NCBI RefSeq assembly: GCF_041320705.1
Contig: NZ_JBGGTQ010000002.1
Location: 1-64,000 of the forward strand
Reading direction: 5' to 3'
Source of the DNA: Kineococcus mangrovi
Lineage (GTDB): Bacteria > Actinomycetota > Actinomycetes > Actinomycetales > Kineococcaceae
DNA length: 64,000 nt
This document shows positions 1 to 64,000 of the stretch, piece after piece. Below the pieces are notes generated by a model. It did no database searches and was not told where the DNA came from. It saw only the letters and a program-made list of their open reading frames with translations. Position numbers and translations under genes: made by a program. Numbering within the stretch: the stretch's first letter is position 1; every line of letters starts with the position of its first letter.

Positions 1-640
1 CCGCGTAGGAGATGTCCGGCACCGCCTTGCGCGCGTTGTCCACCGCCGCCGGATCGGTCAACACCACGTCCCCACCCTGAAGACGGATCTGCGCCGCCAC
101 GTTCAACGCCGGGGAGTCACGGATGTCGTCCGACAGCGGCTTGAACGCCGCCCCCAGCACCGCCACCCGCTTACCGATCAACGACCCCTCGCACACCTCC
201 CGGGCCAGGTCCACCATCCGGATCCGCCGACGCATGTTGATCGAGTCGACCTCCCGCAAGAACGTCAACGTCTGATCGGCCCCCAGCTCAGCGGTCTGGT
301 AGTCGGTCACGATCAACGGCGTCCCCCGACCCAACGGGGTCGCGTACACCTCATCCAGCAGCGCCTTGGCCGCCTTGCCCTCAGTGCTGCCCGGCCCACC
401 CGGCACCCCGTACACCAGCCGGTCCGGGGTCAGCGTGTCCTCCACCGCGTGCCCCTCACGCAAGAACTCCGGGTTCCACGCCAGCGCCGCACCCGGCTCG
501 AAGAACGGGGCCCGCGCAGCCTGCAACGCGGTGACCTTCTCCGGATCGACGTCGATGCCGATGACCTCATGACCCAGCTCAGCCATGCACGCCGCATGGA
601 TAGCGCCGAGATACCCACACCCGATGACAGTCATCCGCAC
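1..640 (-). pseudogene. Internally deleted UDP-glucose 6-dehydrogenase copy, runs off the window edge
   Basis: The reading frame opens at GTG 640 or ATG 634 (MTVIGCGYLGA, the Rossmann NAD-binding start) and stays open to the window edge. It is nearly identical in DNA to the intact ugd at 37381-38721; I count about 5 mismatches over positions 1-289. Two blocks are missing: 282 bp between two CCCGGCTC copies (joined near 492-499) and 219 bp between two CCAGCTC copies (joined near 292-298). Both losses are multiples of three. The first removes the second half of the NAD domain; the second removes the segment with the catalytic cysteine (GGGCLPKD in the intact copy). The product therefore cannot work as a dehydrogenase. 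Homology to the intact gene stops at the start codon, so the upstream regions differ. Whether the frame ends normally is not visible. Confidence 0.85.
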
Positions 641-857
641 GACGCGCACAGCAGCCACCCAGCTGCAGCTCAAGAGTATGACGCAAAACACACCGGAACG
701 CGTTTCGACGCTCGACACCATCGTGCCGCCCGTCGGGCACCCCCGATTCCCGGCCGTGGACCGTCGCGACCCGGAACCCTCAGAAAGGGGGCCACCGCAG
801 GGAGACCACGATGACCTCAGCGCCGTCCCCGCAACGGTCTGACGACCGGCCCGCGAG

Positions 858-1760
858 TTGCGCACTGCGACTGGGAGGGGCGACGTCGCGAAAGACCTGG
901 CCATGGCGGGGGTCGTCGCCTACCACGCGGCACTGTTCCTCGAACCCCTCGACCTGGCCCCCGGGTGGCAGGCCGAGGCAACGCGAGTCCTAGCCATCTC
1001 AATCTGCCTACCCGCCTTCTTCCTCGCCTCGGTCCTGTTCGGGGGGCGCCTGCTGACGGATTCGTGGTCGGCTCTGTTCCGCCGGCGCATCGTCCTGCTG
1101 CTTCACCTCTATGTCGCCTGGTCCCTCGTGCGCTTCGTCGTCTTCCAGGTCGTGCCCTGGGTGCTGCCCTCGAGCGACCCCTAGAACTGACGTGAACCCG
1201 TCTCGATGTTCCTGCACCCCAACGGTGGGCTCTGGTTCCTCTACACGCTCGCCCTGTACTCCGCGCGGGTCCGACTGACGCGCGCCTCGCCCTCGGCGCT
1301 AAGCCGTCGGGGTGAGCGTCCTGGTCTCAACTGTGTTCACGACCGACCTGCTGTCCACCGGCAACACCGGGTGAGACAAGACGGGCGCCAACGTCGTCTT
1401 CTTGGTGGCGGTCCACCACGGCCGTACCCTGCTGCGGGCGGTCCCGCGGGTGCTGGCCCCGGTCGTCGCGGTGGCCGTCCTACTGACCGTGCTCGCCGGC
1501 GCCGGGCTCGCCCTGGGCCTGCTCCCGGCCGGTCGCGTTGTCAAGCTGGGCCGAGCGCCGTTGTCGGTGCTGGCTCTCACGACGCTGTCGGTCAGGCTGG
1601 CGCGGAGCGCTGCGGCCGGCGACCAAGGTCCTGCCCTTGGCGCTGACTGTCCTCGCCACGGCACTCTCGCTCGGGGTGCGGCGGGCGCTGCGGGGGACGC
1701 CGGAGGGTCTTCTCCCTTCCCCGGCTCACACCCCGGTCACCGGACGCGCCCGCGAGGCCG
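858..1760 (+). pseudogene. Decayed acyltransferase-3 family membrane protein
   Basis: Pieces of an integral-membrane O-acyltransferase lie in order but in different frames. Frame one (858-1184) has AKDLAMAGVVAYHAALFLEP and a following membrane segment, matching the start of the intact acyltransferase at 17484-18530. It ends at a TAG at 1182. The next piece (from about 1206) has PNGGLWFLYTLALYSARV, matching a middle helix. A third piece (from about 1402) carries hydrophobic helices resembling the family's C-terminal half, and a last hydrophobic piece near 1600-1720 is in yet another frame. At least three frame disruptions or stops make it non-functional. The 217 bp between this gene and the ugd remnant hold nothing I can identify. 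The right boundary is approximate. Confidence 0.65.
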
Positions 1761-1763
1761 GTG

Positions 1764-3050
1764 TCAACCGCGGCGGACAAGTCCTAGCGGGGAGCCGGTC
1801 GCCAGGCCGGGGAACACGTCCTGGAGGCTGCCCGCACCGCAGCGCTGCGTCAAGACCTCCCCGATCACGGCGCGGTAGTCCGTCGACCCGGCGAGCGCCC
1901 CCTCCACCAGCTGGTCGTCCTCCAGGCCCGGCCAGGCGCCGTACACCTTGCCGCCGTTGACCCCGCCGCCGAGGACGAACATCGCGTTGCCGTGCCCGTG
2001 GTCCAGGCCACCGGAACCGTTCTCGACGGCGCGGCGCCCGAACTCCGACATAGTCACCGTCGTGACCTTGCTGAGCGCCGGCCCGAGATCGGTGGCGAAC
2101 GCCGCGAGCGCCTTCGCGAGCTCGGTCAGCTTGTCCGACATCCAGCCGTCACCGGCGGCGCCGAGGTTCTCGTGCATGTCCCAGTCACCGCAGTCGACGG
2201 TGGCCACCTGCACGCCCACGCCGGCCTTCACCAGCCGCGCGACGTCGGCCAGCGACTCGCCGAGGTCGCCCGCGGGGTACAGGCTCGTCGCCGCGGCCCC
2301 CGGCAGGGTGGCCAGCCGGTCAGCGGCCGTGAGCGCGGTGCGGCCGGGGGCAACGATCGTCGTCGGACCCTGGGTGTGCAGCGTGGACAGGCACGTCGAC
2401 CAGCGACGGCGGTCCGCGTCGTCGCGCGGACCGGTGAGCTGGAAACCCGACAGCGAACTCGTCGCCAGCTCAGGCGCAGGCCCAGCGAGCGACTGCGGAG
2501 CCGTCGGACTACCGATCTGGACCGCCGCGAAGGCGTCGTCCTGGGCAACTCCGCGACCGCCGAGGGTGCGGTCCAGCCATCCCGTCCGCAGTGACGTCCC
2601 CGGTGCGGCCCGTTCCATCTCGGCCATCGCGGCGAAGTGCGACCGCGTGGGGTCGGGGGAACCCACGCCGTGGACGACGGCGAGGTTCCCCTTCTTCCAC
2701 AACGGCAGCAGCGGAGCGAGGGAGGGGTGGAACCCGAACGTCCCGTCGAGCTGGAGCAGCCGGGACCTCGGCACCGCGATCGTGGGGCGCAGGTCGTAGT
2801 AGGCCCGGTCACCTCCGGGGACGACGGCCGACAGGCCGTCGAAACCTCCACGCAGGGACAGCACGACCAGGGTGTCCCCGGTGTACCCCGGCGCGGCCAG
2901 AGCCACCTGGGTGTGCACGGCCTCGGTGGCGACCAGAGTGACGGCGCCACCCAGGGCCTTGAGCATCGTGCGGCGGTTGAGGACGGCCGCGGCGGACCAG
3001 CGGCGCCCCTCGTCGCAGGCGCGGTCGAGGGGGGCGTGGGCGAGCGACAT
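1764..3050 (-). CDS. DUF1501 family exported protein
   Basis: This 428-residue protein opens with a twin-arginine signal (NRRTMLKALGG, residues 25-35) followed by a hydrophobic stretch ending near VALA, so Tat export is expected. Family signatures are LVVLSLRGGFDGLSAVVPGG after the signal, GVQVATVDCGDWDMHENL in the middle, and a C-terminal TVTMSEFGRRAVENGSGG followed by DHGHGNAMFVLGGGVNGG. DUF1501 proteins are distantly related to sulfatase/alkaline-phosphatase folds, but their substrate is unknown. The start at 3050 is chosen because GAGAGGTGA lies just upstream, overlapping the stop of the DUF1800 gene; the open frame extends further but without support. It forms a two-gene operon with DUF1800, a pairing common in bacteria. 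A joint exported function is inference. Confidence 0.88.
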   Translation of the reverse strand: MSLAHAPLDRACDEGRRWSAAAVLNRRTMLKALGGAVTLVATEAVHTQVALAAPGYTGDTLVVLSLRGGFDGLSAVVPGGDRAYYDLRPTIAVPRSRLLQLDGTFGFHPSLAPLLPLWKKGNLAVVHGVGSPDPTRSHFAAMAEMERAAPGTSLRTGWLDRTLGGRGVAQDDAFAAVQIGSPTAPQSLAGPAPELATSSLSGFQLTGPRDDADRRRWSTCLSTLHTQGPTTIVAPGRTALTAADRLATLPGAAATSLYPAGDLGESLADVARLVKAGVGVQVATVDCGDWDMHENLGAAGDGWMSDKLTELAKALAAFATDLGPALSKVTTVTMSEFGRRAVENGSGGLDHGHGNAMFVLGGGVNGGKVYGAWPGLEDDQLVEGALAGSTDYRAVIGEVLTQRCGAGSLQDVFPGLATGSPLGLVRRG

Positions 3051-3058
3051 CTCTCGTG

Positions 3059-4459
3059 TCACCTCTCCATGTGCGCGGGAGCGTTGAGGGCCATGGCGGC
3101 CAGTGCGGGGAAACGTGTCGTCAACCAGGGGTCGCCCTGGACCACGGGCGACGCGGCCTGCTTCTCGCAGAACTGCAGCAGCGCCGACGCCTCCCGCGGG
3201 GTGGTCGGCCGGTACAGCAGGCGCTGCACGAGGGTGCCGACGAACTCGCCCCAGGTGCGCGGCGGGGAGGTGAGCAGGGGTTCGGACGCCGGCCACCGCA
3301 GGTCCGCGGGCTTGCGGCGCACGACGAGGTCGTGGTTGGCGTTCCAGCGCCGCAGGGTCGACCCCGCCGAGACCCAGGCCGCGGCGACGTCGGGGTAACC
3401 GTTCGGGGGTGCCCAGCTCAGTGGTGCGTGGCCGAGGCTGCGGGCCTGGGTGAAGAGCACGTCGGCACCACCGGCGCCCTCGGTCCCGGGCATGGCCCCG
3501 AGCGCTCGGACGGCGGCGACGTACCCCTCCAGGGGACGGCGGGTCTTGGCACCCGCGGAGGCGGCGAACTCCGGGCTGGCGAACAGGGCGTGCAGGACGG
3601 GGACGATCTGCGTCCCGTTCTGCAGGTAGGTCCCGGCGAGCCGGGTGACCAGCGCATCGGGCGGGGTGTCCGAGACGAACCGCAGGCACAGTTTGGTGGC
3701 GATCTGGCGGGCCGTCGCAGGCAGGGCCGCGAGGTGACGCAGGAGGGACTCCTGCACCTGCGGACCGGCGGCGGTGTTGTGCACCCCCGTCGACCAGCCC
3801 AGGACCGAGAAGGCCCCGGCGTCGTGGCGGCGCGGGTCGAAGACGGCGGTGCCGTCGCCCTTGAACGTCCAGCCGGTCATGACGCGCGCGACGTCGTCCA
3901 CGGCGTGCTCGTCGTACCCGCCGGACACCCCGACGGTGTGCAGTTCCAGGACCTCGCGGCCGTAGTTCTGGTTGATCGACCCAACCTGGGAGAACCGCCC
4001 GTCGAGGTAGGTGAGCATCGAGGGGTGCCGGGAGGACGCGACGAGCATGTCCGCGAAACTCCCGAAGGCGTGGCGCCGGACGACGTTCGCGTCGTAGTCG
4101 TGGCGGTCGGCGAAGAGGGCGGTCACCGGGTTCGTGACGTTGAGGTGGTTGGACCAGAAGTCGCAGACCACCTCGAACAGCTGCCGTCGGCTCCAGGTGT
4201 AGCGGCCGATCGTCGCGTAGCTCAGCTGTTGCATGGTTCCCCAGTCACCGTGCCGAAAGCGTGCACGGCTTTGGGCGATCGACAGCTTCAGGCGCGGGAA
4301 CAGGCCGAGGAACGCGTCGCAGACCGGGTCGCCGACCGAGGCCGGACGGAGCTGCTCCTCCAACCAGGCCGCGGGCCCCTTGGCCGCGACCTCCTCGAGG
4401 AGTCCCGGGGTCGGGCCCCACGTGGCGCGGCGCACCAGGTGCAGGACGTCGTCGGTCAC
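3059..4459 (-). CDS. DUF1800 family protein
   Basis: This 466-residue protein shows the DUF1800 pattern: an N-terminal HLVRRATWGPTPGLLEEV block, a central SMLTYLDGRFSQ followed by NYGREVLELHTVGVSGGY, and VARVMTGWTF. The biochemical function of the family is unknown. It is typically found directly upstream of a DUF1501 gene, as here with an 8-bp gap. The GTG at 4459 is preferred because AGAGGTGGG sits a few bases upstream; an earlier GTG at 4564 would add 35 low-complexity residues without a ribosome-binding site. No clear signal peptide is visible from either start, so it may be carried by its partner or stay in the cytoplasm. Confidence 0.87.
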   Translation of the reverse strand: MTDDVLHLVRRATWGPTPGLLEEVAAKGPAAWLEEQLRPASVGDPVCDAFLGLFPRLKLSIAQSRARFRHGDWGTMQQLSYATIGRYTWSRRQLFEVVCDFWSNHLNVTNPVTALFADRHDYDANVVRRHAFGSFADMLVASSRHPSMLTYLDGRFSQVGSINQNYGREVLELHTVGVSGGYDEHAVDDVARVMTGWTFKGDGTAVFDPRRHDAGAFSVLGWSTGVHNTAAGPQVQESLLRHLAALPATARQIATKLCLRFVSDTPPDALVTRLAGTYLQNGTQIVPVLHALFASPEFAASAGAKTRRPLEGYVAAVRALGAMPGTEGAGGADVLFTQARSLGHAPLSWAPPNGYPDVAAAWVSAGSTLRRWNANHDLVVRRKPADLRWPASEPLLTSPPRTWGEFVGTLVQRLLYRPTTPREASALLQFCEKQAASPVVQGDPWLTTRFPALAAMALNAPAHMER

Positions 4460-4766
4460 CAACCCACCTCTCGATCTCACTGTCCGGGTGCTCCGCGGGA
4501 GGGTGGGACGGGCCGAGCCGGGCCGGGACACCGCCGCTGCCATCACGTTCTGCTCATCGACCACAACAAGCAGTCACTTGAGGGTGCGCGTTGGCGCCAC
4601 CGCCGATCCCGTCGGCGTCAGGGATCACCCACAGCGATCTCACCGATCTGGTTGTAGCGGGGTTGAACCCTCAGCTACTTTGCCGGTCGTCGAGGGGGGT
4701 GGGACCGCGTCCCGAAGAGCTGCTGGGTCCCCTGTCGGCTCCCCGGACGAGACCTGAGGACAACAC
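4460..4766. promoter_or_regulatory. Divergent intergenic region; right half recurs upstream of the 7836 gene
   Basis: This 307-bp gap separates the leftward DUF1800 gene from the rightward hydrolase and must hold both start signals. Its right part, about 4640-4690, has a diverged relative at about 7705-7755: CCGATCTG, then CGGGTTGA (CGGGGTTGA here), then a TCAG-TA-TTT-CCG pattern. The duplication of the hydrolase gene therefore included upstream DNA, and the retained pattern may mark a regulatory element (inference). I see no confident -35/-10 pair. Confidence 0.45.
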
Positions 4767-5663
4767 ATGGCGCACGAGACAACTGACCACCCGCGAGGCT
4801 CCGCCGCGATCGGTCGCCGCACCGCGCTCGCGCTGGCCGCGATCGGCGCCTTCACCGTCACCCGGCCCACGCCGGCTCGCGCCACCGACTCGCCCATCCC
4901 CACGCTGCCCGGGGAGGCGTGGCGGGACACCACGCGTGTCTCGCGCATCGGACAGAAGCCCTACGAGGTCATCGATGTCGTGCAGGACGGCGACACGGCC
5001 CGGCTCTACGTCCCGTGGACGGCGGCCCTCAGAGGCCAGAAGCCCGGGGCGATGGTGTGGTTCTACCACTCCAACGGCAGCACTCACACCGCCATGGACG
5101 GCGCCTACGCCTACCCGGGGCAGCTGTGCGTGGACCAGGGGGCGACATCGATCTGCCCGACCTTCGGCGGACCCTCCACCTGGACCAACCAGACGTCCAT
5201 CGCTCTGCAGACGGCTTGGTCGGCCTGGGTGCGGGCGACGTTCAGCGTCGGGGTGGCCTACGCGCGGGCGAACTCCGGCGGCGGCTCGCTCATGACGTAC
5301 GCCTACGCCCGCGGCATGATCGCCAACGAACGCGGCATCTACCTGGCCAACGCGACATACGACAACGAGGAGCTTTATTCCCGCGACCCGGTCCGCATCG
5401 GGTCCGCGTACGACGACGACCCGGCCAAGATCGCCGCGACCAACCCGGCGCGCATCGGGCAGGCTGCTTGGAAGGGTAAGCGCTTCAAGACGATCGTGTC
5501 TGAGGCCGACTTCATCGTGCCGCCGGTCGCCCACGGGCTAAAGCTGGCCGACCTCGCGCGTCCGGTCGCCGCCGACGTCCGGGTGCAGTACCACGACGGA
5601 GGCCACACCGTCCCCGGATTCACCCACACCGACATGATCAGTACCTTCCGCTCGTGGTCCTGA
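4767..5663 (+). CDS. Tat-exported alpha/beta hydrolase-like protein, first copy
   Basis: This 298-residue protein begins with a twin-arginine signal (GRRTALALAAIGAFT, residues 16-30) and is predicted to be secreted. The rest reads like an alpha/beta hydrolase. VWFYHSNGSTHTAMDG (97-112) is the oxyanion-region strand and turn. ANSGGG (168-173) is the likely nucleophile elbow with Ser170. EADFIVPP (246-253) places the acid at Asp248, and YHDGGHTVPG (275-284) places His280. The motif around Ser170 departs from strict G-x-S-x-G, so activity is not certain. The substrate is unknown; a secreted esterase acting on the surface polymer is one possibility (inference). A second, degraded copy lies at 7836-8732 beyond an insertion sequence. 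Confidence 0.72.
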   Translation: MAHETTDHPRGSAAIGRRTALALAAIGAFTVTRPTPARATDSPIPTLPGEAWRDTTRVSRIGQKPYEVIDVVQDGDTARLYVPWTAALRGQKPGAMVWFYHSNGSTHTAMDGAYAYPGQLCVDQGATSICPTFGGPSTWTNQTSIALQTAWSAWVRATFSVGVAYARANSGGGSLMTYAYARGMIANERGIYLANATYDNEELYSRDPVRIGSAYDDDPAKIAATNPARIGQAAWKGKRFKTIVSEADFIVPPVAHGLKLADLARPVAADVRVQYHDGGHTVPGFTHTDMISTFRSWS

Positions 5664-5808
5664 ATCACCACTGAGTGGTTCCACGATGCCGCACGCCGGG
5701 GACTTAAACCACTAGAGAGCGATGCATGTGTCGTCCCCGAGGCGCGACACGAGCACGCTCCCGGCGATCGATGGCGTCGCGTGAGGATATTCGGGGGCGG
5801 AGTCTCAG

Positions 5809-5833
5809 CCTGGATCCACCGCTCGGTGATCAT
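5809..5833 (+). repeat. Left terminal inverted repeat of the IS1380-type element
   Basis: It pairs with 7548-7572. Allowing one single-base gap on each side, about 20 of 25 positions match, with the outermost CCTG and the core ATCCACCG and TGATC conserved. Confidence 0.7.
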
Positions 5834-5930
5834 GCACGGGTCGGGACGTGAGGCGGCGGGTGGCTTCTGACCTGCAACGATGGGACTTCTCTACGGTTCC
5901 AACGCAGCAGCAAGGGAAGACACCCGCCGA

Positions 5931-7419
5931 ATGCAAGTCTCGCACGCCCTCACCCCCGCCTCGGCGACCTCCTCGATCACCTTTGACGAGGCGAACCTGA
6001 CCACCCATGCCGGGCTGATCCCGGCCCTGCAGCTGGCCCAAAGCGCCGGATTGCGCGATCTGCTCAGCACGCACCTGACCCTGGCCGGTCCCGGATCGCC
6101 GAACGCTGCGGCCAAGGCTACCGGCCTGGTCGCCGGGATGCTCACCGGCGCCGACAGCATCGACGCTCCCACCGTCGTCCCGGGGCCTTGTGGACGTCCT
6201 GCGTCACGACGCGAACACGAAACTGTTCGACGACGTCCGCGCTCCCTCGACGCTGGGGAACTTCCTGCGGGCCTTCACCCATGGCCACGTCCGACAGTTG
6301 AACGCGGTCGCGGCCCGCTTCCTGACCGGTCTGCGAGCCGTGACCGCCGCAGCCGGCGCGCCCCTGCTGGCCGATGCCGATGACCAAGCCGACGACCGAG
6401 CCGATCAGCTGGTCTACGTCGATGTCGATGACACCATCCGGCAGACCTACGGCTACGCCAAGCAGGGCGCCGGCTACGGCTACTCCAAGGTCCAAGGGTT
6501 GAACGCGATGCTGGTGACCGCGACCACCTCGACCAGCACCCCGATCATCCTGGGCACCCGGCTGCGCAAGGGGTCGGTCGCCAGCGCCAAGGGCGCACCG
6601 AAACTGCTGGATGATGCGTTGGCGACCCTCAAACGCACCGGCACCACCAGCACCAGCACCGGGTTGGTGATCATGCGTGCTGACTCGGCGTACTGCGGCC
6701 ATGCCGTGGTCGCCGCCGTCCGCCGGGGCCGGGCCCGGTTCTCGATCACCGCGCGCAGCAATCCTGCTGTCCAGAAGGCGATCGGGGGCATCGGCGGGGA
6801 TGCCTGGACGCCAATCGAGTACACCGACGCGGTCTGGGACGAGGATGACCAGCGGTGGCCCTCTGATGCCGAGGTCGCCGAGACGACCTACACGGCGTTC
6901 ACCGGCCGGCCGAAGGCTGAGCACGTCACCGCGCGGTTGATCGTCCGGAGCGTCAAGCGGTTGAACCCCGCTGTTGTGGGTCACGGGCAGGGCGAGTTGT
7001 TCGACACCTACCGCTACCACGCGGTGTTCACCGACTCCCCGCTGCCGATGCTGGTCGCCGAGAAGGATCACCGCGCACACGCGGTGATCGAGTCGGTGAT
7101 CGCCCAGCCCAAGGACGGGCCGCTGGCGCATCTGCCGTCGGGGAAGTTCCAGGCCAACGCGGCCTGGTTGGTGTTGGCGGCGATCACCCACAACTTGACC
7201 CGCGCGATCGCGGTGCTGGCCGGACCGGGGCACTGCCGTGAACGGGCGGCGACGATCCGAAGCGAGCTGATCAGCCTGCCGGCTCGGGTCGCCTCCTCGG
7301 CGCGCAGGCTGCGGTTGCGCGCCCCGTCCGGTTGGCCCTGGCAGTCCCGCGTGGTGAACGTGCTGGCCGCGATCGCTCAGATCGCCCGCCTGCAGCTGGT
7401 GTTGGCCCACCGGACCTGA
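5931..7419 (+). pseudogene. IS1380-family transposase, frameshifted
   Basis: The first part (from ATG 5931) reads in one frame to GADSID near 6163; the rest continues in another frame from about 6190 (VDVLRHDANTKLFDD) to 7419. Family members run from GADSID almost directly into LDVLRHG. Here about 22 extra bases separate the two, shifting the frame. The C-terminal part is otherwise well preserved: YVDVDDTIRQTYGYAKQGAG holds the first catalytic Asp region and MRADSAY the second. Start, length and order fit a DDE transposase. The frameshift looks like damage rather than programmed slippage, since extra bases rather than a slippery run lie at the junction. Confidence 0.82.
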
Positions 7420-7507
7420 GCACCGCTCGACGCCCACCGCCCGAGAGGGCACGACCAGGAACCGCAGCGGAAGAGCCGACACCCGGTCGGCGGCTACCTC
7501 ACGCCCT

Positions 7508-7544
7508 GCTCGTGGTGACCTGCCTTCGGCAGGTCACCACGAGC
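7508..7544. terminator. Perfect 17-bp hairpin near the right end of the insertion sequence
   Basis: GCTCGTGGTGACCTGCC is followed by a TTC loop and then its exact complement. It lies between the transposase stop and the right terminal repeat. It has no T-run but would form a very stable stem, and probably stops transcription leaving or entering the element (inference). Confidence 0.6.
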
Positions 7545-7547
7545 TCA

Positions 7548-7572
7548 CCGATCATCCGACGGTGGATTCAGG
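7548..7572 (-). repeat. Right terminal inverted repeat of the IS1380-type element
   Basis: This is the partner of 5809-5833; read from the outside it begins CCTGAATCCACCG. About 260 bp follow before the next gene and hold nothing else recognisable apart from the duplicated upstream block near 7705-7755. Confidence 0.7.
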
Positions 7573-7835
7573 TTCAGCCGGGGTTGGCGACCTGTTCTCA
7601 CCGCCGACTCGATGACCCTCCGCTGGTCAGCTACGACGTTCAGTCACGTCCTGCAGGGCGCGCGACGAGCCACCCATCGACGCTTCCCGTCGCGACGCAG
7701 AGCGACGTCGCCGATCTGCTTGCCGCCGGGTTGAGCCTTCAGTTAGTTTCCCGTCGGCGGGTGGCCGCCGGAACCGCATCTCGAAGGACCCGCCGGTCCC
7801 GTTCAGCCCGACCCAGACGAGGACTGGTGACCCCC

Positions 7836-8732
7836 ATGGCGCACGAGCAGACGGCCGCTGCGACCCGGAACCTGACGGCGGTCGGGCGACGGACCGCGCT
7901 GGTCCGGGCGGTAGCTGGTGGCGTCGCGCTGATCCGCTCGGCGGGGGCCCGCGCTGCGGACTCCCCGATCCCGACGTTGCCGGGTGAGGTCCGGCGAACC
8001 GCCACGAAAGTCTCCCGCATCGGCAAGCGGTCCTACGAGGTCATCGACGTCGTGCAGAACGGCGACACCGCCCGACTCTCCACCCCGTGGACCGTGGCGC
8101 TGACCGGCGCGACGCCGGGTGTGGTCGTGTGGTTCTACCACGCCAGCGGCAGCACCCACACCGCCATGGACGGCGCCGGCGCCTACCCGGTGCAGTTGTG
8201 CGTGGACCAGGGAATGACCTCGACCTGTCCCGCATTCGGCGGGCCGTCGACCTGGACCCGCCAGAAAGCGATCGGCCTGCAGTCGAGGTGGTCGACGTGG
8301 GTGCCCTCGACCTTCAGAGTCGGGTCAGCGTTCGCACGGGCCAATCCTGGCGGCGGATCGCTCATGCCCTACGCCTACGCGACAAGTACGGTCCCGGAGC
8401 AGCGGGGCATCTACCTGGCCAACGCCACCTACGACAACGAGGAGCTCTACTCCCGCGACCCGGCCCGCATCGGGTCGGCCTACGGCAACGACCCCGCTCT
8501 CGTCGCGCCGACGAACCCCGCCCGCACCCCCCAGGACGCATGGACGGGTAAGCGTTGCGAGACGGTCGCGTCACTGGCCGCCATCGTTCCGCCGGCCTCG
8601 CACGGGCTGAAACTGGTCAACCTCGTGCGTCCGGTCGCCACCGACGTCCGGGTGCAGTACCACGACCAGGGGCACACCGTTCCCGGTTTCACCCACACCG
8701 ACACGATGAGCACCTTCCGCGCATGGTCGTGA
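7836..8732 (+). CDS. Degenerate second copy of the Tat-type alpha/beta hydrolase
   Basis: This 298-residue paralogue has the same length as the 4767 gene and long shared stretches (RGIYLANATYDNEELYSRDP, VRVQYHDQGHTVPGFTHTD). Two expected catalytic residues have changed. The nucleophile elbow ANSGGG has become ANPGGG (Pro171), and the acid block EADFIVPP has become SLAAIVPP (Asp to Ala). Only the His in QGHTVPG is kept. The signal peptide keeps GRRT but its hydrophobic core is interrupted by arginines (ALVRAVAGGVALIRSAG). It is therefore probably an inactive, perhaps non-exported relic that has kept its frame, or a binding-only protein. The start at 7836 matches the paralogue's MAHE; the open frame extends upstream without support. 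Confidence 0.7.
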   Translation: MAHEQTAAATRNLTAVGRRTALVRAVAGGVALIRSAGARAADSPIPTLPGEVRRTATKVSRIGKRSYEVIDVVQNGDTARLSTPWTVALTGATPGVVVWFYHASGSTHTAMDGAGAYPVQLCVDQGMTSTCPAFGGPSTWTRQKAIGLQSRWSTWVPSTFRVGSAFARANPGGGSLMPYAYATSTVPEQRGIYLANATYDNEELYSRDPARIGSAYGNDPALVAPTNPARTPQDAWTGKRCETVASLAAIVPPASHGLKLVNLVRPVATDVRVQYHDQGHTVPGFTHTDTMSTFRAWS

Positions 8733-8782
8733 CCCTGCCCTGGAGGGCTGCCGGGCGACCCGCCCTCGAACGGAAGGCCCCG

Positions 8783-9787
8783 GTGCGCGTGCTCCACACG
8801 TTGCGGCCCACGACCTACCGGGGCACCACGTACGCCGACCTGGTGTTCGACCGCGTTCCGGACGGCGTCGAGTACGCCTACTTCAGTTGGCGCGCAGCAC
8901 TGATGGGTCGCTACGACGTCCTGCACGCCCACTGGCCCGAACTGCTGGTGCGCGACACGCGGCGGCCCTGGTTGCGGGTGGTGCGCCGGCGACTGCTGGA
9001 CGTACTGCTCCTGCGACTGCGGAGCCGGGGCATCCCGCTGGTGTGGACCGCCCACAACGTCAAACCGCACGAGGACGGGCCGGCGGCCGAGCACCGCGTG
9101 CTGGAACGCTTCGCGAAGCAGGTCGACGTCTCGCTCACGATGACCGGTGCGAGCCCGGTCCGCGTGGGCCGAGAACGCGTCATGATCCCGCACGCCCACT
9201 ACCGACACCTCTACGGGCACGCCCTCCCCACCGCGGCGCCGGACGCCGTGCCGGGGCGCCTCCTGCACTTCGGCATCATCCGCCCCTACAAGGGGGTTGA
9301 AGGCCTCCTCGCAGCTTTCGAGGACGTCGAGGTGCCCGGGGCCACCCTGCACGTCGCAGGCCACCCGCACCCCGGCCAGGCCGCGCTCGTCGTGGCCGTC
9401 GTCGCACGCGACCCCCGCGTCACCGCGGTGCTCAGGTACCTCGCCGACGATGAGCTGGCCACCGAGATCCTCCGCTCCCAGCTCGTCGTCCTGCCCTACC
9501 GGGGTCAGATGCACAACTCCGGGACGCTGCTCGCAGCCCTGTCACTCGGGCGCCCGGTCCTGGTTCCCCGCTCCCCCACCAACACCGCCCTCGCGCAGAC
9601 CGTGGGTCCGGAGTGGATCATCCAGTACGATGGCGACCTGTCAGCCAGCACGCTCAGTGAGGCCCTAGCCCAGACCGCTGGGTCGTCCGCCCGGACGCCG
9701 GACCTCAGCGCGCACGATCCCGACGTGGTGGCCTCAGCCCACCTCGCCGTGTACCGCCGACTCCTGTCCGGGTCCCGGCGGAGGTGA
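8783..9787 (+). CDS. GT-B fold glycosyltransferase
   Basis: This 334-residue protein has the two-domain GT-B layout. The N-terminal half has VLHAHWPELLVRDTRRP and VWTAHNVKPHEDGP (a His-rich acceptor-side motif). The C-terminal half begins LLHFGIIRPYKGVEGLLAAFED, the usual linker into the sugar-nucleotide domain, and has VLPYRGQMHNSGTLLAALSLGRP in the donor site. It probably adds one sugar to the lipid-linked repeat unit on the cytoplasmic face; donor and linkage cannot be read. Start GTG 8783 is preceded by GGAAGG. It lies 19 bp upstream of the flippase/pyruvyltransferase gene and is likely co-transcribed with it. Confidence 0.78.
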   Translation: MRVLHTLRPTTYRGTTYADLVFDRVPDGVEYAYFSWRAALMGRYDVLHAHWPELLVRDTRRPWLRVVRRRLLDVLLLRLRSRGIPLVWTAHNVKPHEDGPAAEHRVLERFAKQVDVSLTMTGASPVRVGRERVMIPHAHYRHLYGHALPTAAPDAVPGRLLHFGIIRPYKGVEGLLAAFEDVEVPGATLHVAGHPHPGQAALVVAVVARDPRVTAVLRYLADDELATEILRSQLVVLPYRGQMHNSGTLLAALSLGRPVLVPRSPTNTALAQTVGPEWIIQYDGDLSASTLSEALAQTAGSSARTPDLSAHDPDVVASAHLAVYRRLLSGSRRR

Positions 9788-9806
9788 CAGGACAGGAGGA
9801 GTGTCG

Positions 9807-12599
9807 ATGAGTCCCAGTCTGGGCCGGGCCGCCGGTCGGGGGGCGGTCATCACCCTCGGGACGCAGGGGGTCCGCCTCGTCGTCCAAGTCATCGGTCTCG
9901 CGGTGCTGGGACGCCTGCTCGCCCCCCACGACTACGGTCTCGTCGCGATCGTCACGGTCCTCGTGTCGGCCGGAGAGGTGTTCCGCGACTTCGGGTTGTC
10001 GGCCGCGGCCATCCAGGCCAAGACGCTGAGCCGCGGCCAGCGGGACAACTTGTTCTGGATCAACACCGGCATCGGCCTCGTCCTCGCGCTGCTGCTGTGC
10101 GCGTTGAGTCCTGTCCTGGCCCACGTCTACCGCGACGACCGGCTCACGCTCATCGCCGTGGTCATGTCCGGGATCTTCGTGCTCAACGGGATCTCGACCC
10201 AGTACCGGGCCGGGCTGGCCCGCTCCCTGCAGTTCGGCCGGCTGAGCGGGGCCGAACTGCTCGGCCAGGTCACCGGGGTCGCGGTGGCCGTGACCGTGGC
10301 GGCCCTCGGCGGCGGCTACTGGGCCCTGGCGGCGCAGTGGATCAGCGCCCAGTCCCTCGCGCTCGTCCTCGTCTTCGCGTGGAGCCGGTGGCGGCCGGGC
10401 CGGATCGACCGTACGGCATCGGTACGCCCATTCCTGAACTTCGGGTCCGCCCTGCTCGGCTCCACGCTGCTCAACAACGCCGTGAACTACACCTCCCCCC
10501 TGGCCCTGGGCCTGGCCGGGAACCCGGTGACGGTCGGCCTGTACAACCGGGCCCAGCAGCTCGTCACCATGCCGCTCGTGCAGATCCAGGCCCCCACGAC
10601 CCGCGTCGCCCTGCCGATCCTGTCGCGCGTCCAGGACGACCCGAAGCAGTTCACGAGGATGCTCCTGCGTGGCCAGCTGGCGCTGCTGACCCTTATCGGC
10701 CTCGTGTTCGCCGTCCTGTTCGCACAGGCCCCGGCGGCCGTCCGCGTCCTGCTGGGGCCGCAGTGGGGCGACGTGGTGCCCCTGTTCCGCATCCTGCTGC
10801 TGGCCGGTTTCATGCAGGCCGCCACCTACGCCGCGAGCTGGGTGTTCCAAGCGCGCGGGCTGACCGGATCGCAGTTGCGGTACTCCCTGGCGACGCGTCC
10901 CCTGTTCGTCGTCGCCATCTGCATCGGTGCGGCGTTCGGACCGACGTGGACCGCGGCGGCCTACGCCGGCTCGCTCCTCGCGGGGTGGCCCCTCTCGTTG
11001 TGGTGGCTGCGGCGCCTCGGTGGTGTTCCCACCGGGCGGATGGCCCGCAACGGCCTGCAGGGTGCGCTCCTGGCCACCACGGCCGGGGCCGCGTCCTGGG
11101 GGGCCACACACGTCGTCACGCTCCCCCCGGTGCTCGACCTCGTCGTCGGTGGCCTGGCCGTAGCGCTGACCGCCGCGATCGCCTTCGCTCTGGTCCCCAG
11201 CTATCGACGTGAGGTAGGCGCAGTGAAGAAAACGTTGTCCCGCAGGAAGTCCCGCAAGAGTTCCGACGCAGGCTCGGGTACGGGCGCCGTTCCGGCGCCC
11301 CGCAGCGGCCACACCGCTCGCCGGGGTCGCGCCACGCGCGCCGTCGCGCGCCGTCTGCTCATCCGCGCTTGGTACTCCTCGGGTGTCCCGACGGCCCTGG
11401 ACCGCTCCACGATCCGGCGGACACACCGCAGGGCCGTCCGCTCCGCGGCCCTAGCCGGCACGCACGACGGACGTCGCCACCTCGTCGTGGCAGCGCCGGG
11501 GGCGGGTAACATCGGCGACCAGGCCCTGCTCGAAGCGGTCCTGGAGGGCAGCGACCTGCCCGTCCTGCTCGCCACCTCGGGCGCAACGCCCACGCTGCTG
11601 GCTCCGCTGGCCGAGCGCGTCGAGCTCCTCGACGTCCCGCACCTCGTCTACGGCACCGGCACGGCGCACCGCGCCTCGGTGCGCCGTTTCGGGCAAGCGC
11701 TCGCGCGCGCGTCCCACGTCTCCCTCATCGGCGCCGACGTCATGGACGGCCGTTACTCCCTCCCGGCATCCGTCCGACGGGCGAGCACGGTCACAGCGGC
11801 GGCCCGCGCCGGTGTCGACACCCGGGTCGTCGGGTTCAGCTGGAGCGAGCGGCCCCGGACGGCCGCCCGACGGGAACTGCGCCGCGCCGCGCGCGCCGGT
11901 GTCCGTCTGCTCGTGCGCGACCCCGTTTCGGCCGAGCGCCTGGCCGCCGACGGGGTGTCTCCGGTGATCCCGGTCGCCGACGTCGTGTTCTCGGCCCGGA
12001 CCCGCGACGACGCGGCTGCGGACCGCTACGCCCCCGAGGGTGCCCGGACCGCTCTGGTGAACGCCAGCGGACTCATCGCCAAACGCGCCGACCTCCTCGG
12101 CGACTACGAGGTCGTCGTGCGCGACCTGCTCGCGCGGGGGCTGCGCGTCGTGCTCCTGCCGCACGTGCTGCGCACGGGCAGCGATGACCTCACCGCCTGC
12201 GAGGCCCTGGCCGAGCGGTTCTCCCCGGACGAGGTCACCGTCGTCCGTGAGCTCCTGACGCCCGCCCAGGTGCGCGGACTCGCCGCGCGGGCCACGCTCG
12301 TCGTCACCGGCCGCATGCACCTAGCCGTCATGGCATCCATGTCAGCTGTGCCCGCCGTGACCCTGGCGACGCAGGGGAAGGTCGAGGGGCTCATGCGTCT
12401 GCTGGGAACGCCGGAACTGGAACTGGCCCCCCGCTCGGGGTTCTCCGCTCACGTGCCAGACCTGGTAGACCGCGTCCTGCCCGATGACTCTCCCACGCGC
12501 GAAGCACTGCAGCGCAACCTGGAGATGGTGACCGGACTCTCCCGGCGGAACCTCGCGGGCCTACGGGTGGACACCGTCCTGGACACCGCCGACGCCTGA
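9807..12599 (+). CDS. Polysaccharide flippase fused to a polysaccharide pyruvyltransferase
   Basis: This 930-residue two-domain protein starts with about 470 residues of a Wzx-like MOP flippase: many membrane helices, RLLAPHDYGLVAIVTVLVSAGE near the N-terminus, and NPVTVGLYNRAQQLVTMP in the middle. A basic linker (KKTLSRRKSRKSS) of about 70 residues joins it to a polysaccharide pyruvyltransferase domain, marked by LVVAAPGAGNIGDQALLEAV at its start and LVVTGRMHLAVMASMSAVPA near its end. The flippase moves the lipid-linked unit outward; the second domain would add a pyruvate ketal from phosphoenolpyruvate on the cytoplasmic side. ATG 9807 is chosen because AGGAGG lies 7 bases upstream; a GTG at 9801 is too close to it. 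There is no stop or frame change at the join. Confidence 0.85.
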   Translation: MSPSLGRAAGRGAVITLGTQGVRLVVQVIGLAVLGRLLAPHDYGLVAIVTVLVSAGEVFRDFGLSAAAIQAKTLSRGQRDNLFWINTGIGLVLALLLCALSPVLAHVYRDDRLTLIAVVMSGIFVLNGISTQYRAGLARSLQFGRLSGAELLGQVTGVAVAVTVAALGGGYWALAAQWISAQSLALVLVFAWSRWRPGRIDRTASVRPFLNFGSALLGSTLLNNAVNYTSPLALGLAGNPVTVGLYNRAQQLVTMPLVQIQAPTTRVALPILSRVQDDPKQFTRMLLRGQLALLTLIGLVFAVLFAQAPAAVRVLLGPQWGDVVPLFRILLLAGFMQAATYAASWVFQARGLTGSQLRYSLATRPLFVVAICIGAAFGPTWTAAAYAGSLLAGWPLSLWWLRRLGGVPTGRMARNGLQGALLATTAGAASWGATHVVTLPPVLDLVVGGLAVALTAAIAFALVPSYRREVGAVKKTLSRRKSRKSSDAGSGTGAVPAPRSGHTARRGRATRAVARRLLIRAWYSSGVPTALDRSTIRRTHRRAVRSAALAGTHDGRRHLVVAAPGAGNIGDQALLEAVLEGSDLPVLLATSGATPTLLAPLAERVELLDVPHLVYGTGTAHRASVRRFGQALARASHVSLIGADVMDGRYSLPASVRRASTVTAAARAGVDTRVVGFSWSERPRTAARRELRRAARAGVRLLVRDPVSAERLAADGVSPVIPVADVVFSARTRDDAAADRYAPEGARTALVNASGLIAKRADLLGDYEVVVRDLLARGLRVVLLPHVLRTGSDDLTACEALAERFSPDEVTVVRELLTPAQVRGLAARATLVVTGRMHLAVMASMSAVPAVTLATQGKVEGLMRLLGTPELELAPRSGFSAHVPDLVDRVLPDDSPTREALQRNLEMVTGLSRRNLAGLRVDTVLDTADA

Positions 12600-12685
12600 C
12601 CCCGGCTCCGTTCCCGGACGGTGGGCTCACCGTCGCTCACGGACGGGGTCAGACCCGGAGGACGATAAACCCCCGGTACGATGAT

Positions 12686-12713
12686 AGCCCGGTCCCCCGC
12701 AAAGGACCGGGCT
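12686..12713. terminator. Hairpin terminator between convergent genes
   Basis: AGCCCGGTCC, an 8-base loop, then GGACCGGGCT: a perfect 10-bp stem between the flippase fusion stop and the oppositely oriented glycosyltransferase stop. It probably serves both directions. Confidence 0.7.
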
Positions 12714-12732
12714 CTCATCCGAGGCCCCGGCG

Positions 12733-13737
12733 TCAAACCGGAGCTCGGCCCGCCGTCACGTCGGCGGTGGGCAGCGTCACGGCCAGCGGGCGACGCGGCG
12801 CCGGGAGCCGCAACGGCGGGGGTGCGGCCAGAGCGCGGACGGACAGGCGGGCCGCCGCGAGCAGGTCCTCCAGCGCGGGGCCCTCCTCACCGGGGACGAT
12901 GGCCAACCCCTGCTCGGCCAGGTACCCAGCGAGCTGGAGCTGGTGGTCGTCGATGTGCTCGTCGAACTCCTGCCGACGAGGCAGCAGCACCGGGACGAGA
13001 CCGTTGCTCATGGCCGCCAGGGCGGTTCCCGTACCCGCGTGCCCCACGAGGACGTCGCACTCGCGCAATGCGGAGTCGAACTCGTTGGAAGGCAGGAAGG
13101 GCCGAGCGTCGATGGGCAGACCCGAGGTGTCGTTCGCCCCGGTCTGCCATAGCACCTCGGCGTCCGGCGGGAGGATCTGCACCATGCGCTCGAGCAGGCG
13201 GCGGAACCCGTAGCTCTCGTGCGTACCGACGCTGACGACAACCTTCAGCGGGCCGCTGCGCGGCGTCCGGGGGGTGGTCTCGAACCCGTCGAAGACGGAT
13301 CCGCCGTGGCCCCAGGTGGCGTCGACGAGGTGCGGGTACTGGGTGAGGCAATGCACCCCGGGGAGCATCGCCATGAGCCGGCCGCTGAGGCTGGGACCGG
13401 AGACGCGGGTCGCGCTCTCGATGAAGTACGTGTCGATGCGCCGGGCCACGGCCAGCGGGAGCACGGCCACCGCGAGGCTGTTCCCGGTGCTCACGACGAA
13501 GTCGACGTCGTCCTCGCGGAAGAACCGGCGGGCGCTGACCGCGTTCTTCACCGCCGTCACCGCGTCCCGGGGGGCGGAGTTCCGCAGGTACGAAACGCGT
13601 TCTCCCGCGAGCAGGGAGCGGGTCTGCGGCGTGTCGATGGTGATCCAGTGGCGGTCCGGTCCGGTGGGCAGTCGGGGGGCGAGCTGACGCAACTGACGGA
13701 TGTGACCACCGCCGTTGGCCACGAGAAGCGCAGTCAT
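12733..13737 (-). CDS. Alg14-Alg13-like fused glycosyltransferase
   Basis: This 334-residue protein joins the two halves that are separate in Alg13/Alg14-type enzymes. The N-terminal half (MTALLVANGGGHIRQLRQL, YFIESATRVSGPSLSGRL) is the Alg14-like acceptor/membrane-docking part. The C-terminal half (VVVSVGTHESYGFRRLLERM, then DVLVGHAGTGTALAAMSNG with PVLLPRRQEFDEHIDDHQ) is the GT28-type donor-binding part related to MurG. It likely transfers a sugar from a nucleotide donor to a lipid-linked intermediate at the inner face of the membrane. Fused forms are common in bacterial exopolysaccharide loci. It is transcribed alone, facing the preceding operon. Confidence 0.8.
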   Translation of the reverse strand: MTALLVANGGGHIRQLRQLAPRLPTGPDRHWITIDTPQTRSLLAGERVSYLRNSAPRDAVTAVKNAVSARRFFREDDVDFVVSTGNSLAVAVLPLAVARRIDTYFIESATRVSGPSLSGRLMAMLPGVHCLTQYPHLVDATWGHGGSVFDGFETTPRTPRSGPLKVVVSVGTHESYGFRRLLERMVQILPPDAEVLWQTGANDTSGLPIDARPFLPSNEFDSALRECDVLVGHAGTGTALAAMSNGLVPVLLPRRQEFDEHIDDHQLQLAGYLAEQGLAIVPGEEGPALEDLLAAARLSVRALAAPPPLRLPAPRRPLAVTLPTADVTAGRAPV

Positions 13738-14088
13738 GGCACCTCGAACCTTTCGTGGGATTGACCGTCATCGGGGGAGCGGGACGCGGCGGGCCGCCGT
13801 TCTGTCAGGGCTCACAGAGGCTCCGGCTCGTAGTTCCGTTGGGAGCGTAGTGGAGAAAATGTGTCGAACCTGCACCGCCCATGATCGGGAATGTCACACG
13901 ACCCACAGCTGGTACAGAGCGCTCGCACTGTGCTATCCACGAGCGGCACTGTTTCTCGACCGGCACGACGGCCGCTCGCGGTCCCTTGCGCGGACCCCTC
14001 GAGCTCTGGTTGCATACCCCGCGCCGTTCTGAAACCCCACCGGATGGTTCCGAGTCCGGCGCCACCGCGATCGATTGGCCCCTGACCC
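13738..14088. promoter_or_regulatory. Divergent intergenic region, 351 bp
   Basis: It separates a leftward and a rightward glycosyltransferase gene. The middle (about 13845-13960) is clearly poorer in GC than its surroundings (for example GTGGAGAAAATGTGTCG), as expected for promoters in a GC-rich genome. I cannot assign -35/-10 hexamers confidently. Open frames crossing it look like chance frames. Confidence 0.4.
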
Positions 14089-15087
14089 ATGGTTCTCGTC
14101 AGCGTCGTCCTCCCGGTCTACAACGACGTCGACCACGCTCCGTCCGCCGTCACACGGCTTCTACGGCAACGACTCCCAGCCGAGACGAGGCTCGAGGTCG
14201 TGGTCGTGGACGACGGGTCGAGCGATGGTTCGGCGCAGGCCCTCCAGCTCGTGGCCGCGCAGGACGACCGCATCAGCTTCGTCCGTCAGTCCGAGAACTC
14301 CGGTGTTGCGCGAGCACGTCGTCGAGGTGTCGAGACGGCGAAGGGCGAGTGGGTCTGGTTCGTCGACTCCGACGACGAGTGGCCCGACGACGCGGTGGGA
14401 AACCTCCTCGCCGCGGCCGGCGTGACGCCAGGACGGGACGACGACACCGTCGACATGGTCGTGGCGGACGCCGAACTGGTACCCATGACGGGTGGGGTGC
14501 GACGCATCTCCTCACCCCGTTCGGGCCGCGTAACCGGTTCCGCCGCAGTGGAAATGCTCCTGACCGGGGACATCACCGGCCACCTCTGGAACAAACTTTT
14601 TCGCCGGCGGCTGCTACTCCAGGTGGAGTTCCCCCCCGCCCACGTGCAGTCCGACCTGGCCCTCGTCGCCGGCGCCCTCTCGGAGGCCAGGGTTGTCGTC
14701 CCGACCTCCGCGGTCGTCTACCGCTACCTCAAACGAGCCGGGTCCGTCATCACCTCGAGCAGCCGACGTGCGGAGTCCCTGGCCGTCGTCGAGCGCAGCG
14801 TGCTGGGCGCAGCACGACGGGCCGGTGTCGCCGAGGACAACCCGGCCCTCGCCTACTTCTGCCTGCGCTACATCGCCCTGTCGGGCGTGAAGGACGCGTT
14901 GGGCGGCGCCTACGACGAGGCGACCTCGCGGTCCCTCTTGCGTTCTCTCCGGCGACGCATCGGGGTGCGGGGTGTCGTGACGCTCGCCCGCCGGCGGGAC
15001 AAGCGCGTGGCGCTGGCGGTCCTGGCGCACGCTCCCCGGCCCGTGCAGGTGCGCCTGCTGAACCCGTCCTCGCGCTTGCTCGCCTGA
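14089..15087 (+). CDS. Family 2 glycosyltransferase
   Basis: This 332-residue GT-A enzyme shows the family 2 order: VSVVLPVYNDVDHA at the N-terminus, VVVDDGSSDGSAQAL with the first donor-binding Asp, NSGVARARRRGVE, then WFVDSDDEWPDD with the metal-binding D-x-D type motif. The C-terminal 150 residues are helical and basic, with no membrane segments, so it is a soluble or peripheral enzyme adding one sugar to the repeat unit. No clear ribosome-binding site precedes ATG 14089, so the start is the weakest point; translation may be leaderless. Confidence 0.82.
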   Translation: MVLVSVVLPVYNDVDHAPSAVTRLLRQRLPAETRLEVVVVDDGSSDGSAQALQLVAAQDDRISFVRQSENSGVARARRRGVETAKGEWVWFVDSDDEWPDDAVGNLLAAAGVTPGRDDDTVDMVVADAELVPMTGGVRRISSPRSGRVTGSAAVEMLLTGDITGHLWNKLFRRRLLLQVEFPPAHVQSDLALVAGALSEARVVVPTSAVVYRYLKRAGSVITSSSRRAESLAVVERSVLGAARRAGVAEDNPALAYFCLRYIALSGVKDALGGAYDEATSRSLLRSLRRRIGVRGVVTLARRRDKRVALAVLAHAPRPVQVRLLNPSSRLLA

Positions 15088-15242
15088 CACCACCGCCGCC
15101 GGGCCGCGTAGCGAGGCCTGTGCCTCAGCCGTCCGAACCGCTACCATCGGCGCGGGCCGACGGCGTCCTCGTCTAGAAGCCCCCTCCCGGGTGCGACCGG
15201 ACCGCCGGATCCGACGACGATGGACCCTTCTGGAGGTTTTTC

Positions 15243-17381
15243 GTGCCGCAAGTGTTCGCCGTTGGCCGCGGCGCCTACGACAACATCGGTGACGCGATCC
15301 TCCGCCGCCAGCTCCTGGACTGGCTGCGCGAGGTCGGCACGCTCAACGTGTACGTCGGTGCGTCCCCCGACGGGTACGACGCAGACCTGGGGCTGCAGCC
15401 GCAGGACGTCGTGCACCGGAGCCTGCGCCGCTGGTACGCGGCCGCCCTGGCCGAGGCCGTCCGAGGTCGGGCCGCCTATGCCTTCAAACCCGGCGAGATC
15501 CAGCTGACCCTCGTGGGCCTCAAGGAGCACCTCGTCGTCCTGCCGCTGCTGGGCGTGCTGCGGACCCGTCGCGGGCGCGCAGTGCGCGTCGGCGTAGGGG
15601 CTCGGTCCTTCGCCCCGCTCCCCCGCGCCCTGATGCGCCCCTCGATCGCCCTGTCCGACCTCACCCTCTGGCGGGACAACTGCACAGCGGCCTACCTGCG
15701 GGGCTCGAGCATGCCCGACCTGGCTTTCGGCGAAGGCAGCAGCGACGTCGAGCTGGGCCGCGCCGGAACCCTCCGGGACGTCCTGGTCGTCTCCCTGCGC
15801 GGCGACGGCGACCGGCCCTACCCCTCTCCCGAGACTCTCGAGGGGATCCGAGAGTTCGCCCGCCGACGCGGTCTGACGATCTGGGCCGTGACCCAGGTGA
15901 CGAAGGATCACGACCGTGCCCGCCGGCTCGCCGACGCCCTCGGCGGGGAGTTCCTCGGCTGGGAGACCGCCGTCGGGCACGACGTGCAGGAACGCGCCCT
16001 ACGGGAGCTGTACCGGCGGACGGAGGTCGTCGTCTCCGACCGTCTCCACGTCGTCATCGCCGCCTTCACGGAGGGTGCAGTGCCTGTCGCTGGTCTCGTC
16101 GAACCCGCACCGAAGCTCGAGCGCCACCTGTCGACCGTCGGGGTCGACGACGTCCAGCTCGACCTGTCGAGCCGGGACGCGGAAGAGGTCGCGACCCGCC
16201 TCGCCGAACTCTCCCAGCGCCGTGCCGAGTTCTTCGACCGGTTGCTCGAAGCCCGCACCGGGTTGCGCGCCATCCGGCAGCAAGTGCAGGAGACCGTGGG
16301 AGCGGCAGGTTCTCCCCGCCGGCGTCCCCGATCCAGGACGGACCGTGCGCGCGTCCACCACCTCGGCCGGGCCGGCGAGATCGCCGGGGGTATGACCCAG
16401 GTCCTCAACGGCTACCTCGCCGGCCGGTTCGACCGTGTCGATGTCGACCTCCTCGTGACCCGGAGCGACCCTGGTGCCGTGGTCTCCTCGGCGGCCCGCG
16501 CCGCCCGCGCCGGGCTGTCGCTCGCACGGCTTCCGCGCGACTCCTCGGTGGTGGCCGCGCACCTGAGCGCCGGGGGTTCCTTCCTGCGGGAGGGTACGCT
16601 GCTGCGGCTCGCCGACCGGCTCGGCCTGGCCACGGTGGCCCACCTGCACGGCAGCAGTTTCGCCGCGTTCGCCCGACGCCGGCCCAAGCTCGTGCGCTCT
16701 GTCCTCGGCGCGGCCGACCACATCGTCTCGCTGTCGCAGGAATCCTCAGATGTCACGCGGACGCTGGTGCCGGAGGCCCGGATCACCCTCGTGCCCAACG
16801 CCGTCGCGATGGGTCGAGGGGAATCGAAGGAACGCCTCGTCGTGTTCGGCGGCGCGGTCGGCCGCCGCAAGGGTGTCGACGTCCTGCTCGAGGCCTGGTC
16901 TGGCGTCGACGCGGCGGGGTGGCGGTTGTTGGTCGTCGGGCCCGTGGTCGATCCCGACGTGGTCCCCGGTGGGGACTCATCCAGGGCGGGATCCGTCGAG
17001 TTCCTCGGCGCCGTCCCGCACGCCGAACTCTTGGAACTCCTCGAACGGTCGAGCGTCGCCGTCCTGCCCTCCCGTGGCGAGGCCATGCCGGTCTTCGTCC
17101 TCGAGGCGATGGCTCGCGCGAACGCCGTCGTCGCCACGGACGTGGGCGGTCTGGCCGAGGTCCTCGGTGACGGGCGGGGCGCCGTCGTGCCCGCTGGAGA
17201 CGTCGTCGCGCTGCGGGAGGCGTTGCAGCGCGCTGTGAGCGACGAAGAGTGGCGTGCCCGGACGGCCGCCGCGGCCGTCGACGCCGCCCGGCGGAACTAC
17301 AGCACCGAGACGATCCACCCCGAGCTCGAGAAGGTGTGGCTCGACGCGCTCGAACGCAGGTCGCTGCGCGAAGGGTCTTGA
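15243..17381 (+). CDS. Pyruvyltransferase-glycosyltransferase 4 fusion
   Basis: This 712-residue two-domain protein starts with about 360 residues of polysaccharide pyruvyltransferase: VFAVGRGAYDNIGDAILRRQ at the start, VVVSDRLHVVIAAFTEGAVP near its end. After a basic linker (SPRRRPRSRTDRAR) the C-terminal half is a GT4 glycosyltransferase: VHHLGRAGEIAGGMTQVLNG, VVFGGAVGRRKGVDVLLEAW, and LPSRGEAMPVFVLEAMARAN in the donor site. One polypeptide would thus add a sugar and a pyruvate ketal, perhaps to the same residue (inference). Start GTG 15243 follows TGGAGG. This is the second pyruvyltransferase domain in the window, and both are fused to another polysaccharide enzyme. Confidence 0.85.
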   Translation: MPQVFAVGRGAYDNIGDAILRRQLLDWLREVGTLNVYVGASPDGYDADLGLQPQDVVHRSLRRWYAAALAEAVRGRAAYAFKPGEIQLTLVGLKEHLVVLPLLGVLRTRRGRAVRVGVGARSFAPLPRALMRPSIALSDLTLWRDNCTAAYLRGSSMPDLAFGEGSSDVELGRAGTLRDVLVVSLRGDGDRPYPSPETLEGIREFARRRGLTIWAVTQVTKDHDRARRLADALGGEFLGWETAVGHDVQERALRELYRRTEVVVSDRLHVVIAAFTEGAVPVAGLVEPAPKLERHLSTVGVDDVQLDLSSRDAEEVATRLAELSQRRAEFFDRLLEARTGLRAIRQQVQETVGAAGSPRRRPRSRTDRARVHHLGRAGEIAGGMTQVLNGYLAGRFDRVDVDLLVTRSDPGAVVSSAARAARAGLSLARLPRDSSVVAAHLSAGGSFLREGTLLRLADRLGLATVAHLHGSSFAAFARRRPKLVRSVLGAADHIVSLSQESSDVTRTLVPEARITLVPNAVAMGRGESKERLVVFGGAVGRRKGVDVLLEAWSGVDAAGWRLLVVGPVVDPDVVPGGDSSRAGSVEFLGAVPHAELLELLERSSVAVLPSRGEAMPVFVLEAMARANAVVATDVGGLAEVLGDGRGAVVPAGDVVALREALQRAVSDEEWRARTAAAAVDAARRNYSTETIHPELEKVWLDALERRSLREGS

Positions 17382-17405
17382 ACCCGGGCCGCTGACGGTG
17401 CGGCA

Positions 17406-17452
17406 GCACGACGGAGGGGCGGGAACCGGTGGTTCCCGCCCCTCCGTCGTGC
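17406..17452. terminator. Perfect 22-bp hairpin between convergent genes
   Basis: A 22-base arm (17406-17427, containing GACGGAGGGGCGGGAACC), a GGT loop, then the exact complement (17431-17452). It lies between the pyruvyltransferase fusion and the leftward acyltransferase, so it is a strong bidirectional terminator. Confidence 0.8.
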
Positions 17453-17483
17453 CGCCCCGGCACGATTCCTCGTTGGACAGAGG

Positions 17484-18530
17484 TCATTTCGCGCCGACCG
17501 TCGAACGCGGTTCCCGTCGCGACCGGCCGGCACGCACGAAACGCTCCGGCGGCGCGAACAACCACCGGAACCGGGTGGCCACCAGGGCCAGGCGCCACGA
17601 CAACCACAGGACGGCGGCGCTCAGGCCGAGCTGCACCGTGACGTCCACGGGGCGGGGCCAGGCCGGGTCCACGAGCCGCAACGCGCTCGTCACCAGGACG
17701 ATGGGGAACAGGTGCAGGAGGTACACGCCGTAGGAGTTGCGCCCGAGTGTCGTCAGGCCGTCCCTGACGCGCCCGACCGGGAGGTGGGCGACGAGCACGA
17801 TTCCGCCGGCGACGGCGAGAACCTGACCCGCGAGGGTGATCCCGGGAACGTGCCGCAACCCCGTCAGCAACGCAGCGGTGAACACCAGAACACCCAGAGC
17901 GATCGGCAGGACGTGCCAAGGCCGGCTGGCGTCGACCAGACGCTTGAGGCGCGGGGCGAGGAGCGCGCCCGCGACGAAGAAGACGAACAAGGATCCGATG
18001 CGCGTCCAGCCCACGTTGTCCACCCGCACGATCCCCGATGAGAATACCGCGGACACGACCGCCGAACCCCCAAGCTGCACCGCGGGGGGTAGCGCCGCCA
18101 CCAGCCGCCGGAGCATCGTGAAGAGAGCGAGCGCGAACAGGAACCAGTAGCTGCTGCTCGGCCAGACCGGCAGCAGCGCAACAGTTCGCCACTCATCGGC
18201 GGGCAGGTCGCCGAGCCCGCCCTGCAGGCCGGGGACGAGGAGGTAGAAGACGGTCCGCAGCAGCGACCAGAGGAAGTAGACGTACGCCAGCGGCAGCACC
18301 CGGCGGCGGAGGACCGCGCTGACGCCGAGACGTCCGTGACCCGCTGCCGCCATCCCCGCGATCACGAAGAACGCGGGCATCGGGAACAGTTCGAAGGGAA
18401 CTTTGAGACGCCCGATGACCGCGTCCACCCCGACGGGATCCAGGTAGAGGGACACGTGGAAGACCACCACCATGGCGATGGCGAGACCCTTGACCTGGTC
18501 GGCCCAGGTCAGACGGCGCGAGGCGTTCAC
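17484..18530 (-). CDS. Acyltransferase-3 family membrane protein
   Basis: This 348-residue integral-membrane protein has about ten hydrophobic helices. It opens with WADQVKGLAIAMVVVFHVSL, carrying the family His, then FPMPAFFVIAGM, SSSYWFLFALALF and LTTLGRNSYGVYLLHLFPIV near the C-terminus. The family moves acetyl or other acyl groups onto extracytoplasmic sugars or lipids, so it probably O-acylates the polymer. GTG 18530 is chosen for the upstream GGAGG. It is divergent from the esterase-Wzz-Wzy operon across about 250 bp. An acylating and a de-acylating (18783) enzyme side by side may tune polymer acetylation (inference). Confidence 0.82.
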   Translation of the reverse strand: MNASRRLTWADQVKGLAIAMVVVFHVSLYLDPVGVDAVIGRLKVPFELFPMPAFFVIAGMAAAGHGRLGVSAVLRRRVLPLAYVYFLWSLLRTVFYLLVPGLQGGLGDLPADEWRTVALLPVWPSSSYWFLFALALFTMLRRLVAALPPAVQLGGSAVVSAVFSSGIVRVDNVGWTRIGSLFVFFVAGALLAPRLKRLVDASRPWHVLPIALGVLVFTAALLTGLRHVPGITLAGQVLAVAGGIVLVAHLPVGRVRDGLTTLGRNSYGVYLLHLFPIVLVTSALRLVDPAWPRPVDVTVQLGLSAAVLWLSWRLALVATRFRWLFAPPERFVRAGRSRREPRSTVGAK

Positions 18531-18782
18531 GGGGCCTCCGAGGGCACGTTGGGGAGTGGACGGCCAGAGTACGTGAGTCGGGCCTCCGGAGCGACGGTCC
18601 TGTGGAGATCGGGTGAGTTCCACCGCACCAGCCGCCGGGGAGCCCCCACTGCGCTCCCCCAGGTGGTACAAAGTCGCACAGCAGGGTGGAGTCTCTCCCG
18701 GCAACCGCCCAACGGCCCCCGCGGTCGTCCGCCGCGCGACCGACCTCGCCCGTGCGCGCCACCCCGACCGCGAAGGGACCCG

Positions 18783-19688
18783 ATGCTGAAGCGCATGGTT
18801 CACCTCGGACCGATGCTCACAGCTGTCACCGTCGCGGCTCTTCTGACCTCCTGCTCCTCCTCGACCCCCCGGTCGCAGGAGCCGGAACGGATCGGTGGGT
18901 CGGACGCCGTCGTCCACGAGCGGGGCGTGGTCTACGCCACCCGGGGCGACGAGCAACTGCGGCTGGACGCCTGCCTGCCGCGCGAAGCGACGGGACCGCT
19001 GCCCTCGCTCGTCATCCTGCACGGCGGCGGGTTCAACAGCGGGGACCGGACCGAGTCGGGGTCCGCCGGGTTGTGCGACTCCGCCGCCCGCACGGGCGTC
19101 GTGGCGGTCAGCATCGACTACCGGCTCGCCCCCGCCAGCACCTACCCCGCCCAGGTCCAGGACGTGCAGAGTGCCGTCGAGTGGCTCCGGCAGCCGGCCC
19201 AGGTGCAGAAGTACTCCCTGGACCCCACGCGCATCGCACTGCTGGGCAGCTCCGCCGGAGCCATCCTCGCCCTCACCGCGGCGACGGCGGGTGAGGGACG
19301 GGACGACACAGGCACCCGGGTCAAGGCCGTCGTCTCGCTCAGCGGGGTCGCCGACCTGCGGGACTCGGCCCTGGCCCTGGGAGACCCCTCGCCCCAGGCC
19401 GTCCAGCTGGTGCTGACCTACCTCGGGTGCACCTCGGCCACCGACTGCCCGCAAGCCGCCGAGGCGTCGCCGATCACGCACGTGGACCCCAGCGACCCGC
19501 CCGTCCTGCTGGTCAACGGCACCGACGAACTCGTGCCCCGCCAACAGGCCGAGGCCATGGCCGCCGCCCTCCAGGAGGCCGGCGTCGTCCACCGGGAGGT
19601 CTTCGTGGACGGCGACGCCCACGGCTCCGCCCTGCTGCACAACGACGTCCGCCGCGACGTGTCGACCTTCCTCCAGGAGAACTTGTGA
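18783..19688 (+). CDS. Lipoprotein alpha/beta hydrolase (esterase, HSL-like)
   Basis: This 301-residue protein has a lipobox (ALLTSC, Cys24) and should be anchored outside the membrane. It has the hormone-sensitive-lipase pattern: LVILHGGGF (HGGG at 80-83, oxyanion hole), VSIDYRLAP, and GSSAG at 155-159 with nucleophile Ser157. Acid and base lie in VNGTDELVPR and DGDAHGSALL. It probably removes acyl groups, likely from the exported polysaccharide, given its place at the head of an operon with Wzz and Wzy. Its stop overlaps the GTG of the next gene (GTGA), which indicates coupling. Confidence 0.85.
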   Translation: MLKRMVHLGPMLTAVTVAALLTSCSSSTPRSQEPERIGGSDAVVHERGVVYATRGDEQLRLDACLPREATGPLPSLVILHGGGFNSGDRTESGSAGLCDSAARTGVVAVSIDYRLAPASTYPAQVQDVQSAVEWLRQPAQVQKYSLDPTRIALLGSSAGAILALTAATAGEGRDDTGTRVKAVVSLSGVADLRDSALALGDPSPQAVQLVLTYLGCTSATDCPQAAEASPITHVDPSDPPVLLVNGTDELVPRQQAEAMAAALQEAGVVHREVFVDGDAHGSALLHNDVRRDVSTFLQENL

Positions 19689-20338
19689 CGGACACCAGCA
19701 CCACCCAGTCCCCGCTGGAGAGCAGCGCCACCCCGAACGGCCACCGGCGCGACCCGGGCACGCGGCGGACGGCCGCCGTGGCCGTGGGCATCGTCGTCCT
19801 GGCGATCGTCCTTGGCGCTGCGGTGACGGCCCTCCTGCCGCGCACCTACGCGGCCGAGTCCAAGGTCCTGCTGCGCCCGGCGCCCGAGGGGACGGTCCCG
19901 GCGGCCGAAGCGGTGGCGCTGGCGACTGCGCAGGTCGACACGTACGCCGCGCTGGCGACGACGCCGACGGTCCTCGACCCCGCGATCGACGCGGCGGGGG
20001 TGGACACCGACTCCGCCACGCTGGCCGAGGACACGAGCGCGACGCCCGTGCCCAAGACGACCATCATCACGATCACCGTCAGCGCTGGGCAGGCCCGCGA
20101 GGCCGCGGAACTGTCCAACGCGGTGGCCGAGAACCTGCTGACGCAGGTGGGGACCCAGAGCACCGTGGCGGGGCAGGCCGTCATGACCGGAGAGGTCGTC
20201 GAGCGGCCCCTCGTGCCGGAAGCTCCCACCTCCCCCCGGTTGCTGCTGAACCTCCTAGCCGCCGCGGCCGTCGGCCTCGCGGTGGCGGGCGTGTTCGTCT
20301 GGCTGCGGCTCCGGTTCCCCCGCCGCTCCGGCGTCTGA
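19685..20338 (+). CDS. Wzz-type chain-length/co-polymerase membrane protein
   Basis: This 217-residue protein has an N-terminal helix (AAVAVGIVVLAIVLGAAVTALLP), a periplasm-like middle (TYAAESKVLLRPAPEG onward) and a C-terminal helix (LLNLLAAAAVGLAVAGVFVWLRL) preceded by PEAPTSPR, the usual proline-rich lead-in. There is no kinase domain, so it is the stand-alone form. Such proteins set polymer length together with Wzy, the next gene, which it overlaps by one base (TGATG). GTG 19685 overlaps the preceding stop. Confidence 0.82.
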   Translation: MTDTSTTQSPLESSATPNGHRRDPGTRRTAAVAVGIVVLAIVLGAAVTALLPRTYAAESKVLLRPAPEGTVPAAEAVALATAQVDTYAALATTPTVLDPAIDAAGVDTDSATLAEDTSATPVPKTTIITITVSAGQAREAAELSNAVAENLLTQVGTQSTVAGQAVMTGEVVERPLVPEAPTSPRLLLNLLAAAAVGLAVAGVFVWLRLRFPRRSGV

Positions 20339-21777
20339 TGGCGACGTCCTCGCCGATGACCACCCGCCTCCCGGGACGGGCCGATCGCTGGCTCGTTCCC
20401 GGTGCCCTCGTGGTCACGATCGTCCTCGTCGGGCTCCTGTGGTTCGGTCCGCTGGCTCCGGTCGCGGTCGTGGGGGCGGCGGTCCTCGTGGTCCTGACCG
20501 TGCGGGTCCCGCAGGCCCTGGTCGGCCTCACCCTGATCGTCGTCGTCTTCTCCACCCCGTTGCAGGCGATCGCCGGTGGCTCGGCGTCGGTGGCTGACGA
20601 CGGTCTCGTCCTGTTCTGCGCCATCGCCCTCCCGGCACGGCGGCTGGTCGTCCGCGGCGGTCTCCGGTGGCTCCCGGGATCGGCGTGGTGGCTCGCGTTC
20701 CTGGCCTTCGGCCTCATCAGCGCCGTCGCCCAGGACGTGCCGAACGGTCTCGCCCTCAAGGGGGCCTTCGCGGCGGTCAAGGGCGTCCTCTTCGCCTTCG
20801 CCGTGGCGCAGGTCGACTGGCCCCCCGGCCTCGTGCGACGAGCGCTGCTGCTGACCCTGCCCATCACCGCGATCACGGTGTTCAGCGGTGCGGTGAACCT
20901 CATCGCGCCGGCGGCGTGGAGCCACATCGTGGCGGGAGTCAGCACCGTCGGCCCCTTCGGTCTACCCGCCCTCGTCGGTCCCTTCGGCCGGCCTGCGGCG
21001 TTCAGCCGCTTCTGCGGTGTCCTCGCCGTCGGCGCCTTGGCCTACATGCTCCTCGTGCGACGGCGGCCAGTGGTGATGGCCGTCTTCGTCTCGTGCACGG
21101 CCCTGGCGTTCCTGACGCTGCAGGTCAAGTCGCTGCTGGGACTGCTCCTGACGACAGCTCTCCTGTGCCTGCCGTTCCTGACGCGGCGCCGTGCCCTGCT
21201 CGTCGCCATGCTGGTGCCCGCCGTGCTGCTGCCTGCCGCCCCTGTCGTGTGGGAGCTCGCCTCCACCGACTTCACGGCCTACGTCGTGCAGGACTCCGCG
21301 CGTTCGGAACTGACCGTGGGCGGGCTCGCGGTGGCGGCGGCGACGTTCCCCCTGGGGGCGGGGTTCGGCCGCTACGCAAGTTCGACGGCGGCCGACGCGT
21401 ACAGCCCCTGGTACTACTGGCTGCACTTCGACTCCCGGTACGGTCTCGCGCCCGGTCCGGACTCCGGACAATTCCTCAACGACAGCCAGTGGCCCGCGCT
21501 GTACGGCGAGACGGGCTGGTTCGGCGCGGCGTGCTTCGTGCTGGGTCTGGTGTGCCTCGTCGTGGCGCTGCTGCGTGGGTGGCACTCGGAGACCGAACCG
21601 CTGTGGCGCTGGCTGCGGTTGGCCGGGCTCGGATGGCTCGCGCTCCTGCTGGCCGAGTCCGCGGCCGCACCGGTGTTCGTCTCGGCACCGTCCTACCCCT
21701 TCGTGTTCCTCGCCGCCGCCCTCTTGACCGGGGCGCAACGAGCTCCCGCGCGGGTGCAGGTACCGCACGCACGATGA
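20338..21777 (+). CDS. Wzy/O-antigen ligase-like polymerase
   Basis: This 479-residue protein has about a dozen membrane helices and one large extracytoplasmic loop (SRSE and FGRYASSTAADAYSPWYYW region through DSGQFLNDSQWPALYGETGW), the layout of O-antigen polymerases and ligases. The loop segment with SQWPALYGETGWFG resembles the conserved periplasmic loop where these proteins bind lipid-linked sugars. It probably polymerises repeat units outside the membrane together with the overlapping Wzz. The ATG overlaps the preceding stop, and its own stop overlaps the start of the beta-helix gene. Confidence 0.8.
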   Translation: MATSSPMTTRLPGRADRWLVPGALVVTIVLVGLLWFGPLAPVAVVGAAVLVVLTVRVPQALVGLTLIVVVFSTPLQAIAGGSASVADDGLVLFCAIALPARRLVVRGGLRWLPGSAWWLAFLAFGLISAVAQDVPNGLALKGAFAAVKGVLFAFAVAQVDWPPGLVRRALLLTLPITAITVFSGAVNLIAPAAWSHIVAGVSTVGPFGLPALVGPFGRPAAFSRFCGVLAVGALAYMLLVRRRPVVMAVFVSCTALAFLTLQVKSLLGLLLTTALLCLPFLTRRRALLVAMLVPAVLLPAAPVVWELASTDFTAYVVQDSARSELTVGGLAVAAATFPLGAGFGRYASSTAADAYSPWYYWLHFDSRYGLAPGPDSGQFLNDSQWPALYGETGWFGAACFVLGLVCLVVALLRGWHSETEPLWRWLRLAGLGWLALLLAESAAAPVFVSAPSYPFVFLAAALLTGAQRAPARVQVPHAR

Positions 21778-23597
21778 CGGCGGAACACCCCTACCCGTCC
21801 GACCCCCGTCCCGGGCCCCGTGCCGAGGACGATCCCGTGACGCCCCGGCCCGCGATGGGCCGACGCAGCGTCGCCAAGGTGTTCGCCGCGTTCGGCGTCG
21901 GCGCGGGCACGGCGGCCGTGGCGCTGTCCGCTGACGAAGCGCTGAACTCCCCCTCATCCGGCCCTCACAGCCGCGGGACGATCGATGCGCTGGATCCCAC
22001 CGGCGATTCGGACTGCGGACCCGGTCTGCAGCTCCTCTACGACCGGGGCGTCCGCGAGGTCGTGCTCGAGCCTCGCGGAAGGTACTACCTCAACACGCCG
22101 GTGTTCTTGGACTCGGACGACCCGTTCGACTGCTTCGTCCTGCACGGCAACGGGGCTGATCTCGTCCTCGGTCCCGACCTGCCCACGACGGACGCCTTCA
22201 CGGCCGACCGGTCCACCCGGTGGGGATTCTTCCCGAACACCGTCCGGCGCGCACGCTCGGGCGACTCGGTGGCCGTGGACGTGGACCACCGCGCCACGGG
22301 TCCATCGGTCGGGGGAACTCCCCGCCTCGTGGTGAACCAGCTCCGGGTCGACGGCGCGAAGGCGAATCGAGCACTCGCCTTCTTCAACCGGTGTTCGGGT
22401 CGCTTCACCGACGTCGTCATGACCGCGGCCCGCACCCTGGTGTCCTGGTACGACTACTGCGACGCCATGGTCCTCGACCGGTGCCAGGGCCGGCTGGACG
22501 AGGTGGACGATGCCTGGTTGATCTACCAGGTCTCCAATGGAGACGGGATCACCCTCATCAGCCCCAAGACCGAACGTGGCATCGGGATCGCCAGCCTCGA
22601 CAACTGCAAGGGCGCGACGATCGCGTCGGCCATAGCCGGGACGATCAAGGTGAGCCGGTGCCGCGCCATCTCGGTGGTCGCCTCGCACCACGAGTGCGAC
22701 CTCGGCAGTACGACGGGGTTCGTCGTCCGCTCCAGCCAGGTGTCGATCGATGCGGCCGTCCTGTACCCGGCCCGGGCGGCGGACGTCCCGGCGATCCTCG
22801 TCGACGACTCCGGTGGTCCGGGTTCGCAGCTCACGCTGCGCGACTTCACCGAGATGCTCTTCCACCGAGACGGGACGTCCACGGTGCGGGCGAGCCGGAA
22901 GGGGGACTCGAGCACCGGGCCCCTGCTGTCGTTGACGGGGGTCCAGCCGGACACGCGCGTCGTCGCCCACCAGGTCGGAACGCGCGTCGGGACCCTCGCG
23001 ACAGGGGCGCGCTGGGCCCCCAGCGCGGGGTTCCGCATCACGAGTGACGACGACGGCCTGGTGCAGGCGCTGTCATCGCCGGTCGGCACGTGGCAGCTCG
23101 CCCAGGGCTCCTTCGAGATCGTTCAGCGCGGGCAGTGGAAGGTCACGCCGTCCGGTGGCGCCAGCGGGCTGGTCGGCTGCCCGTCGCTGCAACCGCCCCG
23201 GTGGATCGACACAGCCGCGGACCAGGACGACGTGGAGGGCAGCCTGACCGAAGGATCGGTGCAGTACATCGCGGCGCTGAGGGACGCCACCGGTGCGTGG
23301 ACGGGCACCACCCCTGTGTCGTCGGTGCGGGTCGGTGGCGGCCAGTCGGCCCGCCTGCGCCTGAGCACGTCCGGCCCTGCGACGCTCGTCGTCTGGCGGT
23401 CGACGGGTGCGGACGTCACGTCCGCACCCGAGGACGTCGTGACAGTCCCCGCCCACGGACCGCTCACCGTCTTCTACGACACCGGGACAAACCTGGGGGG
23501 ACTGCCCTGGCGGCCGGCCGACGACGTGCGGCCACCAGCGGTGGGCGACGAGGTGACCCCCGGCGTCGTGCTGCTCGACGGGAGTCCGCTGGCCTGA
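21774..23597 (+). CDS. Tat-exported beta-helix-like protein
   Basis: This 607-residue protein has a twin-arginine signal at about residues 29-50 (GRRSVAKVFAAFGVGAGTAA), so secretion is expected. The body has short strand-turn repeats typical of right-handed beta-helix proteins (ILVDDSGGPGSQLTLRDF, GITLISPKTERGIGIASLDN, GATIASAIAGTIKVSRC), a fold shared by many polysaccharide lyases and phage depolymerases. The last 150 residues look like a separate beta domain. I cannot point to catalytic residues. Start ATG 21774 overlaps the Wzy stop by 4 bases, so it is the last gene of the four-gene operon. A role in trimming or releasing the polymer is inference. Confidence 0.7.
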   Translation: MTAEHPYPSDPRPGPRAEDDPVTPRPAMGRRSVAKVFAAFGVGAGTAAVALSADEALNSPSSGPHSRGTIDALDPTGDSDCGPGLQLLYDRGVREVVLEPRGRYYLNTPVFLDSDDPFDCFVLHGNGADLVLGPDLPTTDAFTADRSTRWGFFPNTVRRARSGDSVAVDVDHRATGPSVGGTPRLVVNQLRVDGAKANRALAFFNRCSGRFTDVVMTAARTLVSWYDYCDAMVLDRCQGRLDEVDDAWLIYQVSNGDGITLISPKTERGIGIASLDNCKGATIASAIAGTIKVSRCRAISVVASHHECDLGSTTGFVVRSSQVSIDAAVLYPARAADVPAILVDDSGGPGSQLTLRDFTEMLFHRDGTSTVRASRKGDSSTGPLLSLTGVQPDTRVVAHQVGTRVGTLATGARWAPSAGFRITSDDDGLVQALSSPVGTWQLAQGSFEIVQRGQWKVTPSGGASGLVGCPSLQPPRWIDTAADQDDVEGSLTEGSVQYIAALRDATGAWTGTTPVSSVRVGGGQSARLRLSTSGPATLVVWRSTGADVTSAPEDVVTVPAHGPLTVFYDTGTNLGGLPWRPADDVRPPAVGDEVTPGVVLLDGSPLA

Positions 23598-23726
23598 CTC
23601 CTCCACGCGACGGCGGCCAGGGGGGTGATCACTCGGAGCGGACGCAGAGCTGGATCGTCGTGGGTTGGCTCTCCGCAACACGGGGACCGCGTCGAGCGTC
23701 GCCTTGCGACGGGCGTACCGCTGTGC

Positions 23727-24590
23727 TCAACCGCGGCGGCGGACGACGACCTCGTCGTAGAGGGTGCGGGAGGGAACCCCGCCCCGGTCGGCCGTCAGCC
23801 TGACCGCGTCCTTGAGCCGGTACCCGGACGAGACGAGTCCCAAGACCTCCTCGACGAGTTCGCCCGGCTGCCGGTTCGGGGCGCCGGAGGACCCCGCGAC
23901 GACCACGCAGACCTCCCCGCGGACCTCGCCCTCGGCCGCCCAGGCAGCCAGCTCACCGAGGGACCCCCGCACGACCTCCTCGTACGTCTTGGTCAGCTCC
24001 CGGCACACCGCGGCCGGCCGGTCCGCACCGAACGCCTCAGCCATCGCGGCGAGGGTCGCGGCCGTGCGGTGCGGCGACTCGAAGAACAGGAGCGTCCGCT
24101 CGTCCGCGGCGAGCGCCGCGAAGACCCGGCTGCGTTCACCGGGTTTGCGGGGTGCGAAGCCCTCGAAGGCGAACCGGTCGCTGGGGAGCCCCGAGACCGC
24201 GAGGGCCGTCAGCACCGCCGACGGACCCGGGACGACGGTCACCGGGAGCCCTGCCTCGACGCAGCCGCGGACGAGGCGGTAGCCGGGGTCGGAGACGGAC
24301 GGCATGCCCGCGTCGGTGACGAGCGCGACGGTCGACCCGCTGCGCACCGCGTCGACGAGCTCGGGCGTGCGCTCGACTTCGTTGTGCTCGTGGTAGCTGA
24401 GCACCTTGCCCCGCGGGACGACCCCGAGCGTCGAGGCGAGGCGGTGCAGGCGACGGGTGTCCTCGGCCGCGACGACGTCGGCGGTGGTCAGCAGGTCCAC
24501 CAGGCGTGCCGTCGCGTCACCGGCGTTGCCGATCGGCGTGCCCGCCAGGACGAGTCGTCCCGGGCTGTGCTGCTCTTCCACCCGGGTCAT
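23727..24590 (-). CDS. rsmI: 16S rRNA (cytidine(1402)-2'-O)-methyltransferase RsmI
   Basis: This 287-residue protein uses S-adenosylmethionine to methylate the ribose of C1402 in 16S rRNA. All family blocks are present: LVLAGTPIGNAGDATARL, AAEDTRRLHRL, SYHEHNE, SDPGYRLVRG, VVPGPSAVLTAL, FEGFAPRKPGERSR and LFFESPHRTAATL. Length and order are normal. In many actinobacteria (for example Rv1003/Rv1002c in M. tuberculosis) rsmI is divergent from and adjacent to pmt; here pmt lies 10 kb away at 34648. The 129 bp between its stop and the convergent beta-helix gene show no clear hairpin. Confidence 0.95.
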   Translation of the reverse strand: MTRVEEQHSPGRLVLAGTPIGNAGDATARLVDLLTTADVVAAEDTRRLHRLASTLGVVPRGKVLSYHEHNEVERTPELVDAVRSGSTVALVTDAGMPSVSDPGYRLVRGCVEAGLPVTVVPGPSAVLTALAVSGLPSDRFAFEGFAPRKPGERSRVFAALAADERTLLFFESPHRTAATLAAMAEAFGADRPAAVCRELTKTYEEVVRGSLGELAAWAAEGEVRGEVCVVVAGSSGAPNRQPGELVEEVLGLVSSGYRLKDAVRLTADRGGVPSRTLYDEVVVRRRG

Positions 24591-24651
24591 CGTGCCGTAC
24601 GCCACGGCCCCGGCCGGTCGCCGGGGGCGATGGCCGGCCCCGTCCAGCGGA

Positions 24652-26862
24652 TCAGGCCCTGGGCAGATGGGGGATGAAGGCGCCGGCGAGCCGGCGAGCG
24701 GCGGTGGCGCTGAGGTGGCTGTGGTCGCGGTAGACGAGGGTGTCGCCCAGGACGACGGGACACCGGTCACCGGCGCACAGCCACGTCGTGGTGTCGATGT
24801 AACCGGCTCCGGAGTCCGCGACGGATCGGGCGACCGCATCTCGCCGCCGCGGGAAGGTGAGTGCGCGCTCCTCGTCCAGCGTGCACGACGCCGCGTCGTC
24901 GAGGTCCCGTGCGACGCACCGCGGCACGTCTTCGCCGGGGTAAGGCGTGTCTCCGACGACGAGCACCTCGGTTCCGGTCGAGCGCAGGGCGTCCACGGTC
25001 CGATCGACACCGCGTTCCCAGGCGGCCACGGCGTCCTCCTCACCGGTGCCCGCGTCCGAGGTGACGATCCCCGAGGTGACCACGAGGGCGGGCCGGAGGA
25101 CGCCCACCTCGGTCAGGACCGCGTCGCGCCAGGCGTAGCACTCGCGGTAGTCCCGACCGAGGTTGGGCTGCACGACGTCCAGGTCGTACACGGGACACCC
25201 GGACTTCGTGTAGCTCAAGACCTTGTACCCCTGCGCACGGCCGGCCTCGTCGAGCGCGGGCAGCCACTGGTACGCGTGGGAGTCCCCGACGAGGACGACG
25301 GTGCGTTCGCTGGTGACGTCGCCGAAGGCGCACGCAGCCGCCGGCTCGGGCCGCAGCACGGTCTGATCGAGCCCGACGTGGCAGCTGAGCCCGTCGACCG
25401 GGCTGCCCGCGGGCACGTCGTCCCCGGCGGTGTCCAGCCCGGGCGCGAGGTTGACGGGAACGGCACGTGCCTGCATCCCAGCACGCAGGGCGGGGTCGTC
25501 ACGCACCCCCGTCAGGACGGGCACCGCCGCGGCCGGCCCGTCGCCGCGGGTCGTCGTGGACGTGAGCGAGGCCAGTCCCGTCACGGCGAGCAGCAGGACC
25601 GACGCCGCGGCTCCGATCGCCAACGGACGCATCCGCCCTCGCAGGCGAGGAGTGCGTCGGAACGGGTCCTCGACCAGCACCAGCGTCCCCTGGGCCAGGA
25701 GGAGCGAGGCACCCGCGACGACCAGGCCGACCACCAGGGTCGGTTCGAGGTCGAGGACGGCCGGGACGAGCAGCAGCGCCGGCCAGTGCCACAGGTACCA
25801 GCCGTAGGAGACCCGTCCGACGCGCTGGGCCGCAGGACGGCCCAGGAGGTACCGCTCGACCCCGGTCGCACGGGAGGTCCCCGCCAGGATCACCAGGGCA
25901 GTGCCGAGGACCGGCACCAGCGCCGTGGGTCCGGGAAAGGGTGTGGCGTCGTCGTAGACCACGGCGGCGACCAGCACCAGGGTGAGCCCTGCGGCTGCGG
26001 CTGCGGACAGCAGCACGCGGATGGCGACCAGGTCGTCCAGGGCGCGGTGGCGACGCAGGAGTGCAGGACCGGCGAAGGCCACGAGGGCCCCGGCCCCCAG
26101 CTCCCAGACCCGCGCCGGGAGCAGGAAGTAGGCGTAGGGCTGGGCGACGTCGAGGAGACGGACGCAGCAGAGGAAGGAGGCCAGGCTCAGCACGGCGGTG
26201 CCGACGGCAGCCACGAGCCGCGGACGCGCTGTCCTGCGACCGAGAACCTCCTAGGCGCGGGTACCGAGCCACCACATCAGCAGCAGGGCCACCGGCCACA
26301 GGGCGTAGAACTGCTCCTCGACCCCCAGGGACCAGTAGTGCTGCAAGACGGAGGGTTCCGCGTTGGCCTGGTAGTCCACCCCCTGCAGGGCGAGCCTGAC
26401 GTTCATGGCGAACAGCGCCGTCCACCGGGCGTCGGTGAAGGTCGCACGCGTCTCCACGGGCGGCAGGAACGACCAGCTGACGACCACCGTGGTCATGAGC
26501 ACGACCAGCGACAGCGGCAGGAGGCGCCGGACACGACGGCCGTAGAACGCGGCCAGGGACAACCGGCCGGTGCGGGCCAGTTCCGCCAGGAGGTGGGTGG
26601 TGATCAGGTAGCCGGAGATGACGAAGAAGACGTCGACGCCGACGAAACCACCGGTCAGACCCGGCACCCCGGCGTGGTAGAGCACGACGAGGAGCACCGC
26701 GACTGCGCGCAGTCCCTCGATGTCGGGCCGGAACCGGCGTCCGGCACCGTGCGGGGCCACCGCAGGGTCGGTGGCCCCGGGCACACGGAGGACGGGCGCT
26801 GCGGCCGCGTCGCCGGGGCGACGCTCGGTCAGGTCAGCCACGGGGCGCCCGCTCCGCAGCAC
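24652..26862 (-). pseudogene. OafA-type acyltransferase with SGNH domain, interrupted by one in-frame TAG
   Basis: The first part (26862 to 26251) has the acyltransferase-3 start: FRPDIEGLRAVAVLLVVLYH, then GVDVFFVISGYLIT and HYWSLGVEEQFYALWPVALL. A TAG at 26251-26253 stops it. Reading through the same frame gives EVLGRRTARPRLVAAVG and a complete remainder: further helices, YGWYLWHWPALLL, then a periplasmic SGNH domain with VVLVGDSHAYQWLPAL and the C-terminal YRDHSHLSATAARRLAG. A TGG-to-TAG change would explain it. The enzyme would O-acetylate surface glycans. Start is either GTG 26862 or GTG 26841. As written the protein is truncated before the catalytic SGNH half; sequencing error or readthrough remain possible. 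Confidence 0.8.
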
Positions 26863-27191
26863 TGAGCGGGAGCTCGGACCTCCTGGGCAGCAGGCAACTC
26901 GTCAACACCATCTGCATGGCACGGAGAGTAACGAATAAATCACTCTCTGCGGGACCAGTGAGCCACGCCATCCAGCCGCGCAGAAGATACGCCAAGATCT
27001 CGGTATCCGCGAGTCGGTGAAGAGACGAGGACCTGCGAGCGGAGCGTGTGCCCGCCGAAGACCCACACCGTGGCGGGAAGGGCCTCCGAAGCCACCGCAC
27101 CGCACCTGAACTCCCCACCAGTGACGTACTGTCCACCGATCGGGGCGCACCGGAGCGAACCGCGAAGAGGCGCAGCAGGCCGGAGGTGGGT
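26842..27191. promoter_or_regulatory. Divergent region upstream of the lasso operon, with an inverted repeat
   Basis: About 330-350 bp lie between the oafA-type gene and the lasso transporter. The segment 26915-26950 is unusually AT-rich for this genome and contains GAGAGT (26924-26929), 12 bases, then ACTCTC (26942-26947), a perfect 6-bp dyad that could be an operator. The frame of the transporter is open through much of the region, but the ribosome-binding site favours the later start. No sigma-factor hexamers are assigned. Confidence 0.4.
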
Positions 27192-29102
27192 GTGGTCGCA
27201 CACCAGCGGATCGACCCGGTGACGCTGCGGGCCGAGAGCCGGCGCGGTCGACGGCGTCCGGCGGCGCTGCCGCGCTGGGTCCGGCAAGCGTGGGGCACCT
27301 GCTGGGCCGCCGGCCCCCGCGACCTCCTGGCGACGCTCGTCCCGCAGTTCGTGGCCACCGTGGTGCTGGCCGCGCTGCTGCCGCTGGTGCGCACCCTCCT
27401 GCACGTCCTCGTCGACGACGCCGGTGGCGACCGGCTGACCCGAGCCACCGTCCCGCTGTTCCTGCTGGCCGTCGTGGGCCTGGCCGCCGGGGTGGCGAGC
27501 GCGGTGCAGGGGCAACGGCAGAAGGTGCTCGGGGAGGTCGTGCAGCGGCACGTCTGGGGACGCTTCCTCGACGTCAGCGCGCGGGTGGACCTCACGCACT
27601 ACGACACCCCGGAGTTCTTCGAGCGGCTCGAACGGGTCCGGCTCAACGCGTTGACCCGCCCGCTGGCCGTCGTGCAGGGACTCGTGGGCGTCGCCGGCGG
27701 CGCGGTGGGCCTGGTCGCGGTCGTCGTGGCCGTGTGGGCGGTCGCTCCGATCGCCCTCGTCCTGCTGGTTCCCGTCCCGGTGCTGCTGCTCGTCGCCCGC
27801 CGCGGCGGGCGCCAGGAGTTCGAGTTCGCCGTGCAGCACGCCCCGGCGCTGCGGTTGCGCGCCTACCTGCAGAGCACCCTCACTGACCGCGCCACGGCCT
27901 CGGAGGTGCGCTCCTACGGGCTGGCGACGGACCTCCGGGGACGCTGGGACGCGGCGTCGGAGGAGTGGATCGGCGCGGTCCGGCGGCACGCACGGCGCCG
28001 GACCCGCACGATCCTGGCCGGGGAGCTGCTGACCGCCCTCGTCGCGGCGGGCCTGCTCGTCGCCGTCGTCGCCGCCATCGACGCCGGCCGGCTGTCGGTG
28101 GCCCAGGCCGGCGCTGTCGCGGTCGCGGTGCCGTTGCTGGCCAACCGGTCACGGCAGTTCGTCCGCGGCGTGGGAGCGATCCTGGAGTCGGGGTTGTTCC
28201 TCGACGACCTCACCGACTTCCACGCCACGCCGGTGGAACCGGAGGCGCACGACGGGCCCGCGGTGGGGCCGCTGGAGGTGCTGCGCGTTCAGGACGTCTC
28301 GTTCCGGTTCGCCTCCGGCACGCAGGCGCTGCGCGGGGTCGACCTCGACGTGCGCGCCGGGGAGGTCGTCGCGCTCGTCGGGGAGAACGGTTCGGGCAAG
28401 TCGACGCTGGCGAAGGTGGTCGCCGGGCTGCACCGCCCCAGCGGCGGGGTCGTCACCTGGAACGGGGTCGACGTCGCGGGCCTGCCCCCCGCGGCGGTGC
28501 GCCGGCAGGTCGCGGTGATGTTCCAGGACTTCGCGCACTGGCAGCTCCCGGCCGTGGACAACATCGCCTTCGGCGACGTCGAACGCGCCCACCGCGGCGA
28601 CGGCGACGTCGGCCCAGGCGTGGAGGGAGCAGCGCGCGAGGCCGGCGCGTGGGAGTTCCTGGCCGGGCTGCCTGCCGGGCTCGACACCCCGTTGTCGGCC
28701 GAGCGTCCCGGCGGGACGGAACTGTCCGGCGGTCAGTGGCAACGGGTCGCCCTGGCTCGCGCGCTGTTCCGCGGCAGCGGTCTGCTGATCCTCGACGAAC
28801 CCAGCGCCGCGCTCGACGCCCGCGCCGAGGCCGAACTGTTCACCACCGTGCGCACCGCGACCCGCGGCCGGGCGGTGCTGCTCATCACGCACCGGCTGGC
28901 GAACGTCCGTGACGCCGACCGCATCCACGTCCTGCGCGACGGTGTGGTCGACGACGTCGGGACGCACGAAGAACTCCTGCGCCGCGGCGGCCACTACGCT
29001 GCGCTGTACGACCTGCAGGCGCGCGCTTTCCGGACCAGCAGTGCCGCCGTCACGGGTGACGGGGAGACCCGGGCGGACCCGTCCGGGACGAGGGGGTGGT
29101 GA
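27192..29102 (+). CDS. Lasso-peptide ABC exporter (D protein)
   Basis: This 636-residue fused permease/ATPase exporter is expected to pump the mature peptide and give self-immunity. The N-terminal half has membrane helices (PQFVATVVLAALLPLVRTLL, GVAGGAVGLVAVVVAVWAVA, AGELLTALVAAGLLVAVVAA). The C-terminal ATPase has Walker A GENGSGKST (397-405), signature LSGGQWQR (from 511), Walker B LLILDEPSAALD and the H-loop LLITHRL. GTG 27192 follows GGAGG by 5 bases; an upstream open frame adds 48 unlikely residues. Its stop overlaps the B1 start (GTGGTGA), so D-B1-B2-C read as one operon. Confidence 0.88.
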   Translation: MVAHQRIDPVTLRAESRRGRRRPAALPRWVRQAWGTCWAAGPRDLLATLVPQFVATVVLAALLPLVRTLLHVLVDDAGGDRLTRATVPLFLLAVVGLAAGVASAVQGQRQKVLGEVVQRHVWGRFLDVSARVDLTHYDTPEFFERLERVRLNALTRPLAVVQGLVGVAGGAVGLVAVVVAVWAVAPIALVLLVPVPVLLLVARRGGRQEFEFAVQHAPALRLRAYLQSTLTDRATASEVRSYGLATDLRGRWDAASEEWIGAVRRHARRRTRTILAGELLTALVAAGLLVAVVAAIDAGRLSVAQAGAVAVAVPLLANRSRQFVRGVGAILESGLFLDDLTDFHATPVEPEAHDGPAVGPLEVLRVQDVSFRFASGTQALRGVDLDVRAGEVVALVGENGSGKSTLAKVVAGLHRPSGGVVTWNGVDVAGLPPAAVRRQVAVMFQDFAHWQLPAVDNIAFGDVERAHRGDGDVGPGVEGAAREAGAWEFLAGLPAGLDTPLSAERPGGTELSGGQWQRVALARALFRGSGLLILDEPSAALDARAEAELFTTVRTATRGRAVLLITHRLANVRDADRIHVLRDGVVDDVGTHEELLRRGGHYAALYDLQARAFRTSSAAVTGDGETRADPSGTRGW

Positions 29103-29368
29103 CGGTGACGTCCAGGACGGTCCAGACGCGCTCGGAACTCGTCTGGCAGGAGGTCGACGGCCAGGTCGTCGTGCTCGACCCGGGGTCCTCCACCTACCAC
29201 GGGGTCACCGGGGCCGGGACGACGTTGTGGCCCCTGCTGGTCCGCGGGACCACCCGTGACGAGCTCGTGGCCGAGCTCGTCGCGGTGTTCTCCCTCGACG
29301 AACCCGTCGCCCGGCAGGACGTCGCGGTGTTCCTGGCCGAACTGGCCCCGTTCCTGCGGGAGCCGTGA
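29099..29368 (+). CDS. Lasso-peptide B1 protein (PqqD-like RiPP recognition element)
   Basis: This 89-residue protein resembles PqqD. SELVWQEVDGQVVVLDPGSS forms the three-strand wing that binds leader peptides, followed by YHGVTGAGTTLWPLLVRG and a helical C-terminus (TRDELVAELVAVFSLDEP). In lasso systems B1 captures the leader of the precursor and presents it to the B2 protease. Start GTG 29099 overlaps the transporter stop; an in-frame GTG at 29096 is equivalent. Its end overlaps the start of B2 by 4 bases. Confidence 0.88.
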   Translation: MTVTSRTVQTRSELVWQEVDGQVVVLDPGSSTYHGVTGAGTTLWPLLVRGTTRDELVAELVAVFSLDEPVARQDVAVFLAELAPFLREP

Positions 29369-29790
29369 GGCGTCCGGTCCGGCCCCCGGCCCTGCGGGAC
29401 GTGCGCGGCCGGTTGCGCCGGTGGCGGCGGGTGCTGCGGCACCGCGGTCCGCAGGGGTCGCGAGCGCGACGGTGGGCCCGGGGTTCCCTCGCGGCGGTCC
29501 GCGCCGACCTGGCCCGGGAGGGCATGGCGGCCCGGTGCGCGGTTCCGGTCCCGGCACTGCCCGGGTGGTCGCGGGTCGTGGTGGAACGGGTGCTGCACGA
29601 GCAGGACGCCACGTGCCTGCAACGCTGCCTGGTCCTGCAGGCCTGGTTCGCCGCGCACGGGCGCGAGGCCGAGATCGTCGTCGCCGTCCCGACCGCGGCG
29701 CAGCCGGAGTTCACCGCGCACGCCTGGATCCGCGGGTACGACCGCGACGAGCACGACCGGTACCGCGAGCTGACGGTGCTGCGGCCGTGA
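29365..29790 (+). CDS. Lasso-peptide B2 leader protease (transglutaminase-like)
   Basis: This 141-residue protein has the lasso B2 signature: DATCLQRCLVLQAWFAAHG with catalytic Cys84 and EFTAHAWI with His119; the acid should follow in the next strand. B2 cuts the leader from the precursor in partnership with B1. The basic N-terminus (RGRLRRWRRVLRHRG) is normal for the family. Length is typical of stand-alone B2 proteins. It starts at GTG 29365 inside the B1 stop and overlaps the cyclase start by 4 bases. Confidence 0.9.
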   Translation: MRRPVRPPALRDVRGRLRRWRRVLRHRGPQGSRARRWARGSLAAVRADLAREGMAARCAVPVPALPGWSRVVVERVLHEQDATCLQRCLVLQAWFAAHGREAEIVVAVPTAAQPEFTAHAWIRGYDRDEHDRYRELTVLRP

Positions 29791-30953
29791 CCCTGCGGTT
29801 CACCGACCTCGAACTGCTGTGGACCGTCCCCTACGGGCGCGCCGCCGGGGTCGGCGACCTCACCGACCGCCCTGACGGGACCCTGCGGTCGGCGGTCGAG
29901 GAGGCGGTCCTGCCCGCCCTGCGCCGGCCCCCGTGCGTCGTGAGCTTCTCCGGCGGGCGGGACTCCTCCACCGTCCTGGCGGTGGCCGCCGCCCTGGCCC
30001 GTCGCGAGGGCCTGGCCCTGCCGGTCCCGGTGACCAACACGTTCCCCGCGGTCCCGGCCAGCCACGAGGGCCACTGGCAGGAACTCGTCGTCCGGCACCT
30101 GGACCTGCCGGAGTGGACGCGACTGCGGTTCACCGACGAGCTCGACGTCGCCGGACCGGTCGCTCGTGACACGTTGCACCGGCTCGGTGTGTGCGCGCCG
30201 TTCAACCTGCACTTCCACGCCCCGATCGCCGCGCTGGCCGCGGGGGGCTCGCTGCTGACGGGCGTCGGTGGCGACGAGCTGTTCTCCCCCGTCACCCGGC
30301 TCACCCCCTACCGGTTGCTGTCACGCACGTGGGCGGTGAACCGCCGCACGGCCCGGAACGCGGCCCTGGACCTCGCCCCCCGGCCCCTGCGGGTGCGGCG
30401 ATCGCTTCGACGGGTCGACGTGCGGTACGGGTGGATCCACCCGACGGCGCTGCGGAGGTTGCGCACCGACCTGGCGCGGCTGGATGCGACAGAGCCGTTG
30501 TCCTGGGAGCGCGCCGTGCGGCGGCGGGTCTGGCCCGGCCGCCGCCTCCAGATGCACCGGGAAGGCCTGGACCGCCTCGGGGCGCTGCACGACGTGGTGG
30601 TGGAGAACCCGTTCTGCGCACCGCGCGTCCTGGCGACGACGGCGACGGCGTGGGGGCGGACCGGTCCGCGCGGGCGCACCCGGGAGCTGCGGTCGCAGTT
30701 CGGGGACCTGCTGCCCGCCGACCTGGTCGAACGCAGCACGAAGTCGTCGTTCAACGGCGCGTTCTGGGCCGGCCCGGCCCGCAAGTGGGCTCGGGAGTGG
30801 ACCGGCGCCGGGTTGGGCACCGATCTGACCGGGCTCGTGGACGTCGAGGCCCTTCGCCGGGAATGGGCCGCGACCGAACCCGACCCGCACTCCTTCAGCC
30901 TGCTGCACACCGCCGTGCTCGCCGAGCTGGGGGGTTCAGCCCCGCAGGGCTGA
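29787..30953 (+). CDS. Lasso-peptide cyclase (C protein), asparagine-synthetase-like, compact form
   Basis: This 388-residue ATP-dependent enzyme adenylates the ring-closing Asp/Glu side chain and forms the macrolactam. The PP-loop is VVSFSGGRDSSTVL (51-64) and the second nucleotide-binding block is TGVGGDELFSP (158-168). Most lasso cyclases are near 600 residues with a degenerate glutamine-amidotransferase domain first; here only about 50 residues precede the PP-loop. GTG 29787 overlaps the B2 stop, so the short N-terminus is probably real rather than a start-call error. The 3' end overlaps the convergent kinase gene by 18 bp. Confidence 0.87.
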   Translation: MTLRFTDLELLWTVPYGRAAGVGDLTDRPDGTLRSAVEEAVLPALRRPPCVVSFSGGRDSSTVLAVAAALARREGLALPVPVTNTFPAVPASHEGHWQELVVRHLDLPEWTRLRFTDELDVAGPVARDTLHRLGVCAPFNLHFHAPIAALAAGGSLLTGVGGDELFSPVTRLTPYRLLSRTWAVNRRTARNAALDLAPRPLRVRRSLRRVDVRYGWIHPTALRRLRTDLARLDATEPLSWERAVRRRVWPGRRLQMHREGLDRLGALHDVVVENPFCAPRVLATTATAWGRTGPRGRTRELRSQFGDLLPADLVERSTKSSFNGAFWAGPARKWAREWTGAGLGTDLTGLVDVEALRREWAATEPDPHSFSLLHTAVLAELGGSAPQG

Positions 30954-31793
30954 GGCGAGTTCGGCGGCGCTGTCGTGGACCCGGTGCAGATCCCGGGGGC
31001 GGGACCAGCGCAGCGCGGGCAGGGCCGCCAGCCGCAGCAGGGCCGCGGGGTCGTGCTGGGGAACCCTCGCGGCCAGCGCCGCTTCGACGCCGTGCAACCG
31101 TTGCGCGAACGCCAGGTCGTCGAACTCGGAACGTTGCGCGGTGGTCCAGTCCAGGTGCACGAACCCGGCCAGGCGCAGCGTCGCGGACGGTTCCCCGACC
31201 ACGTTCGCGCGCCACCGCTCCCGACGACCGACGACCCCCAGGTCCTCCCCCACCCCGAGGCAGCGCGCCACCGGGGCGCGCAGGTCGACGCACCGCGGGC
31301 CGGGCAGGACCGCGTCCCCGGCGACGAGCACGACGTCGTCGCTGACGTGGGCGAAACCCTGCTGCAGCAACGACCACACGGCCGTGCTCTTGCCCGCCGC
31401 CCGCTCGCCCAGGAGCACGAACACGTCGTCCCCGAGCGAGACCGCCCCGGCGTGCAGCGCCGGCAGGCCACGCCACACGGCGGTGACGACGGCGGTCGAG
31501 GCGAGGTGGGGGTGCACGACCTCGCGGTCGGCCACCGGGGACGCGGTGGTGAGGTGGGTGGTCCTGGTCGCCCGGTCGATGCGCGCCACGCCCCCGTCGC
31601 CGAGGGGGTGGACGGCGTACCGGTCGGTGATCTCGTCCTCGCGCACCCCGGCCAGAGCTGCGGGCCGGTCGGTGACCTCGCGGGTGATCCGCCACGGCGT
31701 CTCGCCCCCGCGTGGTGGCCGCAGGAACTCCCGCCCTCCCACGAGATCGGGAAACGTCAGACCGTAGGCCGCCACGGGCTCGTGCACGGGCAC
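30936..31793 (-). CDS. HPr-kinase-like lasso-precursor kinase
   Basis: This 285-residue protein has a phosphoenolpyruvate-carboxykinase-like fold signature as in HPr kinases: GLPALHAGAVSLGDDVFVLL leading to the P-loop GERAAGKST (129-137), then HVSDDVVLVAGD (149-160) with the metal-binding acids. In paeninodin-type lasso clusters such kinases (PadeK, ThcoK) phosphorylate the C-terminal Ser of the precursor. The precursor here ends in Ser, which supports that role (inference). GTG 31793 is preceded by GAGGTGG. It is transcribed away from the precursor gene and converges on the cyclase. Confidence 0.82.
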   Translation of the reverse strand: MPVHEPVAAYGLTFPDLVGGREFLRPPRGGETPWRITREVTDRPAALAGVREDEITDRYAVHPLGDGGVARIDRATRTTHLTTASPVADREVVHPHLASTAVVTAVWRGLPALHAGAVSLGDDVFVLLGERAAGKSTAVWSLLQQGFAHVSDDVVLVAGDAVLPGPRCVDLRAPVARCLGVGEDLGVVGRRERWRANVVGEPSATLRLAGFVHLDWTTAQRSEFDDLAFAQRLHGVEAALAARVPQHDPAALLRLAALPALRWSRPRDLHRVHDSAAELASALRG

Positions 31794-31825
31794 ATCACAC
31801 CACCTCGCTCCATGATTCTTCGACG

Positions 31826-31849
31826 TTCGGTACGCATCGGGTGACCGAA
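31826..31849. promoter_or_regulatory. Inverted repeat in the kinase/precursor divergent spacer
   Basis: TTCGGT, 12 bases, ACCGAA: a perfect 6-bp dyad in the 106-bp spacer between the leftward kinase and the rightward precursor. TACAGT at 31856-31861 could be a -10 box for the precursor. Its spacing equals that of the dyad at 26924-26947, although the arm sequences differ. A role as operator is inference. Confidence 0.35.
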
Positions 31850-31899
31850 GGCGAATACAGTGGCGTCTTCTCGCCACCTTCCCGGATGGAGGCCACACC

Positions 31900-32037
31900 A
31901 TGACGGTGCGGTACGAAGCACCTCGCGTCACGGAGCTCGGTTCGTTCGCCGAACTCACCCTGCTCACGCCGAAGGACATCGGCGTCCCGAGCGACGGCTT
32001 CAGCTACCAGGGTCAGTCGCTCATCGTCGCCTCCTGA
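31900..32037 (+). CDS. Lasso-peptide precursor (A protein), 45 residues
   Basis: This short gene has a strong ribosome-binding site (GGAGG at 31888-31892, 7 bases before ATG 31900). The leader shows the actinobacterial lasso motif Y-x-x-P-x-(L/V)-x-x-x-G-x-F as Y5, P8, V10, G14, F16. Thr23 matches the conserved Thr at position -2, which puts the cut after Pro24. The core would then be residues 25-45: ring KDIGVPSD closed between Lys1 and Asp8, and tail GFSYQGQSLIVAS ending in Ser. B1, B2, C, D, kinase and nucleotidyltransferase genes surround it. Lys as ring residue 1 is unusual, as Gly is usual. My hand-calculated neutral monoisotopic mass for the cyclised core is about 2149.07, plus 79.97 per phosphate. 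Confidence 0.88.
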   Translation: MTVRYEAPRVTELGSFAELTLLTPKDIGVPSDGFSYQGQSLIVAS

Positions 32038-32044
32038 GACGGCC

Positions 32045-32084
32045 GGCCGGTGTCCGCGCTCCTGCACCTGCGGGGACACCGGCC
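32045..32084 (+). terminator. Hairpin just after the precursor gene
   Basis: GGCCGGTGTCC (32045-32055), an 18-base loop, then GGACACCGGCC (32074-32084): an 11-bp perfect stem starting 7 bases after the precursor stop. It has no T-run. It probably acts as a partial terminator or an RNA-stabilising stem that lets the precursor be made in excess over the downstream nucleotidyltransferase (inference). Confidence 0.55.
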
Positions 32085-32118
32085 GCGTCGCGGCGTTCAC
32101 CCACCCGAACCGCGGATC

Positions 32119-33270
32119 GTGCGCACCGTCGCTCTCGATCGCCTGTCCCGTCCCCCCGCGGACCGCCGCCGGGCCGGGCTCGCCCTGCTGCACCTCGTGC
32201 GCTGCGCCCACCAGAACCGGCAGGCGACGGACCTGGAGGCCGGGTGGGTGCTGGCCCAGGACCCTGCGCTGCTGAGCCGGCTCCTCGCCGCCCACCACGT
32301 GGGTCCGCTCGTCCACGACGTGTTGGTGGCCACCCCCTCCCTGAGCGGACTGACCGCGCTGACCGCGCCGCTGCACGCGGCCCAGCTGCGCCGGACCCTG
32401 GCGGCCCGCCCCGACCTGGAACTGGTCTGCCACTGCCTGCAGCGTCTGCGGTGGACCGTCGTCAAGGGTGTCGCCGCCGCGTCCCTGTACTCCCGCCCGA
32501 CCGCCCGCGAGTGGCACGACGTCGACGTGCTCGTGCACGGCGAGGACCTGCCCCGCGCCCTGGAGGCCCTGGAGACCGGGGGCGCCACGGTGATCGCCCC
32601 GGACTGGCGCCGCACCGCCGACCTGGCGCTGGGTGAGGTCGGTCTCCGCCTGCCGCACGGCACCGTGCTGGACCTGCACTGGCACCTCCTGAACCTCGCC
32701 GAGCGGCGACACGCCTTCAGCTACGACGTCCGGACCGTCCTGCGGCGACGGCGCCCCCGCCGGGTCCTGGGACTCGACGTGCCGGTCCCGCACCCGGTCG
32801 ACGAGGCCCACCACCTGGCCGTGCACGCGACGCTCAGCGGCGGGTGGCGCCTCGGGTGGAGCTACGACGTGGCGCAGGCCGCCGACCGGCTGGAGGACTG
32901 GGACGGACTGGTCGAGCTCGCCCGGGAGGCCGGGACCGGCCTGGTCGTGGGACTGGCCCTGCAGCGGGCCAGGGACCTGCTCGGGGCGCGCGTGCCCGCC
33001 GACGTGCTGCGGGACCTGCACCGGCACGGACGGGGCTGGTCCCGGGTGGGCCGAGCCGTGACGACCTGGGTCCCTCCGGAGTCCCTCGACGGTCCCGACT
33101 GGCTGACCACCCGCTGCTACGCGGGTGCCCGCGGAACCACCGTGCGCAGCCTGCGCCGGTTCCTGGTCCGGGCCCGGGCCGCCGTGCAGACGACTCCTCC
33201 GGCGGCACCCGACCTGCGGGCCCGACAGGACTGGTTCGCGCTCGCCGCGGCGGAGACGCAGGCGCACTAA
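32119..33270 (+). CDS. Nucleotidyltransferase-family protein of the lasso cluster
   Basis: This protein of about 383 residues has the NTP_transf_5-type core: WTVVKGVAAASLYSRPTARE followed by WHDVDVLVHGEDLPRALEAL, with the paired acidic D-V-D of nucleotidyltransferases, then GTVLDLHWHLLNLAERR. Genes of this family occur in kinase-type lasso clusters; their chemistry is not settled. They may add a nucleotide or further group to the peptide. The open frame reaches GTG 32050, inside the hairpin after the precursor; GTG 32119 is a more natural start but has only a weak ribosome-binding site. It ends 190 bp before the exported paralogue at 33460. Confidence 0.75.
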   Translation: MRTVALDRLSRPPADRRRAGLALLHLVRCAHQNRQATDLEAGWVLAQDPALLSRLLAAHHVGPLVHDVLVATPSLSGLTALTAPLHAAQLRRTLAARPDLELVCHCLQRLRWTVVKGVAAASLYSRPTAREWHDVDVLVHGEDLPRALEALETGGATVIAPDWRRTADLALGEVGLRLPHGTVLDLHWHLLNLAERRHAFSYDVRTVLRRRRPRRVLGLDVPVPHPVDEAHHLAVHATLSGGWRLGWSYDVAQAADRLEDWDGLVELAREAGTGLVVGLALQRARDLLGARVPADVLRDLHRHGRGWSRVGRAVTTWVPPESLDGPDWLTTRCYAGARGTTVRSLRRFLVRARAAVQTTPPAAPDLRARQDWFALAAAETQAH

Positions 33271-33459
33271 GCGACTGAAACGACTCAAGGCAACGTGGCA
33301 ATCCTCACGCAACGATAATTGCCATTACTCAGCGTAAAAGGGCAGGCTGGCGTTGGCCCGTTCGGGTGAACGAGGCGTGCCAGACTCCAGATCCGCGCAG
33401 CTCGATCCCGATGGGCTCAGTACCGCACCGAACCTGTCGAAACCTGCGAGGACCTGCTG

Positions 33460-34512
33460 ATGTTGCGCCGCCGACTCTCCGCCGCTCTCCTGCCTGCCGC
33501 TCTGGCCCTCACCGTGGGGACCGCCACACCTGCCATCGCGGCGGACAGCCGCAGCGTTACAGCAGCCTCGACGACCACGGCGACGAACTCGGTCACGATG
33601 CCCGCCGGCAGCCCCTTCGGCACCGCCTCCGCCTGGCGGCAGGACATCCGCAAGGCCCCCCTGGACCCCCGCTCGGCAGCGATGGTCAAGAACGTCGCCG
33701 CGCAGACCGCCAAGCTCTACGGCGGTGTCGCCGCCTTCAACGTCACGAAGTACAACACCAGCTTCTACACCGTCCCCGCCGGGCAGAAGCGCATCGACCT
33801 GAAGTGGAACGACTGCCAGGGCAAGGGCAAGACCCCCGCCGGCTTGTTCGGCACCGGCGGGCAGTTCGTCCAGGTGCCGATCCCGGCCGACGCCGTCCCC
33901 GCGTCCGGGACCGACGGCCAGCTCACGGTCTTCTCCCCCAGCACCGACCAGCTGTGGGAGTTCTGGAAGGCCAAGAAGGTCAAGGGCACGTGGCAGGCGT
34001 GCTGGGGTGGGCGGATCGACCAGGTCTCCACCAACCGCGGCGGGTTCGGCGGCACCTTCGGCGCCAGCGCCAGCGGCCTGGCCCTGTCCGGCGGCACCAT
34101 CGGCATCGAGGACGTCAAGTCCGGTTCCATCCAGCACGCCGTCGCCCTGCACCTGCCCAAGCCCGGTCGTGGCCACAGCTACCCCGCCACCCGCGGCGAC
34201 GGCTGGGACACCTCCGCCGCCGCCGTCCCCGAGGGCACCCGGCTGCGTCTGGACCCGTCGGTCGACGTCGACGGGCTGAACCTGCACCCGATCGCGAAGA
34301 TGGTCGCCAAGGCCGCGCAGAAGTACGGGTTCATCGTCACCGACGCCTCCGGCTGCACCTCGGTCGTCGCCGAGAGCCCCGCCGCCTCGATCGCCCGCAC
34401 CGGGACCGACCCGTGGCCGTCGCTGATGGGCGGCACCCCGCAGTACTCGATCATGGCGAACTTCCCGTGGGGGAAGCTGCAGGCGCTGCCGAAGAACCAC
34501 GGCAAGCCCTGA
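33460..34512 (+). CDS. Exported protein of the LWEFWKA family, member 1
   Basis: This 350-residue protein has a Sec-type signal peptide (LRRRLSAALLPAALALTVGT to about AIAA). I do not recognise the family by name. It shares its whole mature length with the products at 45528, 47017 and 48295. Blocks in order: SAWRQDI, VAAFNV, SFYTV, VPIPADAVPASGTDGQL, STDQLWEFWKAKKVKGTWQA then CWGGRIDQVS, EGTRLRLDPSVDVDGLNL, AQKYGFIVTD and FPWGKLQALPKNHGKP. It differs from the others by SYPATRGDG where they have SWPAQRSDG. ATG 33460 is preceded by GAGGA. Conserved acids and aromatics would suit a carbohydrate-active or carbohydrate-binding protein (inference). Confidence 0.8.
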   Translation: MLRRRLSAALLPAALALTVGTATPAIAADSRSVTAASTTTATNSVTMPAGSPFGTASAWRQDIRKAPLDPRSAAMVKNVAAQTAKLYGGVAAFNVTKYNTSFYTVPAGQKRIDLKWNDCQGKGKTPAGLFGTGGQFVQVPIPADAVPASGTDGQLTVFSPSTDQLWEFWKAKKVKGTWQACWGGRIDQVSTNRGGFGGTFGASASGLALSGGTIGIEDVKSGSIQHAVALHLPKPGRGHSYPATRGDGWDTSAAAVPEGTRLRLDPSVDVDGLNLHPIAKMVAKAAQKYGFIVTDASGCTSVVAESPAASIARTGTDPWPSLMGGTPQYSIMANFPWGKLQALPKNHGKP

Positions 34513-34647
34513 CCCCCGGGGCTCGCCGGCCTCGGAACCGTCCGGTGCCGGCGCGTCCCCAGACGCCGGGGAAGCGCATCCGCGAGCCCGCCTCGACCCC
34601 GCGAGGCGCCACCCTCCGCCCGTGCGGCCCAGCACTAGAGTCGCCGT

Positions 34648-36279
34648 GTGCCAGTGACTCGCCGGACGCAGACCACGGCCGACCGGCCCCCCTCGCCCGC
34701 AGCCCGGGCACGTCTCCTCGGCGGCCGGAGCGAGATCGACGGCGAGTCCTGGAAGCGCGCCTGGCTGCCGCTGCTGGCCGTCACGGCGATCGCGGGCTTC
34801 CTGCGCTTCTTCCAGCTCGGGCGCCCGCACCAGCTCGTCTTCGACGAGACGTACTACGTCAAGCAGGCCTACTCCCTGCTCCGGTACGGCGTGGAGCTGC
34901 GCAACAGCTCGGACATCGCCAAGCCCGACGAGCTGTTCACGGCCGGGACACCGGACGTGTTCGGGACGACGGGCGACTTCGTCGTCCACCCGCCGGTCGG
35001 CAAGTGGATGATCGCCCTGGGGCAGTGGATCTTCGGTGTCGACTCCTCCTTCGGCTGGCGCTTCTCCGCCGCCCTGGTCGGGACGCTGTCGATCCTGCTC
35101 ATCGGTCGCGTCGCGCGACGGCTGTTCCGCTCGACCCTGCTGGGGGTGACCGCGGCGGTGCTGCTGACCGTCGACGGCGAGCACTTCGTGGAGAGCCGCA
35201 CGAGCCTGCTCGACGTCTTCCTCATGTGGTGGGTGCTCGTCGCCTTCGCGCTGCTGCTCATCGACCGGGACCGGGCCAGGAGCCGGCTGGCCCACGCGGT
35301 GGCCGAGCACGGAGCGGAGGGTCTGGGACCGCGCATCGGCTTCCGCTGGTACCGGTTGGCGGCCGGCGTGAGCCTCGGCCTGGCGTGCGGGGTCAAGTGG
35401 TCCGGCATCTACGTCCTCGCCGTCTTCGGGCTCATGACCTTCCTGTGGGACGCGGGCGCCCGGCGGGCCGTGGGCGTGCGGCCGTGGTTCGCGGCGGCGG
35501 TGTGGCGCGACGGCATCGGCGCCTTCCTCGTGCTGGTTCCGGTGGCCGTCCTCACCTACCTCGCAGGCTGGATCGGCTGGTTCCGCAGCGACCTCGGCTG
35601 GGACCGCGACTGGGGCGCCACGCACCCCTCCCGCGGGATCGGCGCGGTCGTCCCCGACGCCCTGCGGAGCCTGTGGCACTACCACCAGCAGGCGTACACG
35701 TTCCACGTGGGCCTGGACAGCCCGCACCCCTACTCGGCCAACCCCTGGTCCTGGCTCGTGCAGGGCCGGCCGACGTCCTTCTTCTACGAGAGCAAGGCGA
35801 ACGGGGTCGAGGGCTGCACCGTCGAGACCTGCTCGAAGGCCATCACCAGCCTCGGCACCCCCGTCCTGTGGTGGGTGGGTCTCCTCGCGCTCGCGGCGCT
35901 CCTGTTCCGCTGGGCCTTCGCCCGGGACTGGCGGGCCGGGGCGATCCTCGCCGGGTACGCCGGGGCGTACCTGCCGTGGTTCCAGTACCAGCACCGGACG
36001 ATCTTCACGTTCTACGCGGTCGTCTTCGTCCCGTTCGTCGTCCTCGCCGTCGTGTACCTGCTCGGGCTGGTGCTCGGACCGGATCCGGGCACGGCGGTCC
36101 TGCGCAAGGGCGTCGGCGTCGAGGCGGCGCTGCTGCGACGACGGGTCGGCGCGGCCGTCGCGGGGACGGTCGTCGTGCTGTGCGTGGCGTGCTTCGCCTT
36201 CTTCTGGCCGATCTACACGGCCCAGGTCATCCCGTACGAGAGCTGGGCGCGGCGGATGTGGTTGCCGAGCTGGATCTGA
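34648..36279 (+). CDS. pmt: Polyprenyl-phosphate-mannose:protein mannosyltransferase (PMT)
   Basis: This 543-residue integral-membrane GT-C enzyme transfers mannose from polyprenyl-phosphate-mannose to Ser/Thr of exported proteins. The catalytic loop QLVFDETYYVKQAYSLLRYG holds the Asp66-Glu67 pair. HPPVGKWMIALGQWIFG, SRTSLLDVFLMWW and the C-terminal PWFQYQHRTIFTFYAVVFVP block are family hallmarks. It starts at GTG 34648. Its stop abuts the stop of the convergent acyltransferase in a TGATCA palindrome. It is normally the divergent neighbour of rsmI in actinobacteria; the lasso cluster separates them here. Exported proteins encoded nearby are possible substrates (inference). Confidence 0.92.
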   Translation: MPVTRRTQTTADRPPSPAARARLLGGRSEIDGESWKRAWLPLLAVTAIAGFLRFFQLGRPHQLVFDETYYVKQAYSLLRYGVELRNSSDIAKPDELFTAGTPDVFGTTGDFVVHPPVGKWMIALGQWIFGVDSSFGWRFSAALVGTLSILLIGRVARRLFRSTLLGVTAAVLLTVDGEHFVESRTSLLDVFLMWWVLVAFALLLIDRDRARSRLAHAVAEHGAEGLGPRIGFRWYRLAAGVSLGLACGVKWSGIYVLAVFGLMTFLWDAGARRAVGVRPWFAAAVWRDGIGAFLVLVPVAVLTYLAGWIGWFRSDLGWDRDWGATHPSRGIGAVVPDALRSLWHYHQQAYTFHVGLDSPHPYSANPWSWLVQGRPTSFFYESKANGVEGCTVETCSKAITSLGTPVLWWVGLLALAALLFRWAFARDWRAGAILAGYAGAYLPWFQYQHRTIFTFYAVVFVPFVVLAVVYLLGLVLGPDPGTAVLRKGVGVEAALLRRRVGAAVAGTVVVLCVACFAFFWPIYTAQVIPYESWARRMWLPSWI

Positions 36280-37341
36280 TCAGAGCTGTCGGACCGTCCA
36301 GCGCCCCGGGACGATCCTCGTCACCGCACGCGCGACCCACGCAGGGGCGACGAACAGGCCGGCGACGAACGACGATCGCGGCCGCAGGAGCGAGAGGACT
36401 GCACCTGCGACGACCGATGCCACGAAGGCCACGGCCATGAGCAGGGCTGAACTGCTGATCCGGAGCCAGCCGGCCGCGGTCATCAGCACGACGACCAGCG
36501 GGAAGTGGACGCAGTAGAAGACCACCGAATTCCGGCCGACGAAGCGGAGAGGCCGCAGAGCGGCTGTCCTCGACACCCTCGAGGCCCCCCAGGCGAGCAG
36601 GTAGACCCCGGAGAGGGTCCCGGCGATCGCTCGCGGGCCGTACCCCGACATGTCGCCGAGAGCGTACGAGAGCACCCCGACACCGAGGGCCGCGAACGGC
36701 CAACGACTCGAGGACAGTCCTCGTTCGACGACAGCCGGGTGGTCCGCCACCCACCAGCCGATCAGGAAGAGCGCGAAGAGGAACGCTGCGCGTTCACCCC
36801 ACTTGCTGTCGTCGACCGCGACTTCTGCCAGCGCGAGGAAGACCACCGCCACGGGAAGCAGGGGCACGCGTCGAAGGGGCAGGGCCACGACGTAGAAGAC
36901 GAGCAGGAACAGCAGGTACCACAAGTAGGTCCCGCCGGCGAGGAAGATGTTGGGCAGCAGCCACTTGAGCGACGGGTGACCGTACTCCAGCCACTTCACC
37001 GCCACCATCACGCTCGACCAGAGCAGGAACGGCCACAGGATCGCGCGGGCTTTGCCCACCACGTACGGTCCAGGTCCCTTCGCGATCGAACGCGGGAGCA
37101 GCATGCCGGACAGGAGCACGAGCATGGGGATGCGGAAGGGTGCGACCGCACGGTTGAACGCCCGCAACCCCTCGGGTACCTCGAGCTGGGCGAAACGCAG
37201 CAGCGTTCCAGCGTGGAAGAGCACGACCGCCAGGATGGCCAACCCGCGCAAGACGTCCATCCACGTCATGCGGACGGCCGTCGTCGCGGGAGCCGCGACG
37301 GTGACGGTGGTGCCTCGCACGTCCTGCCCCGGTTCGTTCAC
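36280..37341 (-). CDS. Acyltransferase-3 family membrane protein
   Basis: This 353-residue integral-membrane protein has the family start MTWMDVLRGLAILAVVLFHA (catalytic His), then FRIPMLVLLSGMLLPRS, LWYLLFLLVFYVVALPLRRV and FVGRNSVVFYCVHFPLVVVL. It likely O-acylates polysaccharide or lipid on the outer face. The GTG at 37341 has AGGA upstream; a later ATG just before TWMDV is an alternative. It lies 39 bp downstream of ugd on the same strand and may share its transcript. The remnant ugd at the window's left edge also neighbours an acyltransferase-3 gene, but in divergent orientation. Confidence 0.83.
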   Translation of the reverse strand: MNEPGQDVRGTTVTVAAPATTAVRMTWMDVLRGLAILAVVLFHAGTLLRFAQLEVPEGLRAFNRAVAPFRIPMLVLLSGMLLPRSIAKGPGPYVVGKARAILWPFLLWSSVMVAVKWLEYGHPSLKWLLPNIFLAGGTYLWYLLFLLVFYVVALPLRRVPLLPVAVVFLALAEVAVDDSKWGERAAFLFALFLIGWWVADHPAVVERGLSSSRWPFAALGVGVLSYALGDMSGYGPRAIAGTLSGVYLLAWGASRVSRTAALRPLRFVGRNSVVFYCVHFPLVVVLMTAAGWLRISSSALLMAVAFVASVVAGAVLSLLRPRSSFVAGLFVAPAWVARAVTRIVPGRWTVRQL

Positions 37342-37380
37342 GAGTTGCCGTCCTGTTCGCCGGTAGAGGTCTCTGGTGGG

Positions 37381-38721
37381 TCAGGCGCGGGGGCGGCCCA
37401 GGGCCCGGTAGGTCCAGCCCGCCGCGCGCCACCGGCCCGGGTCCAGCGCGTTGCGCCCGTCCAAGATCCGCTTCTCCTTCACCAACCCCGAGATCGTGGC
37501 CGGCTCCAGCTCGCGGTACTCCTTCCACTCCGTCAACAACAGCACCACGTCCGCACCCCGCACCGCCTCCTCCACACTGTCCGCGTAGGAGATGTCCGGC
37601 ACCGCCTTGCGCGCGTTGTCCACCGCCGCCGGATCGGTCAACACCACGTCCCCACCCTGAAGACGGATCTGCGCCGCCACGTTCAACGCCGGGGAGTCAC
37701 GGATGTCATCCGAGAGCGGCTTGAACGCCGCCCCCAGCACCGCCACCCGCTTACCGATCAACGACCCCTCGCACACCTCACGGGCCAGGTCCACCATCCG
37801 GATCCGCCGGCGCATGTTGATCGAGTCGACCTCACGCAAGAACGTCAACGTCTGATCGGCCCCCAGCTCCCCGGCCCGGGCCATGAACGCGCGGATGTCC
37901 TTGGGCAGGCACCCACCCCCGAAACCCAGACCGGCGTTGAGGAACTTGCGCCCGATCCGGTCATCGTGCCCGATCGCATCGGCCAGCTGGGTCACGTCGG
38001 CGTTGACCTTCTCGCACAGCTCGGCCATCGCGTTGATGAAGGAGATCTTGGTGGCCAAGAAGGAGTTGGCCGCGACCTTGACCAGCTCAGCGGTCTGGTA
38101 GTCGGTCACGATCAACGGCGTCCCCCGACCCAACGGGGTCGCGTACACCTCATCCAGCAGCGCCTTGGCCGCCTTGCCCTCGGTGCTGCCCGGCCCGCCC
38201 GGCACCCCGTACACCAGCCGGTCCGGGGTCAGCGTGTCCTCCACCGCGTGCCCCTCGCGCAAGAACTCCGGGTTCCACGCCAACGCCGCCCCCGGCTCAC
38301 CCCCGCTGAACCTCTCAGCCACCTTCGCCGCCAGCCGGGCCGCGGTACCCACCGGCACCGTGGACTTGCCCACCACCAGCTCCCCAGGACCCACGTGCGC
38401 CAGCAGCCCGTCCACCGCGGCGTCCACGTACGTCATGTCCGCGGCGAACTCCCCCCGCCTCTGCGGGGTCCCCACGCACACGAAGTGCACCGCCGACCCC
38501 GCGGCCTGGGACATGTCGGTGGTGAAGGTGAGCCGGCCGGTGGCCATGGTGCGCTCCAGCAGCTCCGGCAGGCCCGGCTCGAAGAACGGGGCCCGCGCCG
38601 CCTGCAACGCGGCGACCTTCTCCGGATCGACGTCGATGCCGATGACCTCGTGACCCAGCTCAGCCATGCACGCCGCATGGACGGCGCCGAGGTACCCACA
38701 CCCGATGACAGTCATCCGCAT
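37381..38721 (-). CDS. ugd: UDP-glucose 6-dehydrogenase
   Basis: This 446-residue enzyme oxidises UDP-glucose to UDP-glucuronate with two NAD+. The N-terminal Rossmann motif is MTVIGCGYLGAVHAACMAEL. Conserved blocks follow: FVCVGTPQ, VGKSTVPVGTAARL, WNPEFLREGHAVEDTLTPDR, KVAANSFLATKISFINAMAE, and the catalytic GFGGGCLPKDIRAF with its Cys. The C-terminal nucleotide domain has LGAAFKPLSDDIRDSPALNV. ATG 38721 is chosen because GGAGGAG lies 8 bases upstream. It supplies glucuronate for the surface polymer, using UDP-glucose from GalU. A nearly identical but internally deleted copy lies at 1-640. Confidence 0.95.
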   Translation of the reverse strand: MRMTVIGCGYLGAVHAACMAELGHEVIGIDVDPEKVAALQAARAPFFEPGLPELLERTMATGRLTFTTDMSQAAGSAVHFVCVGTPQRRGEFAADMTYVDAAVDGLLAHVGPGELVVGKSTVPVGTAARLAAKVAERFSGGEPGAALAWNPEFLREGHAVEDTLTPDRLVYGVPGGPGSTEGKAAKALLDEVYATPLGRGTPLIVTDYQTAELVKVAANSFLATKISFINAMAELCEKVNADVTQLADAIGHDDRIGRKFLNAGLGFGGGCLPKDIRAFMARAGELGADQTLTFLREVDSINMRRRIRMVDLAREVCEGSLIGKRVAVLGAAFKPLSDDIRDSPALNVAAQIRLQGGDVVLTDPAAVDNARKAVPDISYADSVEEAVRGADVVLLLTEWKEYRELEPATISGLVKEKRILDGRNALDPGRWRAAGWTYRALGRPRA

Positions 38722-39074
38722 GCGTGCTGCTCCTCCGTGTACGAAACTCGTGTGCTGCACGTGTCGACCGGCCGGCTCCCCCGGTCACAGGAACTCGGTC
38801 CGTCCTCGAACGTAGTGCTTTCCCCGACCCGGGGACTCCTCCGCGGACCACAGGAGGCGGACGCCTCCAGGAGGCAGGACCCAGGAGGAGAACCGGTGAG
38901 CGGTGGCGCGTGCGCCACTCCCCCTCGGGGGATCCACCGCACCTGCCCCACCAGTCGCACCTGCCACCGAACCACCGGCGTCTCTGGTCGGGACGTGACG
39001 GACAGTAGCGCGCTGGTACCCTCCGCGGCAAGGTCGGTCGCCGCCCGGGCCGACCTGCTGCGCCGGGCCGGTCC
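38722..39074. other. 353-bp intergenic stretch with a hairpin, clustered AGGAGG motifs and a possible small ORF
   Basis: No firm gene. It holds the start signals of ugd on the minus strand. On the plus strand GGAGGC-GGAC-GCCTCC forms a hairpin at 38853-38868. Purine-rich AGGAGG-like motifs recur at about 38852, 38869 and 38883. The last of them precedes GTG 38896, which opens a 77-codon frame to 39129 that overlaps the end of the glycosyltransferase at 39075 in antisense. The peptide has two CPTSRTC/RTC-like repeats and no recognisable domain; I would not call it a gene without expression data. Confidence 0.35.
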
Positions 39075-39980
39075 TCAGAAGAAGACGACCCTGTACTTCA
39101 CACTGCCGACGAGCCTGCCGAGGCGGTAACCACCCTGGCGCAGCGCTTCGAGACGGTCGCGCGGGCCGCGTCCGCTGCGCTTGACCAGACGCAGGAAGTA
39201 GACCCAACGGTCCAGCGATTCCCTGGCGTCGAAGGTCATGCCTCGCGGACGGAAGTCGCGGTACAGCATGGGGGACTGCCGACCCCAGATGTACATCTGC
39301 TTGACGGACGCCTTCAGCTCGGCCCTCATCCGGTAGTGGACGACGGCTCCGGGCACGTCGAGCAGGGAGAAACCGGCCAACTGCAGACGCCAGTAGAACT
39401 CGGTCTCCGGGCCGCCCCGGACGTAGTCCTCGTTGAAACCCCCGAGCGATTCCCAGACCGGACGGCGGAACCCGCAGTTCGCGCCGATCGGCCGCGGCAG
39501 GTACCCCAGCTGCTTCACGATCCCCGTCTGACCGCCGGGCGGTCCCCAGCGGCGGATGTACTCGTCGTTCAGCTTCACGCGTTCCAACGTTCCCCCGACA
39601 CCGTCGGCGCGGTCGAGTCCCTCGGCGAGCGCGTCGAGCCACCCGGGATCCACCTCGTCGTCGGCGTCGCAGATCAGGACCTTCTCCGCGCGAGCGGCCG
39701 CGGTGCCCGCGTTGCGAGCGACGTTGGACCCCGCCCGGTGGCTCGCGTCGATCACCCGGACGTCGACGGCACGACCCCGGGCCCACTCCTGGACGACCCC
39801 GGCGGTCCCGTCGTCCGACCCGTTGTCCGCGACGAGGACCTCGAACCGCCGTGAGGTGCGCTGGGCGGCCAGGGCGTCGAGCTGCTGCACGATGGTGCGG
39901 GCACCGTTGCGCACCGGGATCACCACCGAGACCTCCGGGGCGTTCTCCACGTTCTCCACGTTCTCTCCCGACCTCATCAT
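39075..39980 (-). CDS. Family 2 glycosyltransferase
   Basis: This 301-residue GT-A enzyme has VSVVIPVRNGARTIVQQLDA, VLVADNGSDDGTAGVV (donor-binding Asp), GSNVARNAGTAAARAEKVLI then CDADDEVDPGWLDAL (metal-binding acids), and a downstream GGPETEFYWRLQLAGFSLLD acceptor-side block. The N-terminus before the fold (residues 6-13) is ENVENVEN, encoded by three copies of a 9-bp unit (39941-39966). It is probably soluble or peripheral and adds one sugar to the second module's repeat unit. It lies 36 bp downstream of the flippase on the same strand, so likely one transcript. Confidence 0.85.
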   Translation of the reverse strand: MMRSGENVENVENAPEVSVVIPVRNGARTIVQQLDALAAQRTSRRFEVLVADNGSDDGTAGVVQEWARGRAVDVRVIDASHRAGSNVARNAGTAAARAEKVLICDADDEVDPGWLDALAEGLDRADGVGGTLERVKLNDEYIRRWGPPGGQTGIVKQLGYLPRPIGANCGFRRPVWESLGGFNEDYVRGGPETEFYWRLQLAGFSLLDVPGAVVHYRMRAELKASVKQMYIWGRQSPMLYRDFRPRGMTFDARESLDRWVYFLRLVKRSGRGPRDRLEALRQGGYRLGRLVGSVKYRVVFF

Positions 39981-40016
39981 CCGACTACGGGCACGAGCAC
40001 AAGGGGCAGGTCCGAC

Positions 40017-41531
40017 CTAGCGGTGCCGGACCGAGTGGTACAGCCCCAGGACCTCGCGCCGAGCACGGGGCCACAGGACCACCAGCAGGACGCCGGCGAG
40101 GCCGGCCGCTCCACCGCGCACTACCAGCTGCACGAGACCGGACGCGTCGGGCACCAGCATCCCGGTCGCCGCCGCCACTCCCCCGCACACCGCGGCGACC
40201 ACAGCAGGACGGACCGACGTCCGGAGCACGTCGCGCAGCGACACCGGGGTGCCCTTGCCCGCCCGGGCGATGCCGATGGGCGTGAGGATCAGCTGGGACA
40301 CCGCGTAGGCGATCGCGACGCCGTCGATGCCCCACGGCAGCCCGATGAAGAAGGAGGCGATGAGCACCGGGCGGCTGATGAGCGCCCACCGCGCCCACGC
40401 CCAGGACCGCCCGGAGGTCGCGTACAGCCACCCGTTGGTGAAGCCGACCACCTGCAGGAGACCGGCGACCGAGAGCCAGCGGAAGACCTCGGCCGACGCG
40501 AGCCACTGCGGTCCCAGCAGGACGAGCACGACCTGGTCGGCCAGGACGGCCAGGACGACGACCACCGGTGCGACCAGGAAGCACAGACCGCTGAGCGCAC
40601 CCAGGTAGTAGCGGCGGTACCGGTCGGGCTCCTTGAAGAGAGCCGCCATGGTCGGCCGCACGACGTTCGCCACCGGGCCGTGGATCTGCTGCAAGGGGGC
40701 CATCAGGAGGCCGTAACCCCGGCTGTACAGGCCGAGGGCGTCACCGCCCAGGAACTTGCCGATGACCAGGTTGTCAGCGTTCTTCGACGCGTAGTCGAGG
40801 ATCCGGAAGGTGCTGATGCCGCCGCCGAAGGAGACCAGGGAACGCACTCCGGCTCCTCGCCGGGGACGCGAGGGCCGCCAGTCCACCGAGCCCCACAGGA
40901 TGACGATCGTGAGGAGGGCCCGGGCCAGTTGACCGGCCACGAGGGACCAGTAGCCCGCTCCCAGGAGGGCCGCCCCGATCGAGACGACGATCTCCGCCAG
41001 ACCACCGACGAAGTTGCGGATCGCCAGCGTCTTGAAGTTCAGGCCACGCAGGAGGAGCGCCTGGTGCTGGACGGTCAGCGATCCCAGGAAGAACGTCACC
41101 GACAGCGCCAGGGTGATCCCGACGAGCTCGGGACGGCCGTAGAACCACGCCACCACGGGGGCGGCGGCGGCCACCAGCAGCGTGAGCCCGACCCCCAGGG
41201 CCAGGTTCAGCCAGAACAGGGTGCTCGCCTGGGCGTGGGTGACGCGGTCCCGCTGGACCATCGCCTCGGACAGCCCCAGGCTCCCCACGGTGGCGATGAA
41301 CCCGGTGATCACCCAGGCCATGGACATGAGCCCGTAGTCGTCGGGCGTCAGGAGGCGGGCCAGCACGACGATGCTCGCCGTGCGGAAGACCTGCAGGCCC
41401 CACTGACCGGCCAGTGTCCACGCCACGCCCCGGGCACTGTGACCGCCGACGCGCTCGACCGACCCGCGCTCCAGCGCCAGGTCGTTGCGTTCCGCGCGTG
41501 ACGCCTTGACGGTGGTGCCCACCGGTTCCAC
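40017..41531 (-). CDS. Wzx-type polysaccharide flippase (MOP superfamily)
   Basis: This 504-residue protein has about 12-14 membrane helices and flips lipid-linked repeat units across the membrane. Signature segments are GVAWTLAGQWGLQVFRTASI, LARLLTPDDYGLMSMAWVIT, NADNLVIGKFLGGDALGLYS and PTMAALFKEPDRYRRYYLGA. It is homologous to the flippase half of the 9807 fusion but carries no extra domain and ends at a normal basic tail. It is the first gene of a leftward pair with the glycosyltransferase at 39075 and is divergent from the acyltransferase at 41730. Confidence 0.9.
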   Translation of the reverse strand: MEPVGTTVKASRAERNDLALERGSVERVGGHSARGVAWTLAGQWGLQVFRTASIVVLARLLTPDDYGLMSMAWVITGFIATVGSLGLSEAMVQRDRVTHAQASTLFWLNLALGVGLTLLVAAAAPVVAWFYGRPELVGITLALSVTFFLGSLTVQHQALLLRGLNFKTLAIRNFVGGLAEIVVSIGAALLGAGYWSLVAGQLARALLTIVILWGSVDWRPSRPRRGAGVRSLVSFGGGISTFRILDYASKNADNLVIGKFLGGDALGLYSRGYGLLMAPLQQIHGPVANVVRPTMAALFKEPDRYRRYYLGALSGLCFLVAPVVVVLAVLADQVVLVLLGPQWLASAEVFRWLSVAGLLQVVGFTNGWLYATSGRSWAWARWALISRPVLIASFFIGLPWGIDGVAIAYAVSQLILTPIGIARAGKGTPVSLRDVLRTSVRPAVVAAVCGGVAAATGMLVPDASGLVQLVVRGGAAGLAGVLLVVLWPRARREVLGLYHSVRHR

Positions 41532-41729
41532 CCTCCTCGCCGCTCCGCAACCGCCACGTCCTCGGCGTCGAGTCGCATGCGAAGGAACCCACTGCTACCT
41601 ACGGTTGCGCACCATAGCAGGGGGTATCTGTTCCACGGCCGTTCGTGAAGATGCTGGGGAGTCCCGGCCAAGATGGGCGGAATCGCACCGCAGCAGGGAC
41701 AGCAACCTTGCCGTGTCGGCCGACACTCG

Positions 41730-42404
41730 ATGACTATGCAGAGCGTGACGAGGACTTCACCCCGCCCGCCCCATCCCGTCGTGACCACGACGCGCAGAGC
41801 ATGGGGACGCCTCGGCCGCCGGGCACGCTTCCTCGCCGCGGAGGCGGCGCACCCCGCGCTCCGCGGGACCCCGATGGCCATCGGCCCACGGACCCGGCTC
41901 GAGATGGGGTCGGCGGCCACCTTCGACCGGGGGCTCCGGTGCGCGATCGCCGGTGACAGCACCTTCCACGTCGAAGGTCACCTGCGCTGGGGTGACGACG
42001 TCTTCGTCAACACCGGCGCCTTCCTGTCGGTCTTCGAGTCCCTGACCGTGGGCGATCGCTGCCGGCTCGGGGAACGCGTCTCGATCCACGACGAGGACCA
42101 CGTCTTCGAGCCGGTCGGGGCCGACCGTGGTACCTACCGCACGAGTCCGGTGGTGATCGAGGACGACGTCTGGATCGGTGCGGGGGCGATCGTCCTCAGG
42201 GGCAGCCGCATCGGTGCAGGCTCGGTCGTCGCGGCGGGAGCCGTCGTCCGCGGCGCCTTCCCGTCCGGATCGCTCATCGCCGGTGTTCCGGCCCGGGTCG
42301 TCCGCACGTTGACGTCGCCCACGGAGGGGGGCCGCGCGCCGCACGATCAGCCCTCCCTCGGTGAGGCGCCGACCGACTCCCCCGGACACGTGCGCTCCGC
42401 CTGA
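41730..42404 (+). CDS. Hexapeptide-repeat acyltransferase
   Basis: This 224-residue protein has a left-handed beta-helix built of hexapeptide repeats. Typical turns are WGDDVFVNTGAFLSV, VGDRCRLGERVSIHDEDHVF (His of the active site) and VIEDDVWIGAGAIVLRGSRI then GAGSVVAAGAVVRGAFP, ending PARVVRTL. These enzymes transfer acetyl from acetyl-CoA to sugars in the cytoplasm. The first 40 residues are basic and not part of the fold. ATG 41730 is preferred over an upstream in-frame codon at 41673, but neither has a good ribosome-binding site. Confidence 0.82.
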   Translation: MTMQSVTRTSPRPPHPVVTTTRRAWGRLGRRARFLAAEAAHPALRGTPMAIGPRTRLEMGSAATFDRGLRCAIAGDSTFHVEGHLRWGDDVFVNTGAFLSVFESLTVGDRCRLGERVSIHDEDHVFEPVGADRGTYRTSPVVIEDDVWIGAGAIVLRGSRIGAGSVVAAGAVVRGAFPSGSLIAGVPARVVRTLTSPTEGGRAPHDQPSLGEAPTDSPGHVRSA

Positions 42405-42559
42405 TCCACCGGCGTGACCCTCCGTGGAGTTGACCACTCAACGTCGCGGATCGTGCGGTCCTGGTTCCCGTGACGGCAACTCCCGCACGGTTCTGGGTAC
42501 TCTCTGCCCCGATGCGACTACCGCTCGCACCACTCCCCGAGACAGATGGAGCAGTCTCC

Positions 42560-43486
42560 GTGGCTGAAGCAGTCCGCAGCACCCCCACCACACCCCTGCG
42601 GGCGCTGGCCGCCCGTCGCTGGCTGGCCGTTCTGATCATCGTCGCCGGCGCCGCCCTCGGCGTCGTGGCAGCCCTCCTCAGGACGCCGGTCTACACGGGT
42701 GAGGCACGTGTGGCCGTGGGGAGCGAGAGCCTGGACGCGCGCCTGGTGGCCGGGTACTCCACCGGGGCGAACCAGCTCGCGTCGGACGTCAGCCGCTACG
42801 TCAACGACGCCCAGGCGCAGGCGTCGATCGCCCCCCTGCTGGGGAGTGCGGCCGATGACGTGTCGAGGGTCTCGGCCTCGCCCATCCCCGGGTCCAGCGT
42901 CATCCGCATCGAGGTCCAGGCGCAGACGGAGGAGGCCGCCACCACCGGGGCGCAAGCCGTGGCCCAGCAGCTGGTCGACCAGGTCAACGCCGTGTCGGGG
43001 AACGACTCCGACCAGCTGCTGCAGCAGTACACGGACATGTCGAACCGCGTCGCGGCGGCCAAGCAGACCTTGGCGGACGCCGAGGCCAACCTCGCGTCGG
43101 TCACCGCCGGCGAGGCGCCGCAGCCGGTGATCGACGCCGCCAAGGCCGCGGTCGAGCAGGCCTCCGCCCAGGTCGACGTCCTCACCGTGCAGCAGCTCGG
43201 TCTCAGCCAGCAGTACCGCGGCGCCGTGACGAGGGTCCCGGTCGCGGGGGGCCTGCGCGTCATCCGCAGCGGGCAGCTGGCGAGCGACAACCGGTCCAGC
43301 GCGATCCAGCGGTTCGGGTTGGTCGGCGCGGCCGCCGGGTTCCTGGTCGCTCTCGCCGTCGCGGTCCACCTGGACCGCCGCCGGACCTCGCAGACCGTCG
43401 TCGTGGACACCGACCAGTCACCGGACCGGTCCGAGCCCGCGACGACCCCCACCAGTGAGACGGCGTCCGGGGCACCGCGCCGGTGA
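42560..43486 (+). CDS. Wzz-type chain-length protein
   Basis: This 308-residue protein has an N-terminal helix (WLAVLIIVAGAALGVVAALL) followed by RTPVYTGEARVAVGSESLDA, a long helical periplasm-like middle with coiled-coil character (DMSNRVAAAKQTLADAEANL), and a C-terminal helix (FGLVGAAAGFLVALAVAVHL). There is no attached kinase. It controls polymer length with the Wzy protein encoded next, whose GTG overlaps its stop by 4 bases. GTG 42560 has GGAG upstream; an in-frame ATG at 42512 lacks one. It is larger than its counterpart at 19685 and not closely similar in sequence. Confidence 0.82.
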   Translation: MAEAVRSTPTTPLRALAARRWLAVLIIVAGAALGVVAALLRTPVYTGEARVAVGSESLDARLVAGYSTGANQLASDVSRYVNDAQAQASIAPLLGSAADDVSRVSASPIPGSSVIRIEVQAQTEEAATTGAQAVAQQLVDQVNAVSGNDSDQLLQQYTDMSNRVAAAKQTLADAEANLASVTAGEAPQPVIDAAKAAVEQASAQVDVLTVQQLGLSQQYRGAVTRVPVAGGLRVIRSGQLASDNRSSAIQRFGLVGAAAGFLVALAVAVHLDRRRTSQTVVVDTDQSPDRSEPATTPTSETASGAPRR

Positions 43487-44862
43487 CCGGCCCCGCTGCG
43501 GGGTCGGCGTCCCCGCGCCACCGGTCCACCTCCCAGAGCGCTCCCCCGGTGGAGGACGACGCCGAACCGGCGCGCCCCCTGTACCTGTGGTGCCTCGTCG
43601 CAGCCGTCCTGTTCAACGTCTTCTCCGGTCACTGGGACGCCTTCCACCTCCCGGTGGGGCTCGACCGGTTGTTCTTCGGGCTCGGGATGGTGCTGCTCGT
43701 CCTCGACCCCTGGGCCTGGCGTCGGACGACGCTGCGGCTGCGGCCGGCCCACGTCGCGATGGTCGCCCTGGTCCTGATCGCCACGGTCTCCGCCGCGGGG
43801 CACTCGACGTTGTTCCAGACCCGGGGTCTGTTCGCCCTGCTCGACCGGCTGGTGGTGCCGTTCCTCCTCTTCGCCGTCGCCCCGGTGGTCTTCAACACCG
43901 TCGCCCGGCGCGACCTGCTCCTGAAGGCGCTCACCCTCCTGGGGCTGTACCTGGGTTTCACGGCCCTCATGGAGACCCTGAAGGTGTGGAGCCTGGTCTT
44001 CCCCAGCTACGTCTCCGACCCGTCGGTCGGCATCCAGTTCGGCCGGGCGCGAGGTCCCTTCGTCGCCTCGGAGGCGATGGGGATGGCCTGCTCGGCGACC
44101 GCCTTCGCCGCGGCGCTCGTCGCCACCCGGTTCCGGGGTGCGTGGCGCGCCGTCGCCGTGGCCACCGTCGTCCTGGCCGGTGCCGGGGTGCTGGAGTCGC
44201 TGACACGCTCGGTCTGGGTGGGAACCGTGGGCGGCATCGTCGTCGCCATGCTCGGCTCCGGACGCGGGCGGCGGCTGCTGCCCGCGGTCCTCGCAGGCAC
44301 CGCGGTCCTCGTGGTCGCCCTGCTGGCCGTCGTCCCCGGGCTCAGCCAGAGCACGGACGAACGCGCAGGAACCACTCGCTCGGTCTACGACCGGGCCAAC
44401 ACCAACGCTGCCGCGCTGAGGATCGTCGAGGAGCACCCGCTGACGGGAGTCGGCTGGCTGCGGTTCATCGACGTGTCCCGCGACTGGGTGCGTCAGGCGG
44501 ACACCTACCCGATCACGAACGTCGACATCGAGGTCCACAACGTCCTGCTGGGGCGCGCCGCCGAGATCGGTCTGCCCGGCGCTGCGGTGTTCGTCGCCTG
44601 CATCTTGCTGGGACCGGTGCGGGCGGTCTTCCAACGCGGTTACGCTGAGGATCAACCGGACCTGCTCGGCTGGCGGTCGTTGTCGACCGCCGTCACAGCG
44701 GTCTGGGGTGTGACGATACTGCTGAGTCCGACGCCCTACCCGTTGCCCAACTCCCTGGTCTGGATGCTGGCGGGGATCGCGCTCATCCCCCACCTGACGA
44801 AGGGGCGACCCGATGACGACCGACAACCCAGCGTCGGGGGCGAACCCGGCCCGGAACGCTGA
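43483..44862 (+). CDS. Wzy/O-antigen ligase-like polymerase
   Basis: This 459-residue protein has about ten to twelve membrane helices and the Wzy_C-type pattern. ESLTRSVWVGTVGGIVVAML lies in a conserved helix pair, and the extracytoplasmic loop EEHPLTGVGWLRFIDVSRDW leads to NVDIEVHNVLLGRAAEIGLP, where H-N-V-L-L and E-I-G-L-P are typical of O-antigen ligase/polymerase loops. It likely joins lipid-linked repeats outside the membrane. It overlaps the preceding Wzz by 4 bp and the next acyltransferase by 50 bp, so all three are co-transcribed. Confidence 0.85.
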   Translation: MTGPAAGSASPRHRSTSQSAPPVEDDAEPARPLYLWCLVAAVLFNVFSGHWDAFHLPVGLDRLFFGLGMVLLVLDPWAWRRTTLRLRPAHVAMVALVLIATVSAAGHSTLFQTRGLFALLDRLVVPFLLFAVAPVVFNTVARRDLLLKALTLLGLYLGFTALMETLKVWSLVFPSYVSDPSVGIQFGRARGPFVASEAMGMACSATAFAAALVATRFRGAWRAVAVATVVLAGAGVLESLTRSVWVGTVGGIVVAMLGSGRGRRLLPAVLAGTAVLVVALLAVVPGLSQSTDERAGTTRSVYDRANTNAAALRIVEEHPLTGVGWLRFIDVSRDWVRQADTYPITNVDIEVHNVLLGRAAEIGLPGAAVFVACILLGPVRAVFQRGYAEDQPDLLGWRSLSTAVTAVWGVTILLSPTPYPLPNSLVWMLAGIALIPHLTKGRPDDDRQPSVGGEPGPER

Positions 44863-45487
44863 CGCCTCCCTGACGCGGGCCGTGGCCCGCGCGCGCAGGC
44901 TCGCGGGAGCAGCCTCCTACCTGGCGCTGACGAGACACCTGCCCTGGTCACCGCGTCCCGGTGGGCGGGCCGCGCGACGCCTGCGCGCGCTGAGCGCCCG
45001 GGCGATGCTCGACCGGTGCGGCGACGACGTGAACGTCGAACACGGGGCCTGGTTCGGCTCCGGCAAGGGGATCCGGCTCGGAGACCGCTCCGACATCGGC
45101 ATGGACGCCCTCGTCATCGGCCCGGTCCACATCGGCCGGGACGTCATGATGGGTCCCCGCTGCATCCTGCTGGCATCGGCCCACGAGACGGCCGCCGTCG
45201 ACGTCCCGATGAACCAGCAGGGGTTCCGTCCCGACCGGCCGATCGTCATCGAGGACGACGTCTGGATCGGAGCCGGCTGCACGATCCTGCCCGGCCGCCG
45301 CATCGGGACCGGTTCCATCGTCGGCGCCGGCTCCGTCGTCGTGGCCGACGTCCCACCGTGGACGGTGGTCGCGGGGAACCCGGCACGCATCGTGAAGTCC
45401 CGGCGCCCGGGAGACCGCGTGCCGGAGGTGGTCACCCGCGCCGTCGAGGTGGCCGAGACCCTCTCGAGCGAGCTCGGGGGTCTCTAG
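44813..45487 (+). CDS. Hexapeptide-repeat acetyltransferase
   Basis: This 224-residue left-handed beta-helix enzyme has IRLGDRSDIGMDALVIGPVH, GRDVMMGPRCILLASAHETA (active-site His), VIEDDVWIGAGCTILPGRRI and GTGSIVGAGSVVVADVPPWT, ending VVAGNPARIVKSR. It is of the sugar O-acetyltransferase (NodL/WbbJ/Maa) type, using acetyl-CoA in the cytoplasm. ATG 44813 lies inside the Wzy gene in another frame, a 50-bp overlap indicating translational coupling. The about 40-bp gap to the convergent next gene has no clear terminator. Confidence 0.85.
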   Translation: MTTDNPASGANPARNADASLTRAVARARRLAGAASYLALTRHLPWSPRPGGRAARRLRALSARAMLDRCGDDVNVEHGAWFGSGKGIRLGDRSDIGMDALVIGPVHIGRDVMMGPRCILLASAHETAAVDVPMNQQGFRPDRPIVIEDDVWIGAGCTILPGRRIGTGSIVGAGSVVVADVPPWTVVAGNPARIVKSRRPGDRVPEVVTRAVEVAETLSSELGGL

Positions 45488-45527
45488 CCGCTCGGCCCGG
45501 GGCCAGGAGCCAGGGGCGGGGCCTTCG

Positions 45528-46634
45528 TCAGCCTCCCGCCGACGGGCTCGCGGACCGGCTCGGCTTGCCGTAGTTGCGCGGCAGGGCTTGCAGGTCCTCC
45601 CAGGGGAAGCCGGCCATGACCTCGTAGGACTTCGCGTCCCCCATGAGAGCGGGCCAGGGGTTGTCCTGCGCCAGCTCCTGCCCGCTCTCGGCCGTGATGG
45701 CGACGGACCCGGCGCGGTCGGTGACGATGAAGCCGTACTTCTGGGCGGCCCGGGCGATCATGGCCGCCAGAGGCGTCAGCCCGAGCTGGTCGACGTCCAC
45801 GTCGGGGTCGAGCCGCAAACGGGTCCCCTCCTGGACCGCGTCCTCGTCCCGGTCGTTCCCGTCGCTGCGCTGGGCCGGCCAGCTGAAGGTCTTCCAGTGG
45901 CGAGCTGCGGTCAACTGCAAGGACAGGGCGTGGTCGATCGTCCCGCTCCGGGCGTCGTCGACCCACACCATGCCTCCGGCCAGTCCCAGACCCGTGCCAC
46001 TCGACCCGAACCCCCCGTCGAAGTACCCGGGAGAACGTGACACGTCGTCCATGCGCCCGCCCCAGCAGGCCTGCCACGTCCCGGAGTCGGTCTTCTCCGC
46101 CTTCCAGAACTCCCAGAGCTGGTCGGTCTCGGGCGAGTAGATGGTCAGCTGGCCGTCGGTCCCGGCGGCGGGGACGGCGTCGTCCGGGATCGGGACGTCC
46201 GTGAACTGCCCGTCCTCACCCAGCAGACCCTTGGGGGTGTACCCCTTCTTCTGGCAGTCGTCCCAGTCCACGTCGACACGAGGCTGGTCGGGACCGACGG
46301 TGTAGAAGGACACCTGGAACCGGTTGACGTTGAACGCGGCCACGCCGTCGTGCCGGCTCTCGACCTGCTCGGCGATCTCCGCCACCTGCGCGGCGGAGTT
46401 GTCGGCCACGGGCGCGTCGCTGATGTCCTGGCGCCACACGCTCTCGGCGGAGAACGGGTAGTCCGCCGGGAGGGCCACGTCGTCGTTCCGCTCCGTCGGA
46501 CCCGGCGTCGGCGATCCTCCTCCGTGGACGAGCAGCGCCACGACGACGAGGGCCAGGACGACGACGACACCACCCGCAGCGATCCATCGGGGACGGGCGC
46601 TCTTCCGGGCCGTCGGGGTCCGCTGCTCGCTCAT
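45528..46634 (-). CDS. LWEFWKA-family protein, member 2, membrane-anchored
   Basis: This 368-residue member of the unrecognised family shared with 33460, 47017 and 48295 starts differently. It has an uncleaved-looking N-terminal helix (WIAAGGVVVVLALVVVALLV) preceded by basic residues and followed by a short Pro/Gly linker, so it is probably tethered with the domain outside. Shared blocks are SVWRQDI, VAAFNV, VPIPDDAVPAAGTDGQLTIY, TDQLWEFWKA, QACWGGRMDDVS, SWPAQRSDG, EGTRLRLDPDVDVDQLGL, AQKYGFIVTDRAG and FPWEDLQALPRNYGKP. ATG 46634 has AGGA upstream. It is divergent from member 3, suggesting a shared control region. Confidence 0.8.
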   Translation of the reverse strand: MSEQRTPTARKSARPRWIAAGGVVVVLALVVVALLVHGGGSPTPGPTERNDDVALPADYPFSAESVWRQDISDAPVADNSAAQVAEIAEQVESRHDGVAAFNVNRFQVSFYTVGPDQPRVDVDWDDCQKKGYTPKGLLGEDGQFTDVPIPDDAVPAAGTDGQLTIYSPETDQLWEFWKAEKTDSGTWQACWGGRMDDVSRSPGYFDGGFGSSGTGLGLAGGMVWVDDARSGTIDHALSLQLTAARHWKTFSWPAQRSDGNDRDEDAVQEGTRLRLDPDVDVDQLGLTPLAAMIARAAQKYGFIVTDRAGSVAITAESGQELAQDNPWPALMGDAKSYEVMAGFPWEDLQALPRNYGKPSRSASPSAGG

Positions 46635-46676
46635 GGGCACGATCCTGTCACGCAGAGCACTACCCTCCCCCGTCCG

Positions 46677-46889
46677 GTGGCCACCGGTACGGAGGACGGA
46701 CGCACGGTCGTCACCTTCCGTCCACACGGCGGTCGCACCCCCGACGCAGTGTCACCGGACCGCCGCACCGTCGTCCACGACCGGCGGCACCGGGGCTTCG
46801 AGCACGGACGCAGCGTCACGGTGACGCACTGCTCCGACCGGGCAGGGGCCGTCGAGGCGCCTGCCCCGTGGCACCTCCACCCAGAGTGA
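46677..46889 (+). CDS. Possible small protein between paralogues 2 and 3
   Basis: This 70-residue open frame from GTG 46677 (VATGTEDGRTVVTFRPHGGR at the start, ending APWHLHPE) occupies most of the gap between two divergent paralogues. Composition is Arg/His-rich, with no signal peptide, no recognised motif and no clear ribosome-binding site. The frame is open further upstream, which is common in this GC-rich DNA, so it may be chance. Confidence 0.25.
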   Translation: MATGTEDGRTVVTFRPHGGRTPDAVSPDRRTVVHDRRHRGFEHGRSVTVTHCSDRAGAVEAPAPWHLHPE

Positions 46890-46935
46890 CTCCCGCCCCC
46901 GGAGTCGTCACCCGGTCGTGTGCAACGGCGGGGAA

Positions 46936-46953
46936 TGCGTCCCTCAGGACGCA
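46936..46953 (+). promoter_or_regulatory. Small hairpin upstream of paralogue 3
   Basis: TGCGTCC-CTCA-GGACGCA: a perfect 7-bp stem with a 4-base loop, 64-81 bases before the ATG at 47017. It could be a 5'-leader structure or operator; no partner was seen upstream of the other members. Confidence 0.35.
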
Positions 46954-47016
46954 GGGGAGGCGAGAAGCTGCCCGATGCATGGGAGGCAACCGTCGTTCTC
47001 GCCAGGAGCCCATCCC

Positions 47017-48099
47017 ATGCGCAAGCCGCTGTCCCTCGTCGCAGCCACCGCACTCGTCGCCGCAACCGTCGTGTCCATCGCACCGGCCGCCTCCGCGGGC
47101 GCCGGCCCCGTCACCGTGACGGCCAAGCAACGGGCGGTCGCGAGCGCCCCCCGGGTCACCTCCGTGCTGGCCGACTCCGCCCCCACCGGCGGGGTGTTCG
47201 GCAAGTCCAGCGTCTGGAAGACCGACGTCTCCTCCGCCCCCGTCGCCGCGAACTCCCCCGCCCTGGTGGCCAACCTGGCCGGCCAGGTCCAGAAGTACTA
47301 CGGCGCGGCCGCCTTCAACGTCAACTCCTTCGGGACGAGCATCTACACCGTCGGAGCGTCCCAGTCCCGCGTCGACGTCATCTGGGACAACTGCCAGCGC
47401 AAGAACTACACCCCCTCGGGTCTGCTGGGTGAGGGCGGGCAGTTCACGCAGGTCCCGATCCCGGACGACGCCGTGCCCGCCGCCGGTACCGACAACCACC
47501 TGGCGATCTACTCCCCCTCCAGCGACCAGCTGTGGGAGTTCTGGAAGGCCAAGAAGGTCGACGGCAAGTGGCAGGCGTGCTGGGGTGGGCGCATCGACGG
47601 CGTGTCCACCAGCCGGGGGCACTTCGACGGGTACTGGGGCGCCAGCGCCACCGGCCTCCCCGTCTCCGCCGGGGCCGTCCTGGTGAAGGACGCGCAAGCG
47701 GGGGTCATCGACCACGCACTGTCCCTGCAGGTCGTCAACGCCGCGATCTACACCAACTTCAGCTGGCCCGCCCAGCGCAGCGACGGGCAGGACAAGTCGC
47801 CGGACGCCATCCCCGAGGGGACCAGGTTCCGTCTGGACCCCAGCGTCGACGTCGACTCGCTCAAGCTGACGCCCATCGCCAGGATGGTGGCGAAAGCGGC
47901 GCAGCAGTACGGTTTCATCGTCACCGACAAGGGGGGTGCCGTCGCGATCACCGCGGAGAGCCCCAGCGCGGTCAAGGCGAGCACGGGGGTCAACCCCTGG
48001 AAGTCGCTCATGAAGGGCAAGCCCAGCTACAGCATCTTCGCCAACTTCCCGTGGGACAAGATGCAGGCCCTGCCGGCCGGTTACGGCAAGAACCTCTGA
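47017..48099 (+). CDS. Exported protein of the LWEFWKA family, member 3
   Basis: This 360-residue protein has a Sec-type signal peptide (MRKPLSLVAATALVAATVVS to SASAG-like PAASAG) and the family core: GVFGKSSVWKTDV, AAFNVNSFGTSIYTVGASQ, VDVIWDNCQRKNYTPSGLLG, VPIPDDAVPAAGTD, SDQLWEFWKAKKVDGKWQ then ACWGGRIDGVS, GVIDHALSLQV, SWPAQRSDG, EGTRFRLDPSVDVDSLKL, QQYGFIVTDKGGAVAI and FPWDKMQALPAGYGKN. Function unknown. ATG 47017 follows AGGAG by 9 bases. It is the nearest relative of member 4, which lies next to it in tandem, so the two are probably a local duplication. Confidence 0.82.
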   Translation: MRKPLSLVAATALVAATVVSIAPAASAGAGPVTVTAKQRAVASAPRVTSVLADSAPTGGVFGKSSVWKTDVSSAPVAANSPALVANLAGQVQKYYGAAAFNVNSFGTSIYTVGASQSRVDVIWDNCQRKNYTPSGLLGEGGQFTQVPIPDDAVPAAGTDNHLAIYSPSSDQLWEFWKAKKVDGKWQACWGGRIDGVSTSRGHFDGYWGASATGLPVSAGAVLVKDAQAGVIDHALSLQVVNAAIYTNFSWPAQRSDGQDKSPDAIPEGTRFRLDPSVDVDSLKLTPIARMVAKAAQQYGFIVTDKGGAVAITAESPSAVKASTGVNPWKSLMKGKPSYSIFANFPWDKMQALPAGYGKNL

Positions 48100-48120
48100 T
48101 CGACCGCACCCCTTGTGCCG

Positions 48121-48157
48121 AAGAGCCCCGCCTCCCACTCCGGGAGGTGGGGCTCTT
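48121..48157. terminator. Strong hairpin after paralogue 3
   Basis: AAGAGCCCCGCCTCCC, a 5-base loop, then GGGAGGTGGGGCTCTT: a 16-bp stem with a single G-T pair, 22 bases after the stop. It separates transcription of members 3 and 4. Confidence 0.75.
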
Positions 48158-48294
48158 CGCCGTTGCCGCAGGCCCCACCCGGCAGCGTGAACCGGTTGCT
48201 CCGAACAGGTTCGCACTCCTGGTCGATGTGGCGCCCCCGCCGCTCGGCCGATCCCTGTAGGGTCCCCGCCCCCCGAACCCCCCAAGGATCTCCC

Positions 48295-49338
48295 GTGCGC
48301 ATGATGAAGAAGGCGTTCCTCTGCCTCGTCGCCTCCACCAGCATCCTCACCCTGTCCGCTTCCCCCTCCCTCGCGGGAACCTCCGCCGTCATCGCGGACC
48401 AGGCCCCGACCGGGGGGATCTTCTCGGCGACGAGCGTGTGGCGGACCGACGTCAGCAAGGCCTCGCTGAACCCGGACTCCCCCGCACTCGTGAACAACGT
48501 GGTCGAACAGGTCGCGGCCAACTACGGCACGGCGGCTTTCAACGTGAACCAGTACGGCACCAGCATCTACACCGTCGACTCCACGCAACGACGGGTGGAC
48601 GTGGTGTGGAACAACTGCCAGCGGAAGCCGTACACGCCGAGCGGTCTCCTGGGTGAGGGTGGGCAGTTCTCCCAGGTGCCGATCCCCAGCAACGCCGTTC
48701 CCGCCGCCGGGACCGACGGGCAACTCACCATCTACTCGCCCGAGACCGACCAGCTCTGGGAGTTCTGGAAGGCCAAGCGCGTCAAGGGGACCTGGCAGGC
48801 GTGCTGGGGCGGTCGCATCGACGGGGTCTCCACGAGCCCGGGGTACTTCGACGGGTACTGGGGCGCGGCCGCGTCCGGCCTGGCCGTCTCCGGCGGGTCG
48901 GTCCTCATCGGTGACGCGCAGGCGGGGGTGATCGACCACGCGTTGTCCCTGCAACTGGTGGACGTGCAGGAGTCGAGCACTTTCAGCTGGCCCGCGCAGC
49001 GCAGCGACGGCACCGACACCGCAGCTGACGCGATCCCCGAGGGCCTGCGCTTCCGGCTGGACCCGGCCGTGAACGTCGATGCCCTCAAGCTGACGCCGAT
49101 CGCCAAGGCGATCGCCAAGGCCGCCCAGAAGTACGGCTTCATCGTCACCGACCGGGCCGGGGCGGTCGCGGTGGTCGCCGAGAGCCCCAGCGCGGTGAAG
49201 GCCGACACGGGGGTGAACCCGTGGACGGGGCTGATGCAGGGCAAGCCCAGCTACGCGATCATGAAGAACTTCCCCTGGGACCGGCTGCAGGCGCTCCCCG
49301 TGGACTACGGCGCACCCGCGGGGCACGTCCGCCCGTGA
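48295..49338 (+). CDS. Exported protein of the LWEFWKA family, member 4
   Basis: This 347-residue protein has a Sec-type signal peptide (RMMKKAFLCLVASTSILTLS, then SASPSLAG). Its core is aligned throughout with members 1-3: GIFSATSVWRTDV, AAFNVNQYGTSIYTVDSTQR, VVWNNCQRKPYTPSGLLGEG, TDQLWEFWKAKRVKGTWQA then CWGGRIDGVS, GVIDHALSLQL, SWPAQRSDG, EGLRFRLDPAVNVDALKL, AQKYGFIVTDRAGAVAV and FPWDRLQALPVDYGAP. GTG 48295 follows AAGGA by 6 bases. The first strand GLLGEGGQF is identical to member 3. It ends one base before the convergent glycosyltransferase stop. Function unknown. Confidence 0.82.
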   Translation: MRMMKKAFLCLVASTSILTLSASPSLAGTSAVIADQAPTGGIFSATSVWRTDVSKASLNPDSPALVNNVVEQVAANYGTAAFNVNQYGTSIYTVDSTQRRVDVVWNNCQRKPYTPSGLLGEGGQFSQVPIPSNAVPAAGTDGQLTIYSPETDQLWEFWKAKRVKGTWQACWGGRIDGVSTSPGYFDGYWGAAASGLAVSGGSVLIGDAQAGVIDHALSLQLVDVQESSTFSWPAQRSDGTDTAADAIPEGLRFRLDPAVNVDALKLTPIAKAIAKAAQKYGFIVTDRAGAVAVVAESPSAVKADTGVNPWTGLMQGKPSYAIMKNFPWDRLQALPVDYGAPAGHVRP

Positions 49339-49339
49339 C

Positions 49340-50209
49340 TCAGCCGCGGGTCCTGCTCAGACGCCGACCCCGCAGCAGCTTGGACAGCGAACTCCACGTG
49401 TGCGGTCGCCGGACGAACCACCCGGCGTGGTGGGCGACCGCACCGACGTCACGACCGGCCTGAGCGGTCCGCAGGTCGTCCCAGTGCCACTTCGTGAACG
49501 CCCGGTCGACGTCGGCGGCCGAGAACCAGGACTGCTCCGCGCAGTGCTCGACGATCCGGGTGTAGCACTCCCGCATGAGCTCGGTGTCGTTGATCGCCTG
49601 CTGCTCGTGCAGGTGGTAGGTGAAGGTGGGCTCGGCCAAGGCCAAACCCGAGCCCTGCTGCAGGACGCGCACCCACATGTCCAGGTCCTGCGCCCGGCGC
49701 AGCGGTCGGAACAGTCCGGCGTCCACCAGGGCCTGCTTGCGCACGATCGTCCCGCTCGTGCAGACCAGGTCACCCGGTGCCACCAGGTCGATGGACGTCA
49801 GTTCGACGTCACGGCGCCAGGCGTTCCCCAGCAGCCGTCCTCCGGTGGAACTGCCCGCGCCGGCGACGAGGACGTGACCGACCGACGACGCCAGCACCCT
49901 CTCGAGGTGGTCGGGGTGCCAGGCGTCGTCGCTGTCCAGGAAGGCTATCCACTCGGTGGTCGCGGCCTCGATGCCCCGGTTCCGGGCCGGGCCGCTCCCT
50001 CCGTTGACCGGCAGTTCGATCACGGTCGCGCCGTGCTCGCGGGCCACGGCCACCGTGTCGTCGGTGGAGGCGTCGTCCACCACGATGACCTCGCGCGGAC
50101 GCACGGTCTGCTCGGCGATGCTCTCGAGCGCACGACCGATGAGGTGGGCGCGGTTCATCGCGGGCATGACGACCGTGACGTCCGCCACGGTCTCGGGGGG
50201 AGTGGTCAT
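49340..50209 (-). CDS. Family 2 glycosyltransferase
   Basis: This 289-residue GT-A enzyme has VTVVMPAMNRAHLIGRALES, VIVVDDASTDDTVAVAREHG, GGSGPARNRGIEAATTEWIA then FLDSDDAWHPDHL (metal-binding acids), and RRAQDLDMWVRVLQQG further on. No membrane helices, so cytoplasmic or peripheral. ATG 50209 is supported by similarity of the start to family members, although the ribosome-binding site (GAGAAG) is modest. It is divergent from the glycosyltransferase at 50445 across about 235 bp, which should hold both promoters. Confidence 0.86.
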   Translation of the reverse strand: MTTPPETVADVTVVMPAMNRAHLIGRALESIAEQTVRPREVIVVDDASTDDTVAVAREHGATVIELPVNGGSGPARNRGIEAATTEWIAFLDSDDAWHPDHLERVLASSVGHVLVAGAGSSTGGRLLGNAWRRDVELTSIDLVAPGDLVCTSGTIVRKQALVDAGLFRPLRRAQDLDMWVRVLQQGSGLALAEPTFTYHLHEQQAINDTELMRECYTRIVEHCAEQSWFSAADVDRAFTKWHWDDLRTAQAGRDVGAVAHHAGWFVRRPHTWSSLSKLLRGRRLSRTRG

Positions 50210-50444
50210 GGTGCTTCTCGATTCCCGGTCGCGAGTGGTGGTGGGTCCCTGCCGGTGTTGCCTTCCGCACGTCCCGCTGACGCCGACACGACGTCCGCGA
50301 CCCAGCCGAGCAGTCACGAGCAGACCGAGGGCTTGAACCCGCCACGATAGTCGGGGAGGTGATGAGGACCGTCATCCGGTCGGCCCGCGGGCGTCACGAG
50401 GTGTCGATGGTGTCGGACGCTCCGGAGTGGTTACTGTTCGGCGC

Positions 50445-51788
50445 ATGACGGGACCCGACGCGATGGCCGGGCATCGGCCGTCCCCCCCACCCGGCCCCCG
50501 GACCCCAGGAGCGGACGGCGAGGTGTCCACGCGCGGAGGGGACGTCGGACCTGTGGCCTACCTCGTCAGCAGCTACCCCTCGCTGTCGCACGCCTTCATC
50601 GAGAACGAGGTCGAGTCGCTGCGGGCCCAGGGCGTGCAGGTGCACACGTTCACGGTCCGGCCGGCACCGGCCGAGACCCAGCTGTCGCCGCGCAGCCGCG
50701 CGGAGGCCGCCACCACCACCACCCTGCTGGGCTCACCCGCCCGGGACTGGGCCAGAGCCGGACTGCGCACCGTGCGGACCGGTCTTCCCGGCCTGGTGCG
50801 GACCGCAGCCAGAGCGGCACGGTCGGGGCCGGCCACCGCACGGTCGCGGACGTGGCAGGCCTTCTACCTCGCCGAGGCCCTCCTCCTGTTCGACACGTTG
50901 CGCGAGCGCGGGATCCGCCACGTGCACGTGCACTTCGCCAACAACGGCGCCGACGTGGCCCGGCTCGTGGTCACGCTCGGCCTCGCCGTGGAGGGCCCCG
51001 ACTCCGGGTGGCGCTGGACGATGACCATGCACGGTCCCACCGAGTTCGAAGCGGTGGAAGCGTTCGACCTGCCCGCCAAGGTGCGCTCCGCCCACGCCGT
51101 CGCCTGCATCAGCGACTTCTGCCGCGGTCAGCTCATGCGGCACAGTCCCCCGCAGGAGTGGGACAAGCTCCACCTCGTGCGCATGGCGGTCGACGTCGAG
51201 AGGTTCGCCGACGCCGGCGCCGAACGTCTCCGACGGGCCGGTGAGGGCCTGCGCGTGCTGTTCGTGGGCCGGCTGGTGCCGGAGAAGGGGCCGTCCGTCC
51301 TCGTGGCCGCGATCGACCTCCTGCGCCGCCGCCGTCCCGACGTCCCCCTCGACGTGCGGATCGTGGGCCGGGGCCCCCTGCACGACGACCTCGGTCGGCA
51401 GATCGCGGACCGGGGTCTGCAGGACCACGTCACCCTCGTCGGCCCCGTCGCCAACGAGGACCTGCCGGCCCTGCACGCCTGGTCGGACGTGTTCTGCCTG
51501 CCGAGCTTCGCCGAAGGGGTCCCCGTCGTCCTCATGGAGGCCATGGCCACCGGGGCACCCGTGGTGACGACCCCCGTCGCCGGCATCCCGGAACTCGTGC
51601 GGGACGGTGTCTCGGGCCGGCTCGTGCCCCCGGGACGGGCCGACCTGCTCGCGGACGCCCTGGCGGCCCTGGCCGACGCCGGTGCGGCGGGACGGGCGCG
51701 CCTGGGGGCGGCGGGACGTGAGCACGTCCGCTCGGAGTTCTCGCCGCAGCTCAACGCCCACCGACTGCTGGAGGTCCTGTCCCGATGA
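50445..51788 (+). CDS. Family 4 glycosyltransferase (WcaL-like)
   Basis: This 447-residue GT-B enzyme opens, after a Pro-rich N-terminus, with VAYLVSSYPSLSHAFIENEV, the typical start of colanic-acid-type WcaL enzymes. RHVHVHFANNGADVARL and the TMHGPTEFEA segment follow. The donor-binding domain has LRVLFVGRLVPEKGPSVLVA and LPSFAEGVPVVLMEAMATGA followed by PVVTTPVAGIPELVRDG, with the E-x7-E type pattern. Start ATG 50445 or 50463 is uncertain. Its stop overlaps the next start (ATGA), so the pair is translationally coupled. Confidence 0.87.
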   Translation: MTGPDAMAGHRPSPPPGPRTPGADGEVSTRGGDVGPVAYLVSSYPSLSHAFIENEVESLRAQGVQVHTFTVRPAPAETQLSPRSRAEAATTTTLLGSPARDWARAGLRTVRTGLPGLVRTAARAARSGPATARSRTWQAFYLAEALLLFDTLRERGIRHVHVHFANNGADVARLVVTLGLAVEGPDSGWRWTMTMHGPTEFEAVEAFDLPAKVRSAHAVACISDFCRGQLMRHSPPQEWDKLHLVRMAVDVERFADAGAERLRRAGEGLRVLFVGRLVPEKGPSVLVAAIDLLRRRRPDVPLDVRIVGRGPLHDDLGRQIADRGLQDHVTLVGPVANEDLPALHAWSDVFCLPSFAEGVPVVLMEAMATGAPVVTTPVAGIPELVRDGVSGRLVPPGRADLLADALAALADAGAAGRARLGAAGREHVRSEFSPQLNAHRLLEVLSR

Positions 51789-52717
51789 GCGCGCCGGACC
51801 GGCCGACCGTCACCGTCATCGTGCCGGTGCACGACGGCGTGGAGCTGCTGCGGGGTTGCCTGGCGTCCCTGCGGGCGCAGACCTACCCCGCTGAGCTGGT
51901 GGACGTCGTGGTCGTCGACAACAACTCCACGGAGGACGTCGCGTCAGCGCTGCCGGCCGGCGACCCCCGTTTCAGGTTGCTCAGCGAGACCCGCAAGGGT
52001 TCCTACGCGGCGCGCAACAAGGGCCTGGAGTCGGCGACCGGTGAGGTCATCGCCTTCACCGACGCCGACTGCTCACCCCACCCCGACTGGCTGGAACGGG
52101 GAGTGGCCGCCCTGTCCGCCACGCCCCGCGCCGACATGGTCGCCGGCGCCATCGCCCTGCGGTTCGAGCACGGCGCGGCCCGGACCGGGCCGGAGGTCTA
52201 CGAGGAGCAGCACTCGTTCAAGCAGGACTGGTACCTGGCCGAGCGGAAGTTCGGCGCCACGGCGAACGTCCTGACGTGGCGGGCGACGCTGGACCGGGTC
52301 GGCGTGTTCGACGCCTCCCTGCAGTCCAGGGGCGACGCCCAGTGGGGCCAGCGGGTGGCCGCCGCCGGCCTCCGGCAGCGTTACGCCGCCGACGCGGTCG
52401 TCGACCACCCCGCGCGGGCCTCCCTGTCCGAGATCATCTCCAAGCAGCTGCGGGTCGCGCGCGGCCACGTCGACGTCGACCTGGTCGACGACCCCAGGGT
52501 CCGGCACTTCGCCGGCGTGGGCGCCTCGCACCTGAAGCTGGCGCTGAGCACCCCGGTCACCATCTGGCGCCGTCCACCGACCCCGGACCGGCTGCGGACG
52601 CTGCGCTACCTCGGCGTCTTCACGGCGATCCGCGCCATCTACGTCGGTCAGTCCGCGCGGGGCGTCGCGACCGTCGCCTGGGGGGCCCGCTCGAGTCGTC
52701 GTGTCCGCAGGACGTGA
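51785..52717 (+). CDS. Family 2 glycosyltransferase
   Basis: This 310-residue GT-A enzyme has VTVIVPVHDGVELLRGCLAS, VVVVDNNSTEDV, RKGSYAARNKGLESATGEVI and AFTDADCSPHPDWLERG (metal-binding acids), then GVFDASLQSRGDAQWGQRV, the conserved acceptor block. The C-terminus (GVATVAWGARSSRRVRRT) has no membrane span. It resembles the protein encoded opposite at 52648-53622 in plan and motifs, so they may be an inverted duplicate pair. The last 70 bp overlap that gene in antisense. Confidence 0.86.
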   Translation: MSAPDRPTVTVIVPVHDGVELLRGCLASLRAQTYPAELVDVVVVDNNSTEDVASALPAGDPRFRLLSETRKGSYAARNKGLESATGEVIAFTDADCSPHPDWLERGVAALSATPRADMVAGAIALRFEHGAARTGPEVYEEQHSFKQDWYLAERKFGATANVLTWRATLDRVGVFDASLQSRGDAQWGQRVAAAGLRQRYAADAVVDHPARASLSEIISKQLRVARGHVDVDLVDDPRVRHFAGVGASHLKLALSTPVTIWRRPPTPDRLRTLRYLGVFTAIRAIYVGQSARGVATVAWGARSSRRVRRT

Positions 52718-53622
52718 GCGAACTTCGCGCCGACGAAGTAGTACTGCATCCAGTGCCCGACCGCGACGTAGCGGACGCGGTCGAGCGTCCACCCCGGCGA
52801 CACCCTGGCCGAGGTCCGGACGGTCGACCTGACGTTGGGGCGCAGAGAGCTTGTGAGCTCGCCGCGTTCGTACAAGGCGGTTCCGGTGGCCCGCCGCTTG
52901 TCCACGTCCCCGCGGGTCACGCGCCGCACCTTCTTGTGCAGCTCCGCCATGGTCGGCCGCGCGGGGTGGTCGACGACGGCCGTCGCACCGAACACCGCCT
53001 GCACCCCGGTACGGGTGGCCCGCTCGCCCCACTCACGGTCACCGCCGCTCTGGAGGAAGGCGGAGAAGGGCCCGACCCGGTCGAAGGTCGAACGCAGGGT
53101 CATCATGTTGGCGGTGGCGGCCCACCCCTGGTCCCCGACGTAGTGGTCCTGGCGCAGGCCGTTCACGCAGTCCCACAGCTCGGCGAAACTGGCCCGTCCT
53201 GCGACCGCGGGGAACAGCTCGATCGCGCCGCCGACGAAGGCCGGCCCCTCGCAGGCCAGGAGCTGCCGGACGCCCTCCGTGAGCCAGTCCGGCCGGGGCA
53301 GGCAGTCGCCGTCGGTGAAGGCCAGGACCTCCCCGCTCGCGGCCGCCAGCGCAGCGTTCCGCGCCGCGTAGGAGCCCGGTGTGCTCTCGCGGATCACCTG
53401 TACCCGCTCCAGCACGGCCAGGCTCCGCTCCAGCCCCTCGTTGTCCCCGTTGTCGACGACCACCACGTCGACGGAGCCGAGGTAGTCCAGCGCCGCCAGG
53501 GCCTTCGCGGTCTTGGCCAGCTCACCCCGGTCCCCGTGGACGGGGACCACCACGGTCACGCTGGGCCAGTCCCGGCCGGCCAGCGCGGGGCTCGGCTGCG
53601 ACTGCGTGCCGACCGGGTTCAC
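52648..53622 (-). CDS. Family 2 glycosyltransferase
   Basis: This 324-residue GT-A enzyme has VTVVVPVHGDRGELAKTAKA, VDVVVVDNGDNEGLERS, STPGSYAARNAALAAASGEV and LAFTDGDCLPRPDWLTEG, then FSAFLQSGGDREWGERATRT and VDHPARPTMAELHKKVRRVT. The last block has a counterpart (VDHPARASLSEIISKQLRVA) in the convergent gene at 51785, showing common origin. GTG 53622 overlaps the stop of the WecG-type gene upstream (GTGA), so they are coupled. Upstream in-frame codons would run through that gene and are rejected. Confidence 0.85.
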   Translation of the reverse strand: MNPVGTQSQPSPALAGRDWPSVTVVVPVHGDRGELAKTAKALAALDYLGSVDVVVVDNGDNEGLERSLAVLERVQVIRESTPGSYAARNAALAAASGEVLAFTDGDCLPRPDWLTEGVRQLLACEGPAFVGGAIELFPAVAGRASFAELWDCVNGLRQDHYVGDQGWAATANMMTLRSTFDRVGPFSAFLQSGGDREWGERATRTGVQAVFGATAVVDHPARPTMAELHKKVRRVTRGDVDKRRATGTALYERGELTSSLRPNVRSTVRTSARVSPGWTLDRVRYVAVGHWMQYYFVGAKFAHVLRTRRLERAPQATVATPRAD

Positions 53623-54488
53623 GCCGCTCGCCGCGTGGTGCGCCGGGCCGCGGCCCGCGCGAACAGCCCCGCCGCGTACGGCAGGTCGTGCACGAGGTAC
53701 CGCTTGGCCATCCGCCGCGGCTCCATGGCGAGGCGGTGCACCCACTCCAGCCCGCTGCGCTGGATCCACAGCGGGGCGCGCGAGACCTCCCCGGCCACCA
53801 TCGTCAGGGTGCCCCCGCACCCGACGAACCAGGCGTTCGGGAGGTGCTCGCGCAGGAGCTGCATGAGGCGTTCCTGCTTGGGGAAGCCCAGGGCGACGAA
53901 GACGATGTCCGGCTCGGCCTCCACGACCTCGCTGACCGTCCGTTCCAGCTGGGCGGGACGCTGTTCGAAGCCGAAGGGCGGGCACTGCACCCCGGCGACC
54001 TTCAGCTCCTCGTACTTCTCGGTCAACCGGTCCGCTGCCCGCTCGGCGATCCCCTCCGCGCCTCCGAGCAGGTACAGCGACCGGTCCGACCGGGCGGCCG
54101 CCTCGGACAGCGACCAGATGAGGGAGGAACCCGTGACGCGCTCGGGCAGTTCCTCGCCCTGGATGCGGCTGGCCCACACGATGGGCATGCCGTCGGGGAC
54201 GACGAGCTCGGCCTGTTCGGCCAGTTCCCGCAGTTGCGGTCGGCGCAACTGACGCAGGATGTCGACGTTGGGGGTGATGAGGTTGCCGCCGCGGCCCTCC
54301 CGGAGGGCGAGCATGACGTGGTCGACGACCTCGGTCTCGCGCAGGGCGTCGAAGTCGACGTCGTCGACCCTCACCTGCTGACGCTCGGGGCGCGAACCCA
54401 CGCCGAGGTCGTCGATCGCGGTGAGGTCGAGGGACGTCACAGAGCGTAGTAAGGACAACGATCGCGAGGGGCCGGAGAAGAGGACCAT
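53619..54488 (-). CDS. WecG/TagA/CpsF family glycosyltransferase
   Basis: This 289-residue GT26-type enzyme has GGNLITPNVDILRQLRRPQL (catalytic Asp region), LVVPDGMPIVWASRIQG, LYLLGGAEGIAERAADRL, IVFVALGFPKQERLMQLL, and FVGCGGTLTMVAGEVSRAPL leading to WIQRSGLEWVHRLAMEPRRM, the C-terminal membrane-docking block. Family members add N-acetylmannosamine(uronate) or a related sugar as an early step on the lipid carrier. This would be one of the first steps after the initiating transferase at 55667. It lies between two family 2 glycosyltransferase genes on the same strand. Confidence 0.9.
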   Translation of the reverse strand: MVLFSGPSRSLSLLRSVTSLDLTAIDDLGVGSRPERQQVRVDDVDFDALRETEVVDHVMLALREGRGGNLITPNVDILRQLRRPQLRELAEQAELVVPDGMPIVWASRIQGEELPERVTGSSLIWSLSEAAARSDRSLYLLGGAEGIAERAADRLTEKYEELKVAGVQCPPFGFEQRPAQLERTVSEVVEAEPDIVFVALGFPKQERLMQLLREHLPNAWFVGCGGTLTMVAGEVSRAPLWIQRSGLEWVHRLAMEPRRMAKRYLVHDLPYAAGLFARAAARRTTRRAA

Positions 54489-54508
54489 GTGAACTCCCAG
54501 GGAGCCGG

Positions 54509-55474
54509 TCAGCGAGTGGACGTGTCCCGCTGCCAGGCGGTGGTCTGCCTGCGGCGAGCGGAGATGCGGGACGCGACGGTGACGGCGGTGTAGACGGCGG
54601 CGGACGGAAGGAGTCGTGGACGGGACAGTGCGAGCTTCGCGAGGGCGGTCGTCGTCCCCGACGTCGACCTCTCGAAGGGTGGTGCGTCCCCCGTGGCGCT
54701 GGCTCCGGCGTCGGCCACCGCGTCCTGCGACGCGGCGGCGGTCCCCGGGCGCCCCCCGGCGCCTGGTGCGGTGCGGTGCTCGGTCCTGCTGAGTTCCGCG
54801 TTCCCCGACGCGGTCCTCGTGCGCACCTTGAGCAGGTTGCGCAGGTTCCTGGGTGCGGCGACGAGGAACTCCCCGTCGCTGGTGCCGCGCTCGTGCTCGG
54901 CGAACAGCCGCTGCACGAACAGGTCGTCGCTCGTCACGTCGGGGAACCGCCCGAACCGCGCCCGGCCCGCCTCCGAGATCCCGTAGACGCCCAGGCCGAC
55001 GAGGCCGGACCGCACGTAGGGCAGCTCGGCGTAGGCGCGGTAGAAGGCCCGCACGGGCCAGGAGGACCCGCGCAGGTCGAACCGGATGCGCGGGGAGGCG
55101 GCGTGCACGTCACCGCGGCGCAGGCGCTCCGCGAGGTGCCCCAGCGTCCCGGGCGTCAGGACGATGTCGGCGTCGAGGTAGACGCGCGGGAAGGCGGTGG
55201 CGGCCTCGTCCCCGGCGCGCAGGGCGGCGGCCTTGGAGGCCTGGCCCAGCTCGACGACGCGGACCCCGGCCGCGCGGGCGACCTCGGCGGTGTCGTCGGT
55301 GCAGCCGTTGGCGACGACGACGACCTCGGGGGTCTCGGCGCCGGCGGCCGAGGTCAGGGCGGCCAGCGTGCGGGCCAGCGTGCGGGCCTCGTCGTGGGCC
55401 GGGACGACGACGGACAGCGTGGGGCGGGAGGACGGGGTCGACTCGACGGGCCGGTGGTCCGTGCTGGTCGTCAC
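54509..55474 (-). CDS. Family 2 glycosyltransferase
   Basis: This 321-residue GT-A enzyme has LSVVVPAHDEARTLARTLAA, EVVVVANGCTDDTAEVARAA, VVELGQASKAAALRAGDEAA and VYLDADIVLTPGTLGHLAER (D-x-D), then RFPDVTSDDLFVQRLFAEHE with catalytic acids. A Ser/Ala/Gly-rich segment of about 40 residues near residues 245-285 is probably a flexible linker before the C-terminal helix. GTG 55474 is chosen for the strong GAGGAGGAGG just upstream. It lies 20 bp upstream of the WecG-type gene, and together with 52648 these form a three-gene leftward operon. Confidence 0.85.
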   Translation of the reverse strand: MTTSTDHRPVESTPSSRPTLSVVVPAHDEARTLARTLAALTSAAGAETPEVVVVANGCTDDTAEVARAAGVRVVELGQASKAAALRAGDEAATAFPRVYLDADIVLTPGTLGHLAERLRRGDVHAASPRIRFDLRGSSWPVRAFYRAYAELPYVRSGLVGLGVYGISEAGRARFGRFPDVTSDDLFVQRLFAEHERGTSDGEFLVAAPRNLRNLLKVRTRTASGNAELSRTEHRTAPGAGGRPGTAAASQDAVADAGASATGDAPPFERSTSGTTTALAKLALSRPRLLPSAAVYTAVTVASRISARRRQTTAWQRDTSTR

Positions 55475-55633
55475 GCGTCCTCCTCCTCGGATCGTTGCTC
55501 TGATCGACGCGTCGTTCGGCGCAAGGCAGTCACTTCTGGTCACCCGGCAGTGCGCATAGTAGCCAGGTCGTCGGGGACGGACGCAAGACGTGGAGGCGGC
55601 TGCCCCGTGCGACACGAGTCGCCCGCGACTCCT

Positions 55634-55650
55634 CACCGCGGGGCGCGGTG
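55634..55650 (-). terminator. Hairpin after the initiating transferase gene
   Basis: Read on the minus strand, CACCGCG-CCC-CGCGGTG: a perfect 7-bp GC-rich stem 17 bases beyond the stop of the 55667 gene. It separates that gene from the glycosyltransferase operon that follows. Confidence 0.5.
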
Positions 55651-55666
55651 GCCGCACCCGTCACGC

Positions 55667-57217
55667 TCAGTACGCCCCGCGCCCACCGAGGACGGCCTGG
55701 GCCGTCTTGGCGAGGATCATCACGTCGAACGCGGGCGACCAGTTCTCGACGTACTGCAGGTCCAGCCGCGTCGACTCCTCCAGGTCCAGGTCGGACCGGC
55801 CGGAAACCTGCCACAGCCCCGTCAGACCCGGCTTGACCAGCAGGCGGCGGCGCAGGTCCGTGCCGTACTCGGCCACCTCGCGAGGCAGCGGGGGACGGGG
55901 CCCCACCAGCGACATGCTGCCGCTGACGACGTTGAACAGCTGCGGCAGCTCGTCGAGGGAGTACCGCCGCAGCAGGGACCCCACCCGCGTCACCCGCGGG
56001 TCGCGGCGCATCTTGAACAGCAGGCCGTTGCCCTCGGACTGCTCGCGCAGGTCGATGAGCAGCTTCTCCGCGTCGGTGACCATGGAGCGGAACTTGACCA
56101 TGGAGAACTCGCGGCCGTCCCGGCCCACGCGCGTCTGGCGGAAGAACACCGGTCCCGGGTCGTCGACCTTGATGGCGATCGCGACGAGCAGGACCAGCGG
56201 GGAGAGCAGCAGCAGCCCCAGCAGCGCGCTGCCGCGGTCGAACAGGGCCTTGCCGGCGTGCCGGACGCCGCGCAGCTCCGGGCGGTCCACGTGCAGCAGC
56301 GGCAGGCCCGAGACGGGGCGGATGACCACCCGCGGGCCGACGACGTCGGTGAGGGCGGGGGCGACGACGAGGTCGGCGCGGGTGTCCTCGAGCTGCCAGC
56401 CCAGCCGGCGCAGGACGGGACCGTCGAGCTCGGGGCAGGTCAGCGTGGCCACGACGTCGACGTCGGCCTCGCGCGCCCGCACGGCGATGTCCTCCAGGGA
56501 GCCGAGGACGGGGACGCCGAGGGCCTCCAGCTCGGGGGTGCTGCCCCCGCCGGGCGTGCAGACCCCGTCGACGCGCAGGCCGTGGTCGGTGTTGCGCCGC
56601 ACCTGCCGCACCAGCGAGGCGACGGCCCCGGGGTGGCCGGCGACGAGGGTGGACTGCATGCACTCCCCCGCCGCGCGCCGGCTGTGCAGGTAGCGGCGGA
56701 CGGCGAGCCGCGCGGCGACCGTCAGGAGCCCCGCCACGGGCAGGGCGACGACGACGAACCCGCGGGCCACGTCGAGCGCGAAGGCCCACGAGACGGTGCC
56801 GACGAGGGCGACGACGGTCGTCCCGGCGAGCAGCACCCGCTGGAACTCCTCCGACCCCACCCCGAGGAACCGCGCTTCGTAGGCGCGGAACAGGAGCATG
56901 GAGGCCACCCACACGGGCGGGAGCAGGACCATCGTCCAGGCGACCGAGGGCCCGGCCGGGTAGGGCGCGTCGCCGAAGCGGAGCAGGTACCCCAGCACGG
57001 CCCCGACGAGCGCGGCCAGGGCGTCGGAGACGGCGATGGTGCGGCTGTACTCGCGCTGCCACACGGGCCGGCGCTGACCGCGCGGGGTTGACGAGGCCGA
57101 GCGCCCCAGGGCGAGGGGCAGGAAGGGCTGGTCGTGCTCCGGCAGCGGCGGAGCGGTCGGTGCATCGATCACGCGCCGTCGCTGGCTCGGCAGCAGGCGC
57201 AGTTCCTCGGCAGCCAT
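55667..57217 (-). CDS. Polyprenyl-phosphate sugar-1-phosphate transferase (initiating glycosyltransferase)
   Basis: This 516-residue membrane enzyme starts chains by moving a sugar-1-phosphate onto undecaprenyl phosphate. The N-terminal half has four membrane helices and a CoA-binding-like Rossmann domain. The catalytic C-terminal third begins KALFDRGSALLGLLLLSPLV and has VDDPGPVFFRQTRVGRDGRE, FSMVKFRSMVTDAE, RRYSLDELPQLFNVVSGSMS followed by LVGPRPPLPREVAEY, and KPGLTGLWQVSGRSDL. This is the WbaP/GumD type, so the donor is probably UDP-glucose or UDP-galactose. It is the only such enzyme in the window and may serve both polysaccharide modules (inference). Confidence 0.93.
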   Translation of the reverse strand: MAAEELRLLPSQRRRVIDAPTAPPLPEHDQPFLPLALGRSASSTPRGQRRPVWQREYSRTIAVSDALAALVGAVLGYLLRFGDAPYPAGPSVAWTMVLLPPVWVASMLLFRAYEARFLGVGSEEFQRVLLAGTTVVALVGTVSWAFALDVARGFVVVALPVAGLLTVAARLAVRRYLHSRRAAGECMQSTLVAGHPGAVASLVRQVRRNTDHGLRVDGVCTPGGGSTPELEALGVPVLGSLEDIAVRAREADVDVVATLTCPELDGPVLRRLGWQLEDTRADLVVAPALTDVVGPRVVIRPVSGLPLLHVDRPELRGVRHAGKALFDRGSALLGLLLLSPLVLLVAIAIKVDDPGPVFFRQTRVGRDGREFSMVKFRSMVTDAEKLLIDLREQSEGNGLLFKMRRDPRVTRVGSLLRRYSLDELPQLFNVVSGSMSLVGPRPPLPREVAEYGTDLRRRLLVKPGLTGLWQVSGRSDLDLEESTRLDLQYVENWSPAFDVMILAKTAQAVLGGRGAY

Positions 57218-57420
57218 GGACCCTCCCCCGTCGTGGCCTGGTGGACACCCACGGCGGTGTGGGACGCCAGCACCCGTCCGAGTGATCTCAGCGAGCCGAA
57301 ATCGTTACGCAAGGGTGAGCTGACGAGACCCATCGTAGCCACGCGTCACCCGTTCGACGCAAGTCCCTCACGGAGCGCACATGATCCAGCCGCGCACCGG
57401 AAAACGGCGACCGGCAACGC

Positions 57421-57450
57421 AAAAGGCCCCCACCGATCCCGGTGAGAGCC
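57421..57450 (-). terminator. Rho-independent terminator of the tRNA-Ala gene
   Basis: On the minus strand: GGCTCTCACCG-GGAT-CGGTGGGGGCC followed by TTTT. An 11-bp stem with some G-T pairs starts 10 bases after the tRNA 3' end. Confidence 0.85.
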
Positions 57451-57458
57451 TCCGCCTG

Positions 57459-57533
<75 letters not shown>

Positions 57534-57615
57534 AGCTCGTCGTCCCGATCACTCACGACGACGAGAAGAGGCTACCAGCCCCACCGGACGCCGGTTACCA
57601 CCGCGGTCCGGACGA

Positions 57616-58386
57616 TCACTGGTTGACGACGCGGGCGGGCTCGCGCAGGTCGATGAACCGGGGCTCCTCCACGACGGCGCGCCCCGCCGCCTCGGCGACC
57701 GCGGGCGAGACCGGGTCCCAGGTGCGGGCGCGGTCCTTGAGCAGGTAGGTCGGCAACGGGACCGGCACGGGGGCCCAGCCCCGGTCGTCGGCCAGCGGGG
57801 ACGGACGCTCGTCGCGCGGGGCCGGGATCGTGGTCCGCAGACCGGTCGGGCGCGCCAGGGGCAGGACGACCGCCGGGGTCGCCGGCCGCAGCCCCGGACG
57901 AGCGGGCGCCGCCGCGCCGTGCCGGGTCAGGGCACCCACCACGAGCAGCAGCCCCGCGGTCGGCACCGCGCCGGACCACCCCGGCGCGAGCCCGGCCGCC
58001 ACGAGCGCCCAGCCCGCCACCGCCAGGACGACGGCCGTCGCGAGCAGCCGGCGCCGACGGGTCACGACGGCCGAGGCCGGACGCGGCGAGGACGCCCGTC
58101 GCACCGCGACCGGTGCCGGCTGCGCCGCGGACGGGCCGGGGACGGCGGCGGGGGGAGCCAGGACGGGGCGGGAGGAGGCCCCCACCGCCGCCGCGGAGAC
58201 GGCCGCCGCCGCGAGCGCCTGCCCGACGGGGGCGGACCCGCGGCGCACCACGACGCGCATCGCCTCGGAGTCCCGGTCGGCCTGTCGCGCCTCGGCCGTC
58301 CGCCGGTGCTTCCGGATGGCGTTCGGGACGAGGTAGGCGGCCCACAAGGCGATGATGGTGAGGAAGATGAGGCTGCTGGCGGGCAC
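57616..58386 (-). CDS. glpR: Divisome-associated membrane protein GlpR/SepX
   Basis: This 256-residue protein has an N-terminal membrane helix (SSLIFLTIIALWAAYLVPNA) followed by RKHRRTAEARQADRDSEAMR, the hallmark start of actinobacterial GlpR/SepX, then an Ala/Pro-rich stretch. Two further helices (LLATAVVLAVAGWALVAAGL and AVPTAGLLLVVGALT) come next, with a C-terminal PTYLLKDRARTWDP motif. In actinobacteria this protein acts in cell division and is the membrane receptor for the gephyrin-like protein Glp, encoded here at 60075. Synteny with rimJ, mog, moaC, glp and galU supports the call. Confidence 0.85.
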   Translation of the reverse strand: MPASSLIFLTIIALWAAYLVPNAIRKHRRTAEARQADRDSEAMRVVVRRGSAPVGQALAAAAVSAAAVGASSRPVLAPPAAVPGPSAAQPAPVAVRRASSPRPASAVVTRRRRLLATAVVLAVAGWALVAAGLAPGWSGAVPTAGLLLVVGALTRHGAAAPARPGLRPATPAVVLPLARPTGLRTTIPAPRDERPSPLADDRGWAPVPVPLPTYLLKDRARTWDPVSPAVAEAAGRAVVEEPRFIDLREPARVVNQ

Positions 58387-58461
58387 GGTCGAAACGCTAG
58401 ATGCACCGGAGGCCGGGATCCTGCAACTCGGGGGCGTGTCGCGCCGCGGAGCGGGCCGGTC

Positions 58462-59061
58462 TCAGCGCGCGCGCTGAGAGGCCCGGTACCGGGCGAGCAG
58501 ACCCCCCGGGACCTCCCCGGCCGTGAGCGCGAACGTCCGGTGGTCCCGCCACGCCCCGTCGATGTGCAGGTACGCCGCGCGCAGCCCCTCGTCACGCATG
58601 CCGAGTTTCTCCGCCACTCTGAGCGACGCCGCGTTCTCGGGCCGGATGTTCACCTCGATCCGGTGCAGCCGAAGGACTCCGAAGCAGTGGTCGGCCACGA
58701 GGGCCAGCGCCACGGGGATGGTTCCTCGGCCCGCGACGCGGCGGTCGATCCAGTACCCGACGTGGGCCGAGCGCAGCGAACCCCAGGTGATGCCGGAGAC
58801 GGTGATCTGCCCCACGAGGGTGCCGTCGAGTTCCACGACGAACGGCAGCATGCGCCCGGCCTTGGCCTCGCGGGAGAAACCCCGCACCATCTGCGGGAAA
58901 CTCGGCGCGGGCCCGCTGCCCTCGGGCGACGTCGCCTCCCAGGGCCGCAGCCAGGACGCGTTCGCGGATCGCACCGCCCGCCACACCGAGGCGTCGCGCC
59001 GGCGCAGCGGGCGAAGCCGGACCGGCCCCTCCCGCAGTTCCGCGGGCCAGCCGGGGCTCAC
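58462..59061 (-). CDS. rimJ: GNAT N-acetyltransferase, RimJ/RimL type
   Basis: This 199-residue protein has the GNAT fold: VRLRPLRRRDASVWRAVRSA at the start, FVVELDGTLVGQITVSGITW, SAHVGYWIDRRVAGRGTIPV (acetyl-CoA pyrophosphate loop) and LHRIEVNIRPENAASLRVAE followed by KLGMRDEGLRAAYLHIDGAW. It acetylates N-termini, in the type case ribosomal protein S5; the true substrate here is unknown. It overlaps the mogA stop by 4 bp and keeps the conserved actinobacterial order galU, moeA, rimJ. Confidence 0.88.
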   Translation of the reverse strand: MSPGWPAELREGPVRLRPLRRRDASVWRAVRSANASWLRPWEATSPEGSGPAPSFPQMVRGFSREAKAGRMLPFVVELDGTLVGQITVSGITWGSLRSAHVGYWIDRRVAGRGTIPVALALVADHCFGVLRLHRIEVNIRPENAASLRVAEKLGMRDEGLRAAYLHIDGAWRDHRTFALTAGEVPGGLLARYRASQRAR

Positions 59062-59579
59062 CGCCCCGCCCCGGCGGGCGGCACGCGGGGGTGGTCGCCG
59101 CCGTGGACCTGCTCGACGGCGTGCGGCAGGAAACCCGCCAGCACGCCCACCCCGTCGCGGACCCCGCCGACCGACCCCGGCAGGTTGACGACGAGGGTCC
59201 GGCCGGCGACCCCCGCGACGCCGCGGGACAGGACGGCCGTGGGCACCCCGGCGCCCGCCCCCGCGGCGCGGATCGCCTCCGGCACACCGGGGACGAGGTA
59301 GTCCAGCACGCGCAGGGTGCGCTCGGGGGTGAGGTCGAGGGGGCTCAGGCCCGTGCCGCCGTTGGTCACCACGACGTCGTACCCGGCGGCGACGGCGTCG
59401 CGCAACGCCTCCTCGACGGGGTCGCCGTCGGGGACGACGACCGGGCCGTCGACGCGGAAACCCATGTCCCGCAAGCCGTCCACGGCCACGGGTCCGGAGG
59501 TGTCGGTGTAGACGCCGGCCGAGGCCCGGTTCGAGACCGTCACCACGAGGGCCGTGCGCGCCGGGGGCCGCTCAGCCAT
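59058..59579 (-). CDS. Molybdenum-cofactor protein MogA/MoaB (molybdopterin adenylyltransferase type)
   Basis: This 173-residue protein binds molybdopterin and activates it by adenylation. Family motifs are VTVSNRASAGVYTDTSGP, VVVPDGDPVEEALRDAVAAG, VVTNGGTGLSPLDLTPERTL (the GGTG loop plus catalytic Asp) and VNLPGSVGGVRDGVGVLAGF. It overlaps moaC by 8 bp upstream and rimJ by 4 bp downstream. Confidence 0.9.
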   Translation of the reverse strand: MAERPPARTALVVTVSNRASAGVYTDTSGPVAVDGLRDMGFRVDGPVVVPDGDPVEEALRDAVAAGYDVVVTNGGTGLSPLDLTPERTLRVLDYLVPGVPEAIRAAGAGAGVPTAVLSRGVAGVAGRTLVVNLPGSVGGVRDGVGVLAGFLPHAVEQVHGGDHPRVPPAGAGR

Positions 59580-60078
59580 CGACGGTCCAGTCCCCGCTGC
59601 GGCCGCCGCTCTTGGCCGTGACGCGGACCCCGTCCAGGACGGTCCGCTTGTCGACGGCCTTGACCATGTCGACGAACGTCAGACCGGCCACGGCGACGCA
59701 GGTCAGTGCCTCCATCTCGATGCCCGTCCGGTCGGCCGTGCGCACGGCGGCCGTGATGTGCACGCCCGTCAGCTCGGGCGTGCTCACGGGGACGATCTCC
59801 ACCTCCACGGCGTGCACCGCCACAGGATGCGCCAACGGGACGAGGTCGGGGGTGCGTTTGGCCGCTTGCAGCCCGGCGATGCGCGCGACGGCCAGGGCGT
59901 CGCCCTTGGGCAGCCCGCCCTCGGCGAGCAGCTCCAGGACCGCCGGGGAGCAGCGCACGTACCCCTCCGCGCGGGCCTGGCGGACGGTGACGGGTTTGGC
60001 CGAGACGTCGACCACGCGCGCGTGCCCGGCGTCGTCGAGGTGGGTCAGCCGTCGGCTCACGGCGTCACTCTGGCTCAC
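59572..60078 (-). CDS. moaC: Cyclic pyranopterin monophosphate synthase MoaC
   Basis: This 168-residue enzyme works with MoaA to turn GTP into cyclic pyranopterin monophosphate. Signatures are LTHLDDAGHARVVDVSAKPV, KGDALAVARIAGLQAAKRTP then DLVPLAHPV, GIEMEALTCVAVAGLTFVDM with KAVDK, and the C-terminal GVRVTAKSGGRSGDW. Start GTG 60078 overlaps the stop of glp (GTGA); longer frames run through that gene and are rejected. Confidence 0.95.
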   Translation of the reverse strand: MSQSDAVSRRLTHLDDAGHARVVDVSAKPVTVRQARAEGYVRCSPAVLELLAEGGLPKGDALAVARIAGLQAAKRTPDLVPLAHPVAVHAVEVEIVPVSTPELTGVHITAAVRTADRTGIEMEALTCVAVAGLTFVDMVKAVDKRTVLDGVRVTAKSGGRSGDWTVDG

Positions 60079-61361
60079 GCCCGCCCCGCCGGCACGTCCA
60101 GCCCCGCCTCGGGCGGCAGGGGGCCCAGCAGGACGCACTCCACCTCGTCCCCGGGCTCGACCCGCGCGACCCCCACGGGCACGACGGCCAGGCAGGTGGC
60201 GCGGGCGAGCGCCGTCACGAGGTGCGAACCGTGCCCGGAGACGGGTTCGACGACGAAGCGGCCCTCGGCGTCCCGGGTCCAGGCCGCGCGCACGTACTGC
60301 TCCTTGGCGGGCGGGGAGGTCCACCCGGTACCGGCGAGGGCCCGCACCCGGGGCCGCTGCGGGTCCGGGCCCTCGTCGCCGAGCATCCGGCGCAGGGCCG
60401 GGCGCACGAACACCTCGAAGGAGACGAAGGAGCTGACGGGGTTGCCGGGCAGCGTGAACACCGGCACGGCCTGCTCCCCCAGCGTCCCCAGCCCCTGCGG
60501 CATGCCCGGTTGCACGGCGACGCGGTCGAAGCGGACGGCGTGCGCCCCGGGGGCCGACAGGACCTCCTTGACGGTGTCGTAGGCGCCTTCGCTGACCCCG
60601 CCGGAGGTGATGACGACGTCGGCCCGCACGAGCTGGTCGTCGAGGACGGCGGCGAGCTCGCGGGCGTCGTCGGCGACGACGCCGACGCGGTAGCCCAGGG
60701 CCCCGACGTCCTCGACGGCGGCGGTGAGGAGGTAGCCGTTGGCGTCGTGCAGCTGGCCGCGGGCCAGGGTCAGGCCGGGTTCGACGACCTCTGTCCCGGT
60801 GGAGACCACGACCACGCGGGGCCGGGGCCGCACGCGCACGCGGGCGCGGCCGAGCGCGGCGAGGACGCCGAGGTGGCGGGGTTCCAGGCGCGTGCCCGCC
60901 TCCAGGACGAGGGTGCCGGCGGCGGCGTCCTCACCGGCCAGGCGGATGTGCTGGCCGGGAGCGGGCGCGCGGCGGATCGTGACGTGCGAGACCCCGCGGT
61001 CGGTCCACTCGACGGGGACGACGGCCTCGGTCCCCTGCGGGACGGGGGCCCCGGTCATGATGCGGGCGGTCGTCCCGCCCACCAGGCGCAGCGCGTCGGC
61101 CCGGCCGGCGGCGATGTCGCCGACGACGGGCAGGCCGACGGGGTTCTCCTCGCTGGCCGCCTCCACGTCGCGCACCCGGACCGCGTACCCGTCCATCCCG
61201 GAGTTGTCGAAGGCCGGTAGCGCCCGGGGGCTCACGACGTCCTCGGCCAGCACGCAGCCGAGGGCGTCGCGCAGGGCGAGGTCGAGCGGCGGCAGCGGCC
61301 GCACCAGGTCCAGGCAGGACTGCCGGTGCGCCGCCACCGTGGTCAGGGGTGCAGCACTCAC
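60075..61361 (-). CDS. glp: MoeA/gephyrin-like molybdopterin molybdotransferase (Glp)
   Basis: This 428-residue protein inserts molybdate into adenylated molybdopterin; in actinobacteria the GlpR-partnered copy also has a cell-division role. Blocks are LPAFDNSGMDGYAVRVRDVE, IMTGAPVPQGTEAVVPVEWT, VVVVSTGTEVVEPGLTLARG followed by QLHDANGYLL, DVVITSGGVSEGAYDTVKEV and FTLPGNPVSSFVSFEVFVRP. GTG 61361 is preferred; a GTG at 61400 would overlap galU by 26 bp. The gene is followed by moaC and mogA on one operon, with glpR four genes on. Confidence 0.92.
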   Translation of the reverse strand: MSAAPLTTVAAHRQSCLDLVRPLPPLDLALRDALGCVLAEDVVSPRALPAFDNSGMDGYAVRVRDVEAASEENPVGLPVVGDIAAGRADALRLVGGTTARIMTGAPVPQGTEAVVPVEWTDRGVSHVTIRRAPAPGQHIRLAGEDAAAGTLVLEAGTRLEPRHLGVLAALGRARVRVRPRPRVVVVSTGTEVVEPGLTLARGQLHDANGYLLTAAVEDVGALGYRVGVVADDARELAAVLDDQLVRADVVITSGGVSEGAYDTVKEVLSAPGAHAVRFDRVAVQPGMPQGLGTLGEQAVPVFTLPGNPVSSFVSFEVFVRPALRRMLGDEGPDPQRPRVRALAGTGWTSPPAKEQYVRAAWTRDAEGRFVVEPVSGHGSHLVTALARATCLAVVPVGVARVEPGDEVECVLLGPLPPEAGLDVPAGRA

Positions 61362-61374
61362 ACCCCGCAGGTTG

Positions 61375-62307
61375 TCACGCTCGGTCCTGCGCACCCGCAC
61401 CGGACGCGACGAACTCGCCGAGCCACTCGCGCAGGTCGGAACCGATGTCCGAGCGCTCGCTGGCCAGCCGCACGACGGCCTTGATGTAGTCGAGCTTGTC
61501 GCCGGTGTCGTAGCGGCGGCCGCGGAAGACGACCCCGTGGACGCCGTGGCCCGGGCCGTCGCCGGAGGCGAGGACCTGCAGGGCGTCGGTGAGCTGGATC
61601 TCGCCGCCCTTGCCGGGCGGGGTCTCGCGCAGGACGTCGAAGACGGCCGGGTCGAGCAGGTACCGGCCGATGATGGCCAGGTTGCTCGGGGCCTCCTCGC
61701 GCCGGGGCTTCTCCACCAGGCCCGACACCTTCACGACGTCGGTCGTGCCGGTGGGCTCGGCCACGGCGCAGCCGTACAGGTGGATCTGGTCCTCGGGGAC
61801 CTCCATGAACGCCACGACGCTGCCGCCGTGCTCCTCGCGCACGGCGATCATCGCGTCCAGCAGCGGGTCGCGGGCGTCGACGATGTCGTCACCCAGCAGG
61901 ACCACGAAGGGCTCGTCGCCGACGTGCTGCTCGGCCACGGCCACGGCGTGCCCGAGGCCCTTGGGGTCGCCCTGGCGGACGTAGTGCACCTGCGCGAGGT
62001 CGGTGGACTCCTGGACGCGGGCCAGCTTGGCCGAGTCGCCCTTGGCCTCCAGGCCGACCTCGAGCTCGACGTTGCGGTCGAAGTGGTCCTCCAGGGAGCG
62101 CTTGTTGCGCCCGGTGATCATCAGGACGTCGGTGAGCCCGGCGCGGACGGCCTCCTCGACGATGTACTGGATCGCCGGGGTGTCCACCACCGGCAGCATC
62201 TCCTTGGGCATCGCCTTCGTGGCCGGCAGGAAGCGGGTTCCCTGACCGGCGGCGGGGATCACGGCCTTGCGCACCGTGCGGCCGGGACGCTCGTCGCGTT
62301 CAGTCAT
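61375..62307 (-). CDS. galU: UTP-glucose-1-phosphate uridylyltransferase
   Basis: This 310-residue enzyme makes UDP-glucose, the precursor for Ugd and probably several glycosyltransferases here. The nucleotide-binding start is KAVIPAAGQGTRFLPATKAM then PKEMLPVVDTPAIQYIVEEA. FVVLLGDDIVDARDPLL carries the metal-binding acids, and GLVEKPRREEAPSNLAIIGR and RRYDTGDKLDYIKAVV complete the pattern. ATG 62307 is the first codon and length is normal. It heads a leftward operon with glp, moaC, mogA and rimJ and is divergent from the cyclo-ligase gene. Confidence 0.96.
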   Translation of the reverse strand: MTERDERPGRTVRKAVIPAAGQGTRFLPATKAMPKEMLPVVDTPAIQYIVEEAVRAGLTDVLMITGRNKRSLEDHFDRNVELEVGLEAKGDSAKLARVQESTDLAQVHYVRQGDPKGLGHAVAVAEQHVGDEPFVVLLGDDIVDARDPLLDAMIAVREEHGGSVVAFMEVPEDQIHLYGCAVAEPTGTTDVVKVSGLVEKPRREEAPSNLAIIGRYLLDPAVFDVLRETPPGKGGEIQLTDALQVLASGDGPGHGVHGVVFRGRRYDTGDKLDYIKAVVRLASERSDIGSDLREWLGEFVASGAGAQDRA

Positions 62308-62472
62308 GGGCGGAGGCTACCGCCCGTCCAGGTGCGGCCACTGCCCGCAGTGGTGTTGAGCCGCCCGGGTGCGACCCTCCTCCTCTTCCGGAACCGCGAC
62401 CGAGGAGGCAGACTCGAGGGAGCGGACGGCGACCGGACCTCCCTCGCCGGCCCGCGCGAACCAGGAGCGGCC

Positions 62473-63096
62473 GTGCCCACACCCGACACCGTCCGCGGCG
62501 CCGGATCGTCCTCCGAGCTGTCGCTCGTGCCGGACGTCCTCGCCGTCGAGGCGCGCAAGCGCGCGCTGCGCCGAGACGTCCGGCGGACCCGGCGGGCCGT
62601 GTCGGCGCCGGACGCCGCCGCGGTCGACGCCGCCGTCGCGCACGTCCTGCTGGACTGCCCGCTGCTCGCCGGGGCCCGGCGCGTGGCGGCCTACACCTCC
62701 CTGCCGGGCGAACCGGGCACGCGCACCGCGCTGGCCGAGCTGCGCCGGCGCGACGTCGAGGTCCTGCTGCCCGTGCTGCTGCCGGACGGCGACCTCGACT
62801 GGGAGCTGCGCCCGGCCGGTCCCACCCACGGCCCCCTGGGGGTGCACGCCGTCGCGAGCGCCGACCTCGTCGTCGTGCCCGCCCTGGCGGTGGACACCGC
62901 CGGCCGCCGGCTCGGGCAGGGCGGTGGCAGCTACGACCGGGCGCTGCGACGGGTCCCCGCGCGGGTCCCCGTCGTCGCGGTCGTCCACGACGAGGAGCTG
63001 CTCGACGCGGCCGTCAGCCCGCTGCCGGCCCTGCCCCACGACCGGCTCGTGCGGGCCGTGGTGACGCCGACGCGGTGGCTCTGGCTCGCGACGTGA
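62473..63096 (+). CDS. 5-formyltetrahydrofolate cyclo-ligase
   Basis: This 207-residue enzyme converts 5-formyl- to 5,10-methenyltetrahydrofolate with ATP. Motifs are RKRALRRDVRRTRRAVSAPD at the N-terminus, VAAYTSLPGEPGTRTAL, and DTAGRRLGQGGGSYDRALRR, the ATP/Mg-binding block (usual form RLGQGGGYYDR). Start GTG 62473 follows AGGAG by 6 bases; the longer upstream frame overlaps galU and is rejected. Divergence from galU is the conserved actinobacterial arrangement. Confidence 0.93.
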   Translation: MPTPDTVRGAGSSSELSLVPDVLAVEARKRALRRDVRRTRRAVSAPDAAAVDAAVAHVLLDCPLLAGARRVAAYTSLPGEPGTRTALAELRRRDVEVLLPVLLPDGDLDWELRPAGPTHGPLGVHAVASADLVVVPALAVDTAGRRLGQGGGSYDRALRRVPARVPVVAVVHDEELLDAAVSPLPALPHDRLVRAVVTPTRWLWLAT

Positions 63097-63151
63097 CCGC
63101 GCCGCGGTGGGGGCTCGTCGTCAGACCGGCTCGTGGGGTGAGCCGGGTGCG

Positions 63152-64000
63152 TCAACCACCCCGCCCCGCGGCGACGCGGCGCGAGCGGGCGAGGTCGCGC
63201 AGCGCCAGCGTCGCCGCGTGGAAGCCGCACATGCCGTGCACGCCGCCACCGGGCGGGGTCGCCGCCGAGCACAGGTACGTCCCGGGCAGCGGGACGCGGT
63301 AGGGCGAGAGCCCGACGACGGGCCGGAACAGCTGCTGGCGCAACGTGAGCGCTCCCCCGCCGACGTCCCCGCCGACGAGGTTGGCGTTCTGCTGCTCCAG
63401 CTGCGCCGGTGACGTCTCGACGCGGGCCAGGACCCGGTCGCGGAAGCCCGGCGCGAACCGTTCGACCTGCCGGTCCACCCGCTCCCCCGCGCCCGGGTCG
63501 GTCGAGCCCTGCGGCGTGTGCGCGTACGCCCACACGACGCGCTGCCCGCCGGGCGCGCGGCCGGGGTCGGCGGCGTCCTGCTGGGCGAGCAGGACGAAGG
63601 GGCGCTCGGGGTGGCGGCCGGCCACGACGTCGGCCTCGGCGGCGGCGACCTCGGCGGCGGTCCCGCCCAGGTGCACGGTGACGGCCCCGGCCAGCCGCGG
63701 GTCGCGCCACGGGACGGGCCCGTCGAGGAGGTAGTCGACCTTGAAGGCGCCCGGGCCGTAGCGCCAGCGCCGCAGGGCCGCGGCGTACCGCGGGGGCAGC
63801 CGGTCGGCGCCCAGCGCGAGCAGCTGCCGGGGGGTCACGTCGAGGAGGGTGAGGTCCGCCGGCGCCAGCTCGGCGAGCGAGCGGACCGGGTGCCCGGTCA
63901 CGACGCGGCCGCCGTTCTCGGTCAGGACCCCGTGCAGCGCACGGGTGATGGCCCCGGACCCGCCCTCGGGGACGGGCCACCCGGTCGCGTGGGCGGCCGT
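63152..64000 (-). CDS. FAD-dependent oxidoreductase, phytoene-desaturase-like (partial)
   Basis: The gene enters from beyond the right edge; 282 C-terminal residues are visible. VPEGGSGAITRALHGVLTEN and GGRVVTG are the middle blocks of the carotenoid-desaturase-like oxidoreductase family. FKVDYLLDGPVPWRDPRLAG and the C-terminal PLPGTYLCSAATPPGGGVHG then MCGFHAATLALRDLARSRR (FAD-binding end) match it well. The N-terminal dinucleotide-binding motif lies outside the window. The substrate is not known; members include carotenoid and other lipid oxidases. The stop is at 63152, convergent with the cyclo-ligase. Confidence 0.88.
   Translation of the reverse strand, partial: TAAHATGWPVPEGGSGAITRALHGVLTENGGRVVTGHPVRSLAELAPADLTLLDVTPRQLLALGADRLPPRYAAALRRWRYGPGAFKVDYLLDGPVPWRDPRLAGAVTVHLGGTAAEVAAAEADVVAGRHPERPFVLLAQQDAADPGRAPGGQRVVWAYAHTPQGSTDPGAGERVDRQVERFAPGFRDRVLARVETSPAQLEQQNANLVGGDVGGGALTLRQQLFRPVVGLSPYRVPLPGTYLCSAATPPGGGVHGMCGFHAATLALRDLARSRRVAAGRGG

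Follow-up and report, generated by a model that had tools for sequence, protein, structure and literature searches.

Does the lasso-type gene cluster in the window, by which we mean the whole 64,000-nucleotide stretch of DNA that was analysed, specify a peptide with the textbook lasso ring, or would its ring have to be closed in another way? Lasso reviews and papers, as far as their text was available to us, give as the rule a ring formed from the N-terminal amine, almost always with Thr(-2) in the leader.

A seven-gene lasso-type cluster

The earlier note had placed seven contiguous lasso-cluster genes here, and family and profile matches, coordinates and a sequence check located all seven at 27192-33270, a gene set complete for a small lasso-type peptide:

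27192..29102, plus strand: D, ABC exporter (PF00005, 1.3e-29)
29099..29368, plus strand: B1, PqqD-like protein (RRE) predicted to bind the leader (PF05402, 1.9e-12)
29365..29790, plus strand: B2, predicted transglutaminase-like leader peptidase (PF13471, 1.7e-7)
29787..30953, plus strand: C, AsnB-like cyclase of 388 aa, synthetase domain alone (PF00733, 7.1e-16)
30936..31793, minus strand: K, kinase of the HPr-kinase/PEPCK fold (weak sequence matches; GTG 31793 is the likely start)
31900..32037, plus strand: A, precursor of 45 aa with a C-terminal Ser, Ser45 (NF033521, 6.5e-8)
32050..33270, plus strand: nucleotidyltransferase-like protein (PF14907, 2.6e-27)

The reading frame of D is open from 27048, with GTG 27192 as its likely start, and D is 49.5-50.1% identical to its counterparts in three same-genus clusters (tblastn). 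The 4-bp GTGA overlaps said to join D, B1, B2 and C were confirmed in the sequence at all three junctions (D/B1, B1/B2 and B2/C), and K converges on C with an 18-bp overlap. Scans for terminators and for one type of promoter gave no match. The gene set and precursor were found again in the same-genus genomes G001, G005 and G008, a recurrence that puts the gene set beyond chance; co-occurrence of the precursor with B1, B2 and C, proposed earlier as a check, is seen in relatives. Precursors are present in 5/11 genomes of the genus, own genome counted; a precursor-profile search of 396 genomes of the phylum matched the window alone, and a plasmid search found no match for C.

The cluster combines a lasso leader motif, a PqqD-like B1, a B2 peptidase with Cys and His, and an AsnB-like C with a PP-loop. 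B1 matched its solved relative TbiB1 (5v1u) at 7.4e-9, and B2 matched NF033537 at 9.7e-6, under that model's cut-off; the Cys and His that had been claimed for B2 are both present, and are kept in 77/77 aligned B2 proteins from our locus survey (best 80 of at least 118 confirmed loci).

A fold model of K (AF2, pLDDT 93.3) had PEPCK as its best match with HprK further down, and GKS and DD motifs occur in 19/19 members of its own branch, with a conserved His, in keeping with the HPr-kinase-like assignment made earlier. In a kinase tree built without the paeninodin kinase, and with long-branch warnings on L021, L084, L051 and L085, K falls on a deep branch, apart from its counterparts in most of the other actinobacterial clusters that the survey recovered. 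Phosphorylation of the C-terminal Ser by K is plausible from sequence, because such a Ser ends A and 19/30 of the Lys-type precursors described below; canonical-type precursors end in Ser in 57/72 cases (best 80 of at least 118 loci). The nucleotidyltransferase DxD motif is found in 63/63 aligned relatives, and addition of a sugar by this PF14907 protein is plausible.

The precursor and cyclase of a lysine-type branch

The following features of A and C bear on ring closure:

31912..31959, plus strand: leader motif YEAPRVTELGSFAELT, residues 5-20 of A
31972..31974, plus strand: Lys25 of A, proposed ring amine
31993..31995, plus strand: Asp32 of A, proposed ring carboxylate
29949..29969, plus strand: PP-loop SGGRDSS, residues 55-61 of C (every residue conserved in 95% or more of the 88 C proteins aligned)
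30264..30266, plus strand: Val160 of C, in LTG-V-GGDE, where other C proteins have Glu

The 45-codon precursor was indeed found to carry a lasso leader, which fits YxxPxLxxxGxFxxxT and scores 32.2 bits against an NF033521 cut-off of 19. Y5, P8, G14 and T20, together with Asp32, are invariant across precursor alignment A1 (n=7). If Thr20 is taken as Thr(-2), Asp stands at core positions 5 and 11, but neither Asp nor Glu at positions 7-9, so the textbook ring is impossible. The expectation of a phosphorylated lasso peptide thus survives in its machinery, with the kinase and PF14907 protein alongside, and fails for the textbook ring. An aspartimide route, prompted by a DG motif, was set aside; a scan of the cluster's own proteins gave no methyltransferase family.

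An N-terminal glutaminase-like part is a defining feature of the lasso cyclase C, and full-length C models of 561-668 positions imply its presence. It is absent from the C of the window, for which the whole 614-codon open frame gives PF00733 alone; this absence was judged on whole open frames rather than match-trimmed ranges. A fold model of C (AF2, pLDDT 94.6) resembles asparagine synthetase B (AS-B) and the beta-lactam and carbapenam synthetases, and Lys319 and further residues are conserved alongside the PP-loop in the 88 aligned C proteins.

Among the best 80 of at least 118 loci, the C of the window belongs to a branch of 23 C proteins with moderate support (91/68). The Glu of TGEGGDE is present in 55/55 C proteins of the main group and 0/23 of this branch, in a survey that was not blind to position 160, because the 80 loci came from two patterns, one of which accepted only Glu, Ile or Val there. 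Position 160 aligns with Glu348 of AS-B (1ct9) in profile A4; the narrower profile A2 found no PDB relative at 1e-3 and the wider A4 found one. Profile A3 took in 17/23 branch C proteins and A4 27/88, both excluding L037, which has a stop inside the given range.

The precursors of this branch share a second mark. Lys-x5-Asp or Lys-x6-Asp occurs in 20/20 branch loci with a regex-found precursor (best 80 of at least 118 loci) and in 27/27 branch-locus precursors including the held-out L136, compared to a mean of 4.5 and a maximum of 12 in 5000 shuffles; the motif was noticed first and tested afterwards, and the 27 include a second precursor at L094 that adjoins another C gene. The window shares both marks (Lys25-Asp32 and Val160). 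The held-out loci L136 and L161 agree with the rule, and 13/13 held-out Glu-type loci are canonical, with the duplicates L134, L142, L144, L146, L147, L150, L154, L155 and L164 uncounted. Asp or Glu stands at core 8 or 9 in 45/53 Glu-type loci with a precursor and in 6/30 Lys-type precursors, and the Lys pattern also appears in 8/53 Glu-type loci. Absence of Glu at position 160 is not strictly coupled to Lys (Glu in 0/10 of the sister C proteins plus L051): nine sister C proteins and L132, which has Gln, lack it, and some of their precursors look ordinary. Loss of Glu and gain of Lys may be a single event, because the branch has shared ancestry.

Several loci qualify these counts. L012 and L036 are one and the same locus; L050 and L086, though included in the C tree, lie on contigs that stop early and yielded no precursor; the C gene of L096 is likewise truncated. 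The leader pattern admits a few doubtful small frames (for example L025 and one in L096) and missed L024, whose leader ends in HVET and which was recovered through the Lys-Asp pattern itself, making it a non-independent case, as are the two G004 precursors found by the precursor profile.

How the ring may be closed

Over 30 Lys-type precursors, the distance from the leader Thr to Lys ranges from 4 to 19 and that from Thr to Asp from 10 to 25; in these 30, which were picked for the Lys-Asp pattern, Lys and Asp are 6 or 7 apart only. A ring that ends at Asp32 and starts at Lys25 or an adjacent residue is probable in our judgement. The reading that we tentatively favor is more specific: a lasso-family RiPP of a distinct Lys-type branch, with its ring closed from Asp32 to the Lys25 epsilon-amine. 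Standard structure prediction probably fails for A.

The chemical steps that we infer run as follows. B1 would bind the leader of A, and K may phosphorylate Ser45. B2 would cut off the leader, probably after Leu21, two residues from the start of Thr20; Leu or Gln follows the leader Thr in 27/30 Lys-type versus 52/65 Glu-type precursors, and because this residue is kept near the Glu-type level, cleavage there remains likely. The glutaminase-less C would adenylate Asp32 and then couple it to the Lys25 epsilon-amine, giving a ring of 29 atoms by atom count, the same size as a lasso ring formed between Gly1 and Glu9. A short N-terminal tail (LTP) would remain free, and the C-terminal tail may be threaded. 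Sugar may be attached to the phosphate by the PF14907 protein, and D would export the product. It is quite possible, if somewhat less likely than not, that a widespread branch of AsnB-like cyclases works in this way, using a Lys side chain and Asp instead of the alpha-amine, leaving free N- and C-terminal tails, and marked by absence of the Glu348 equivalent. In the literature searched, largely papers open without subscription, lasso peptides closed through a Lys side chain did not turn up.

The main competing explanation, which we consider credible if rather unlikely, keeps an ordinary alpha-amine ring and has B2 cut just before Lys25 (Lys1-Asp8), so that Lys is a cleavage or pocket residue. 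Lys-x5/6-Asp would then give 7- and 8-residue rings, inside the described range (8-9 optimal, 7 known; excerpts of PMC12427821), the Thr(-2) rule has exceptions such as Ile(-2) (excerpts of PMC10368454), and a B2 that reads Lys would account for its invariance. However, the cut would have to fall 3-18 residues past the leader Thr, where the rule is one residue, branch-specific columns in B2 are few (3/64), and a position-1 Lys was not found in the portions of the literature available.

Lys and Asp might instead serve recognition or another non-covalent role while C forms a different bond, or the branch might now have no lasso-like product. The missing Glu348 equivalent could signal such altered or lost chemistry, but the PP-loop, Lys319 and other C residues are conserved, and the branch is diverse, with 12/23 loci sharing the order B1-B2-C with antisense K. 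We consider this explanation distinctly improbable. Lower still we place an N-terminal ring from the residue preceding Lys (Pro1-Lys2...Asp9), an account we doubt strongly: X-Lys-x5/6-Asp yields the commonest lasso sizes, 8 and 9, by construction, but leader spacing is variable, position 2 would be an invariant Lys, and position 1 would be occupied by Pro in 3/30 (L042, G004 and the window itself) and elsewhere by any of Asn, Gly, Asp, His, Phe, Ser and Thr, a variability that fits poorly with a role as nucleophile. A textbook paeninodin-like peptide, cleaved by the Thr(-2) rule and closed at the Leu22 alpha-amine with a phospho-Ser, has its leader, B1, B2, kinase fold, PF14907 protein and terminal Ser in place but offers Asp at core 5 or 11 alone, unlike the Glu-type norm, and is scarcely probable.

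If the Lys side-chain ring is real, Lys-closed rings would extend across an actinobacterial branch whose core predictions would be wrong, and a ring chemistry without a free N-terminus could give lasso-like scaffolds with two free ends. Cleavage set by Lys, the conservative alternative, likewise violates the Thr(-2) rule, and under both readings the Lys-Asp rule is a simple, directly testable prediction.

Comparison with known systems

Graspetides, with side-chain macrolactams made by ATP-grasp ligases, embody a similar product idea, but no ATP-grasp ligase was found among the scanned cluster genes. Paeninodin-type clusters carry an exporter and split B1/B2. As in the window, the paeninodin cluster (PadeA/K/C/B1/B2/D) has an HPr-kinase homologue adjoining the lasso genes and a precursor that ends in Ser, which the homologue phosphorylates in clusters of this type (excerpts of PMC8498205). 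The earlier proposal of a paeninodin-type cluster did not hold in detail: compared by description, the window differs in its antisense K, which sits on a separate deep branch, in the lack of a glutaminase-like domain in C, and in a core without Asp or Glu at 7-9, from which the canonical N-terminal ring could not be drawn. The pseudomycoidin cluster likewise unites kinase and nucleotidyltransferase, and the latter decorates the phosphorylated peptide with one or two hexoses in vivo (excerpts of PMC8498205); its precursor type and gene order are different, and the two nucleotidyltransferases are likened by description rather than sequence. Among the actinobacterial kinase clusters with a short C of Glu type, L020 and L031 serve as examples: the length of C is shared with the window, as are B1, B2, the kinase and the leader, and L031 also has PF14907. 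Unlike the window, these two have the order B1-A-C-B2-K on a single strand, the TGEGGDE Glu, Asp at core 8/9 and a kinase of a different branch.

Gene content and cyclase architecture

The gene set described in the earlier note as a complete lasso-type cluster stands, with the following features.

27192-33270: complete lasso-type cluster
31793 to 30936, minus strand: HPr-kinase-like gene, sharing 18 bp with the end of C
start 31900: precursor gene (A), 45 codons

The genes for the ABC exporter (D), the PqqD-like leader-binding protein (B1), the leader peptidase (B2) and the AsnB-like cyclase (C) are linked by 4-bp GTGA overlaps at 29099, 29365 and 29787, and the gene for a PF14907 nucleotidyltransferase-like protein (NTase) starts 12 bp past the precursor stop. 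B1 matched TbiB1, a lasso leader-binding protein of solved structure, at 7.4e-9. The 23 contigs of this genome hold one C of this kind; C is present in 3 of 10 other genomes of the genus, 5 of its 11 genomes (this one included) have the precursor, and the set D-B1-B2-C-kinase(antisense)-A-A-NTase, with two precursors apiece, is common to genomes G001, G005 and G008.

The window C has 388 aa and PF00733 as its sole Pfam family; a scan of its whole 614-codon open frame returned nothing beyond PF00733, and the DNA 5' of C encodes B2 in a different frame. Its AF2 model (pLDDT 94.6) resembles asparagine synthetase B, beta-lactam synthetase and carbapenam synthetase. The short form is common to relatives: in 70 of the 88 related C genes the in-frame stretch ahead of the match is under 130 codons (one of the 70, L018, at a contig end), and whole-frame scans of the remaining 18 found no glutaminase domain.

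Two other genes of the window were also observed. An acyltransferase-3 type gene (24652-26862, minus strand; PF01757 on its first piece) contains one in-frame stop, which seems to split it into two open pieces, 26251-26862 and 24652-26214. Adjoining the cluster, 33460-34512 (plus strand) encodes a protein of 350 aa; its N-terminus is signal-like, and neither Pfam (at 0.1) nor NCBIfam (at 1) gave a family match.

Precursors and the Lys-Asp pattern

Published accounts treat closure by the N-terminal amine as the rule for lasso rings, give these 8-9 residues with 7 known (PMC12427821), and name leader Thr(-2) as the norm, from which Ile(-2) is an exception (PMC10368454; also PMC12670498). With Thr20 taken as the second-to-last residue of the leader, the core of the window precursor, MTVRYEAPRVTELGSFAELT-LLTPKDIGVPSDGFSYQGQSLIVAS, carries Asp at positions 5 and 11 alone, and neither Asp nor Glu at positions 7-9. 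The earlier note's interpretation, a kinase-type cluster for a phosphorylated lasso peptide, holds for the family, given the lasso-type machinery, and is probably wrong or incomplete for the ring.

An alignment search with C gave loci of named genomes (the best 80 of at least 118 confirmed), and a leader-pattern scan of those 80 plus seven same-genus or same-order loci yielded 101 precursors, or 102 with the window's. Under the Thr(-2) rule, 72 have Asp or Glu at core 7-9, leaving 30 with neither there. Lys-x5-Asp or Lys-x6-Asp (Lys-type) occurred in 25 of these 30 (shuffle mean 4.4, maximum 11, 2000 shuffles) and also in 10 of the 72.

Of the 88 C proteins placed in a maximum-likelihood tree, 23 fall in one branch of moderate support (91/68), comprising the window and loci from genus relatives, Solirubrobacterales, Acidimicrobiaceae, Geodermatophilaceae, Nocardioides and Rhodococcus. 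The B1-B2-C order with an antisense kinase, as in the window, recurs at 12 of the 23. All 20 branch loci with a regex-found precursor are Lys-type; the scan found none at the other three, two of which lie on contigs that end early, and the precursor of the third, L024, was recovered later through the Lys-Asp motif itself.

Among 30 Lys-type precursors, chosen for having the pattern, Thr-to-Lys spans 4-19 and Thr-to-Asp 10-25, whereas Lys-to-Asp is 6 (19 precursors) or 7 (11), so the ring segment looks, in sequence, to be measured from the lysine rather than from the leader. Asp is followed by Gly in 19 of the 30. The window precursor ends in Ser; of the Lys-type precursors only 19 of 30 do. 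Four same-genus clusters (L009, L010, L011, L100) have two precursors each, one with a terminal Ser and a second in which the same Lys-Asp motif is followed by a Cys-rich extension (e.g. ...YTVSCGCETGIN). Two Promicromonosporaceae precursors (L072, L081) share C-K-Y-G-x-G-A-D-N, a Lys-x5-Asp pattern that occurs here beside a Glu-type C outside the Lys branch.

Cyclase position 160 and the accompanying enzymes

Position 160 of C (Val in the window), part of the motif TGxGGD, is occupied by Glu in 55 of 55 C proteins outside the branch and its sister group and never by Glu in the 23 of the branch (Ile 10, Phe 9, Ala 2, Val 1, Ser 1). One of the two locus-search patterns admitted only Glu, Ile or Val at this position. 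When C is matched by profile to 1ct9, position 160 falls on Glu348 of asparagine synthetase B from E. coli. Across the superfamily, this place contributes to activating the amine (Tyr348 in beta-lactam synthetase). Work on a Tyr-carboxylate dyad is cited in PMC13060819. Judged by these alignments, the enzyme differs at position 160 together with the predicted peptide type. Glu-type loci with a precursor have Asp or Glu at core 8/9 in 45 of 53 cases and the Lys pattern in 8 of 53; the 30 non-Glu loci with a precursor give 12 and 21, respectively.

The held-out set came from further genome searches made once the Lys-Asp rule was formed. Two new C proteins whose motif is branch-like and lacks Glu, each accompanied by a precursor, both fit the rule:

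L136: C motif LSGVFGDE, precursor T-LDVDKSYHPKSDG
L161: C motif TGSGGD, precursor Lys14-x5-Asp20

With L136 added to the branch loci, 27 of 27 of their precursors were Lys-type (shuffle mean 4.5, maximum 12, 5000 shuffles). With copies of earlier loci removed, all 13 held-out Glu-type loci with a precursor have Asp or Glu at core 8/9, and one, L145, additionally has the Lys pattern. No precursor was found at L152, L162 gave neither motif nor precursor, and the motif of L153 was unreadable. A C-like gene of G208 (L107/L133; SGGVDSS...TGYGGD) contains an in-frame TAG, and no precursor was found at L133.

A strict link between loss of Glu and the Lys pattern is disfavored, because Glu is also absent from nine sister C proteins, from L051 and from held-out L132 (Gln, with a Gly1-Asp9 type precursor), and several of the sister proteins adjoin ordinary-looking or very short cores. 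The Glu/Lys change may be a single ancestral event. Five sister C proteins (L046, L049, L053, L057, L064) with altered TG-x-x-GD motifs adjoin precursors whose cores (e.g. T-ETIVIVAQGETS) run to only ~11-19 residues, few for a tailed lasso. Related short-C clusters also occur on contigs binned as Gemmatimonadota (L051) and Acidobacteriota (L080), reflecting either inter-phylum transfer or mis-binning.

Motif residues of the other proteins are kept: B2 Cys and His in 77/77, kinase GKS and DD in 19/19 of the branch, and the PF14907 protein DxD in 63/63. The best match of the kinase AF2 model (pLDDT 93.3) was PEPCK, with HPr kinases lower. In a quick kinase tree, the branch and sister kinases, with L062, split deeply from 50 others (local support 100, with long-branch warnings). 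Diagnostic columns numbered 34/200 in the kinase, 3/64 in B2, 1/67 in B1 and 0/254 in the PF14907 protein; a similar filter on C gave seven. Given the deep split and the 34 columns, the branch kinase is, at the sequence level, a separate lineage, and its substrate may differ.

Ring closure and relation to known lasso clusters

By our own count along N, CA, C and side chain, which runs higher than the numbers given for an 8-residue ring in the review PMC12427821, a Lys epsilon-amine-to-Asp ring has 26 (Lys-x5-Asp) or 29 (Lys-x6-Asp) atoms, the size of Gly1-Glu8 and Gly1-Glu9 rings. Alpha-amine rings have 22 and 25 atoms from Lys, or 25 and 28 from the residue before it; ring size by itself gives no choice between the amines. 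A simple ring start set by Thr(-2) is disfavored because leader spacing varies. We prefer the epsilon-amine, at somewhat short of an even chance, because the residue preceding Lys is free (N 9, G 5, D 4, H 4, P 3, F 2, S 2, T 1; n = 30), Leu or Gln is kept after the leader Thr (27/30 Lys-type; 52/65 in Glu-type loci) and position 160 is mostly hydrophobic; such a residue could pack against the lysine chain.

No description of such a variant was found in a literature search that covered a minority of subscription papers. The window cluster is a variant of lasso-type clusters that departs from the textbook form in two respects, a short single-domain C and a precursor without Asp or Glu at core 7-9.
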